Origin: Caenorhabditis elegans
Lineage: Eukaryota; Nematoda; Chromadorea; Rhabditida; Rhabditidae
Length of the DNA: 64,000 nt
NCBI RefSeq assembly: GCF_000002985.6
Contig: NC_003284.9
Coordinates: 9,796,001-9,860,000 of the forward strand
Direction: 5' to 3'
Part shown: piece after piece, positions 1 to 64,000 of the stretch
Layout of the letters: every line of letters starts with the position of its first letter
Position numbering within the stretch: position 1 is the first letter of the stretch
Made by a program: the position numbers and the translations under genes
The notes under the pieces: generated by a model
Told to the model about the DNA's origin: nothing
Seen by the model: the letters and a program-made list of their open reading frames with translations, nothing else
The model's database searches: none

Positions 1-2949
1 ATCTTTTATAGTGGTGTATATCACATGGTGTCGAATGAACAAAAAAATGCTCATAGGGCAAAGATCGATCAATAAATTTGCACCACAAGGCCAATACAGT
101 CGAGAGGGTCATGAACATCATACAGTGCAGACCACACACACCGGAGAATAGAGACAGATTGCAAATGTTCTGAACATGTGGGCAACATACATTTTTCGGG
201 AAAGGCTGAACATGGTGTTAGCTGAAAGAAAGTAAAAAAAACCATTCTAGAGTCATGAAATTTTCTCTTGAAAAATACAAACTGTATTTCAGGTTGTATC
301 CTTTATAGACTTGCACACACCAATCGAAATTTGGTCTTGCAACTCAATTTTAGTCATTTTGAGTTACCTACCAGCTTAAAATATAGCTTACTAAAACAAG
401 AAATATGCAATGAAAAATGATAATCAAAATAACAAAGCGAATTTCGGACCGTTGCGAAAAGAAAAAGTCGAGAAGATTAGAGTTTCTAGCTGAAATGAAC
501 TCATTTTTTCGACGCTATAAACCGACATAAAAAATTATTTGAAATATTTTTGGGACGTCTCATTGCAAAATTCATTAATTTAGGCACATTTTGAGACTAT
601 ACAAGCTAAAAACTGAAGGGAGATATTCTTCCTTTAATACTCTTGCGCCAATTTGTTACCAGCTCACTAGTCCTTTTTGAAAATTTGGAATTTTGGAATG
701 GAATTGGTCATGTTTTGGTTTAAGTAAATTTAAATGCAAGAAAAGGAAATTCCTCATTTTTGAAGCATTAAATCACGTTGATGTTAAGATTCTCTGATTT
801 TTAGATTTTTACTGTATTCTGTAGATACAATTAATCTTGTTGTCTTTATCAGACTTTGAAAAAATGGTCGCTCATAGACGTAAACTAATATTTTGTCTAA
901 AGTGAGCATACAATTGGAAACACGTTATGGAAATTGATTTTGGTGAATTCTCAAAAAAAGAAAGCGAAGCTCTAGTTTAATACATTTTCAGATGCTGCTT
1001 CAATCTAGAACGTTTAAAAGAGGAATTATCTTCGTGCCCATTTACGTGCCTTTTGAATATGCTAAAATATTCGACGTGATGTATTTGTACAGAGATTGCC
1101 ATACCCCTGTTAGATGCGGGAACTAACAGATCAGAATAACATTTTAAGAGTTGAAAATCCAAGAAGCATCACAGACCGATTATTGAAACATTGTTTTTTA
1201 ACTGTAATGCGCACTGTGTGCGTTCAAATAATATATTTAGTATTTTTTCCATACTATGTATGCTCAAATATTGTTTTGTATCAAATTAAAACAGTAATAT
1301 GCATGTAATTTTAACCCGAAAAAAGCAATTTCAGTTTTCAGAGTTGATTTTGTCATTAAAAATCGAACGTATAAAAATTGAAAAAAGTGGTATGTGAAAA
1401 AAAAGAGTAACGTTTAAATAACTTCTGAATTTTTCTTAAACTATTTTACTTTCAGAAAGTCAACTGAATAAATTTTTAAAAAAGCATAGTCAACTTTTAG
1501 TGATATTTCAAAATTTGATAGTCAAAACAGTCATCTACATCAGGTCAGTGCTGTTGATTATTTCGGCTGTCGGCGCCAGGCTGTCGGCTGTCGGTGCTAC
1601 CAGGCGAACAATCCCAATGAACTTGTTTTCAAGATTATGCATATTTCTCAGAAAACATTAGCTTTTCGAAAAACTGCATCAACAACATGACAGTTTGTCT
1701 CGGTTTTCTAAAAGCGTAACTCAAAATTTGATATGGAATTTTTAGTTATAATGTGCATACTCGTGAAACTTGTAAACATGTTTTGTTGTTTAGCCGGCTT
1801 TGAAACAATACAAAGAATTTTCTAGAACTTGTGAATTTCAGTTCATGGGTTGTATTCTGTTCCTGCACACAATTGTAGGTTCCTTTGTACCGCTTCCCCT
1901 TTTTTGAATGTATGATTTTCCTAGAACGCTTTTATGCGTGTTTTTTCCGCTAACGACAAAAGAAGAAAAAAGGAATAGAGGTAAGGAAGTTTGTTCTGAC
2001 CAGGAACGGATCACCGGCTTCACGAATGACACATTTTGTTGTTACATGGGTTTTTTCTAGAATTATTTCGAAATCTTATGCTCTACTAGTCACTTGAAAT
2101 CGTATGTATTAAGTGTATTTGTGGAGGGTTGAATGCATATTCATGTGATTTTTCGTATCTTCTGGTACTGAAAACACACACTCACACTTTTATGAAATTA
2201 TTTTCTGAATCATTGCTCTACAAATTTAGAAAGGAAACACTCTTCTGTACGTCTGTTTCAATGTTTCACACTCTTTCATTAATATTCTTTTAAATTTATT
2301 ACATTCAAGTTGAATGCAACTTTAAAAAAATCTAAGATCTGATGAAAAGTTTCTCTGTATGAACATTATATTAATGATTTCCTAGCTTTTCTCACCTTGA
2401 CAGTTTTAAGTTTCACATTTTTGCGAAGGCGTTTACTCGAATCAAATCCTACTAAATTAAATTTTTCAAAAATTTGAAATGTCTAAAAATTTTTGTTAAC
2501 GCAAAGTCTACATGATCTTTTCCAAACCACTCGAGACACTTTTACAATCATTCTGTCACGATAATGTAGCGACACCCACCAATCATGTTTCCTTCGGCCA
2601 TTTTTTGTTCGCTTGTGCTGTGTGTCTCTAAATTGTCCGGCGGACCACACACGCTCTTGGTATCTGGTTTTTTGAAACATCGTTTCGGATGCCGGAACTC
2701 ATTCGCTCACGCTGCTCGCACTCACCATCACATGCCAAATATCTTTTCTCTCCTTTTCCGTTTAAGAAACGCACATCTCAAAAAACCCCGCCCATTTCTT
2801 TCCTTTGAGTCCAACTCTTTTTTATCTATCTCTCTTTTAGTCTGTTGCTCTGAAATATAGGAAGAAAGAAGAAGCAAAGCCAGAAGTGCCAGTCATTTAT
2901 TGCATCACAGAGCTCTCATCAGGACATCTTCATCCATCAACGTCTTCTG
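1..2949. other. Gene-free left flank and 5' region of the LITAF-domain gene
   Basis: I see no convincing gene here. The sequence is AT-rich with frequent stops in all frames. It holds a degenerate copy of a dispersed repeat near 455-650, a short ORF directly after a TTTCAG acceptor at 992-1126, and a GC-rich patch with three CTGTCGG units at 1567-1594. From about 2580 the sequence becomes pyrimidine-rich (CTCTC and TTTCC runs), as is usual for a nematode promoter and 5' UTR. The LITAF gene starts at 2950. Confidence 0.5.
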
Positions 2950-5038
2950 ATGTCGTTTCAAAATCCACCAGCCTATGATCGTGAGTTTTAACTGCAACAT
3001 GTAAGAAAAATTATTTTAAGATGTTTTTGGTAGTACACTATTATACTACAAATAGTGTTGTTTTGGTTTGATTCTTAAAAATTATAGTACGCCAGTATTT
3101 TGGAAACACATTGTTAGTTGCGATTCAGCATTCAGTTAAACCCTCAAAAAAAAACACTCAGTTAAAGAGTACTTCAGGTGATTTTGATTATTTTAAACTT
3201 GTTATGGTGTTTTAAAATTCATTTGTTAAGTATTATGTAGAGCAACATTTTAAAAACGTAGAATATCTTGAAATGTGGACTAAAAAAATAATCAAGATGA
3301 CGTAGATGAGATATAGAAATAATAGAAATTGCAAAAAAACGATAAGGATTTGGTTCAAAATACACAATTTTTGACAGACGGAAAGTATGGAGAAAAACAA
3401 CCTAATTTTTTTAAAACAAAACACTGTTAGATTTGTCGAATGATCTCTTTTGAAATGAACTTAGGTTTGTAGTTCAATCGTTTGAGCTTTCGTTGTTAAT
3501 ATTATCTCATATTGAATTCGTTAAGAAAAATGTTAAAATAAAATAAAACTATAAATTGATACATTTATCAAATATCTCTTTGATTTGACATTCTGAAGTC
3601 TGAAAACCAATTGATTCTATGCAGTTTGACAATAAGAAAGATCTTTGACCCATTGAGCTTTTTACATTTTGTTCTTAGAAATTGTCCCACCAGCTTACAA
3701 TCCGGATTACGCACCCACACAGCCCGTGTACCATCCAAGCAGTCATGTAACAGCTCCACCGTACCATTACCACGATAATGGAGGTTTTGAGAATGTGGTC
3801 GACGTGAACTCTCCGGGTATTTCTACATTTCATGTTCTAATTCTATCTAATACGAAAAACCTTTCAGTATACACAACATTAGCGTCTGGTCCGATGCCAA
3901 CATCTACTATCATCATTCGTCTGGAACCTCATGCGACCAAACTGCAGTGTCCGTATTGTCGAATGGACGTGAGTTTTTTGAAAAGATCCGTCTATGAAAA
4001 GAGAAGATTTGTTGCCTAAGGGTCATAAACATTTCCCTTGGCAAACAGAAGTTGAAAAAAGGAACGGAGAAAATAAGAATAATTATTAAACGGAGGTTTG
4101 TTGCTTTCCTCAAATGAAGCGCTTCTCGATAATGAGAAGGAAATAACGAGTTGCAGAATGCGCCGACCTTTGAAAATAATTTTAAAACTCGTAATTTTGA
4201 AAACTTGAAACTACGAATAAACTAAAAATATATTACAGTAATCCCAAAAATTGGGAAAAGGCTAATTTAAAAAAATTATCATAACGTTAGTGTAAAAACA
4301 ATAAAAGGAAAATAATACACGATTTTTTTTAACGATACATTTCTTATATTTTAATAGTATTTTTTAACTCATAAAAACAGCACGAAGATTAACTTGAAAT
4401 TTTACAAATATCTTGATTTTGTTGGATCAGATGGTTTTGATTTTTGTTTGATTAGTTTTTGTTTATGCTAAAAATTTTAATTAAACTGGAGTAATAACTG
4501 TTTTTGCTTATAATCAGCATTCATACATAAAAAGATGATAGGAAAATCCATACACGTTTGCATAATAATTTTGAACAATAGCTAAAAATCAACGAAACTT
4601 TTCAATATCCAAACAGTCTTTGTTGCATAACATGTATTCATAGTAGAAACACAATCCACTGATTTTGAACTGATGCTTGAGGCGAACAACTTGTAATAAC
4701 AATAATTTCATTAATTTTCAGATAGTGACACGTACTAAATCAGTTTATGGTTTGCTGACTTGGATATTCTTTGCTGCACTTTTTCTTTTCGGGTATGAAC
4801 AACTTAATCTTAGGAACGCTTGTTTTTTCAATCAAGCTATGTCGTGTCTACATCCCATTTTCTTTTCTGTTTTTCCCCTTTCCTGCTCAATGAGCTGTAG
4901 CCGATTAACATTATTTTTTTTCTTTTTTCCAGCTGCTGGTGTTGTTGTTTCTTGCCATTCTGTCTACGTTCGTGCAAAGACATCATCCATACGTGTCCGA
5001 ACTGTCGTGCCATGATTGGTGTACATCGGCGAATTTGA
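2950..5038 (+). CDS. LITAF-domain (LPS-induced TNF-alpha factor-like) membrane protein, 5 exons, 148 aa
   Basis: Five exons join in frame at GT/AG sites: 2950-2980, 3679-3816, 3868-3968, 4722-4792 and 4933-5038. The predicted protein has 148 residues. The N-terminal half is rich in Pro and Tyr (PPAY near 7-9 and again near 14-17), typical of LITAF proteins that bind WW or ESCRT partners. The C-terminal half is a LITAF domain. It has a first zinc knuckle CPYC (residues 84-87), a hydrophobic in-plane membrane stretch rich in Cys (about 101-124, including WCCCF), and a second knuckle HTCPNC (133-138) followed by RAMIG. In other species such proteins sit on the cytosolic face of late endosomes and lysosomes. 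The last exon must be read in the frame giving HTCPNC; another frame stays open longer but breaks the domain. I do not know a gene name. Confidence 0.87.
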
Positions 5039-5066
5039 TACCAAGTGCACAAAAACTCATTAATTC

Positions 5067-5072
5067 AATAAA
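5067..5072 (+). terminator. AATAAA poly(A) signal of the LITAF-domain gene
   Basis: AATAAA lies 29 bases after the stop codon at 5036-5038. It is the first such signal downstream. Confidence 0.6.
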
Positions 5073-5094
5073 AAAGATTGTTATTCATCAATTG

Positions 5095-5100
5095 TTTATT
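5095..5100 (-). terminator. Probable AATAAA poly(A) signal of the Cys-loop channel gene
   Basis: TTTATT on the + strand reads AATAAA on the - strand, about 370 bases after the channel stop codon at 5474-5476. It is the first canonical signal I see downstream of that gene. It lies only 23 bases from the opposing gene's signal. Confidence 0.45.
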
Positions 5101-5473
5101 TAGCATACACGTGTGACATAATTGAATATGAAGGAGTTGTTATTGAGAGGACAGGAAAGGATAAAAGAGAAAAAAAAAGTTTTTTCGAGAAAAATATGTG
5201 AGTAAAAAGGTAAAAAGAAAAGGGGGAAGAGATGCGAAGATATGATTGTCAATGAGCGGATGCATAATAGCTGCCTGCAAAATGAGCATGAAACGTTTTT
5301 AAATGATGATATGACCGGAAGAGTCACTCAATCGTAAACTTCCACTCACAACGGCTCTAGATGCATTCGCTCAAATGATATTCATTTTGGGGAGTTGAGA
5401 AAATTTTGGAATGTTTTTCTGTTTGAATGGTTGAAGGACTATTAGTTGGAAATTTGGTCTATGCATTTGTTGA

Positions 5474-8400
5474 TTATGGTGCCTGATCCCATGCTTGTTT
5501 CATGTAAACAAACCAATATATGAAGTTGTAGAATGTGAACACTACTGAAAAATAAAGAATCAAGAGGTTCCTATTTTGTCACTGCTCAAAACTCATGTTT
5601 GTGCATATTGATTGTTTTTTCTTTGGTTGACAATAAGATAATAAAACATTCATTTCAATACTTTTCATTATAAATTTTGTTTAATGTATTCTCAAAACAC
5701 CATATCACTTCTGTGTTTCCAACGCAATAAAAAAACTAAAGCTAAATTTTTGAATTTACAAATTTATCAAGTGCACAATTTTAAAATAATGATTTCGAAA
5801 ATAGTGAAATAAAAAACAAGCAGTGAAAATAATTTTAGTCATAAAATTTGGTCTATTGGGAAACTTTTCTGTATATTTGTCAGTTTATTTCGTATATTTG
5901 AGTGTTTAAAAAATACATTTTTAGAAGTATCACTTTTGAAAGATGCTAAATGTTAATTTTTATCAAGGATAATAAACACTTTGAACAAACAAATTTTGAT
6001 TTGATTTTTCATACTTTATCACCAATAATTGTTGGAAGTAAAGTTACAGTTTTGTGAAATACAAGAATACAAAAAGAATTTAACTTCCACAAACGTACAA
6101 ACCTGGAAACATTAATCTTGACGTGTTGTCTAATCGCTCACAGAATACGATATTTTGTGACTTTCTTTGAGTGTCTTCTCGGCAAACACTTGGTTGTTGC
6201 CAACGATTAGAACTGAAAATCAATGGATTTGAAAAAAGTTTGGGTTTTATTGGTAACTTACTTTTTAGTTGAACGGCTTGATTTTGTCGCCGGTTTGCCT
6301 TCATTTCGCATCAAAAAACCGATGGTTGCAAGTTCAAACAAAGATGCAAAAACAAAGCATATGCCACTGAAAGAAAAGAAAATGTGGAGGTTTTTGGGTG
6401 CGGAGGTTATGAATAATTGTAGAGGTAAGACAAGAAGAGAAGAGGTGGAAACAGAAACAAACCTCAACATCCAGACGTCGATGGCTTTGATATACGACAC
6501 TCGTGGTAGGTTTCGGATTATATTACCAAACTGGAAGGTAAGCGCCAGTAGGGCATTGACACCTGAAAAAAAATAATTGAATAAAATGATGTCATGATAA
6601 GTGCTTACAATAAAATTATACTTGTCGAGAATTATCAACTAGCACAAATTTTGAAGGTCAGTCTATTTATTTGTATCAGTTAGTCTAATATAGTTTTGAA
6701 ATATATTTAACATATTTAGAAATTAAGACAGATTTGTAAAGTCTAAGCAGTGAAGTCTAAGCAAGCAATATCTTAACTTTTAAATTTCGGTAGACATGCA
6801 CTTTGTGTGACACACTGATAATGAATGGTCCCCAAAAATTTGCACGTAAATTTTTTTTGACTTTTTCTTGAAAATGCTATAAACTTATATATTCGTAAAA
6901 ACAGTAATAACACAAATGTTGACTGTTTTGAAGTACATTTAGAATACTTTAAAATAAAGACAGATTTGTGAAATGGTTATAATAATGTGATCGAACAAAT
7001 ATTGGATTTTACTTTTTACTATTGCATGTTTCACCTCAAATTCAACAACTTTTCATAAACTCTCTATATGGAAAAATGATTGGATAAACAACAGTTGTAC
7101 ATTTCACAAAAAAAGTTAACAAACAATAAAGAAAATTATATGTGAATTACCGAATAGGGTGTCAAAAAACTTCAGAGACAATTGAAATGGTGCAATTTTA
7201 CTATGGACGCAATGCAAATTGGGACTGAGATCATGATTTTTGATATCTCGTTGTGAGAGTAACACTAATGCAAAAAAATCAAAAAGACCATTGCATTTTT
7301 AAATAAACTTCAAATTTTAATCTTTTATCCGGTGATTATCACGATTTGTTTTATTTATCATCTTTCGTTTGAATAAACATATAAACAAACGTTTAAAAAC
7401 ATTTTCAAAAATACCGAGCTTGAATTCTAGAATTGGTTTAATATTGCGTTCATTGGCGTGAGAACAAAATAATATATACAGATATAGCAGCTATCAGTTT
7501 GAACTTCTTATTGAAAACTATATTACTTTTTCATTTTAATGTAATGTTTGAAACAATTCAATAGTTTAATCTCTAAAGGTAGAAAAAATAAAATCTTCGA
7601 ATGTGAAATGATAATGCTCAGCACGGCCCGAAGAAGATTACCAAAAATGTGTTCTTTTTTTTGTGTTGGAATGTCTTTTTTGTTTTTTAGTATTACTCCG
7701 TCTACTTTAACTATTTCCTTTCATTCTTTTGCTCACAATCAATTCTTCTCAAAACTCGAGTTTTCAATGTCAAAGGATAGAAAGAAGACTGACGTAACGC
7801 AGAAAATCTGATCAGCTTCATCAAATTAGATTACGTGGTTCGTCGCAAGATTTAGAGGGAGAGAAGTTGGTTACTATTTGTATAGTTACAAACTACTGAC
7901 CTATCATAGTCCGAGCGGGTATTGCTTTTGGGCCCAAGTAAAATGGAATCCAAGAAATGAACACTGTCATATAGGTTGGAATGTAACCTTGCAAGAGATA
8001 CCATCCAGACCTTCGGCGGAAGAGAAAGTTCACATTGAGTTCACTCCAGTAGCCGGCAGCATAAAGCTGGAAAACAAGAAATTATTGATTTTAAAGTTAA
8101 TGTGATGGCTTGTCTAGAGGACTAAAGTTTCATATTGTTTTTACTTTGATGAATATTTGTTTTTTTTAAATAATATTTAGTTTTGAAACAATTTGTTTAT
8201 GGTTATAGTGTTCCAACATTGAAATCAACCGGCTTTAAATGTCAATGAATTAGAGACTGAAAACTCAGGATAATGCTCTACTGTTTTAGAGGCTAATCAT
8301 ATATAATTAATTAGAATATTGGTTATTTGTTTCAAAAAAATCAAAATTCCACAACTTCTATTAAAAATTATCTTCAAAAAATCTCAGTTCTTCTGGGGTA

Positions 8401-11022
8401 AGTTTATTGGGATGATTTCGAACAAAAATCTGTTTCAGTATAAGACATAATACATTTTTATTTTGAACAGAGACTAAATTGGATTTGGTAAGTTCTCACC
8501 TGAAATTTATTTGAAGTACTAAAGTTTGTCATTGTGAAATCAGGTAGTTCGATGGGTTTGAAGATCGTTAATGGAGGATCGCCCCATCGCATGAAAACTT
8601 CGTCCTGGAAAAAGAAAAATGAATGAAAACAATCGGAAAAATACATATTATGGCGAAAAAAAACTAGTTGAAAATGAGAAATTAAAAAGGAGGGAGGAGG
8701 TATAATTGGCAACCTTGTTGTAGTTGAATGATTCAAAAGTCAGTGTACATTCGATACTGTCCATTGGAAACTTTGTCAGATCCATCACACAAGGGCCCGT
8801 ACTCTTTATCCTCCAATTTGACCACACTGAGCCTGAAATAAAAATAAAATAGAGTTTGAATAGAGAAGAAAGAAGAGGAGAAACACTTTCCGCTTTGTGT
8901 ACACACTACTAGACAATTATTCACGCTCATTGTTTCTGTTCGTTGGGTCGTTTGGTTGGCTTGATCAATTATTCATTGCAACCTACCTTTCCTAAACCAT
9001 CAGTTTCTGGGTGATTTTGTATTAAAAACCAAACTATGTTTGGAAAAAATATACAAAGGCTTATCTAAAATTAAAATATTCGAAGTAATTAAAAACGATA
9101 GTGGAATTACTTTCGAAATCAGAACTCTAGCTTCCAGATTAAAATTTAACTTTTCTTTTCTAAACTTTCAGCAAAAGTATGTCAAACAATCGGTGCGTAT
9201 TCAAAGTTTCAATATCAATTTAAAGGAATTTCTTCAAAGAAATTTAATTGTTCTGATTATCATAAACTATTAGCCTTGTTATATCTATGTATTCGTTAGA
9301 AATAAAACATTTCATGATTCCCTGCTGATTAATTGCTCTTGGTATCTCTTTTTTTGCAAAACTATAATTCTCAAAAAAGTGAAGATTAAAAATGTTTTTT
9401 GGAAATATGATATTTTGAGCAGGAAACATGTTATAGATACCTATATACGACATTTTACTTCCTGAAAATCTTCACAGAAATTAAATATTAAGTTTCAGGA
9501 AACCGAGAAAAGTGACTACATAAAAACATCTTCTCCTCTACCCTCTAGTTTCAATGAACTTGTCTACTTTCCGAAATCTTCAGAAATCCAAGAATTTCCA
9601 AGATTCAAATTTAATTTGTCCCTTTCGCAGTCTCAAAATTTTGCATAAACGGATCAAGCTTAGCATAAGTCGAACTACACTTAACGAGCTGCGGACGCTT
9701 TTCTTTTTTCTTTAACCCTTCATCTCCACTTGAACTCTTGGAGTCATAACAACAAGTTATGAAGGAAAATAAAACTCACCATTTGGAAAGACCATTAAGA
9801 AAACATTAGTAAATGGCGAGCTGTGAAGTTGTGCCTTTTTGGAATTGATGAAGCATGTGTTTGGAGTCCAGATATTCTGCATGACAGCCCAATCAAATGA
9901 TAGATTGCCCTGCACACCGGAAATGTAAAAATCTTTTTGCTTTTTCAGTGACAAATTACCTGACAAGGATTGAGAATGTCGTAGGCTAACCCGGGGTCTG
10001 TCCAATATTCGTTCATGTATAAATCTGAAAGCAAGAGTATTTGCGACTAGATTTCCAATCAGGAAATAAAATAAAAGATGAGTACCTATTTCAAAATCTT
10101 GCGTTAGCTCGGAAACTGATGTCACTTCTTGTACCCACATCTCAATCCTCACGTCTACTTGTGGAGATGGTAGCTTATGTTTATTGTAGTATAGAGCACG
10201 GTCGATAAGAAGATGATCAATAATTTCCGTATCATTTGCACAACTGAAAATAACAATTTTCTCATAACATGTTTTCTCTCCTTTTTCCATAAATTCACAT
10301 TCAACAAGTGGCATTTTTGGAAATATTAGTTGTCCTTTTCAAGTTTTAGAATTGAACCTTAAAATGTCAACTTTTACAAGATTTATATGTTTTCTATCCA
10401 CGAATCCACTCTGATAAGTTCATAAGTCCAGGCGTGCTGGGAAAAAAGAAAACTATAAGGCACGTTTTTCTCATAGGAACAGAAATATGAATTGTTGTTT
10501 CAGTCAGATGACTACGGATGTTGATAAAATCAAAAGCTAAGTGTATCAAAATACAACATAATGCGACAATTCAAAAATATGGGGTTGAAATTTGATTTAA
10601 ATCAAAAAATGTTTTCAGTAAATAATAAATAGATGCTATTTTTCATTACATCATTCGGACTCATGGAACTTTAATTGGGTTTTCAAAAAATGAAGTTACT
10701 TCTTTTTATCTTTTCTGTTTCAAACTGCTTTGTTCAAATTAATGGCAAACGCAAGATGTTCATAAAACCCAATTACACTCTTGCCTGATACTATTGAATA
10801 AAATTGTTGAAATTAGTCAGTTTCAGTTTAGATTTGCAGTTTTATTTAACATTTCAATTTTACACTTCATGTACTAACACAATCGAATGCAATCGCATAG
10901 TTGCACTTTTCCAAAACTCACCCTCGATCTAATAAATAAGAAACAGTTGGGCTGATCTCGGCAGTCATTGCATTGACCGTTTCCCGGGTGGCATAGAGCA
11001 ACAGAAACAATGTGGAGAGCAT
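5474..11022 (-). CDS. lgc-47: Cys-loop ligand-gated anion channel, ACC/LGC-46 type, 11 exons, 409 aa
   Basis: Eleven exons join with consistent phase: 10922-11022, 10086-10243, 9960-10024, 9780-9909, 8714-8832, 8500-8604, 7901-8066, 6463-6562, 6262-6366, 6103-6212 and 5474-5544. The 409-residue protein has a signal peptide (about 1-18), a ligand-binding domain, and a canonical Cys-loop with 13 residues between C166 and C180 (core DLTKFPMDS). M1 is about 250-271, M2 about 279-299, M3 about 315-335 and M4 about 388-404. The residues before M2 are PAR (276-278), the mark of anion selectivity. M2 contains LLALTFQFG and is followed by [16 protein letters not shown], wording I associate with nematode acetylcholine-gated chloride channels (ACC-1 to -4, LGC-46 to -49). 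The M3-M4 loop is short, about 50 residues. A TTTCAG acceptor 8 bases upstream of the ATG fits trans-splicing. The fold is certain; the ligand is inferred, and the symbol lgc-47 comes from memory of F47A4.1. Confidence 0.85.
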
Positions 11023-11394
11023 TGTAAAGCTGAAATTGATGAATGAACTAACAAAATTTGCGACAATCTGTTAGTCTTCAATCAGAACGCCGTTTGTCCT
11101 CTTCTACTAGTGTATCCCTGGGGACTATGGTAAGATAAATGATGGGAAGATGCGACAAAGATGTCTTTGGTATGAATATTTCCCCTATTTTTATGGACTC
11201 CAAAACAGAAAAATGTAATTCAAAAAAATGTGAGGAAAAGAGACAAGAAAGGAAAAGACGGGGCATGGGATGGGAGAAAGAAAATTGAAAATGGGACAAA
11301 ATTCCTGCATGCTTCTAGGCGACGAGACTAAATTGCTATTCTCAAAACGCGAATGGGGTTTAGAAAAAAAAAGAGGAAGAAAATGTAAACCTAC

Positions 11395-11690
11395 GTGGTG
11401 GTGGTGGGAAGCTGGTCTTTGTGGTCACCTTTGAATCCTGGTGGTCTTGGTGTTTTGTGTGACGAATGATGGTGGCATCAATATTCGCAGACGACGTCTT
11501 CGTCTTCGTCGCGCATGCCCTGAGGCGACCGACTCGAAGACGCCCGAACTGCAAGCACCGCCCCATTGTTGTGTGGTGGGTGTGTGCGGAGACTCCCCGT
11601 CTCTCCCTCCAACGTCGGGGGCGACTGCCGCACCCTTGCACCCTCTCCTTCTGCGGCGACTTCTGAAAAACTCAATTCTTATCTCTTTTC
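11395..11690. promoter_or_regulatory. GC-rich island, candidate promoter of the Cys-loop channel
   Basis: This stretch is much richer in G+C than its surroundings. It has CGTC/GACG clusters (such as GACGACGTCTTCGTCTTCG), a GCGCATGC palindrome, CACCACACAAC and GAGA-type runs. Several overlapping ORFs on both strands are a by-product of the composition. It lies about 400 bases upstream of the channel start. The promoter role is an inference from position and composition. Confidence 0.35.
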
Positions 11691-12899
11691 TGAACATCTG
11701 ACAAAAGAAATCTTCTTCTCCTTCTTCGGCACCCCTTTTTTCTTTAAATTCTCTTGACGTCTCAAGAAAAAAACGGATTTGAAGTGAGAATGTAAAAAAA
11801 ATGTTGGCAAAAAAATGATGAAAAAAAGGAAGTGCTCTGCTGATTGCTATTCTATTTTATCCTCCTTCTTTCCTACGCTACGCTCTTTTATGGCGAAACA
11901 ATGGGAAAGTTTCTTTCGAAAAGCGGAAATTTACTAACTTGTTTGATCATAGTAGTGTCCAAAAGGACAAGATCGGGAAAAATAAAGAACCAAAACCGAA
12001 ACAATCGGACTAAAAACCGATCGCACATTGCAAAGCTATAAGAAGCCTAAGTGAGAGCCACTAGACAACCAGAGAATTGGTGCATGGGCACAAAATGAAA
12101 AAAAAAAGAAAGAAGAAGTTGCGAAAGTCTAAACACAAATTGGCAAATTGCCTCTACGACTAGTTGGACTCGGGCGGCTGACGAACATGACATCAAATTT
12201 TGGAAAATTTTATATACAATGTGGCCGTAGATACATCGATACTTTGGGGATACATTGGTAGAAACACAAATTTAGATGAGGAGTGCCAAAGGATAAATGT
12301 CAAGTTGTGATTTTGTGGCATTTATTTATCGAAATCTGTTCTGAAAAGTTGTAAAGTATGTGATTATTTGATAATTTGCGCTTCATAATTCCATGCCAGT
12401 TTCCAGCTGCTCTACATATAAAGTGTACTTCTTAGAAGAAACTCGATACGTGCTTGTGCACTTCGAGTATTCATCGAGTATTCAAAGTTGTACTCTGAAT
12501 TTGTTTTATCTAATGTAACACGACACAATTGTGAAATAGGGATTACAGTTTCTCACTCATGTGTGCCGTTTTTTGATTTGTGAGTTACTAGCTCAACTGC
12601 TGCGCGGTTTCTTTCCATACAATGTACTTTCTACTGCTTTTTTGGCTTTCCCTTGGCAATATGATGTGATAAATGTTACATTTTGAGAAAAGAAGATAGA
12701 TTGAAAAATTTCAACGTTTTTGTTTGCACTATAGTTAATAGATATGAATCTGAAAAATGCTCATTTGTTCAATTCTCAATGAGTTCTTTTCACCTTTTCA
12801 ATTGATCAAACTGGGCTTGAGTAAACAAATTATTACAGGTAAAATGACAATTTCTTAAACGAAGAAGTTCAGGGTATTTTTAATGTATTACCTCAAAAT

Positions 12900-13075
12900 G
12901 TGCTCCAATGAATGAATTTCGTAATGAAAATTCTCGAAAAATTTTCTAAATTGCTGTATGGCTATTTAAAATTTCGAAAAAAAACGAAAAATATTTGGCT
13001 GAAAATTAATTTGAGCACATTTTTGGTCTGTACGTTCCAAGTATCCAGAAACCGTTACTCCTCCATTAAACATTT
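12900..13075. repeat. Copy of a degenerate dispersed repeat
   Basis: It shares AATTTCGTAATGRRAATYC and a tail GAGCACATTTTTGGTCTGTA, then ACCGTTACTCCTCCATTAAA with the 59290 copy. It lies in the region between the channel gene and dpy-22. Confidence 0.45.
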
Positions 13076-14468
13076 TTTTGGAGAACTCAGATTTTAGGAA
13101 CATCCAATTTCAAGTTTTTTTTTGTGAAAAGCTACGATTAAAATGAACTCGCTTACCAGGAAGGATGGTATAGAATGAAATCAATAAAGTTTCAGAAATT
13201 CTGGGTATATATTTCGTGCATAAAAATATTTTTCAGTTGCAAGAACAATCACTTTTGAAACCTCAGTGGCTCAAGCGTTATCTTGATGACGCGGTCATCA
13301 TTTGGCAAGTTAACAAGTTTAAAAAACACTTGGCATTTTCTTATAAAAAATATTTTGGCTATCTATAAAAAATTATTTTCTTTAAAATAAAAAGCAGGTG
13401 GTACACATAGGAAAGATTATTCAAAAAAAAGTTATTTTTTAGTTTCAATTAGTTTCGAAGAAAGTAAAAAATAAAGGGTAGACAAAACAATAGCATATAT
13501 ATATATATTTATTCGTTCACGTTTTTAAATAAATGGCAAGAAGAAGAATCAAAGGGTTTAAAAAGGACAAAACATGTGAGCGATAAGATGATCAAGTAAC
13601 CGTAATATAGTTTCGAGATCAAATGTGGGGAAGAAGTTTATCAAGAGGTATAGAGCTTATAAGTGCTGAGAAGGCTGGGCGGGAAAATTTAACCGGTAAT
13701 AATAAAGCTACACTGTTCCATAGGGGAAGATACTTATGTAAAAAGCTTTTGTTGGATGTGCCACAGATACAAAGTATATAAATTATTCATAAAATGATTT
13801 CAACCGAAATCTAATTTTGAATATTGCAGTACGAAATCATCGACCGTAATCTCACATTTTAACGATTCTTCAATAAAACCATTGTTGGTCCTTTGCAATA
13901 TTGTTTGCCAACCGCAATAGAGTCCGTGCACACTATTGTTTTGTATTTCAGGAACATGTTTCAGATTTACCATTCCACAATTAAAGTTCTAAAAAATTAA
14001 CAGGATGTTCTTCAGACACATCCAAATAAAATGTATCCGTAAGTAAGTGTTGACGGTCTGTACAAAACTTTTCGATATTAGTTTGGGATCACACTTTCGG
14101 TAGTAGCGCTATTTTGTTCTGTGATTAGCTCTTCGCTCCAAATATAACGTTTTTCTTTCAGAACAAGTTTAAAAATGTTACTTGAGAACTTATCCTGTTT
14201 TAAAACAAAAACTTTTACTGAATAGAAAATAATTGACAACATTGATGACAAGAGTAATTTGCAAATGAAATAAAATAATGAAAACGATGAAACCCGTTCA
14301 AACACAAACTATTTGTTGGAAGAACATTTTTGTTGAAGGAAAATATGACTTGAAAACGCAATATCACGTATTACGACTTGGGGGTATAAAATAAAAAGGG
14401 ATGTTGACACAAATGATAAAAAGAGAGAAGGTACATTGAAAGAATATAAATATGTAATTGTGACATGA

Positions 14469-17040
14469 TTAGTACTGATTTGGTGGTTGTTGGTTGGGGT
14501 ACTGTCCCATACCATATCCATGTTGCTGCTGCTGTCCAGGCTGCTGAGGCTGTTGTTGCATTCTAAAAATTTTTAAATATTAAATGCTTCATATTTCAAA
14601 GTCGTGAAGACACGAGTTTCAGTATCAGCGAAAGCAGAAAGCTAGTAAAACATTTCGCAAAATTGTGTTTATTTAATAAAGTTTATTACCTTTGATCTTG
14701 TTGCTGTTGGTAATATTGATTGGATCCATGCGGTTGCGTTTGTGGCTGTTGTTGCCCGGAGCCACCCATTCCACCCATTCCTTGTTGTCCTTGTCTCACT
14801 CCTTGAAACTGCATTTGATTGCTATAAGCAGCTCCTGACTGCTGCTGAGAAGGCATTCCCATTCGATTTTGTTGTCCTTGTGCAGTTGGTTGCTGCTGCA
14901 TTTGTGCCGCCTGCATTCTTCGATATTGATCCTGTTGCTGCTGTTGTTGAGAAATTTGGGATTGTTGAGGTTGATGCTGTTGCTGGCCTGTTGAGTAAGG
15001 TGGAAGTTGTGCGCCGGGGTTCATGCCACGCTGGTTCTGTTGTTGGGACACTTGTGGCTGCTGTGGTTGCTGTGATTGCTGGCCTTGTTGACCAATTCCA
15101 CCTCCCAGTCCTGAGCGGCTCATGCCGGTCTGTCCCATTCCAGATTGTCCCATTCCAGACTGTCCCATATTTGTTTGTCCCATTCCGGTTGGCATCCCAC
15201 GTTGCACCTGCTGCTTCTGGTTCTGTTGCATTTGCATTTGGTTGCCTGGCATTCCGTAGCCACTTTGTTGCATTTGAGAAGAACCACCCTGTTGACTTGA
15301 TGCTGAAATTTTTAAAGATAATTTAAACTCATAATTTTAAATCACTAACCATTCGAACTAGCTCCAGAGAAACCTTGATTCAAACCCGATTCTTCCATAG
15401 ACTGATTGAGAATATTACTAGAACCACCACTATTTGCAGTGTAGCCACTGCTTCCCATGCCATAACGGTTTTGCTGGGTTTGTTGTTGTCCATATGACTG
15501 TGAGGCTTGTGGATTTTGAGCTTGCTGAGGAGCGATCTGTCCCTGCTGCTGCTGATCATACCCTTGTTGTTGTCCGCCAAAGCCGCCGTACTGAGCACTT
15601 TGTGCCATTGGATTTTTAGCTTGCTGTGCTGGTTGTTGAAATTGCTGACTTTGCTGGGGCTGTTGCAGAGGTTGTTGTGCTTGTTGTTGGGATCTCAATT
15701 GGTTTTGAGCTTGGTTGCTGCCGGACCATTGATTTTGTTGAGCTCCTTGTTGTTGTTGGTCTGGTCTCTGATAACTCTGGTTGCCAGTTTGATTATATCC
15801 ACTTTGTTGATAAGCTGAATCCTGAGATGGTCGACCAAATTGTGCAGCACTTTGAGACTGAGACACGTTTTGGTTCAATGGCTGTTGCTGCTGTTGTTGA
15901 GCTTGTTGTCCTACTTGCTGGTTTGAACCAGAATACTGGTTTGGTTGTTGTTGTTGTGCTTGTGGATAGCTTCCTTGTCCAGATTGTTGTTGGCCTTGTT
16001 GGTATCCTCCAGGAACGTTTTGACCAGTTGAACCATATCCCTGCGGATTGGTGCCATGCCCCATACGGTTTGCAATTTGACCCATTGCTCCAGATGGTGC
16101 ACGTGCAGACATATCATTCTTCGTTGGTGTTGTGTGCATTTGTGGGCGGCCGCTGTTGTATTGCTGCTGCGACTGGGCAGGAATTTGTTGCTGAGTCGAT
16201 TGCCCGGTTTGTATTGGTCCAGGCTGACCCAAGACGGGTTGTTGTTGCTGGTAACTTTGCATGCCGCCTTGTGGGTTGCTAGATCCTTGATTCATGCGTG
16301 ATGTGCTGGCACCAGGAAGCTGGGAAGTACCCATTTGATCTGAAACTTAGTTATTTAAAGTGTGTACTAATAAAAAAATGTTTTTGACATACCAGAAGCG
16401 CCAAGTTGCTGTTGTCCGTATGGTCTTCCATATCCTGCCACATTACCAGCTACCACATCTCCAAAACGCTGTTGTTGCTGTTGAGCGTTTGCTTGGCTTG
16501 CTTGAAGATTTTTGGCTTGGAAGTATTGTTTTTCTTTTTCTTTTTGGGCGAGTGACAGTTGATTCTGAGTATGTTGGTACTGTTGAGCGTGTGCCTCGTT
16601 TGGTTTAGCATGCATGAGCTTGGCAGCACCCGGTTGTTGCATATCTTGCTGATTTCCAAATGGATTTCGTTGTTGTTGCATTTGACCTTGCTGCCCTTGT
16701 CCACCTTGTTGATTGTATCCGGAGTACCCTGGTTGAGATGGTTGATTTATACCACCAGGTCCACTGAATGATTGCTGTGGTCCACCTTGCTGGCGATTTT
16801 GTTGCTGCTGCATGTTCATCTGCATTTGATTGCTGGTTTGTTGATAACCAGCCTGATGACCTTGCTGCATTGATTGATGGCTTGGCTGCTGATAGTTTGG
16901 TGGTTGATTCCCTTGTTGGCCTGGTTGATAATTGTTCGGATAAGAACTCTGCTGATAACTTGGTGGAGGCTGTTGGGAATATTGCCCTTGCTGATTCATG
17001 TACGGGTTTTGTTGGCTCCTACGTTGTTGTTCCATACGTT
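14469..17040 (-). repeat. dpy-22: Gln-rich low-complexity tail of DPY-22 (CAA/CAG codons)
   Basis: The last four exons encode roughly 800 residues dominated by Gln, with Gly, Ser, Asn, Pro and Met. There are many runs of three to eight Gln, and short MGQSGMGQ-type repeats near 15120-15190. CAA and CAG codons are mixed, so the DNA is not a pure triplet repeat. The corresponding + strand shows long Val/Leu-rich ORFs (for example 14742-15326 and 15626-16282) that are antisense artefacts. MED12 proteins commonly end in a Gln-rich OPA-like domain that binds activators. Confidence 0.85.
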
Positions 17041-20000
17041 GCCGAGAAAGTTCTGCTTCTCGAGCTTCTCGCATTCGAGCCTCTTGCTCTTGACGTTCTT
17101 TCTCTTGCCGAGCCGCTTCTTCTTTTTCACGACGGACTTTATCTTCTAATTCTTTTTGAATTCGTTCTTCTTCTGCGCGGCGAATACGTTCCCTTTCTTC
17201 AGCTTCCAATCGCATTTGTTCTTGTCTAACACGTTCTTCATTTTCACGTTGGATGCGCATGCGCTCCTCAGCTTCTTTTCGAAGCCTCTCTTCTTCTTGT
17301 CGACGAAGTAACTCCAAACGTTGCTGTTCAGCAGCATATGCTTCTTCGGCAGCTCGCCGAGCAGCTTCCTTGCGAGCTGCTTCCATTTCTCGTTCTCTTT
17401 GTTGCTCTTCCATGATACGGTTGTTTTCTTCAATTGCACGTTTACGCTCCAATAGTTGTTGTTCTTTCATGTATGCTTCTCTCTGCATTCGTTCCTGATG
17501 CTCACGAGCTTCGCGTTCTCGAGCTTCGCGTTCTCGGGCATCGCGCTGTTTCTGCTGCTCCACAAGTTGATGGTGCGCAGCCAATTTCTCGCGCATTTGT
17601 TGCTCCATAATTTGTTGTCGAGTTTCAGAAGAAACCGGTCCAGATGACCTATTAAGAGGCCCTGGATTAGGTGCAGCAAAGTGTGGTCCTCCGTACTCTA
17701 AAAATTTCAAAAATGAAGAAGTGATATTGTGAGCGATTAATTTGTAAAGTAAATTAAACTTACGGTTCATGAGAGGTCTATTCATTTCATTGGTCGAACT
17801 GTACGGCGGTGGCGCTTGATGTGACATAGATTGATTCATTCCTCCCATATTTTGATTCATTCCAGACATTGATCCGCCCATTTGATGTTTCTGCATTCCT
17901 TGCAACTGTTGCGTGGCTCCTGCAGATTGCATTGAAGAGCCCATTGGCATCGGTGGTCCTGAAGGTGGCATGCTAGATGTATTGCCCATTGCGTTCGAGT
18001 TGGCGGCAGCTGCTGCGGCACTGGCGTCAGCAACTGAAAAATAAACATTGGTAAGCATATCGGTATTTAAAAATCTAGATTTCGATCAACTCACGGCTGT
18101 TCCTCTTTTCCTCTTTTTTTCGATTCAATAAATTACGAATGTGAACCTTCGTTTCGTCACTGGAACCATTGCTCATTGGAGGTTGATTGCCTCGCATTGC
18201 TGCATGGAAGTTTCCACCAGCAGCTGGATTAGAAGTATTAGCGATAGGAGCATTCCACTGCGTGGTGGCGGCGGCAGCTTGCGCTGTATCAGCTCTAGAG
18301 TTGGCTCGTTTTGCTCTCGGACCCCCACCACGAGCACCAGAATTGCGTTTTCGTCCTCCACCTCTGCCACGGGTTGCCGGAGATCGAGTAACCGGGGCAG
18401 CTAAAATTATTAAATTTGAATTACACCAATTAGTAATTTGTAAAACTTACGCTTTGGGGTCGATGTGTCCATATCTTTATTGGTTTCCGGAGCATTGGTC
18501 GCTGCAGCAGCATCGCTTGCTCTCTTCTCCAATTCATTCTTTTCTGAAGTGACATCATCTTTTTTAGAAGCGTCCTTGCATTTTTCCTTCTCTCCGTCTT
18601 TTTCCTTATCCTTGCTCTTGCCCTTTTCTCCTTCTTTGGTATCCTTCTTATTCTCTGCGTTGTTCTTATTCTTCTCATCTTCTGCATTTTTAGACTCTTC
18701 TTTCTTTTCTGCTGCCTCTTTCTCTTCCTCGGCTCTCTTCTTGGCCTCTTCTTCATCAATTACGGGAACCGGCTGCTCAATGATTTTGGTAATCTCAATA
18801 TCGGGTGGAGCTAAGAAAATATCATCAAACATGTTATCACTCATTAACAACTGTGGTCTGTTGAACTCCAACACGTGTGTATGATGCATATTTGAACGGA
18901 GTACATTCTGCACATTCTTTGCAACTTTATCCAACCGAGTTGTTTGGAACATTCTGAACTTCCATCCGCCTTTAACGATCAGGTCACCAAGATGGTCCGT
19001 GTGCTCGAACGCATTGGTTTTTGCTTTCTCTTCCGGTAAAAATGAATATTTTCCATTTTTTAATCCTTCACCAGCTAAGAACTTTTTAGACATTTTCTGG
19101 TTGACTTTTGGCCTCTTCTGATATTTTTTGTAAGATATCGTTGACATTTGCATTTTTCCGATGGGGAGGAATCGATGAAGAGAATTGCGAGTTTGATCCG
19201 TAAATCTTTCTTGCATTTCTTTCCGAATTTTCTTCATAAGTCCTGCATATTGCGGCCAGCGAACTCTAATAGATCCGTAACGGTCATGCTGATTCATCGA
19301 ATCTCCATCCACAAGCGTCCAGAGTACCATATGGTGCAACATATCAAAACAGGTTTCGTAGATTAGCCTGAAAAAATTGTCATTGTCTAGGAAACAAAAT
19401 CGTTAGACGAAACTTACTTTTCTCGAACAGGATTGATGATACCGTGGAACATAAGTTGGAAAATCAAGAGTCCCCACGTTTCCACATGTGTCGCCTTTAA
19501 AATTTCTTTGTAGATATACCCAATAAGCGTAATACGGAAAATTGTGCAATCTCGGTGCTCACGACGATTTGTCCAGTTTGAACGACGGTGGTGATCTCGG
19601 AGAGTTTCACGTTGTAGTTGAGTATAAAGTGACTGAAGGAACACATCTTTGCTTTGCTGCATCTTTTCACACTGGAGACATGTCAAGATCATATTGATGA
19701 ATGGAACTTTGGACATTGCCCAGGAACATTGAAGAAGACGTTCTTTTGGTGTTGTTGGCGGAGTGTCCATCAATAAAGCAGCTTCTCGTAAAAACTTTGC
19801 TGCAACTGTTCCGACCGTAGTATTAGCGTATTGTGGAGGAATGTTGATTGGTTTCGGACACATACGGACAAGTGGTGCAATGAGCCAAAATTTATTGATG
19901 TCTGATAGTCTAAAATCCGTTAGCGTTTTAGCAATTGGCATCTTTATCTTGGTTTTGTATGCAGAAAGAAACATATCGCGGCAGCATTTCCCAATCTCTG

Positions 20001-23000
20001 ACATCAATGCATCAGCTGCAATTGCACCTTGTTGAGCATGGCGTGAATTTCCATCAGGGCTGATTTCTTTGATCATCAGCATTAGATCAAACAGGGTAGC
20101 ACGGAAATTCCAGAGATTCATGAACGAGAGAACCTTGTCAACTGTGGCCTTTTTTGAGATTTTGTGAGCTTCAAAGAGTTTATGAACATTTTCGCGTTCG
20201 GTCCTTCGCCTCAAAGCCATTCTCAATATTTGTTGACCCAGGCAGTTTTGTTTCAGCTTGTCCTGATTGAATGCTTCCATTTTGCGTGTTTGGAAAAACC
20301 GGAACATTCGAAGAGTTACCCAGTCCTGCTCACAAATTACAAATTGAACAGTTTTAGCGATATTGAACAAATATTGTGGGCGGTATGGCGCTTTTTCACG
20401 ATGAAGTTCTTGTTGATGCTTGGGTGGATTTTTGATTGGGAAGTTTTTCGGAAGAACAAGACTGAAATTTTTTTTTACACAGATCATACCCTAAGACAAA
20501 AATCTTACTTTGCATCTCGACAACGAGATTGAAGAGCTTCTAGCAACTGAGAGATATGCCCAAGTGTACGGAACATGGCGTGATCCATTTCAAACCAGTG
20601 GAATAAATGCATAATCCTCTCATCAGCTGTGTTGTTAAATCGCTTTTTCTTTTTTTCGATGCCTCTGTAGTGAACTGAAAGTCCAAATGGTTCATCGCCA
20701 ACACAACACAATCCACAAATGATCAGTAGACATAGACAAACACCAGGTTCCGCTTCACTCAATGTTCGAGATTCTGTTGTCTTGGAAGCAACTTTTCGCT
20801 TGACATCGTGTGTTTTCTGAGAAGTTAGACGACCATCATGGCGAAGCATCAACGGAAAAACGTGCTTTGTGAGCTCTGCCAAAAGCCGTGGAATGTAGAA
20901 TGCAGATTTTCCGGCAAGACAAGTAATGAAGGTTGTGAGAGAGTAATGGGTGGAACAGTCGGATATCTGTAATCAACATCATGTACAATCATAAATCATT
21001 CAACATTTTTAAAATTGTACACGAAAACTTTAAACCAACTTACATCAATTTGCTGTGACATTTCCTTGAACGGATAAGGTGCATCCAAACTCAAAAAACA
21101 AAGACCTTTTATAGCCCCAATCCAGTATTCAGATAGCGGTGGATCATTTGCAGTGATGTTTGCGCAATAATTGGCAAGCTCGTTGATACGATCGAAGTTG
21201 CGGCCGTGTTGACGAGCCTCCATAAATGCTCTGACCACAAACGAGTATCTTGTATTGGGGCGTTTCAGATGCGGCTTCTTTTTGAGATTTGGCTTCATGT
21301 TGCTGACAAGCCACTTAAAATCATTATACGAATCATAGCGCAAAGTTCCACCACGAAGTTGCAACTTCACACCAGCAAAGTCTTCGTTAAAATAACCGAC
21401 GTCAAGATCAACATGTTGCGCATTGGGGAACACTCTCCAAAAATGACTATCTTCCGCCAAAAATTCTTCATTTTGAAGACCTGCGTTGGCAATGGCTTTC
21501 CTTGCATGGAATACAAATATGGCAACGGTTCGACCCCAACAAGTGATCATATGATCATCTGCTCGAATCATGTCTTGGATTAGCACAAAACACCTGAAAC
21601 GTATTAATGAATTTTAAATATTTGAAATCAAATTGAAACTCACTGATTGACAATTGCACATGCTCGCGGATGCAAAAGGAATCTTTGCCAGTGTTTCATA
21701 AAAAATGAGACAAAAATAAATGCCGTTTCTGTGTAATACATGTCTGGAAGAACATCCATTCGGAAATGAGCAATCTTGTCGTCAACTGCCTTCAAATACG
21801 GATTCACCATTTCAAAGAAGTCGAAAATTGACGTGATATCCATGCTGAACTCGTACATTTCGCAAATAATATTGGCCACTTCTGGAGCTGGAACATCGTC
21901 ACAGTTCTTTTTCAAAAATCCACCAATCCCGTCGATGAAATTATAGACAATACGTTCCAAAATCAGATGTTGGTCATGATAGGTTTGTGCTCGGAATTGT
22001 CTCAAAAGATCGTCTAGGCGGTTCTGATTAATCTTTTTATGAGCGGTGGTGACTTTGGAAGATCGATCAAATTCAATGTATAACCGAGTTGTGAATTCCT
22101 TCGTAATGCTCTTGTAAATAGCACGAGCTCGTCGGAAATATACATTCGCAGCAGGTTTCAATCCGAACAGGAGCAGTCTTCGCAATCGATACTCGTCAGT
22201 ATCCTCGTCAACATCTAATTGTGGCAAAATAATGATCATACGCTCCAACAAATCCATTTTCTTTCCCATGAACAATCTCTTCGGTGTGTATTCTGTGGTG
22301 AAATGTACGAGTTTGGTGTCATCTGGAGTTTCTGGTTTTCTATGTCGCTTGGAAATTTTCGGGATTTTTTGTTTTCGTTGTCTTTCCATCAAAGGAGCAT
22401 TGTAATCCAAATCCGAATCTTTTTCCAGTTCTCTTAGAATATCAGTAATGGAAAATATCTTTTCTCTCATCATCTCAATCATGATAGCAACCGTGGAATC
22501 AAAGTGAGCTTGATACATTTTGCTTCCGTGTTTGGGACCTTCAGTGGACATAAACTTGAAGAAAAGATCCATGACCTGCCAACCTCCAATGGTGTTCTCT
22601 GGATTTTGATCCATTCCAAAGCGTAGAAGTTTCGCGATGTAAGTCGCACGGAATGATCCTTCACGCTCCTCCGTTATGCACCATTTAAACATGAGCATTG
22701 TTTTCAAGAGAGCTTCCTGCTTTTCAAATTTTTCTCGGAATGCAAAAAGTCGAAGTCCAGCGTTTGTAATGGCGTTTGGTTTCTCAACATCAATATTGTC
22801 CATTATTCCAATCACATCTACACAAGTATCAATGATTCTACCAAAGCTCTGCAGAAATGCAGCATTTGGTAGCCACCTGTCTTCGGCAGCCTGACTTCTT
22901 CGAACGATTTCACAATGGCGTAAACGAAGACAATCCACCACTTCTTCTACACCTGTAAAATTGAATATACACATGTTTTTGGCAATTGATAAAATATAAC

Positions 23001-26000
23001 AAACCTTCCATGACTGGTAGTTTGTGGAGTTCACATGGCAAATAATCCAAAGGTGATCCGCACAGTTGTGGTAGGATTCTATGTCGACGTTCTTCTTGTT
23101 GAACCTGAAAATTTAAAGCATATTTGTGTTCTCTGAACATAGCTACAGCAAAAGCTTTCAAAACTTACTGAAAGATCGTTCCAAACAAAGCTTTCTGGAG
23201 TAACACATGCCATGTACTGCACCATGCTTGAGAGCAAATGAAGCGCTTCACTGAACTGACTGCATTGATCAAGTGTTCTCCATCCTGCGTGGCTAGTTTT
23301 CTCTTTCCATTTTTTGTCTGACACCATTTTCTCTTTGATATGGGAAGCCAAAGTTGCAATTTTCATTTCCTTCTCTTTGCGGATTTTGATTTCAGCGAGT
23401 TCCTCGTCGGTATAAATTTTCTCGGGTTCGTTATCCGCCACATCTGTATCCTTGTTTTTGTCCCTTTCTTCTTCGCCATCTTTTTTCTTCTCACTTTCCG
23501 GAGTTTGTTCCTGATCAGGATCCACCACAGCTATAACAACACAGTCATCCTCGTCTGCTTTTTTGTTGGACTCAATGATCATAATATCATCTTCGTGTTC
23601 TTTCTCAGACTTATCAACTTCAGGCGCTTTGTCGACTTCCAGTGGTTCCTCGGTGGTAATTTCAGTGGATTCTTTTGGTTTTTCAGTGGCAGCTGGTGGA
23701 TCTGATTCCATGGGAACTGTGTCATCTTTAGAAGTTTCATCGTTACTTGTTGAACTTGCATTTGGCTCCTTATCAATTTTGTCATTAGAATCGACAATGG
23801 AGGGAGCTTCGGATTTCTCTGCTGATGTAGACGTCTTTGCCGTTTTTGAACTGGTATCATCTTCATTTTCTTTGCCGGTAGGTTCTTCTTCAACTAATTT
23901 TTGTTTTTCAGAAGCATCGGTTTTATCATTTGCATCAGCCATTTCAGCATCGTCAGGATTTATCGGAACATCCAGATCATTCGTATGCTCATCAACAGAT
24001 TTTTCTTTTTCCTTGTCTTTCTCCTTATCTTTGTTCTTCTCCTTAGTTTTAGATTCATCTTCTTTCTTTTCACATTCATTTTCTTTATCGACAGAAAGAG
24101 CTGGCGAAGCGCTGGGAGATGATTCAAAATCAATTTGTGGCTGCGTGTTGACAGTTTCCGTTGGTGTTGGATTGGAGAAATCCAGTACTTCATCTTTTGG
24201 TGGATCAATTCCAACTCCGCCCTGCTGAATCCAGAAAGGATACGTCATTGAACCATAGCGACCACTAATACGTTCAGGAGTGACAGATCTCTTGCCTATC
24301 TTCATGTACTTGAACTCCTCATCGTCAGTGAGTTTTTTTGGAATATCTGTGTGAAGTGGCTTGAAAGGTAAAGGCTCATATGATGGATCATATTGATGTG
24401 AGAAAGAGTCATAATCCATAGAATTGTCTGATTGTTGACCTCCATACTCATCATAGTCCATCGGTTCTTGTTTAATCTGTACTTTATCGTGATCAAGAGA
24501 AGCTTCATTCGAAGGATTCTGTGGCATTTTTTTTGGCCGATTTTTTGACAATCCTCTTCTTCTCCTCCTTTCAGACTTTTTGAGTGAGCCTGCCTTTCGT
24601 TTTTCATGCTGCTTGATAAGTTCTTCAGCTTGTGCTTCTGGTGTTTTGTCAGTCTCATCAAAGTAGGGTACATCAGGAATCTCGTCCAACATATCAATGA
24701 AGTCATCGTAATCTTCAAACTCGTAAATTTCGCCATCTTCATTTTCAAATCTGAATTTTTGATTTTTTGTAACTCTCATAAATTTAAGTCTTACTCTTTC
24801 TTAATGAAAGTTTTATTAGCAGAATCGTAGTACGCATCAATTTTCCTTTTATCCTGTGCCATTTCGAATAGAAAACCAAGTGCTTGGCAAAGCAGAGTGG
24901 AGGACCGTCTAGCTAACACCAGACTGGAGCTGAGATCTTCGACAAAATACACATAATATTTCATGAATGTGCTGAAATGTTATTAATACAATATCAGTTC
25001 ATGGGTTATCTAATTTGGAAAAGTTTGCAGTGCTTACCTTAAAACTGAAGGGTTCTTAAAGTTTTTCTGCAAAAACAACTGATTGAAAACTTCCGTGAGA
25101 TCGTTGAGAAACTCCTGTTTATCAAGGACACCATCCTATAACAAAACTAATAAAATTTCTGTTAAAAATAAAACTCTTACATCAAACATATACTTCATGA
25201 ATCCAGTCAAATAATTCCATGTTTTAGTAGCCTCTCTTCGTTTTATGGGATTTCGAAAAGATTTGTAAAGCTGGGTTACGAGCCAAATTGTTGTTTTGTT
25301 GCATGCTTGGCTCAGTTCTAGAGTTGCAACGTCAAGTAATGTTTTCTTTTGTGTCTTGCTTGAAGAGTTGAAACCAAGGATACAAAGAAGTTTCACACAC
25401 CATATTGCCCGATCGTAGCTTATGCTGAAATAGGCAACTTTAGAACATTCTTCAGTTAGCACAGTATAATTCACATTTGTTTTAATTGTGAATTTTAAAA
25501 ACAACTCACTTATAATCGCTAAACTCCAAAAAGAGCAGTTCTTTCCTTCTAAATCCAGGGATTCTTTGTGAAAGTTGTTGAAGAGGAGTTCCTCTAGCTA
25601 ATGCCGAAAAGAATTTCACTCGATCTGACAAAATTCGTTTCCAGTTATGTGGTGCAAAACACGGAAGTTGTTCCTTTGGAATTTTACGTTCTCTGTCATA
25701 ATTCATGTGGAACTCTCCTTTTTTGTGAATAACCTGAAATTAACATATTTACTCACTTATATAATTGTTGAAAATGACTCACAGAAGCAATCATAGACTG
25801 AGATCGTTTTTGAGCTTTCTCCAGACGAATTAGCTTATTTTCCGATGCGTTGAAAACCAATGATTGAAGCTCGTATTGCGTTAATGGCATCTAAAATCAA
25901 AACTCGGGTTGTATAATTCATATCCTCACGTGTGCTTTCTCTGTTTCTTTTTACGCTCATCAAACATCTAGCCACACACCAAGCTAATCATCCCCTAGTA

Positions 26001-26660
26001 CCTCCATAGTTACATTGCACTCTGTTTGAGCATCTTTTTCCTCGCCCTGGCACGACACTCACCTGATATCCTTTCTTTAATCGTTCCGTTGTCAACATAT
26101 CCTCTTCTTGATTCTTGTTTTGTTTATACACATCAGCAGTTCCCATTCGAAGGTTGGTTTTCCGGAGCATACGTTCGCCGGGCTGCTCGTCAAACCACGA
26201 GGCGACGCCATCCTCGGGGTAGACGTCGTCCTCGTCGTCTACCACTGACGTCGATGGGTACGAAATGATTGCTAAAATTTTTTTATTTGCAATAACTTCC
26301 CAAATTTTGAAGATAATATGTTAAGAAAAAGAAAAAATACAATCAGGCGACGTTTTTAAGTGATAACAACATAAAAACTGACAGAAAAATGAAAGGAGGA
26401 ACGAATAAGAATTTAAAGGAAAGTGGGTTCTATTTATTTAGAAAATATTGTGAAAAAAATAAGTATTAAAAAGTTTTTTTTTTGGAATATCATCATTCAT
26501 GTCTAGTTCACTTTTCCAACTCTAAAATTGTGTTCAAAATCCAATATTCAAAATTTTGTGGGTTCCCAATTAGTTAAAAAAACACAATGTGAGCTTTTAA
26601 AAAAAGTGAAAAATTAAACTCAACATGTGGACAGAGATGTATTCATAAAGCACCTTTCAT
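14469..26660 (-). CDS. dpy-22: DPY-22 / MDT-12, Mediator complex subunit 12 (MED12), about 20 exons, about 3,500 aa
   Basis: This is a subunit of the CDK8 kinase module of Mediator, a nuclear regulator of RNA polymerase II transcription. Reading from 26660, a 7-base coding exon (26654-26660) joins an exon at 26063-26271. The result begins MKAIISYPS, resembling the human MED12 start around GILSYE, and continues to the conserved DVYKQNKNQEEDMLTTERL. Later exons hold the LCEWAV-type region (YDRAIWCVKLL, near 25400), a long acidic Ser/Glu/Lys insertion (about 23370-24740), the large helical central domain (19420-23100), a second Glu/Lys-rich low-complexity segment (18460-18760) and an RG/K-rich patch (near 18310-18390). 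They are followed by an Arg/Glu-rich predicted coiled coil (about 17040-17640) and a Gln-rich tail to the stop at 14469-14471. My exon sum is about 3,540 residues, close to the roughly 3,500 I recall for DPY-22. Internal splice sites were checked in detail only for the first exons. Identification is firm; the micro-exon start is less so. Confidence 0.93.
17040..17640 (-). other. dpy-22: Arg/Glu-rich coiled-coil region of DPY-22
   Basis: About 200 residues consist almost entirely of Glu, Arg, Gln, Lys and Ala, with repeats of REREAR and EEER type. This composition predicts a long single helix or coiled coil. It separates the Ala/Met/Pro-rich linker from the Gln-rich tail. I do not know of an equivalent block in vertebrate MED12, but could not align it. 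Confidence 0.7.
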
Positions 26661-27963
26661 CGATTGTAAAGAAACACATCAACCCCAGTACGGATGATGA
26701 CATTCAAAGATGGCTGTAAAAAAGACGCAGAGAAGCGAGGAAGAAACGCACAAACGGCGAGTAGCAGGCAGTTGGAAAGAAATAGAGAATTGGCCCCTGA
26801 GAACACAGAACACAGCAAGAAATACACTGATGGAAGAGAGAGACGCAGAGATGGAGAGTGCTGCACAGCAAGGCACACAGACCCATCGATCGGAACTGTC
26901 TCGCTATTTTCTCAAAATGGTCCACTCATAAGTCGTTTGTTTAATTGCAGGGAAAATTGTATTGTTGTAAGAAATGGTAAATACGTTAAAACTTCAACTT
27001 TCAGAACGATAAGAAAGTAGACTTTTTTGGGAGTTGTGAATGAGCTAATATTCCAAGATGGTGAACCCAAAAAAAAAAAAGGAAATCAAGTAGTATGCAT
27101 ATCACCTACAGATCAGCATGAACTGATAATATTTGTTATTTGAATATGTGCAATTTTAATAACTTTAATGCGCGTTGTTTCAGAATATGGTTTCGGATGT
27201 TCAGGCAGTTTACTGATATTATACAAAAAACCAGCGAAGTTTTTTTGAAACTAAGCTAAAAACGACCTTACGCGCAAAAAATTCCAACATCTGGGTATTG
27301 TCTGCAGTTAGAATCACATTCTCGCAAATTTAAATTTATGAGAAAGGACAAATGATGAGAGAAAATGTCATATGTCAGATAAAATTATATGAAAACGGAA
27401 GAAAAAAACTCTAAGTTTCTTCATTTCAGAATGTCATAGGGCAAATCCCCCGATTGATGTTTCAATGTAATGCATATTTGAATATATATTTTAATTTTTT
27501 TTACAACTCCACAATATCGTTTTGAACTTTGAACAAAATATTGAAAATAAAAATTAGAATTGATTGAAATTGTTATAATTCTTCAAATCAGGATCGCGGA
27601 AAATTTTCAAAACGAAATAAATCACTAAAAAGTGTTTATTTAAATTCAGTAAATTCTAGTAATTAGGTCTTGTATTCCGCGTTTCTTTTATAATTTCAAA
27701 AATACAATTCAGCGATGTTATCACGCATCACAATTGTTTGAAAATTGTGTGTTTGTATATAAATAATTTATAATCAAAAACACGAAACAAAATAAAAATG
27801 ATCAGGAATTGCTTGAAGACAATTGAGAAGTAGAAGAAAAATATGAGGAAATGAAAAAATGGAACACTGGTTCTTTAAAAATTTAAGACGATAAAGAAAT
27901 AAAGTTGAAAAAGTAGTCAACAATACAATGAACAAAAATATCATGAAAGAGGTGGAAATTCAA
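26661..27963. promoter_or_regulatory. dpy-22 upstream region and rrc-1 3' region
   Basis: Both neighbours are on the - strand, so this holds the dpy-22 promoter and the rrc-1 3' UTR. From about 26694 to 26930 the + strand is purine-rich with GAGAGA and AGACGCAGAGA motifs and is less AT-rich than the rest. ORFs there exist on both strands, but none has splice context or family resemblance. From about 27000 to 27960 the sequence is plain AT-rich DNA with nothing I can name. Confidence 0.4.
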
Positions 27964-30900
27964 TTATGCAGAGAACAAATGACTGGCTCGAGAAGATTCG
28001 AAAAAGAGCATTTGTGCAGCTGGAGAAAGGTTAGTTATCGGTTCTCGTTGATCTGAAACGCCAAGAATTATTGTGTTATTGTGAAATTATAGTGTTTGTG
28101 GCTGGAAATTGACCAAATTTGGCTAAGATTTATTTTGTACAGATCAAAAAACCACAAGAAATGTTTGAATTTGCTGTGGATTATTGACTTTGAAACTTTG
28201 TATTAAAGTAATTTTGCTGTTACCCATTTGAAATACAATAAAAGAAAGACTGCTTTCTACATATTTGTTAATGTCATAAATTTTTTTTTTTAAACTCACT
28301 TCTTGTAATAGTACCACTTGGAGATACGTTATCATAACGGGACATTTCAAGATGAAGACTCTCTCTAGAATCACTTGACCATTCTTCTACAGGACTCGAT
28401 CTTTCATGGAATGTTGCCACGTGTTCTGAAAAATAAGATGGTTGCCATTATCTTTTTTTTACAACCTGTATTTCAGAATTCAAAGTTTTTATTTACTTAT
28501 CATATGGCACAAAGTTCTTGCCAATTATTGACCAAAAATGTTAATATAGTTCAAAACTTGGCAGGACATTGACAAGACTCTAGTGACCTCAATTTTTATT
28601 CACACAACTCTTGCCGATCTTTGACCCAAACTTTTCTTGTGCCGATTTTAGCTCAACCAAGACAAAAGCAAAAGTGATATCAAGTTCAAAATTCATTTTC
28701 GAATGACATATAGCTTTGTAAAAATAGTACACTTTTGCGTATATTTGTTTTCCTGTAAGTGGGAAAACACCATATTCAAGACTATTAGACCGGGCAATTC
28801 TAATAAAACATTTTTTATTTGAGTATCATCTTTTACTTCATATTCTGGCCGTTTTAACGCAAGACAAACGATATGTAAATAGGCGATAAAAAATTAAATT
28901 TTTTTATTTGAGCTGTATGTTCAAGATACCCCAAACCGTTAGTTCTCCTTTAAACAACCGAGTTCAATTAGTTTTGTATATTAGAAAAGTTAAATAAATC
29001 ACCTTGCGTTGCTGCTTTGAACATAACTTTTCGCTCTCGCATTTCCCGAAGACCATTCTCTTCAAAGCTCTGGTCATCCGAGTCATTAACACTGATTGTT
29101 CGTGTCATTATTTGATGTGGATCAACGGTGTTTTTTGGCTCAGGAGTTATTGAAGGTTCCGTTGTAGCTAATGGAATTTCCTTAAAAATCATATTGAATT
29201 AATTGTTCTCAAATTACTTTGGGTTGGAAATCAGATAAACAAAATAATTAAAAAAGCTTTGGAACAATTTATTTTAGGATTCACTTTCTACCTCACCGAC
29301 GTCAACCCTGGTTGTTTGTGTTGTGTAACGTTACCTCACAACGACTGCAATTGTTTTAAAATTTTTTCCTATTGACTTTCTAATCATAGTTCACAATCAC
29401 ATTTTTAAAAAACTTACATGTTGAATATCCGATTCATTCAGTTTTTGAACATTATTTGAACTTCCATTTGAAAACCTTGCTCGACGAGTTCTCGGTGAAG
29501 GTGGCGGTCTTGATGTAGGTCTCATACTTCGTGCTCTTGCTCTGAAAATTCGCATCCCTTCCCGAATTTGATCCATTCCAGTGTGCATCAGTTGAATAAA
29601 TGAATCTGTCCTTGATGATTGGAATGCTGCGTCTGTTGAATGTGACCTCGTACTTCTACTGAAAAATCAGTATGCTTTCAAGAAATGCATAGGTTGCTAT
29701 GTACCTTCTCCATTTCACTTCTGAAGTAGGCGAGCCACAAAGCTCTCCAGTGGAAGTTTGTTGTTTTCTGTTAAACTTCCAGAATCCTTCCACAGATTTC
29801 CCTCTGAAAAAGCGAGGCCACTTGGATTCAGATTCCGATCGCATATCAGACATTGTGGCGGATTTTGAAATGGTTGTGAAACTGTTTTCAACTGATGTAC
29901 ATTTGCTTTGTTCTGTAATAAATTATGTGTTACTACTTTTTACAAAAAAATACTCACCTTCGTCTATATCGTTGACGAAAAGTGATTCAGAGTTCTCAAT
30001 AAAAAAGTCACAAATTGCCGTGTGAACATTAAGACCGCTGAGTAAATGAGTATCCGCTCCGTTTAGAGTTGGAGGTGGTCTGAATATAATTATTTGAAAC
30101 GTTTCAATTTTATAAATTGATAAAATATAATATTTTGAAAATTTTGTATTTTAATGAACGCTAAAGATTTTTTTAATAAATGTGCTACAAAGAATATAAC
30201 CTAATTGGACCAAAAAATGAGTGTTAAAAAATAGTTGAACCATTACACTGCGCTTAAATTTAAGTTTATGAAAAATTCTGAACTCTGTGAATATATTAGA
30301 AAAATTTAGAAAATTTATTTTAGTTTACATACCTGAATAAGTTTGGGGACCATACGATTGCCAAATTTTTCGAAGTCATGTCAGTGAGTGATTTTGATTT
30401 ACAGAGCCTAGTTAGATGCTCCATTAAAAATTTAGCTGTTCTGTAGTGAGCCTCCGGCATTGTCTCCAATGAGAATCTCAATGACTCTACTTTTTCAGAT
30501 AAACTGTCCTCTTTTTCAAATGCTTCAATGAGTTTCGGGTATGCTTGATAAGTGAATAATGGATTGGGAAGTTGGCGGAAGTATTGTTTGAGTAATGAAG
30601 AGACGGAATAAATGTCTCTTTGACCAAACTCGTGGAGATCTGGTTCAGCACCACTATCGAACTTTGCTCTTCAATAAAAGTATGTTTGTAGATACTTTTT
30701 TAAAAAATTACCTCAGTCTCTGAATATTCGATTGAATTCCACACTGCCTATAAATACCCGTGACAATTCCTTGATCTTCAATAGAAGCGCAGCATTTCTC
30801 CACAATTACCGGTACTTTTTTGCCAGTTCTCATATATAGATCTGTGAGCTCAAGCCCAAAAATAGGTTCTCGTCGTCGGTTACGGAACATTGTGGTCATG

Positions 30901-33235
30901 TATCTTCTTGCATTTCTTGTCGATGCTTTTTGCTCGTTGTTCAATGGATTAGGAAGGCGTTTGTCATCAATGAGCATCACGCAGTCGCGTGGAAAATAAC
31001 CGATCTGGAATTATTTTGTCAGTTAAGCAGAACTAATGGGTAATATGAATAGTCTGAATTTGTGAAAAAGATATATTTGTTGCCGGAATTGGAAACTTTC
31101 AAAAAATTAACTAATGCATGTATATGATATACATCACATTTGAGTAGCAGTCTCAATTACTCACTCGTTCTTTGTTAATTACAATTTTGTTTATTAAAAA
31201 ATCTAATGACAATTTAAATATCAGATAGTAAATATATTTAAAACATAAGGTACTTCTGGAAGATCAATTTAGACTGAAGCAGAAGGCATTGAACGCTTGA
31301 AAAAAGTAAAAATATATTTATGTCTTGTGCTTTTTAAATCAGAATGGGCTCTTAGAAAAGATGTTGAACAAAAATCTTCGTATAATTACTTAGCATTAAC
31401 CAAAACTTTTGCAATTTTAAGTTCAGAAGAGCCAAAGGCACGTTGATACAACATTTCCAATTAATAATAATTAAATAGACTTACTTCAAAACCTAGCCGT
31501 GCATTTTGCGGATCTACAATCTTCTGGTTGGATATAGTCAGTTTTGCTTTCCAAAATGTTTGCTCGCTGGGACTTGCTGTTGACATTTCCGTAATTGAGA
31601 CGATATCACCGACCTGCAATGTTTTTGTTTACACTTGTAGTCGCCGGGCCAAATTTGAAAGATACCCGCAGTCGCAGCTGTGAGCTTTCGGTCGGCTCAA
31701 AATCCTTTGTGACTACTGCAGCTGCGATGGCTGGCACGTTGATCGAAGTTTCTTCAGCTGGTTCAAAATGTCCGCCACGAGAGTCAATCTGTGTTTTCAG
31801 AGATTATGCGCGTAAGAGAAATAATGAAAGGATTGTCGAAATTTAGTACAACTATAATTCCTATTAAATAAAATAGCTATATCAATCGAAATAACTCAGA
31901 AAGTTTAGTGAATTAGAAAGAATTGGAGTAGTTCATTCTGGAATGTTTGTCTATGTAATAAAAAGCGTGTAAATACTTATTTATAAAAACGATTATTCCG
32001 CAGGTTTGAAAAATAACGCATGAACGTTTTCAATTTCAACTGAAAACGTTTTGGGCTACATTTAGAAGATCGTAATTTTTTGTTAAGTGATAGTTTGAGA
32101 GAACAGTTTCAGAACTGACTGAAACAAATGCAAAAAGAATGAAAAAAAAACTTGTTTGACGAAGTCCTGATACTAATGCATAATGTAGGTGTGCATTACA
32201 TTGTACATATGTTTTGCAATAAAAACAAACACAGAAATGAAATATGCACTGCAGTTAAGAGCGAGTGGTGTCAAAATCATAAGAAGAACAAGATATTTTT
32301 TCAAGGTTGTACTAGAACTCACCAATTTTGTGAGAAAGGTTCAAATAATTGAATAACTCTTTGAAATACAGACTTACTATTCTGTCAGAAAGGAAAACAA
32401 ATTTTCCTATCTGAAATGTTTGCAATACTTGAAATGAAATATTTATCGTCTTGGGTTCATTTGGTTTATTCGAATCTTTTTTAATTTAACTTTTCTAATT
32501 TGAAGAGATACTGTAAAAAGTCTAAACCATAGCCAGTTTTAAATTTAAATTAAATTGAAGTTTGGAGTTAAAAACAATTTCGCTTACTTCTAAAAATTTC
32601 AGAACAGGATAGCACGTTATAATGCTGCCAGTGAGTTCCGATAATCGCTCCGTATACTTGACAAGAACTTCCTGTAAACATCAAATGTGATGACTAGTGA
32701 TTTTGAAAAGAAGCCGTCACCTCGAACTTTGCCGTTTCCAGATGAATAAGAGGAAACAGCTCGTCAAGTCGTGAATGCCTTCGTTCGAACACACAACGAT
32801 GCAGCTGTCTGTCGAAGACTGCCCAATCCTCCCGAGAACGTTCGACAAGCCTGAATGAATCAATGATGGAAAACCTTTCAAGTTTCCGTTTTTCTTTCTT
32901 TTTTCTTTTTTGTTCTTCCTCGTACTAACTTTATTCAGCCTTTATTCTCATCTCCCATGAGACTTCACTCGTGGCTTTTTTGTTTGATTTCTGTGTGGCA
33001 GAACATTGAAAGAAAAACCGAGAGAAACACCACGGAGCACGAATTTTTGAAGACAAATTGGAAACAGAAGGAATGACCAACTCACCATGAATTTGATTCA
33101 CTTTCCACACGCATTTTTATCCGCTCTGTTGCATTCTCGTCAGCGTTTATTGCGATGATGGCAACACGGACGGGACCCAATTCAACAGACGAATAATGGA
33201 AGTGTTGACAGTCGACTAGTCGTTGAATGCGAAGA
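27964..33235 (-). CDS. rrc-1: RRC-1, PX-SH3-RhoGAP protein (ARHGAP32/33 family); 5' exon(s) not identified
   Basis: This is a GTPase-activating protein for Rac/Cdc42-type small GTPases. The first exon I can place starts after the acceptor at 33236-33237. It reads [17 protein letters not shown], the beginning of the PX-like domain of vertebrate ARHGAP32/33 (their RLVECAHFHYENVDFG). Next exons give ...[16 protein letters not shown] and an SH3 domain (from [13 protein letters not shown] through LRLRVGDIVSI to GYFPRDCV, about 31490-31790). The RhoGAP domain follows, with the arginine finger in GIYRQCG (near 30750), then [16 protein letters not shown] and [13 protein letters not shown] (about 30340-30670). 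The C-terminal third is Ser/Arg/Pro-rich ([15 protein letters not shown] near 29480) and probably disordered. The stop codon is at 27964-27966. The phase at the 33235 exon demands an upstream exon that I could not find. The symbol rests on recognising F47A4.3. Confidence 0.88.
28850..28965. repeat. Copy of a degenerate dispersed repeat in an rrc-1 intron
   Basis: It shares the tail TTTGAGCTGTATGTTCAAGA followed by CAAACCGTTAGTTCTCCTTT and AAACAAC with the 59290 copy. It sits in the intron between exons near 28430 and 28990. Confidence 0.45.
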
Positions 33236-33653
33236 CTGAAACACAATAAATTGTTGATATTCAACGAAATAAACAGTGAAGTAGTATATGAATTATTTCC
33301 AGCTAGCAAAATTTGCTTCTTTCAAAAATTTTTCAACTCACAAAGTTGATACTAAAACATTAATATTCCAATTAAAATGTTTGTGGTGAAGAAATGTAAA
33401 GATATTTTCTTGAAAGAACGCCGCAACATATCTACCAACCTTATCAGCTTTAGGAATGCATTTAGTGAAAAACTGGCTAAAGTTGGGTAAAATAAATTAA
33501 AGTTGGGGATGCGCTGAAAACTTTGCACTGAAAATGTTTCTATAGTGGCCTAAACTTGGTTAAAAAGGGCTGAAGTAGTTACAATTATTTAATGTACAGT
33601 TCGAATTATTTTTCTTTTAATGGTTATTCTTTGGTAAAACTTGATTTAATAGT

Positions 33654-33660
33654 AAAAAAA
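33654..33660 (-). terminator. Pol III terminator of the tRNA (run of 7 T)
   Basis: On the - strand a run of seven T begins seven bases after the discriminator base of the tRNA. This is a normal distance and strength for RNA polymerase III termination. It supports the tRNA being an expressed gene rather than a relic. Confidence 0.8.
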
Positions 33661-33666
33661 GGATAT

Positions 33667-33751
33667 TGCCCCGGGCGGGATTCGAACCCGCGACTGGTTT
33701 AACCCAATGAGATCATAAGTCTCACGCCTTCGACCGCTCGGCCACCGGGGC
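33667..33751 (-). tRNA. Class II (long variable arm) tRNA with anticodon UAU: nematode V-arm tRNA, nev-tRNA-Ile(UAU)
   Basis: Read on the - strand from 33751, the sequence folds into a complete cloverleaf. The acceptor stem is GCCCCGG/CCGGGGC (7 of 7 pairs) with discriminator A at 33667. The D arm is GCC...GGC with loop GAGCGGTCGAA. The anticodon stem is TGAGA/TCTCA (5 of 5) and the T arm is GCGGG-TTCGAAT-CCCGC. The anticodon loop CTTATGA gives anticodon TAT (33715-33717), which would read the Ile codon AUA. There is a long variable arm of about 16 bases, as in tRNA-Leu and tRNA-Ser. Base 37 is G and base 73 is A, both usual in tRNA-Leu. The B box GGTTCGAATCC and A box TGGCCGAGCGG are intact. 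This matches nev-tRNAs, described in nematodes as class II tRNAs with Ile or Gly anticodons that leucyl-tRNA synthetase can charge. The identity conflict is visible in the sequence; the charging is literature knowledge. Confidence 0.93.
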
Positions 33752-36700
33752 ACTGATTCTGAAAAATGTGCATCTCGTTGAAAACTGCTTGAATTGCTAA
33801 AATTGGTGGATAATTTGATGCGAATTGCCGAACGCCTGCCATTCTTGTTGTAACGGTAAAAAAAATAAATTTTTGATATCAATATTTTTCAAAAACTCAC
33901 AGTACTCGATGTTGCACTGTAACCAATAGTAAATTTTTTATGTACAACAATACACTTCATTATTTTTCCAATTTTATTGCACTGTTTTATCTGGGCAACC
34001 GATAAACACAAAAACCACCTTTTTCTAAATTCACCTAACTAAATTTTTTGCAAATAAATGGATATAATGAGGGAGACCGTAAGTGAATTTTTTGATTTAT
34101 AAACATTCTACTACAAATTCAACATATTTTGTACCCTGGTATTTCTGGATCCATCTTTGCAAGTAGTCAGTGAATAGATAAAGTCCAAAATAAAGTCATT
34201 CAATCAATTACATGAAATATTGAGATGGAATAGATAGGAGCCGAGAGGTCTCTCCTCAAGGTTCTGTTGGTGAGTGTGTAATCCCACGCTCACTACATCG
34301 TACGCTAGCTGCACTCGCCGGTCGTGGCGGTAGACAAGCGGATAAGCGATGAAACATTCAATTTTGATTGGGATGAAAGGGGAGAAAGAGATGGACCAGA
34401 GAGTGATTGCAGAAAAATCAAATTGCAAAATGTGGGCCACTGGTTAGATTTATGGAAGGACATTTATCAAAAGGTTGTTGGAAGCAATTCAATGTTTCGA
34501 AACGTTTTTAGTAAAACTGGAGAATTTTAGACCTTTCACATAGTTATTTTTCAAGAACAAAAATACAAGACAGGTCTGTATTGCAACTCTTAGAATTGCT
34601 TCAAGACGTCTTGGTAAAAATATTTATTTTAAGCAGATTGTAGAATCAGTTGTAGCACGAAGAAAAAACAAACCAAACTGTTACTCTTCTTTTAACAATT
34701 TCTTATGCATATGATGTGAATTGTTGTTTTTACAGTAAAATTGAAGTTGTCTACATAAAATTAAATTTATGTTTCAAATATACTTTGAAAAAAAGTTCCA
34801 CAACAGAAGGGAAATTACGTTACACGATGGCCCACAATTATAGGCCACCCTGCATCATTAACACGGTGCTTAAAAAATTATTATACTTTTTTTGAAAGCT
34901 TTTGAAACAAGTTGGATGAATCTAAATGTCGGGTTTCGCCCGTTTTTCTCTTAATTCTTTTCCGATTAGCTCAAATGGTTAATTCCAGACCTCAAATCTT
35001 TATTCAAAATATCTTTTGCGCAAGCAAAGATAAGTATTTTGAAAACGAAATGTTAAATTTGAGTGCATTAGGATTCTGGCAAACCTAAATCATTAAATTT
35101 TTTAAAGTTTGAAAATCTAAAAAATTTCGAAAAATCTACCTTCTTCCGTTTCTGCGTGCAAATGGGCTTTTGGGAGATAAAGGTGCAAATGATTCCTCGA
35201 TGCCTTCCATTTTTTACATCACTTTAAATGAATACGTTGCTTTTCAAATGTTTTTACCAGTTTTTGTTGTCCTCGTTATCCTTCCTGAAAATGGCAACCG
35301 GAAGTCATGAGAATAAAAGGTAAACGTGTGGTGTTTGAGGAAAAATACATGTTATAAACACACGCTTTGCTTATAGATCGGTTCGATTATTTACATGCAA
35401 ACATCATGTCAATTTGTGTTGGCAAATGAGAAGTGACGGCTTTTAGTTAGGAAAGCGGGACGAAAAGGGGGCAATCAGGAAAATCAGTTAAATTGTCGTG
35501 TGACTGAAGGAGTAAATATGGGTTCTGTTTGGAAGTTGTCAAAAATTGAGCAATGACATAGGAAGGCAGGCGTTGTTAGGAGCCAACAACCAAGAATCTT
35601 CAGACATGTGTTAAAAAATCATGTGGCCAGAAACATCTTGTTCGAGAGTTTTAGGATAAAACTGAAGATTATGATTAAGATTTTAGATATATATGTACCT
35701 CGTTTCGTGATATTTGAAGATAAACGTTGTGAGGAAGTGAGTTTCTGATGTTGTAACTTTTAAGTGGAAACTCTATTTTTGAAATTAAAAAAAGAAGGTT
35801 TTGAAGCCATACACTCAAATTTAATATGGTTCCAGAGCAAAATTTATCTGGATTATTAGAAATTTATCATAAAATTTAAAAAGGGTCGTATAATTCTACA
35901 CAAAAAACCAAAACTAAAAATAAAATAAAGCAATTTATATTTTATATTATATTCTTTATGCTTCTAAACTTTTGATTAAATATACACAAATTTCACATAA
36001 TTTTCTCGGAAAATGTGTTGTTTTTTAGAACACATACAATTAACGTTTATCACTCGACTGGGTAGAACAAAAAACGCAAAAAGAAAAAAAGCTCAGGTTG
36101 GTTCCAAAAATTCATCAACACTTGTGACACCTAGCAAAAAAGATAACCAAGCTCTTCAGGGGCAGCAGCCAACACGGATCCGTGCCGGGTTTCCGGTTTT
36201 CTAACGCAGTGGACAGCTGCTGTTGTTAAGGAGGAGAGAAAGTACAAGCCATTTGAAACCAAATTCTAGGCACAACAGGTGTCAGGATTTTCATGGATGG
36301 TTAAGGATGAGAAAGAACTGGTTGAACGATTGATGCTAATCAGTATGATTTTGAGTCAAAAATGATAAAACGAAGGGTTATTAGTGTGTTATATTTCCGG
36401 ACGCTTCATCTTCTTCATCTTCAAAGTTTCGGTCTAAAGATAAAGAAGATAGCAACGGGTCCCGAGTTTCTCTCTTCGTCTCATCAACCAATCTCCGTCG
36501 TCTTGTCTCTACGTATCACAATTCTGGCGAAGCACACACACACACATACGTTCTTCTTTTTCTACCCCTATGCTCTTTAGCTGCTGCTCTTCTGTGGAGC
36601 ACTCGATACAAATCTACCACCTGACACTATCACCGCATTGGGTGAGACGGGCTTGCTGGTTCAAATGTTCTTGCAGACAAAAATGACCGTCATATGCTCT

Positions 36701-37782
36701 AGCTTCTTTTTTTTCAACTACTCTTTGGTAATTTAAGAAATATGGATACCTAAAGTTGATCTGACAATTAAAATGTATTTGTGCAAAAGGGAAAACAAAT
36801 TGTTAGTAATATTATGAGCTGTAACTTGTAAATAACCTTACTAGAACATATTATATAGTGCCAGAACAATTGTAGAAAGAATTACCGTGTTTCCTGAATC
36901 AATCTTGCTTGTAAGACAAATTTTGGATTGACCCGTAGAGGTGAAAGACTAATAAAGACTGCAACACTATTAGAGGCTGCAAAACTAATAGAAAAAATAC
37001 GGAACTCATTTTTTGACAAAAAATACAACAAAGTTCGAAAAATGTGTTATGACAAAAAAGTTACCAACATACCAAATGTTAAGTATTTGTGAAGTCTGGG
37101 TTGAAAAAAAAGCTCAAAAAAGCAAAAGTTTGGCATGTATATACAATAGACAACTGGGACTTTTCAGGTAGTAATTATAAGAAACCACAAATCATCAAAT
37201 TTTTTGTAGGAAATTCCAAGAAAAATTCAGGTTTCATCAAATTGAAAATGAAAATTGAATGACCTTATTTCAACATCTAGCTTTCAACACTTGATGTTAT
37301 CGTCTTACACGTCTTCGCAAGTGACACTTTTTCTTGAGACAATCGTCGTTTGATCCCAATTATTTATTAAAGCCCAATTCATTCAACTCATAGATATAAA
37401 TGCATGAAAAAATATTGAAAAGTGAATTATCATACTGGTAGACTTTGATTCAGAGAGTAGAAAGAAGAGAGAACCAACTGATGACAGTCACAAATTGACA
37501 CAACAAAATAGGGTAGCGCGAGTTTGAGCGAAAAGGAGAGCGGTTTGGCGTTTAAAGCAATAAAACAAATCTAAAATTTTGATAAAAGTGCCGGTATTCC
37601 ATAGGAAGATCAACAGGGAAATCAGAGTAAAACTGGGGTAGGAGATTATGAGGGGAAAAATGATAACACATATCAGCTAATCAATTTTGCAAAGTACATT
37701 ATTATACACAACTGAAATATACAATTTGTACACACAAATGCTGGAGGTCTATCAAATCTGTTTATGACATGAAATCTAATAA

Positions 37783-40700
37783 TTAGAGATCTGTGAATGG
37801 TGTTTTGACGTGCGGGTGGTCGGTGTCGTGCTTGAGCACTTTTACAAGCTCATCAATATAATCGCGATGCTTTCGACAGTAGATGAATGAATCCCACATC
37901 ATTGTGCATACATCCAAATCGCTAGTTGAAGAAAGAAATATATTCTGAAATAAAAATGTTCATTTATTTTTCAAAAATATTTTACAGCTAAAATTTAGAG
38001 AACTATTTCATAAACTGCCAATAAATGTTTTGTGACACTGATGAGATAAAGGTCGAAAACATACTTTTGATAATGGTGCGGAGAATCTGAAGAAAGGGAT
38101 TTCCAAAGAGTCTGCCCATTGCCTGGATCTTGCCACCGGTGCACCTTCTGACGCAGTCGCTTGATCGATAAACATTGCTGCCAGATTCTTAATAGTTTTT
38201 ATGGATTGTAGTGGTGAGTTACTGTCAATGGACAAGGTTTCGATCACTGTGCTTGGAATCTGCCCTGTTCCAAACGATACAAGAACGTTCATTTGAACTG
38301 CGTCTGATTTTCTTCCAGAAAGCTGAAGTTCTCTGTTGTAGGCGTGAACTTCGCTCATCAAATCCAATGCAGGGTTATTGGAGATTATTCCACCGTCTAT
38401 GTACCGGTCTTCTGAGGGTTTGAACAGAACTGGCGCCGCAGTTGATCGACGAAGTGCCATCCACAAAGGCATTTCTTTCGGTGTCTCAGGTGCAACATCT
38501 TTAGCTGGTTTATAATTACGAGCCATTTCAAGCCGAACTGGAAGCTTCTCAGAATTCACTGCACTAATCATCAGTCTTGGATATGGAATTTCCCAGACAG
38601 TTCCAGTTCCAAACTGATCTTGTATAAACTTTTCGAGCTGAACTGTATCATATGGGGGCATGATTCCATCAAACACTCTATCCTTCAAAAGAAGATAAGT
38701 CTGTTGCATCTCGCGTAGACTTTTGCCAGTCGCCAGACCAGCCATAATTAAAGATCCAGTCGATGTTCCGGCAGACCAGTCGAAATACTTGAAAATATCA
38801 TCTCCGAGTCTTTCTTCTATGGCAATCAATGTCTGTATGATTACCAAACCACGGATTCCGCCTCCGTCCATTGAGATCAAGTTTACTTTGGCTTTCTTTC
38901 CTCGCCGACTTCCATCAAGGGTGTCTTGAATGTTTAATTTCTCAGAGGCTGTGAATTCAGTCTTCTCGTAATCACTTTCATTCCCAATGCGAATTTTTTG
39001 TAGAGTCTCTTCATATTCGTCTTCGGCCGAAGAACAATCATGACGACAGTTACTTCTACATCCTTTGTAGCCTTTTGGACAACGAGTAGCTCCAGCAGCT
39101 TTCAAAATTGCTAACATTTCCTGACTGAAAAAAAAAATTCATAATGAGCAGACTTGCTACTCGTAAGCTTACTTTTGAAGGGAAGCAGCCAAATGTCTGG
39201 GAGATTCGCCTCTCAGATTGATTTTATTTGGATTTGAACCCGCCGAAATGAGAAACTTTACACACTGAAAAAAATTGAAATATTATTTTTGTCAAAGCTC
39301 ACATTATAAAATTGGTACCTCAAGGCTGATCTTTTTCGCGTCAACAAGAGCTGCTGATTTGTGAAGTGCGGTGTTGCCATGTGGATCCGTTGCATTCATA
39401 TTTGCTCCGTGGGCATAAAGTGTGACGAGAAGTGGGAGTAAATCAGGCTGTAATCAAATCTGTTGTACTATTTGCATATTAACTTCTAGTTGAATTACTT
39501 GAATCTTTACCACATAGAAAGCAGCATAAATAGTAAGTTACGTTTTGTTTTTAATTCAATTTGTTTAAACCTGTAAACTTAAAAACAAACCTTTCTGGTA
39601 GTGATAAATAACAATAATGCAGTTTCTCCTGCATTATTCTTCACATCGATATCCAATCCCAATTCCACTTTCCTATTGAGCAATGCATTCAATGACTCTT
39701 TGTACAAAGCCACGTGAATTGCACTATTACCGAGCGCGTCCCGTTCATTTGCGATTTCTGGTTTGTCAGTCAGCACGACTTCTACAACGCTTTGCGCATT
39801 CTTGGACGTCATTGCTACGAACAATTCATTACGATCACCGCGAGTGAATTTGGCGCCTTTTCCTATGAGGAAGGTTGCAACGAGTGGCTTGGCAGTGCTG
39901 ACAGCCTCATTCAACGGGCTTTGACCATCCATGTTACGCTCGTCTATGAAGTGTTGTGACGCCGGGCATCTATCCCAAATGATCTGAAATATATAATTTC
40001 ATTGATAATCGTACGCTTTGTTGAAAGTTACCTGTGCACAAAAGCTGCTATTCACATGATGCCACACATTGTTCCCTGCTTTATCCGTTTCACAAAACAA
40101 TGTTGGGTCTAATTCCAGTAGTCTCTCTACAATTTTTTGTCTGTCCATTGTAAGAGCCAAATGTACTGGATAGCAGTTCTCGGTGTGGCAAAGGCATCGC
40201 AGTTGACTGAAAATACATTCAGTAATAAATTTCAGGAGATGTTCCTCTAACTCTGTTCATTAAAATTAACAACTAAAAATCACCTTTCAAATGGCTCAAG
40301 AGTTTCATTCATTGTTTTGATCATCCCGTCGGAAAAGAAGTCCAAACGATCCGTTGCAATTGCCACGTGAATCATGTGATAGTGAGGTTTTAGTCTGATC
40401 TGAATAACCAACTCTTCAATCTTCGATCGAAGAATATCAGCTCTCATGGTTGACATATCCAATGATGTGAATAGAAATGATTTTTCATCGCAAAGATGAA
40501 GAAGGTCCATGAGATCTTTCTTGTCGGTTGCACGAAACAAACTAAACGGCCGTTCATCAAGAGACACATCTTCAGAAAAGCCAACTGGTGCAAAAACCAG
40601 GTGGAATTGATTATCCATCAGATGTTCGTCTGTTGTCACTTTTCCTGCTACGATAACAAAATGCTCGTCATCGACATCCGTCGATACAATGTCATAGTAA

Positions 40701-42033
40701 GCTAGCTCAGCCTTCGGGAATTGACAAACTTCGTCGCATCGTGATGCATACCATGGCTTTTTGAGTAACTTGTTGACAAACGCCGGGAAAATTTTCACGA
40801 GTGAAACAACGTTTTCAAAGCTTAATCCATTTTCAATACGAGGAGTTATCTGACGAGAAGGTGAGCTTGTAGTACTTGACGTTGTAATATTTCTGTAGAA
40901 AAGTAACATGTCAAACTGATAGAAACACCCCAAAAACTGTGCTGTGAACCCTTAAAAAACAAACTTCTTATCAACGAGAGGCATTGTTGCGTCGCAGAGT
41001 CCGGCTGTTTCGTCCTGTTCCGCTTCCACCATTATGAAGTCCTCTTGTGACGCAGTGGCAGTTGTCGTTGTACTACTCGTGACGGTTGTCGTTGTTATGG
41101 AATCCGCATTCACGACAGTTTCACTTACAGTTACAACCTCACAAGATGTTTGTGTCAGGTCTGAAATATTGAATACAATTTTCATAAAGTTTCAAAGTCT
41201 TAGAACTTCAAAATACAATATTCAGAATAGACGGACAACAGAAGCTAAAGTAATACTTTTTTCAAAAAAAAATTCTCTAAAAAGAAAACATCAACAAGTT
41301 ATTTACACTGATTGTTTTCTTATCTTATTTGTTACGTACAGAATTATCACACAATTTGGTTTGTGAAACAAACTTTGATATTTAGAGTTCTTGAACTTTT
41401 GAAAAACTTTGAAAATCTAAACGCTTTGAAAATCTAAACGTTATAAAATGAGTTACTTTTATAGAAAATGTTCAAATTATTTTATCGTTTCATAATTTCG
41501 TACCTTGTCGACTGTTTGCTACACTTTTCTGGCTTTGTGGAGCTTCATCCCGATATGCTAACGGACTCATCGCAACAAGCAAGTCCGGGTTGGAATATGA
41601 TCGATATTTTATGATGCCACTTGTACCCATTTGTGCATTGTCTGTGGAAATTGCAGGAACAAAAGAGCACGATTTTGGATCAGATATTTCGCAGTGTAGT
41701 TTTCCTGGTTGCTGCGTAATCACATTGCTGAAACAAAAATACTTAATTTTAATTTTACAATCTATAGTTGGAAAAAATTGTATCAACACTTACCCGTTAG
41801 ATTTTTGTGATGAAAATGATTGTGAGGCAGCTTGAAAGCAATCTTCAGATGACGTAGCTGAATACCAGTCTGATGAATGGGTTGACTCAGCTGAAATTAA
41901 TTTTTTAAAACATTTTTACGGAAAATAATTGTTCATAGTTGAGGGACAACTCACAAATGGCTAAATTTGGTTCCTTATGCACTCCGGGCAAATACTGTTG
42001 TCGAAATGGGCCGTCTTTGTTGGTTGTAGTCAT
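37783..42033 (-). CDS. Calcium-independent phospholipase A2, group VI / PNPLA9 (PLA2G6-like), about 11 exons, about 1,070 aa
   Basis: This enzyme is predicted to hydrolyse the sn-2 acyl chain of phospholipids. From 42033 the first exons encode a Ser/Thr-rich N-terminal region, including TTTTVTSSTTTTATAS near 41080. Next is a conserved region ending in FFSDGMIKTMNETLEPF (40284-40892), then ankyrin repeats over exons at about 40030-40207, 39590-39983, 39320-39447 and 39172-39266 (for example HGNTALHKSA and LRGESPRHLAA). The patatin domain lies in the large exon 38064-39123. It has oxyanion loop DGGGIRG, nucleophile elbow GTSTG (Ser nucleophile, + strand about 38755-38770) and the catalytic Asp in YIDGGIISNNPA. 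The last exon (37783-37944) ends in PFTDL and a stop. A Cys-rich insert (GYKGCRSNCRHDC) sits between the ankyrin and lipase parts. Human PLA2G6 has about 806 residues, so the worm protein is longer at its N-terminus. I believe this is F47A4.5. Confidence 0.9.
41407..41440. repeat. Perfect 17-bp tandem duplication in an intron
   Basis: The unit CTTTGAAAATCTAAACG occurs twice head to tail (41407-41423 and 41424-41440), inside an intron of the phospholipase gene. No function is apparent. Confidence 0.85.
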
Positions 42034-45000
42034 GGTTTCCTGGAAATAAACATTTAAAACAGTGAAATACATAAACGTTCCGTTTTGAGAGATTTTTAAG
42101 TTGAAAATGTCCAAAATTAAATTCGAATTAGTAAAATTGAACAAAAACAAAATGAATTGAGACTTCACTTTCAAGAAGCAAAGTTTTTGTACCAAACAAT
42201 AGTGAAAAACAAACGGAAAAATTCGGATAAGATTAAATTAACATGTGCTGACATTCATGTGATGAAGGCCGAACCAAACGAAAAAAGGTGGAAATCTCAA
42301 TGGAGCGCACTTTCTATACCCTCCCTCGTGGTGGAAAGTGGAAAGAGAAAGAAGAGGGACTAGTCACGTTGTTTGACTAAAAGAGCGGCAGAGCGGTGAG
42401 GAGAGGCAAAAATGAATAAATTTGTGATGAAATCGGATTGTTTTCTGTGGGAATTGGGAACATTCGAAAGGCAAAACTTTTGAAAATAAGGAGTGGAGAA
42501 ATCAAAAAACAATGGGAAGTAACTTAAAATCTGAAAGTCAAAAATGAATATATAAACAAAAAAAAAGGAGGAAAATAAGTTGTTAAAAGTACTAAAGAAA
42601 TAAATTGAAAAAAATGTAATAAATTTGAGGATTTTAAAAAATTAAATCACATTATTTTCTTCAACATCGGTGTTTAAAAGGAGACACCGAATACTCAACG
42701 TATATTAACGACATTTGTCTGTTACGAAATACCTATGAATCATGAATGGTGATGATAGATAACATCTGCGATTCGAAAAAGCTTCATCAATTCAGAATGC
42801 ATTAACACAATGTAATAGATATGAAGGGAAATGAGAGTATACTCCACTTAGTTTTCAAGGGCAAACGCAATTATTACCAGTATGTTCCTCTCTAAGGGCC
42901 TTTATTTTGACTCATAGTTTATAGGCCATGAAAAAACATCATTTTGATTGTGTATTTTGTACTTATCACATTTTGCTTATCATTTGTTGTTTCTCTTCAT
43001 GGAAAATACTTGACATGTACGATGGTGTTGTTCTAGAAGTAAGAAAAAAAATCAAATCCTTTGATACCAAAATAGTTCAAGCAGCATATTGGTTCTGACT
43101 TATTGATTATTGTGAACTATTTTCTTTAAGAGTCACTTGCGACATTTTTCATAAAAAAGTTTTTGTTTCATACTGTTTAATGGATAAAGACAATAATGTA
43201 CATGTGCAAAGTGTGAGAAATGTCAGACAAGAAGAAAGAACGCATTGTCCATTAATAGACTAGTTAATTTGAGAAAGTAAAACATATTTAACAAAACAAA
43301 ATTTCTACTAGTGATAACTTCTTTTCAGTTTAATTTTGATTAGTTTTATATTGTTCAGTTGAAAATTATTTTTAAAAAAATTTTAAATCCGTGCTTGTCG
43401 AAATAGACAAAACATGAAAGTGCGTTAGTTGAAAAAGTACACTCGTTTTTCTTGTTTGTGGTCATTGTGATTAGATCTAGAATGTCGCGTGACTCGGACT
43501 CTTGAGAACAACGTTTGAACAAATTGTAAGCTCAACAAGCACAGAGGAGAAAACAATTGACAATTATCTAAAACGTTTCAATTGAATTTTCAAAGAAGGG
43601 TGTTCAATGAATTACAACGAATGACAACAATGTTTAGAGTTTCACAAGAAATCGTGGTTATTGATAAGTGTTTTTGTTTTTATCCTCAACTGATGAGTGA
43701 TTCAGTGAACATAAATCACTCACGTGAAATTATCATGATGTAACGATACGAAAACTTAATTAATGTTTAATTTCTTTTTTTTTATATCTTCATTAAAACC
43801 ATGAGTTCTGGAACACGAATAAAAATAACATGAAATGCCATTTCATATTTGAACTGGCATCTTCGTTTTATTTAATTACTTTCGCATAGTCTGATAGCTT
43901 TAAAAAAGGGCACCAATCGACATGGAAGTTTAAATTTTGTGTAAAAAGAAATTGAATTATGAATATTTCAAACTGACTTCACTTGTTTTTTGGTTTGTTG
44001 AGTTTACAAAAAAAATCAAGTTTTGATGAAAAAAGGTTGAGGAGGCAACAAAATGTGGGTTTAAATAACATCATGCATGAAAAGAAAGTAATATATGTAT
44101 GGGAATGTTATCCGGAAATTGATTGTCATCCCATTTAAAACTATCCTTCTGAAAAAATCTATCAATTTGGGAGTAAGACATATTTAATACGATACTGACT
44201 AACATGTATTTTTAATATCTAAGGTGTTAAGGTAGCATTGAAAAAATAGAAAAAATATAGCCTCTGTGACAATTTCAGATTTAAAGCTTTCTTTGTGGAC
44301 CCCTGAAAATTATTTTCTATTAATTTCAAACACCATTTCGCATGAATATATGCTTGATGAAGATGATTTTAAGGTGGAAATTTGTTTGGGTACGGATTTG
44401 CTACTATAGATATTTTGTTGACTGAACTGCGGACAGTGAAGTCTGTTGACTTTAAATTACTTTTAATACGTAAACTTTCCTAATTCTGTTTTGTTTTAAT
44501 TCAATGGGAAACACAAATCTCGCACCCTTGGTCACTTGCAGATACGTGTGAATTCATTTTGAATATAGATTTAACCTAGAATGTAGGATGGAAATATATT
44601 AAATACAATTAAAAATTATTTCCAAGTTGGTTTTTAATAGTTTTCTTCGTAAATACTTCTCGTTTTTGAGTTTTTACAAGTAGCTGCTTAAAATTTCGAT
44701 TTTTATATATACAAATATATATTGCTTCAATTTTTCAATAGCCCGAAAGATTTCAAGTGTTTTTCAATTTACCAATACTGAAATTGAAACTTTCAAAAGA
44801 ATTCAAAAACTTTTTTGGTTTTATAATGAACCTTTCATTCATGCAACTCGTCTGAATACTTTCAGAAACCGTCGTTTTTTTCTGCTTAATACAGCTATCA
44901 AAGTTACCGCTTCAAATTAAAATATTATTCAAATCCCTGATTTAAAAAATCAGTTGTAGATAACTGATAATTGGCGTGAGCTTTGATGAGAGATGTGAAG

Positions 45001-46385
45001 ATTGCTTTTCAACGCGTCACTGGCAAATTTGTTGTATTGTTGTTTTAGCGTGATTGATTGGCTGTGTAACGATTAGATCGAAAAGAAAATAAATCAAATA
45101 TCTGGAGGATAGAACAAAATTGAGAGCGCAAAATCGCAGTTGTCGACGGATCCTGATTATTGCAGATGAGAGAAGCATCCGATTAAAACGCAATTAGTCT
45201 TGAGTGGAGTGAAAGACTATCATAACACAAATAGAGAAAAAGAAACGAAAATTTAATATTTTCATATTTTCCAAAGGAATCGAATTTTTTCAATTACTAA
45301 ATACTGTTTTTCAGTTGGAAAATCTAGCATAAATTAAATACCAATGCGCATTTATTTAAGGTATTCTAAAATACGTATACTTACCGCAGTTTAAAAATAG
45401 ATATCTGATGAACTACAAAGTCATTTTTGCAATTTATTACAACTCACTGAAAAGGAAAGCTTTAACTGACTGTAGCTTACTAGCAACAGAACAACAGTTA
45501 GAAACAGAACGGAATTGCAAAATTGCTTTACACTTGTAAAATTTACGGCTGGCACCGTTCTTATTATTGCAATAATTGTTTGTCCTTTATTTAATTTTTT
45601 ACGAATCTCCAACTGAGTTCATTTAATCAGGCCAATATGTGATATATTTTCTGAAACGGAATTAGTACAGCTTATTTTTCTTGTTTGCATTAAACGTATA
45701 CAACCTCAGAGAACAGTAACTGTTTGGTTTCACAAACAAATATAATAAAAGTTAAGCAAAACACAATTTTGTCGTCAGAAATTACAAATTAAGCGGACAA
45801 AATACAGAAGAGTGGCTATAAAAAATCGTCGGTATAAAAAAACTTGTATCACATAATTTAATTCAAATCTGCTTTTATAATTTTTGGTGCATTTAGAGCA
45901 TCTACACGGAACAGTTCAGAAACGAGTTTCAAATAATTGAAATAGGGCAAAGTTTGGTCAAGCGGATTTGAATTTACTTTGCACTGCATGGCTACCTGTA
46001 CAAGTAATCGAAAATTAAAAGTAATCGAAAAAAATCGATCAAATCGAATGAAAAATCGAAAATTATGAGCCATTCAGATAATATATGCTACTGAAATGAA
46101 GCCATCAAATTACTTGTTTATATTCCCTCACTTTCTCCAAACAGTTTTCAACCCATGCTGAGTTCCTAGCTTTCACGCTGGAATGCTTTTAAGATTCCCG
46201 GTTGTTAAAAACCCATTTCACAGATGATAAATGACAAACACCGGGTGTTGGTGACAAGCATTAACATGATTGTTTTCTTAACAAGTGATTCTCGCGTTTC
46301 CCCTCATCTTACCACACCACTTTTTTCACTATTTCACCGGATCTTTCGCGACCAGCGAGAATGTCAGTTGTCATTGGCGGCTCGT

Positions 46386-46408
46386 CCAGTAGCTAATTAG
46401 CTCACTGG
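46386..46408. promoter_or_regulatory. Near-palindrome centred on a TAATTA homeodomain core
   Basis: The perfect 12-bp palindrome AGCTAATTAGCT (46391-46402) is flanked by CCAGT on the left and ACTGG on the right, with one extra base on the right side. TAATTA is the core site for Antp/NK-class homeodomains including Msx. It lies about 4.9 kb upstream of vab-15, in a block rich in GC for this region. Regulation through it is inferred. Confidence 0.4.
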
Positions 46409-47696
46409 CTCATCTAACTCGTCAAATGTTGTACAAAGTGACCTTCTAATCGGCGGCGGCCTTTTTACCCGCGAGTTGAAAGGCAAGAAGTCAGTTGTGC
46501 GAAGGTATATGATCAACTTGAATAAACTTTTAGCGAGTTCTGGTGTCAATTAGAGACGCCCAGAGTGTGCATTGTAGAGGCACCTGTTCGTAGTGGGTTA
46601 ATCTGTCAATACATGAACTCCGATAACCATCTTGTTTCTGATGGATTCTCAAAACAAATGAGCATGCATAATTGCACTGGTTCGCTTGCACTGGTAGTTA
46701 TTGCAGGTAATTGGACACACCCCATGCATCACAGGTGACTGTATCAGAAGAAATCTTGATATCAACTCGACGGATGTGGTGCAATAGTAGACAGGAGAGT
46801 GGCGAAAATTTAAGTGAAATTAAGTAGATTTCTATTTTGCTTACGTGTGTAATCGTGCAAACTTACACTTTCAGCAGAGCTGAAATGAAATAGATTGCTT
46901 TTAAAAAGATATGTTACAGTGCCGGTCAATTTTTACGGTGATTTGCTTGAATCGCTCAAACACGTATAACTCAAAAACTAAAACAGTTAGCAAAATATTT
47001 TCAACTAACAAAATGTTGCTGTTAATTTTTTCTCCACTCACAATATTGTCAAAAACCCATAACTTTGTCACGAAAAAAGTTAAAGCAGCTGATATCCGGC
47101 AGGACTGTATTTTGACTAGAATTGCTAAGTGACCCACAACTTTAAAACAAGCCGTTTTCATGAAACAAAGTTTAATTCTGTCCCAAAAAACTACTCTAAT
47201 AATATATCGTTTTCCTAATAATAATCGTTTTCCTTTTTCTAGCTATAAAATGCTTACAGTAAAATTTAGCAGAGATTAAAGTGCCACAGATTTTTCCATA
47301 ACATAAAATTAACTTGCATGTATATTTATTATTAACTTAACAATTTTCTCATTCGCATTTTCTGTAATTTTTTTTCACACTCTAACATTTTTTTTCTTAG
47401 CGGATCTGAACTATACATTTAATCAGTTTTCGATTCCAATCAAACATCTAATACAACATGTGCAATGAGTTAAGTTATAAATTCATCAGCACCTATCGTT
47501 AAGTTCATCATCATCATCAGCTTCTCAATTTAAATTCAACCAGATGCGATCATCATCAGGAAGCACTTTCAACATTGATTCAGTGTGAACCGCCACATAA
47601 AACTTGGCGATTCGCTTCATTCAAAGCTATTAGAAGACCATTAAACTTGAGTTGACCGTGAGCATACTTGCGCTGACTTGTAAATCACTAAATCAC

Positions 47697-47723
47697 CGTG
47701 TCCGAAATGTGGTGGCGGACACG
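47697..47723. repeat. Perfect 8-bp inverted repeat CGTGTCCG / CGGACACG with 11-base spacer
   Basis: The arms are at 47697-47704 and 47716-47723, around AAATGTGGTGG. The inverted repeat stands in a GC-rich patch followed by a GAAGAAGAAGAAG tract. It could be a dimeric protein binding site or a weak hairpin. Confidence 0.5.
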
Positions 47724-49502
47724 CAGCGGGTAGGTAGACCGAAGAAGAAGAAGAACGAAGAGAGGGTGTCTCTTCCACGTTAAACAAACTTTAAACTGAC
47801 GTTTTGATCAATTGCTTTCTTGTCAGAACATATCCCCACAGCCACTTAGCGGTGGTTTCTTATCAAAACAATTGGTTTGCAGATGCTCCCGGTTATTGTG
47901 TCACACTTATTTTTCCCATTTTCTCATATGATTCACTATCATATCATTTCAAGGAAGCACTTTAAAATCTGTTTTCAGTGATTGAACTAAAAGCAAAATG
48001 ATATATGTATATATGTGCGTGATATAAAGTTAATTTACATTGTTTTAGTCCTTTATTGATGCATTTCAATACAGAACCTGAAAATCCGAAGTAAATTTTC
48101 GATTCGTCACAGCAGTTCACGTAATAATTCTCTTAAAATTTCAGCAAATCACACTTTTTTGAACACTTTAGTTTATGAAATTATATTTTTTGATAATAGA
48201 ATATAAAAACTTTTTAATGCAATTTTGAAAATATTGAAAAAAAAACTTACTCTTTGTTGAACAATTTGTCAAGCATTAATCTGAAAAGCTTACAGGATGA
48301 ATTTTATTGAAAAATTAGCTTGTTATACTTATGGTTATTTTGTCAAAATACGCGCAATTTGTGCGAAACTGAACGAAACTTTTTTTTAATGTTAGGCTTC
48401 TTGAAAAATCGAAGTTAATGTTATTTCTTTAACCGGTCCGTTCGATGGGAAATTACGCAAATTAATTTTCATAAATAATTTTTTTCTAACACTCAATTGT
48501 TTCTAAAATGTGTTTTCCAACGTGCGGCTTTCCGTTATTCCACTGTATATTATTACAATTTGACAACTTAGTTGACCATCAAAACTGCATAACTCATTCT
48601 TTGTCGGTAAACAACTGTTGACTTCTTTTTATGATCTCACTTCCTGACCTCAATTTTACAACATATCTTTTATCCAATTTTTTTACACCGTCCCTTTTTT
48701 CCTCAAACCACAATGAGTTATAGCTCTGTCGGTGTTCCAATCTGTTTGTCAATTGCAAAATATGCAAATGCTCGGCGACGGTCAAAAGCGGTCGGGATTA
48801 CGATTGAACGTCAAAAAAATGGGTGGTTTCCTTGTTCTTTCGGTTTTGGAATACGCATAATCACGACGCACCCCGTATGTCACTCTCTTTTTCGCGCCCT
48901 ACCGATAGATCATTAATTATTGTGAAAAGTGAGAATGAAAATGAGGGAAAAAGTGAAATTAAGCCATGGAATAAGAAAATAGAGTAGATGGAGGACAGTT
49001 GGGTGAAGAGAAAGTGGCAATTTCCCAGCTTGATTTGGTGCTCAGATTGAGTTTGAGGAAATTGAGAAGCGGTTCGCAAATTAATCACCCACCGGATAGT
49101 ATTCATCAATTGTATAGAAGTTTTTCATTATTCAATCACTAAAATTGGTATGTGTAAAATATCGTCAGATGTTGCTGGAAAGTTTCAGAATAGATTTTCA
49201 AAAATGTTGAAGTTGAATGAAATACATGGCAATTGAATTTTTTGATTGCGCCATAAGGAACCGATGACTGAGATTACAAATGCTGTAACATTCATATTCA
49301 CACTATCTACATACTTTATTGTGAGTGAAGTTTTTTTACATAACACAAGTTGGCTCTGCATTCGACTATTTTCCAATGACCCACAATGCAACGTCTGTTT
49401 TCAATTTTAATTTGTCGCAACAGTTGGAGGTCCTCACCGGTCTATGTTGTTCTTACTAATCGTTGCGAGTGGCGCCATCTAAATCAACAGTGTCTGTCAT
49501 CT

Positions 49503-49518
49503 GACACGTGTCACACCT
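49503..49518. promoter_or_regulatory. Overlapping E-box palindrome and T-box half-site
   Basis: GACACGTGTC (49503-49512) is a 10-bp palindrome containing the E-box CACGTG. It overlaps TCACACCT (49511-49518), the reverse complement of the T-box half-site AGGTGTGA. Both lie in a conserved-looking block about 1.8 kb upstream of vab-15. Binding is inferred from motifs only. Confidence 0.35.
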
Positions 49519-51290
49519 CCTGAGGTCTTCCGGAATTTCTCAAATCGTAGGAATCGTCATTTGTCATTATTTCCTACTTTTGCTTATTTGAGTGGCAAAT
49601 CTTTAATTAAAATTAAAGATAATGTCAAGGATTTCAGCTAAAACAAGTTTGGCTTCTTTTAATTGAGTTTAAGACGGAAAATTAGGATGTTGGAATTGCT
49701 GTACTTCACCGTTTGAAAATAAATAAGGCAGCAATTTTTGAATTAGATACCGTGAATTCTCAAATTATACGACGTTTTAAACTAGCTTTTCAGAGTTTTA
49801 CTTTGAAAATAATAATTCCGAATACTGTTTGTCTCATAGAAATGGAACAAACATCTATCGATTTCTGAGCATCTTATTAACGACTCATTTCACTGTATTA
49901 GATTTTTGTATCCCACTCTTGGTGCTTTTGAAACATTTGCACTTCTCCTCCCGCGTGCACTTGACGATGGATTTGATAGCGAAATTGATGGTGATCAATT
50001 CTGATAGACATGCAATCAACGTGTTGATCAGACAGCATGAAAAGACAACATTCAGATAGATATTGGATCCCGCCCTCTGTCTTATTCGTGGCCACCCCGA
50101 GCGGTGGGAGGCTGAGTCTTCTGTGTGTGTGACGGGAGGAGGCATACGGTAGTTAATTGTTTTCGGACGAGGGCCAACAATCTGAGAGGCGGAGTCACAA
50201 AAAGAATAGCACCCCTATTGCACACTTTCTTTTCACTTTTGATTTCTGTGCTCTAATTGGGGATACTACTTTTCTATGCTTTCCAGACGATGGTAAACTT
50301 CTAGAGCGGCCAGTTTTCACAATGGCTCTTTTTGTTTTATGGCTTGAGCATCATTTCCTGTTCTCGAACTTGCCAGTTAGTAATAAGTTAATAAGCTAAT
50401 GAGCCGGACGTACCCAATAAAAGTGTAATTTCAAGAGTGTGGAAAATGAGGGACTCAAAAATATTTGTGATAATTGTTGCGTCGTAAAACTCTCTACGCC
50501 CCGTTTTGGCTCTCATCACATAATGACATAATTACTTTCTTGTGGGTTGGTGGTAACAGACAAGTTTCAAAAGGAGAAAGCCAACCTCACAACTCTAAAC
50601 AATTATGTTTTGTTGGCTCGAATTCCAACAATTCCAACAATTCTCCTTCCTCACCACTACCAACTTCATTTAGTTCCAATTTCCCCCGTTTGAGTTGATG
50701 AGACGTTGATTATTTTGGTGTTGTTGCCACTTCTTTCATTGTTTTTGCTTTTTGGCGCCTCTTTGACACCTCCCTCTCATCCCATCTGAATCAGCTAATG
50801 ACGATATTGGATAAAGCTATAAACGGAGATCGATGTCACGTGGCAATAAATAAAGCAAGGTGCTAATGTCATTAAGGATTGCAATAAGCGCGTGGTGTTA
50901 TATTGGTCAACACATCTGCTTATAAGGGGCTCCTCCTTTTATTTTCCAGCAATGATTCCTACCGTAAACCCCATCTGATTTTTTGTTTGCTTTGCAATTT
51001 ATCCTATCCTTAAGCGATGCGCACCACTTCCCGCCTTCTTATACTTCCTGTCGCCGTTTCATAGAGGCTCATAGAGCTTTGACTATTAATTACAAGAGTA
51101 TCCTCTCCGTCGCTCCGTTTTCTCTAAATCCCTTCTTTTGCTCAATTATTATTACGGTAACATATGTTGTTACGCATTCAGTGTTCCCTCATCCTTTGCA
51201 GATTATTTTTATGATCAATTCTCTCTAATCCGTCGTAATGAATCTTTTCTCAAAGACATTGATTATTTTATTACAGATATTATTAGAACA

Positions 51291-53113
<1,823 letters not shown>

Positions 53114-53929
53114 TGACCGCATAACATCACTTCCTTTTCCGCGGTGACAGAAATACCCACCGTCATGTCTACAATGCATGCCTTAAACCGTGCCTTAAAG
53201 ATAGGCAAGACCTACTTTGCCATAAAAGTTACTGTGACTCCACTAGAGAGGTTGCCTTTCGAACAAAGTAGGCATGCTTTGTAGACACGTATGTGGGCAT
53301 TTTTGTCTTACTGTATAATACTTATCCCTCCCAAAACCTAGTCTCTAAACCAGCCAATAAGTCATTTCACAAAATTGTTAATTACCATTGAGCCTACCAA
53401 AATTGAATGATTCCTTCACACCTCTTGATTGGCCTCAAAAACAATGCTCAACATTCAGTTATTAGTCCGGTTCCAACAAAAAAAACTATATGCAATTCCA
53501 CATTCCTGAACTTGTTCCCCATTTCTTTCACATTGTGTTGTGGGCTAATTCGCTTTTCATTTTGCACATTTTCTTTATTCGTTAGCAAACTGTTTTATTA
53601 ATCATCTAAAGTTGCAAAATACATGTGATCTCTTTAAAAATGAATAGGTTAAAAACTTAAATGTTTAGCGCCACTTGTTTATATTTCCTTATGTCATTCT
53701 CCCTGTTTTTATGTTTCCCAATACACTAGCTTTTGCTTGTAATTTTGCTTACAGAAACAATTTTTTTTTAATTTACTGTAATAAATAATAATGCAAACAT
53801 TAATATTCATTGTTAATTATTCTGCGAAAAAACTGTAATCAGCATGTAAACAAAAGAGAAATTGAATTAAAATACAAATTGCAAATCCTTTGTAGTCATA
53901 AAATTGTAGTTCGTAAAAACTTAAAAACG
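53114..53929. other. 3' region of vab-15 and intergenic DNA
   Basis: This holds the vab-15 3' UTR. The first 170 bases contain two approximate copies of the AAGTAGGCATGC / GCATGCCTTAAAC type (near 53174-53215 and 53260-53290) that could pair. The rest is AT-rich with no gene. Confidence 0.35.
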
Positions 53930-54250
53930 ATGTTTAGCCAATACTTTAGTCACCATTTAAAATTGTTTCGTTTCCTAAGTATTACGCTTTTCACAATATT
54001 TTATGGACTAACCAGTTTTGAAAAGCTACAGTACCAACTTCTTTTGCCAATTAATTATAAGAAACTTGGTAAAAGAAAAAACTACCTAATAACAGTTTCA
54101 GACGACTGTAATTTAACTTGGAAACGCTGTCCTGTTGATAATAAATCTTGCGATTGGCATATTGGTACTATTTCCGGCCAATCAAAAAATGAGTCACTTC
54201 GTTCTTCCACAACGTCAAACTGTTTGAAATGTGAATCAGCAAAACGATAA
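53930..54250 (+). CDS. Orphan ORF: possible small secreted Cys-containing protein, 106 aa
   Basis: This single uninterrupted ORF starts at ATG 53930 and stops at 54248-54250. The frame is open back to 53810 without another ATG. After a short basic start (MFSQYFSHHLKLFR) there is a hydrophobic stretch FLSITLFTIFYGL that could serve as a signal peptide or anchor. The remainder has five Cys (in DDCNLTWKRCPVDNKSCDW and near the end in NCLKC), several potential N-glycosylation sites (NLT, NKS, NES) and a basic tail. I recognise no family. It is unusual for such a length to be open in DNA this AT-rich, but there is no clear promoter or trans-splice site, so a chance ORF remains possible. Confidence 0.3.
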   Translation: MFSQYFSHHLKLFRFLSITLFTIFYGLTSFEKLQYQLLLPINYKKLGKRKNYLITVSDDCNLTWKRCPVDNKSCDWHIGTISGQSKNESLRSSTTSNCLKCESAKR

Positions 54251-54606
54251 AATAAATCGAAGCGCCTCATTACTTACTCGCCTCATTTGCGACACAGTGA
54301 AATTAAAGATCGATGTTAAAATTCCTTGAAATACCATCTTATTTTTTCAATATTCTAAAAGTCACGACACGTTGATTAGCAATAACATTTGACTCCTCTT
54401 ATCACCGAAACTCAACATTTCACAGCTCTTTCTCAAATTCTCGATTTCTCAACTTCTCACAAACGTCCATAATCTATCTGTCAAACATTGGTTTTATCGA
54501 ATGATTAATGCAACGTTGAGTGTTCAAACAAACGAGTCGTATAAAAAGGAGGTACAATATCTAAAAGAACGCAGTACTGCAAACCGTCTTCCATCTATCA
54601 TCAACC
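54251..54606 (+). promoter_or_regulatory. lec-8 promoter region
   Basis: This holds CTTATCA at 54398-54404 (the reverse of TGATAAG, the intestinal GATA-factor site) and a TATA box at 54540. The mRNA leader before the ATG at 54607 contains ATCTATCATCAACC. No gene is seen between the orphan ORF and lec-8. Confidence 0.45.
54540..54547 (+). promoter_or_regulatory. lec-8: TATA box of lec-8
   Basis: TATAAAAA lies 67 bases upstream of the start codon. The tandem neighbour lec-7 has the same octamer 56 bases before its ATG. Confidence 0.55.
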
Positions 54607-55261
54607 ATGCATACCATTAATAGCCCGGTCAGTTAACTTTCTAAAACTTTTATCATACCATGTTATAGAAATAATAAAGTTATACTCTTCAGGATGTTCC
54701 AAGCGCTCATGCTATCCGTGAGCAACTTCGTGCTGGATCTGAAATCCATGTCCGTGGTCATGTTACCCACAAGCACCACAAAGACTTTTCTGTAGAGCTT
54801 CTCTCTGGACCCCATATCGTTCTTCACGTCAACTTCCGTTTTGAGCATGACCACATTGTTGCAATGAATACTTGCACAAACGGAGCATGGGGAGCCGAAA
54901 TCCGTCACCACAACCCGCTCAAGCACCACGATCACTTTAACCTCTCCATCCATGTTCACGAAGGATACTATCATGTAAGCGATGCAATCATCGAAAAGTT
55001 GGAATTATGATAACATTTCAGATCTCTGTGAACGGAGAGCACCTCGCCGACTTCCCACACCGTTTCCCAGTTGAATCAGTTCAAGCAATTGGACTCAAAG
55101 GAGCCGCGCATATCGATGAGATCTCTTTCTCTGGATTTGAATTTGGAGTTGACTGGAACTCTCAACATGATTTTGGACATGCTGGCTACAATTCCTATGG
55201 TACTGAAACCTATGTTGCTCCAGTTTTCCAAGAGACTCACTCCTACAACGCCTACTTCTAA
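54607..55261 (+). CDS. lec-8: LEC-8, single-domain galectin with intact sugar-binding residues, 3 exons, 180 aa
   Basis: This is a beta-galactoside-binding lectin. The exons are 54607-54627, 54693-54974 and 55022-55261, all joining at phase 0, giving 180 residues with one carbohydrate-recognition domain. The key residues are present: H52, N54 and R56 (in HVNFR), N66, W73, E76 and R78 (in NTCTNGAWGAEIR). The strand motif VHEGYYHISVNGEHL and the FPHRFPVESVQAIGLKG segment are typical. The protein is His-rich (HHNPLKHHDH). There is no signal peptide, as normal for galectins. The C-terminal tail of about 30 residues beyond the domain ends HSYNAYF. An upstream GATA site suggests intestinal expression, in line with the reported role of LEC-8 in glycolipid binding in the gut. 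It shares its first intron position with lec-7. Confidence 0.92.
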
Positions 55262-55319
55262 AGATTTTGTAAATTGTGTCAGTATGAATTATTGTTCTTT
55301 TAATTCTGAGTGATTCACC

Positions 55320-55325
55320 AATAAA
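55320..55325 (+). terminator. lec-8: AATAAA poly(A) signal of lec-8
   Basis: AATAAA lies 59 bases after the stop codon at 55259-55261. Confidence 0.6.
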
Positions 55326-55736
55326 CATTCAATTGGATTTTTTTAAAGCAACATCAAATCAGAATAAATAAAGATATGTGTTGAATAGCGAACTTTGAGT
55401 TCTTGTAAATTAGACTCGCAATTTCCCAAAACAACCAAATTTTAAAATGAGACGTCTTGAAAACATTTCAGAAAAAAAAGTTACCACAGTTCCACGTTTA
55501 GAACAATGCCCATTCTGGCTGAAAATTCACATTACAAAGTTCGACCTTTCGGAAATGAACATTTATGGAAATTTTTTTACTGCACATGGACGTAGTTCAC
55601 TACGTGTTGTTCAGTAGGTTAAGGTGTTTTTTATGTCAACGGGTCCACAAATTTAGTATTATTTTGTCCATAGATACAATTCAAGATATGAACCGAAAGT
55701 AAGTGATTTCTTTCCAATGGAAAAATCTTTCAAATT

Positions 55737-55787
55737 ATATACTCAAAACCAACGCAAAGAAAATATACTCGAAACCAACGCAAAATG
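55737..55787. repeat. 26-bp near-perfect tandem duplication
   Basis: Two copies of ATATACTCRAAACCAACGCA plus AAGAAA or AAATG lie head to tail (from 55737 and 55763), with one A/G difference in the shared core. No function is apparent. Confidence 0.75.
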
Positions 55788-56176
55788 TAATTAGAAACTG
55801 GTTCATCGTTATTCAACAGCTAGAAACTTTCAAATTCACTTTTACTTCGAAATCTGAAACCACCTTGCCAGCATCTATTCCGTTTTCGAAATGTTTCCTT
55901 ATCATACAGTCTAAAAAGTCAAAATACAAAAACCCTAAACGACATTCGCACCTTATGATTGCGTAATGCAAACATCTCAAAAATGCCCGAAAGTCAGTTC
56001 CATTCCAGCAACAAAGTTCTATTTTACTATTTCGGCAACAGGCAATTCTTGAGACGATGACTAAGGTCGAGTAAGAAAAGATCAAACATTTTCAAATAAT
56101 GTTGACACACAGCTCGACGATGATGACAAAAAGTAAACATGGTTCGCAACCGGGAGCACAAAAACAAGGTGAAAAG

Positions 56177-56184
56177 TATAAAAA
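56177..56184 (+). promoter_or_regulatory. lec-7: TATA box of lec-7
   Basis: TATAAAAA lies 56 bases upstream of the start codon, the same octamer and nearly the same spacing as in lec-8. Confidence 0.5.
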
Positions 56185-56232
56185 GTGAGAAAAAAATGGT
56201 TAAGTTAAGTTGAAACAACTATTCGAGACAAC

Positions 56233-56909
56233 ATGTATGTTATTGAAAACCCGGTAAGTAGACTGTTTTGTAAGTTTTTCAGTGCCTTGAAATTTTTCAG
56301 AAAGTTCCGAGTGTGTATCAAATTGAGGAAAACCTAAAAGCAGGCGTTGAAATTGAAGTAAATGGAGCTGTTTTGCATGGGAATGACAGGTATTCGAATT
56401 TTCAGTAGTTTGGCATAATTGTTTATTTATTTTCAGGGATTTTGCAATCGAACTTCTCAGTGGTACCAATATAGTTCTCCATGTTAAATTTGAGTTCAAT
56501 GGAGAACATTCAATTGTTTTGAACAGTCTAATAAATGGCGAATGGGGCCCTCAGCTCCGACATAGCCACTTTCTCAAACGTCATGATCCTTTCCATGTCA
56601 GAATTTATGTTCACGAGGGATACTATAATGTTTGTTTGGTATCAGTTTTCACTGAGAATTATATTATTTCAGATAACTGTGAACAGTGATCTATTGGTTG
56701 AGTTTGATCATCGGTTCCCGGTCGTAGCAGTGCAAGGAATTGGAATCAAAGGATCAGTCGATATTGAATCAATTGTGTTCAAAGGATATGAGTTCAAAAC
56801 AGAGTGGAAAAAGCGTCATGCAATTGTAAATGAGGCCGTGTGTGAAGCATATGATACCGTGACAAACGCTCCATCAGTTGTTCAAATTGAGGGAACTCAA
56901 CATTATTGA
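56233..56909 (+). CDS. lec-7: LEC-7, galectin with degenerate sugar-binding site, 4 exons, 179 aa
   Basis: The exons are 56233-56253, 56301-56389, 56437-56629 and 56673-56909, giving 179 residues. It aligns with LEC-8 without gaps through the core of the domain: LLSG at 43-46, H52, W73-G74, R78 and VHEGYYN. It is a tandem duplicate of its neighbour. Three of the usual sugar-contact residues are changed: position 54 is K instead of N, 56 is E instead of R, and 76 is Q instead of E (HVKFE and WGPQLR). H52, N66, W73 and R78 remain. It probably binds galactosides weakly or has a different ligand. It has one more intron than lec-8, splitting exon 2 after residue 36. The order relative to vab-15 and the degenerate site are why I call it lec-7. 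Confidence 0.87.
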
Positions 56910-56973
56910 TTAGCTATATGTATACCATTAACTTACTATTCCTGAAGAAACGTATTATATGTTTTGTTTCCTG

Positions 56974-56979
56974 AATAAA
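56974..56979 (+). terminator. lec-7: AATAAA poly(A) signal of lec-7
   Basis: AATAAA lies 65 bases after the stop codon at 56907-56909. Confidence 0.6.
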
Positions 56980-59289
56980 TACACATATCAAAAGTTTTGT
57001 TATAAATGTTATTATTCTAGTTATCAGAACCTGATATAATGAAATAAAAAGCAGGAATAAAACTTACATGTTTGGTAGATCGTGAGCTCGCAAGCTAATT
57101 GTCAAAACTACAAAAGCAATGTAATTTTCATCTGTCATAAACAAGCGCTAATATTCAGAAAAGCAAACAACAATAAAAAATGCGAATATTTTTCGTAGCT
57201 GTACATAGTACTACTATGACAGTAGTAGCCCAACATTTTTCATGGATTAACTCTCCGTAATTAGCTAATATTTTAATTTTTTCAAAGTCTTGTTTTATTC
57301 AGTCTAAGAAATAATTATTCCGAAGTATAAAAATTCAGAAAGGAGTCAAGTTTTTGTTACAAAAAATGTTTAGCATTTTGGAACAAAGCTATTACAAAAA
57401 ACTACCAAAATTGTTTTGGCATGTTTTATTCTTCCATTTTTAGCTCCCAGTCACATTATACTTCATCGGGCAAATTATAAAGTTGCTTGCACATGAGATT
57501 CAATCATTTTAAATATTCAGATCAATACTAAACATAATAATTGTTTTTAATCATTGCTTACAACAGCCGAACAAATTATTTCTCTGTGCTTCAGTATTGA
57601 ATGAGGGTCTCACTTTCTCAATTAGACAAACTTGTAGTAACTCAAAATAATGAGGAATAATGTCATTGAAAAATGACAGATCGATGTTCATTTTTCTCAA
57701 AACGTCATGTTGGTTTTTCCAACTTTGGTTTGTAGCTACCCCGTCGAAGAACGGATTCGATTGTAGCTTTTTGTTTGCTTTGTTCCACTTTCTTACATTT
57801 TCTTTGCACTTTTGAGCTATTTCTGCACTTTTCCGTTCTCACTTTTATTACCCGCATTTAAAAAAGGTATCTTTCTTAATTGAAAGTCACCATAAAGTGC
57901 AATCCGCTAGACCACAAAATAAGGCGGCAACAAGGAAAAATTCATTAGTCTACTACAACTACTGCTCATTTTTCAAGTACTACGCCTTCCAACTTGTTCA
58001 TTCAATCCTCCACTCTTTCAACTTTTTCCATTCTATCTTAACCCGAATAGAGGAAATGGTAGCGTGAGCGTTTTTGTCTATTTTGTTTTGTTTTTTTATA
58101 GTCTAGATCGCAATTCATTTTGTGAATGCTATGTTAGCCTTCTAACCTCACTGCGGACCAAGTGCGTGTAGAAGAAAAAAAGGAATCAATTCATTTCCGA
58201 CATCATAAATCATGCCTCAAAATGTATCCCCCAATTTTTATGCGGTCTCTATGCGACCTCTTTTGTGTATTCTCTTTTTCTCATCAATTTTTTTATAAAG
58301 CAAAAAACATAACAGAACCTCCTTATCCATTTCATACTGCTCCATCTCTTCCTTTCTCATCTTTCCATTTTATATCTCGATATGCAAAGAGAGGTAGAAA
58401 TCAAGATTTTTGATCTCATCATATCTGTGATCTTCCAACATCTCTCACTCACGCCTCTTAATAGTTTACTAAGAGAACGTTCTTTAATTTTCAATTTAAT
58501 CTCTCATAGAGTATAATGTCTGCCGAAATGGGATGCACATGCATAGTTCATTCAATTTTGAATTGCACCCATAAGGCGAAAGAAAATTGGGTTTCAGAAG
58601 GGAGAAAACTTATTCCCGGTTTGCTGAGTTTACCAACTTTTTCCCCAAAAACTTTTATTTGCTTTGTCTTCCAAATACCGCTGATGGAAGCAATGATGTC
58701 AGTGTTGAGACGCCTATTGGAGAAATCGGGAACATTGTGTTTTTAATTTATTATTAGTATTCGTAATTTTCATTCTCAAACTTGCATAACTGATATGGCT
58801 TGTCAAAAATGTCTTTTTTAGTTTTTTTTAAACAAGAATTTGAAAATAGTTTAGTTAATATCATAATGAACATGTCTCGACTAAGTCAATTGCAATATGA
58901 CCTACAGATAAAATATAAGTTTTGTACTTGTCGAGGTTCCACAAATGATGACCACAAATAATGATTTCTCCCTTATTAGTTTTTTCCACTTGTGACTAGA
59001 AATGTTTATCTGAATCTCTTAAGTTCGAGATTGCCTTGTTTTTCATGGCAATAAAACTCAAGACGACAAAACGAGACAAGATTTGAAAGGCAATAAACGC
59101 AATTAGGAAAACACTTCAGCCGGTTAGATTCCCATTTAGCTTGTGAATCTCTAAAGCATCAACGAAACAAATATTTCAGGAACAACTTTAAAGATGACTT
59201 AACTGTTAGAAAGCAAGTGAAAATTGCTACCTTGTTGATGATGTTTTTCAAGACAACTTGAAAATTTAAAGGATCATTAACGGTCTGGA

Positions 59290-59605
59290 CTATTGGGAAC
59301 GATTCAATCCAAAAAATGCAATTTCGTAATGGGAATCTTTAACAAAACGATGTTATAGTGTTTTTTAATTATCGAAAAATTACACTATTTCAACCAACAT
59401 CTCAAATTTTGCCAACTTCTCCGTATCACAGATTTACAAAATTTGAAATTTTAGCTAAAATCGGTGTAATTTTTTCGAAATTTTGAACCGCCATAAAAAA
59501 TTTTGAAAAAAATTTGAGCAGTTTCCGTTCATTTGGGCACAATTTGGGTCTATACGTTCATAATCGTCCAAACAGTTAGTCTTCCTTTAAACAACAATTG
59601 AGTTT
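59290..59605. repeat. Copy of a degenerate dispersed repeat
   Basis: This copy contains GAACCGCCATAAAAAATT, then GGGCACAATTTGGGTCTATA, and ends CAAACAGTTAGTCTTCCTTT. Related segments occur at about 455-650, 12900-13075 and 28850-28965, all in the same orientation. It is probably an old transposon-derived family; no terminal inverted repeats or coding remnants are visible. Confidence 0.5.
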
Positions 59606-60954
59606 TTTTTTGATTGACGGAGTGATTTTTACCTTAAATGAGAAAATATATGAAGTATAGAAGACATACATAATTCACTGCTCCAGTGTCATTTAAATTT
59701 ATTCATTCGACGTCTCAAAAGTTCAAATCAAAAAAATATTAGTTTGTAACTAGTGACTAACATCTTTTCTTTTTGGATTTCAACTTTTTGTTAAGCTTTG
59801 CACAGAGTGTCTCTACAGTATCTTAGTTCTGCCTTTTGTTTGTTAAATTAACCTTTTTGATTTTTAAAAGTTACTCGACATCATCTATTTCTGTGTCTCT
59901 TTGCAGGCTCGAACTGCAAACTGTACGTCAAGTATCAAATAAAAAGATTGAGTAAACTTGATCTTAGCTCAAAGTTTGCTTGGCTGACTAACTTAAAAAA
60001 GTAGTGCTACCGACTGGTAAATATGTTCTCATACATGTGCTCTATATAACGCAATGATCATTTCACATTCACTTTTATTCCCCCTTACAACATTTTTCTT
60101 GTCATTTTTTTTCAAATATAACCAGCCAGAAGATCTTCTTCACGCCTTCATGACATCCACTCAAGTGTCATTGAAATTCAACGCTGAAGCAGAAATGAAG
60201 CAGAGCTCCGATAGCCTTTCATTTTTTTGTCAATTTTTAGCCACGCATATCATAGTGTTTTCACACACAAGCTAGTATTTTTTTCACTTTTCTGAAAAAA
60301 AAAGCTAAATTATATTTTCCCTTACTAAGCCTTTTATAATTTGTTCCCTTCATCGCTCCACCAAATGAATTCAGAATATAGGATTTCTTTATACACACAG
60401 CTCTCCAATTTCCTAACCTGGGAGGCTGCGGACCCGATTGGGATTTGGATTTGGGTCGGGCGACCAGAAACAAAAAACACAGAAGGCCGTCGTTTCCATC
60501 ATTCTCTCCTCGCCTCATTTGTTTATTTCAACTTACAACCAACCCGAAAAACTCTTCCTCGTGTCCCATCGTCCCTCATGGCCTGGTTTTTCTTTGTTTC
60601 CTTTTTTGCAAAAAACAAATAGATCTGCGTGAACTTTGAATCTGAGAAAAGAAACAACTTTCAGCTATTATTCATATCGTTTTACCCCACACTTTGTATT
60701 GTTTCCACTTCAATTATTTTCATGGACATAACGTTCCAGATGTAATGTATGTGCATCCGAGAACAAGTTTCTCTTCTGTCTTTTCTTTTCCACTGGCCTC
60801 TCCCGTCGTTTTATGCGTTTAAAAGGGAGTTGGAGCAAAAGCAGTTTGTATTTGTGTTCTCTAAAATTTCTTTGCCTCGAAATGCTCTTCCATTTTTAAT
60901 TTCTAGTTGTTTTTTACAGAATGATCTTAATCTGAACAGTCGAAGATTTCAAAA

Positions 60955-62049
60955 ATGTATTATCTCTTTGTTGGATTTCTCGCTCCTGCAATCCTAATTC
61001 TTATTCTTGGACTGTTCGCCTGCTTGAAAAAAACTACAAGTACCAGATTTGATGACAAAGACTATCAATCAATTTACTCAACTGATGAGAATCAAGTGTA
61101 AGTGTAGTTTAAGTGTTGAAGAAAAAATCGAATATGCACCTATAATAAGATTAGAACACACTTTAAATGTCTCTGATTCATCAATTTTTATGAACAACGT
61201 AATACATACATGACATGTTTGTAGAATGCCATAATATATTTTTGAGAATAATCAATTTAGACAAATGATAAGTTAAGAAAAATCCTAGCTGACTTATTTC
61301 AAAGCATTCATTTCAAGGGTGATACGATCCTCGTATAAAACTATTACTCATTGTCAGTCTGCCATTGTGCTCCAGTTCTGAAATATATACGGTGGTCAAA
61401 ATGTCGTTATATCAAATGTAATTTTAAAAATAAGATACAAAATTTTTTTAAAAATAGTCTTATCGCATTTTTTTTTCTTTACACATTTCCTCAATATATG
61501 TCGACGCAGAAAAATAATTGTCTATCAGTATAAAGTTTGGAATATCTCACAATAAGAATAACAATAAAAATATTGTAACTATAACAATAACTTTGTTCCA
61601 ACCTATCGATATTTGTTTATACAAAGAATTCGAAATGTGAAAGGTTGATTTTAAACGTTTTAAACATTCGAACTATAAAACTGGATTAATTATACCAAGG
61701 TTGAAAACACAATCTTTCCAGAAGAATCCGCATGCCAGCCTATGATTCCCGAGGCGTCAATAGTTATCAAATGATTTACGAAAACCAGCATTTTGTCGAC
61801 TACAAACATCCTCCAACGTATAACGAAGTGATTCGCCATATCGCTAATACCAAGTAAGCACTATACATGTTTTCAATATGACCGTCAACAATGTATATAC
61901 GACGTCAAAACATTCTCTTGCACGGATCTTCTCAAATTCAATTAAATTTTTTTTTCTGCAGACCTCCGAGCCGCCACTTGCCTCCAAACCAGCCGCGGAT
62001 ACTGGAACGAGGAGTGCCGCATCAAAAACAACAAACAACAATTTATTAA
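60955..62049 (+). CDS. Small single-pass membrane protein with a PPTY motif, 3 exons, 120 aa, function unknown
   Basis: The exons are 60955-61097, 61722-61853 and 61962-62049. They join in phase to a 120-residue protein. Residues 3-23 are strongly hydrophobic (LFVGFLAPAILILILGLFAC) and are followed at once by KKT, the pattern of an N-terminal membrane anchor with the rest in the cytosol. The remainder is polar, rich in Tyr, Pro and Gln. It contains PPTYNEV (a PPxY motif that binds WW domains, for example of Nedd4-type ubiquitin ligases) and, near the C-terminus, PPSRHLPPNQPR. Several Tyr are in acidic contexts (DDKDYQSIY, DYKHPPTY). The splice sites are good (GTGTAAGTG, TTTCCAG, CTGCAG). I do not recognise the gene. 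Similar architecture is seen in small adaptor proteins that recruit ubiquitin ligases to membranes, which is only a suggestion. Confidence 0.75.
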
Positions 62050-62392
62050 TGTGTATACATTAAATATTCGATTGCACAATAATTGTGCTTTTAATTAACT
62101 TTTTATAAATAAACGAAGTAAAACACGAAAACCCAAAAATTATAAAAACATGCTCTTACAATTAAACAGCAACGCCTTTTAACGTGATTTGTGCTGGTTA
62201 ATATCATGAGCTGGAAATGCAATTGATCACTGGGAAAGGTGTTAAAAAGTGGTTCGACTAGCTATTTTTACTGATAAGCTACTCGTCGCCTATGTGGTAC
62301 ATGTCTATTACATATAATTATGCCAGCTTTACATGTAGTTGATAAGAAATATCATATAGTTAACATTTCCTTCGTTGACACTGCAGGGAAAC
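62050..62392 (+). promoter_or_regulatory. Region upstream of the CD36-family gene, with two TGATAAG sites
   Basis: It starts with the 3' UTR of the preceding gene (AATAAA at 62108-62113). Further on are TGATAAG at 62272-62278 and again at 62340-62346, 115 and 47 bases before the CD36 gene's ATG. TGATAAG is the preferred site of the intestinal GATA factor ELT-2. Expression in the gut is inferred. Confidence 0.5.
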
Positions 62393-64000
62393 ATGGTTTC
62401 AATCAAACGGTATGAAATTATCTCTTTCGTCATTGCTGCTTTCTTTTTTTTATCCGGTCTTAGTATGTGGATAGCTTTTTGGCCAATTTTCAATTCTGAG
62501 TTACGGAGTGTATGTTTTATCTTAGGATAACGTAATCATATACATTGACTCAAATTATTCAGAATTACAAACTAGGAGCAAATGATGACGGGTCCTTACA
62601 TTATGCCGCATTTTTATATGCAAATCCACCAATGAAAAATGTTATGAAGTTCAATTTATTTAATGTCACAAATCCTGATGAAGTTAAGTACCTTGGTGCA
62701 AAACCGGAACTTATTGAGGTTGGCGGCTACGCGTTCTTGTGAGTCCTTTTTTAGCGAAATGATGTTTCATTAAAAAAAACGCAGAGAATCCGAGCAGAAG
62801 AAATACTACGAGTTTAGTAGTGACAAAACTAAAATGTTCTACCAAAACTATAAACAATATCACTATAGCGAAGTAGATAATGATGCGGGATACAATTACA
62901 ATGATAAAATCATGTTTCCTAACTCAATAGCCGAGGTAAAAATATTTCAAACACAAAGATTATTAATATTGAATTCAGGGAGCAGTTTCAACAGTATTTG
63001 GACCACAATCAGAGTTTAGTCCCACGGCAAAAATCCTTGTTTCAATTGGCCTAGTTATGCTTGGGGAATACCCTTTCATGTGAGAAAACTTGGTTTCAAT
63101 ATTTTGAAAGTTAAAATGTTCAGCTCAAAAACAGTGAAAGATGTGTTGATGGATGGGTATGAAGACCCATTGCTGAGTGTTGCACATTCCGGGGTAATTG
63201 AACAATTTGAATGCAATCATCAAACACTAGTATTTTTCAGATTTTCATATCACTTGTAAATTTCTACGGTTATGGGAGTCAGTTAAATTATATACCGGAG
63301 ATGAAAACATTTGCATATCTTTCTGGGGTGTGTGAGTTGAATTTGGTTAAATTTTCCATGATATTGTTACATGACAAAACATCTAGTTTTGACAGCGAAG
63401 TCTTTTAATTTCAATTTGGAGTTAGTTGAATTTTAGAATATTCAACAAGTAATTTTTATACATTTTTCAACATGCTATGTTTAATCATTTTTATACAATT
63501 ACTTTTTAGTACAATAATTCATACGACGAAAATTACTGGATAAACACAGGATACAATGATTTTAACAAACTGGGTTTTGTGGAAAGTTGGGCAGGATTGG
63601 AGCAACTACCAGCATCTTTTTGGCCAACGCTTGAAGCTAGACAAATCAAAGGCCCAGGTTAATAATTGACTGAATTTTTGTGGTATGACGTGATTTTGTT
63701 TAGATTCTGGAAGTTTATCTAAAATCCATCTCACAAAAACTGATGAACTGCCGTTTTTCTTATCTTTTATGTGCCGGTCATTCAAGCGAACTTATTGGCA
63801 AGATGGATTGGTAGATGGTATAAAGACCATGGCATTTGCAGTTCCTTATGAGGAGTTTGATACGACTTTGGAAAAAAACGCGGGATTTCGATACAAGAAT
63901 CAGGAGAATGTAGATTACTTCCCAGATTGGTGTGATAAGTAAGCTATTGTCAAAAATTATAATGCTCGATCGACAATAGACCTTCTTAAAAACACATTGG
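62393..64000 (+). CDS. scav-5: CD36 / class B scavenger receptor family protein, N-terminal part, truncated by the window edge
   Basis: CD36-family proteins are two-pass membrane receptors with a large ectodomain that bind lipids and lipoproteins. The start is the ATG at 62393. Exon 1 (62393-62509) encodes a short cytoplasmic head, MVSIKRYE, and a membrane segment (about 9-31). Exon 2 starts at 62563. Further exons follow at about 62784-62936, 62979-63080, 63121-63194, 63240-63330, 63511-63658 and 63704 onward. Family features seen are FNLFNVTNPDEV, EVGGYAF, GYEDPLLS (the GYxDP motif) and FGFVESW-like LGFVESWAGL. The Cys near the end (SFMCRSF, PDWCDK) fit the disulfide region. The last exon visible ends near 63940, and the C-terminal membrane segment lies beyond 64000. 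Family membership is firm; the symbol scav-5 (R07B1.3) is from memory and less certain. Confidence 0.85.

Follow-up and report, generated by a model that had tools for sequence, protein, structure and literature searches.

An intact nev-tRNA-Ile(UAU) gene of Caenorhabditis elegans and an invariant heptamer upstream of nev-type tRNA genes

The 64-kb stretch of C. elegans DNA analysed here (the window; chromosome X, 9,796,001-9,860,000) contains, on its minus strand at 33667..33751, a real and intact 85-nt gene for the already published class II (V-arm) nev-tRNA-Ile(UAU), and this gene shares with its relatives an upstream heptamer, TTCAGAA, at a fixed distance from the tRNA. On balance we consider it fairly probable that this is a nev-tRNA-Ile gene with a start element belonging to its family, whose product can be charged with leucine but reads AUA poorly, and which has been kept for a role beyond its anticodon. 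Both the gene and the biochemistry of its product are already known. The first report of nev-tRNAs is said to be that of Hamashima in 2012, and ever since it has been a puzzle why intact tRNAs with irregular charging persist in nematodes.

In the window ARAGORN predicts just one tRNA (33666-33752, minus strand, Ile anticodon TAT), and the sole Rfam match is to the tRNA model RF00005 at 33667-33751, which scores 62.9 bits where the cut-off is 29 (E 2.8e-11). In the stem check all 20 of 20 pairs are formed (acceptor 7, D 3, anticodon 5 and T 5), and the V arm consists of four pairs, UUGG/CCAG with one U-G, around a 6-nt loop. The anticodon loop CTTATGA (RNA CUUAUGA) gives U33, the anticodon UAU and G37, while the discriminator is A73. 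The internal promoter is complete, as box A (TGGCCGAGCGG) and box B (GGTTCGAATCC) both fit the consensus. The initial annotation had described a leucine-like class II tRNA with UAU, G37 and A73, fully paired stems, a long variable arm and intact promoter boxes; these features are all borne out, and the gene can now be assigned to the minus strand. The annotated T7 tract is likewise present as Pol III terminator (33654..33660, minus strand), but it follows a trailer of 6 nt (33661-33666) and not one of seven bases; Pol III termination in C. elegans is reported to occur at T runs of four or more (PMC2527325). A long V-arm cloverleaf without mismatched stems, the anticodon of a class I isoacceptor (UAU, Ile) and a place in a nematode nuclear genome identify the gene as a nev-tRNA gene, and with its class II body, UAU and perfect cloverleaf it shows no difference from the published C. 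elegans nev-tRNA-Ile(UAU), the name nev-tRNA for these genes being that of PMC4300185. Neither decayed stems nor many degenerate copies, as expected of a tRNA-derived repeat or pseudogene, were found; all stems pair, there are at least five near-identical copies, some with an identical body, and the annotated view that this is not a decayed pseudogene holds.

A similarity search with the window tRNA in its own genome (100,286,401 bases in seven contigs, here designated C1 etc. by contig number) yielded at least nine matches, namely the window itself, four near copies on C1, a single C3 gene (79%) and a group of three at C1:10.60 Mb (76%); E. coli genomes gave no match, as expected. The 85-nt body is identical (85/85) at C1:9563836, C1:9562344 and C1:7960828, and the fifth Ile copy, at C1:9558783, has lost 2 nt of the anticodon loop and carries one substitution there (82/83, 2 gaps). 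There are thus four intact nev-Ile genes and a fifth with a damaged anticodon loop, the counts being lower bounds. For comparison, a class II set of 60 sequences was assembled from 59 genome places of a D-arm pattern, which misses some class II genes, and from C3:6726990. Eleven nev-type genes were assigned without use of the upstream motif, by a class II body with an ARAGORN anticodon other than Leu or Ser together with body similarity: five Ile, three Gly, C3:6724195, C3:6726990 and C4:11721157. Body similarity ties the Ile and Gly genes to C3:6726990 and, separately, the C4 gene to both C3 genes, as a body search from the C4 gene matches the gene itself and these two. The two C3 genes, with anticodons that read CTT and CCT, lie 3 kb apart within C3:6724135-6727088 and both carry the nev heptamer.

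TTCAGAA (33757..33763 in the window, minus strand), preceded by a T run, occupies exactly positions -12 to -6 in all 11 of the nev-type genes found without the motif. The heptamer occurs in none of the 49 other class II genes between -30 and -1, a group made up of 40 genes of the ARAGORN Leu and Ser families, eight resembling the intron-bearing Leu-CAA (five of these were scanned and received no ARAGORN call) and one unclassified sequence (L088), with a few of the 49 being degenerate. It is also missing from the 50 bases inspected at each of 30 class I genes of Ile and Lys type, whose flanks were taken from a run of the Rfam tRNA model over the genome; that run served solely as the source of these controls, and no nev gene is among the 63 matches listed of 8106 candidates. 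By Fisher's test the association gives p 1.6e-11 when calculated by gene (with 10 nev genes in place of 11), although genes within a lineage are not independent; by lineage, the heptamer is present in five of the five found without it. A genome pattern that combines heptamer, box A and box B matches 27 places as compared to one for the reversed control, whereas heptamer and box A alone make too loose a pattern (1166 matches against 333 reversed) and were discarded. Eleven of the 27 places are the nev-type genes, and one more, at C1:8781165, is a class II gene that brings the number to twelve; the remaining 15 are tRNA-like, mostly of a repeated CGCAGTG type, and none of these looks by eye like an ordinary tRNA gene. 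The heptamer is therefore not exclusive to nev genes. Nor does C1:8781165 provide evidence for the motif, since the motif was used to find it; a body search from this gene finds only itself in the genome, so that its membership is argued from fold and heptamer. This locus (C1:8781153-8781250, minus strand, L120) is a class II tRNA-like sequence in which the nev heptamer stands at its usual position, the anticodon loop has 6 nt and the acceptor, V and T stems are paired.

Is the heptamer more than a remnant of common descent? We compared six nev lineages (Ile, Gly, two on C3, C4 and C1:8781, the last found by the motif), whose bodies are 60-85% identical with a mean of 71%. Their flanks agree at 33% in -30 to -23, 44% in -22 to -14 and 45% in -5 to -1, but at 100% in -12 to -6, and these seven are the only invariant positions from -30 to -1; if the motif-found lineage is left aside, -4 is added. 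When ordinary genes were drawn at random, sets of five gave invariant runs of at most 3 and sets of six runs of at most 2; none of the 20,000 draws, which gauge chance and not shared descent, reached 4 or more. It is the contrast between the heptamer and its diverged neighbouring bases that bears on the question of descent. Among copies of one body the conservation extends further: over 30 bases the 5' flanks of nev-Ile and nev-Gly genes are 97% and 98% identical, respectively, as compared to means of 24-37% in seven families of ordinary same-body genes, in which single pairs reach up to 93%.

The position of the heptamer suggests what it might do. In the C. elegans UM2 genes, which have tRNA-like promoters, the reported transcription start precedes box A by 9-13 bp (PMC2527325). 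With the same spacing the start is expected here at about -2 to -6, so that heptamer and T run would abut it, and we infer from the sequence that TTCAGAA is a family-specific Pol III start-site or TFIIIB-contact element. In lying at gene starts it would resemble the UM1-UM3 motifs of C. elegans small RNA genes, which are elements at the starts of Pol II or Pol III genes. However, UM1 is described as PSE-based, UM3 as PSEB plus GTATA and UM2 as a pair of A and B boxes, all unlike TTCAGAA, which is not named among the UM motifs in the available portions of that paper (PMC2527325). A search of the open-access literature for such an upstream element returned no mention of the heptamer, and a term search of PMC4300185 found 'upstream', 'promoter' and 'flanking' zero times each. 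Two other roles were considered for these bases and dropped. TTTTTCAG/A agrees with the splice acceptor consensus of C. elegans but was set aside as such, as splicing has no other support. The heptamer as a general mark of tRNA-like repeats is likewise unsupported as a rule: the 17-mer TGGCGCAGTGGGATTTT, from a tRNA-like repeat with box A, occurs at 141 genome places (contigs C1, C2, C4 and C5 are among the matches listed), some copies have box B, and TTCAGAA lies at about the nev distance in at least 5 of the 141.

The identity of the Ile copies is highest in the tRNA and on its upstream side. The 5' flank from -33 to -1 (33752..33784, minus strand) shares 30-32 of 33 bases with the four C1 copies, whereas identity over the 100 bases downstream is 42-76% for these four pairs. 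In three of these pairs homology covers part of the 3' flank only, so that unrelated sequence enters into their low figures (42-57%, beside 30-31/33 in the 5' flank and a tRNA that matches at 85/85 in two pairs and at 82/83 in the third); the fair comparison is that with C1:9563836, which shows 32/33 in the 5' flank, 85/85 in the tRNA and 74/97 in the 3' flank. Such an identity of tRNA and 5' flank could result from selection on both or from gene conversion limited to these bases.

The state of the anticodon loops also bears on function. In four of the 12 nev-type genes the loop is abnormal, with 5 nt at C1:9558783, 6 nt at C1:8781165, 11 nt at C4:11721157 and A33 at C3:6724195, while acceptor, V and T stems are kept; in C3:6726990 there is a mismatch at 27-43. 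All five aberrant members form 7/7 acceptor pairs (one of them a wobble in C1:8781), 5/5 T-stem pairs with wobbles counted and at least four V-arm pairs, although the outermost V pair tried fails in two. The V-arm sequences vary by lineage yet remain complementary. ARAGORN labels these members Glu (C1:9558783), undefined (C1:8781165), Pro (C4:11721157), Lys (C3:6724195) and Arg (C3:6726990), labels that should not be taken as a guide to decoding identity. The loop-damaged members may be young pseudogenes or may be a sign that selection is not on the anticodon; in any case one would not expect such damage in a family selected for reading AUA. Then again, UAU is kept in four of four Ile genes with a 7-nt loop and CCC in three of three nev-Gly genes, which speaks against a freely varying anticodon in the main members.

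The biochemistry of the products comes from PMC4300185. As reported there, nev-tRNAs are charged in vitro with leucine only, and they are expressed, CCA-tailed, exported and, by RT-PCR, scarce, a method to which identical copies are indistinguishable. The earlier statements that nev-tRNAs with Ile(UAU) and Gly(CCC) anticodons have been reported and that they accept leucine in vitro thus stand, and the window locus is one of these genes. Species with nev-tRNAs are listed in a review (PMC4033280). nev-tRNA-Gly(CCC), encoded by the three genes at C1:10.60 Mb, shares with the window tRNA its class II body, G37, A73 and the position of the heptamer but is only 77% identical over tRNA and near flanks and has other acceptor and V-arm sequences. 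Ordinary cytosolic tRNA-Leu is also of class II with A73, and Leu-AAG genes have G37 as well; it differs in the anticodon and in the heptamer, found in none of the other class II genes examined.

But does the window tRNA, as the initial annotation proposed, form part of a built-in recoding or mistranslation system? We find this unsupported, and the tRNA probably does not rewrite the genetic code. A weaker form of the proposal would be that the leucine-charged tRNA acts at AUA at a low level or conditionally, in some tissue or under stress, where ambiguity between Leu and Ile would be chemically mild. We regard this as unlikely, even though several points speak for it: UAU is present in four of the five Ile copies, whose bodies are 85/85 identical, and PMC4300185 describes, besides leucine-only charging, CCA addition and export, the use of nev-tRNA-Gly for protein synthesis in vitro and proposes a role for nev-tRNAs in stress. 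A change from Ile to Leu was not sought there as the masses are equal, and AUA showed no specific error pattern. Against it stand the low abundance, the abnormal loops in the fifth copy and in relatives, and the finding that the sister nev-tRNA-Gly caused no detectable Gly-to-Leu change at GGG codons, whether whole cells or a purified reporter were analysed (PMC4300185). To these we add G37. Nearly all tRNAs that read ANN codons carry t6A37 (PMC5372738), and a loop fit for efficient ANN reading has U36 together with A37 for t6A; here G37 stands beside U36, and t6A, being a modified adenosine, cannot form. G37 and low abundance together predict that nev-tRNA-Ile would read AUA poorly, and G37 thus offers a reason why recoding at AUA would be weak. 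It leaves unexplained the negative proteomics of nev-tRNA-Gly, which has C36 and reads GGG, so that t6A37 is not at issue and low abundance or exclusion from the ribosome must account for the result there. A cognate tRNA-Ile(UAU) exists according to PMC4300185; a query by an approximate base pattern gave no match to an ordinary tRNA-Ile(UAU) in the genome.

If the tRNA is no efficient reader of AUA, it could be a functionless by-product, that is, a tRNA-Leu gene duplicated long ago whose anticodon has shifted and which has been spread by copying, homogenised by gene conversion and is weakly transcribed. The copies are indeed dispersed, partly clustered and partly damaged, that of the window lies inside a repeat, and syntenic orthologs are reported for only 44% of nematode tRNAs, which was read as fast turnover or recent proliferation (PMC3923123). 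We nevertheless think this improbable, because divergent V-arm stems have stayed complementary, because a 7-base element is invariant across lineages whose neighbouring bases are not, and because bodies identical at 85/85 lie beside 3' flanks of 42-76%. Still far less probable, and largely refuted already, is that the anticodon reflects a sequence error or that the gene encodes a true isoleucine tRNA charged by IleRS. Nothing but the anticodon itself speaks for this, and the leucine-type V arm, A73 and the leucine-only charging in vitro (PMC4300185) contradict it. The occurrence of the same anticodon loop at four loci speaks against a misread anticodon, and with the 85-nt body repeated at three further C1 loci, an error in the anticodon loop at a single locus, the caveat raised originally, is unlikely.

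We therefore return to a nev-tRNA-Ile gene with a family start element as the reading we prefer. Pol III would transcribe the gene from its internal A and B boxes, aided by the TTCAGAA that abuts the expected start, and the product would be a genuine tRNA that receives a CCA tail, is exported and can be charged with leucine. Owing to its scarcity and to G37 without t6A37, it would rarely if ever place leucine at AUA codons, and the family would be kept for a role which rests more on the leucine-accepting body and its own promoter than on the anticodon. More tentatively, and with considerable doubt on our part, nev-tRNAs might be a dedicated set of Pol III RNAs that accept leucine and act without decoding, the start element placing them under a separate expression programme and the identity of the anticodon being secondary, as the stems kept by members with 5-, 6- and 11-nt loops or A33 would suggest; such RNAs might sense or sequester LeuRS or leucine, or might give rise to tRNA fragments. 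By way of the invariant heptamer all nev genes could be located, silenced or driven, which makes the function of the family testable.

As to the local setting, the gene belongs to a tRNA-bearing cassette of 211 bases (33573..33783, minus strand; 89% identical to C1:9563746-9563959), which is flanked by two parts of a MITE-like repeat on the same strand. The left part, upstream of the tRNA (33788..33831), has at least eight matches of 84-87%, and the right part, downstream (33419..33576), recurs at 14 or more further places with 70-82%. The cassette is absent from between the repeat parts in eight aligned copies, and ARAGORN finds no tRNA in five repeat copies; judged by these alignments, the cassette of the window copy lies within an old MITE-like element (33419-33831). 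A scan of window positions 33200-34100 for inverted repeats revealed one unrelated palindrome only, so the ends would seem too worn to pair, and a scan for tandem repeats found none. That the ends are nonetheless inverted repeats is suggested by C1:9867205-9867233, which matches both ends in opposite orientation. At C6:1982608-1983125, the unclassified L088 mentioned above, a class II-like D-arm match ends in an unusual, C-rich 3' stretch, lacks the heptamer and gets no tRNA call from ARAGORN. Pfam, run on 6 of the 87 open frames listed in the window, left two of the six without a match and identified on the minus strand a RhoGAP domain at 30.3-30.7 kb, with a second frame at 30.7-31.0 kb just below the cut-off, and Patatin and ankyrin at 38.0-40.0 kb.
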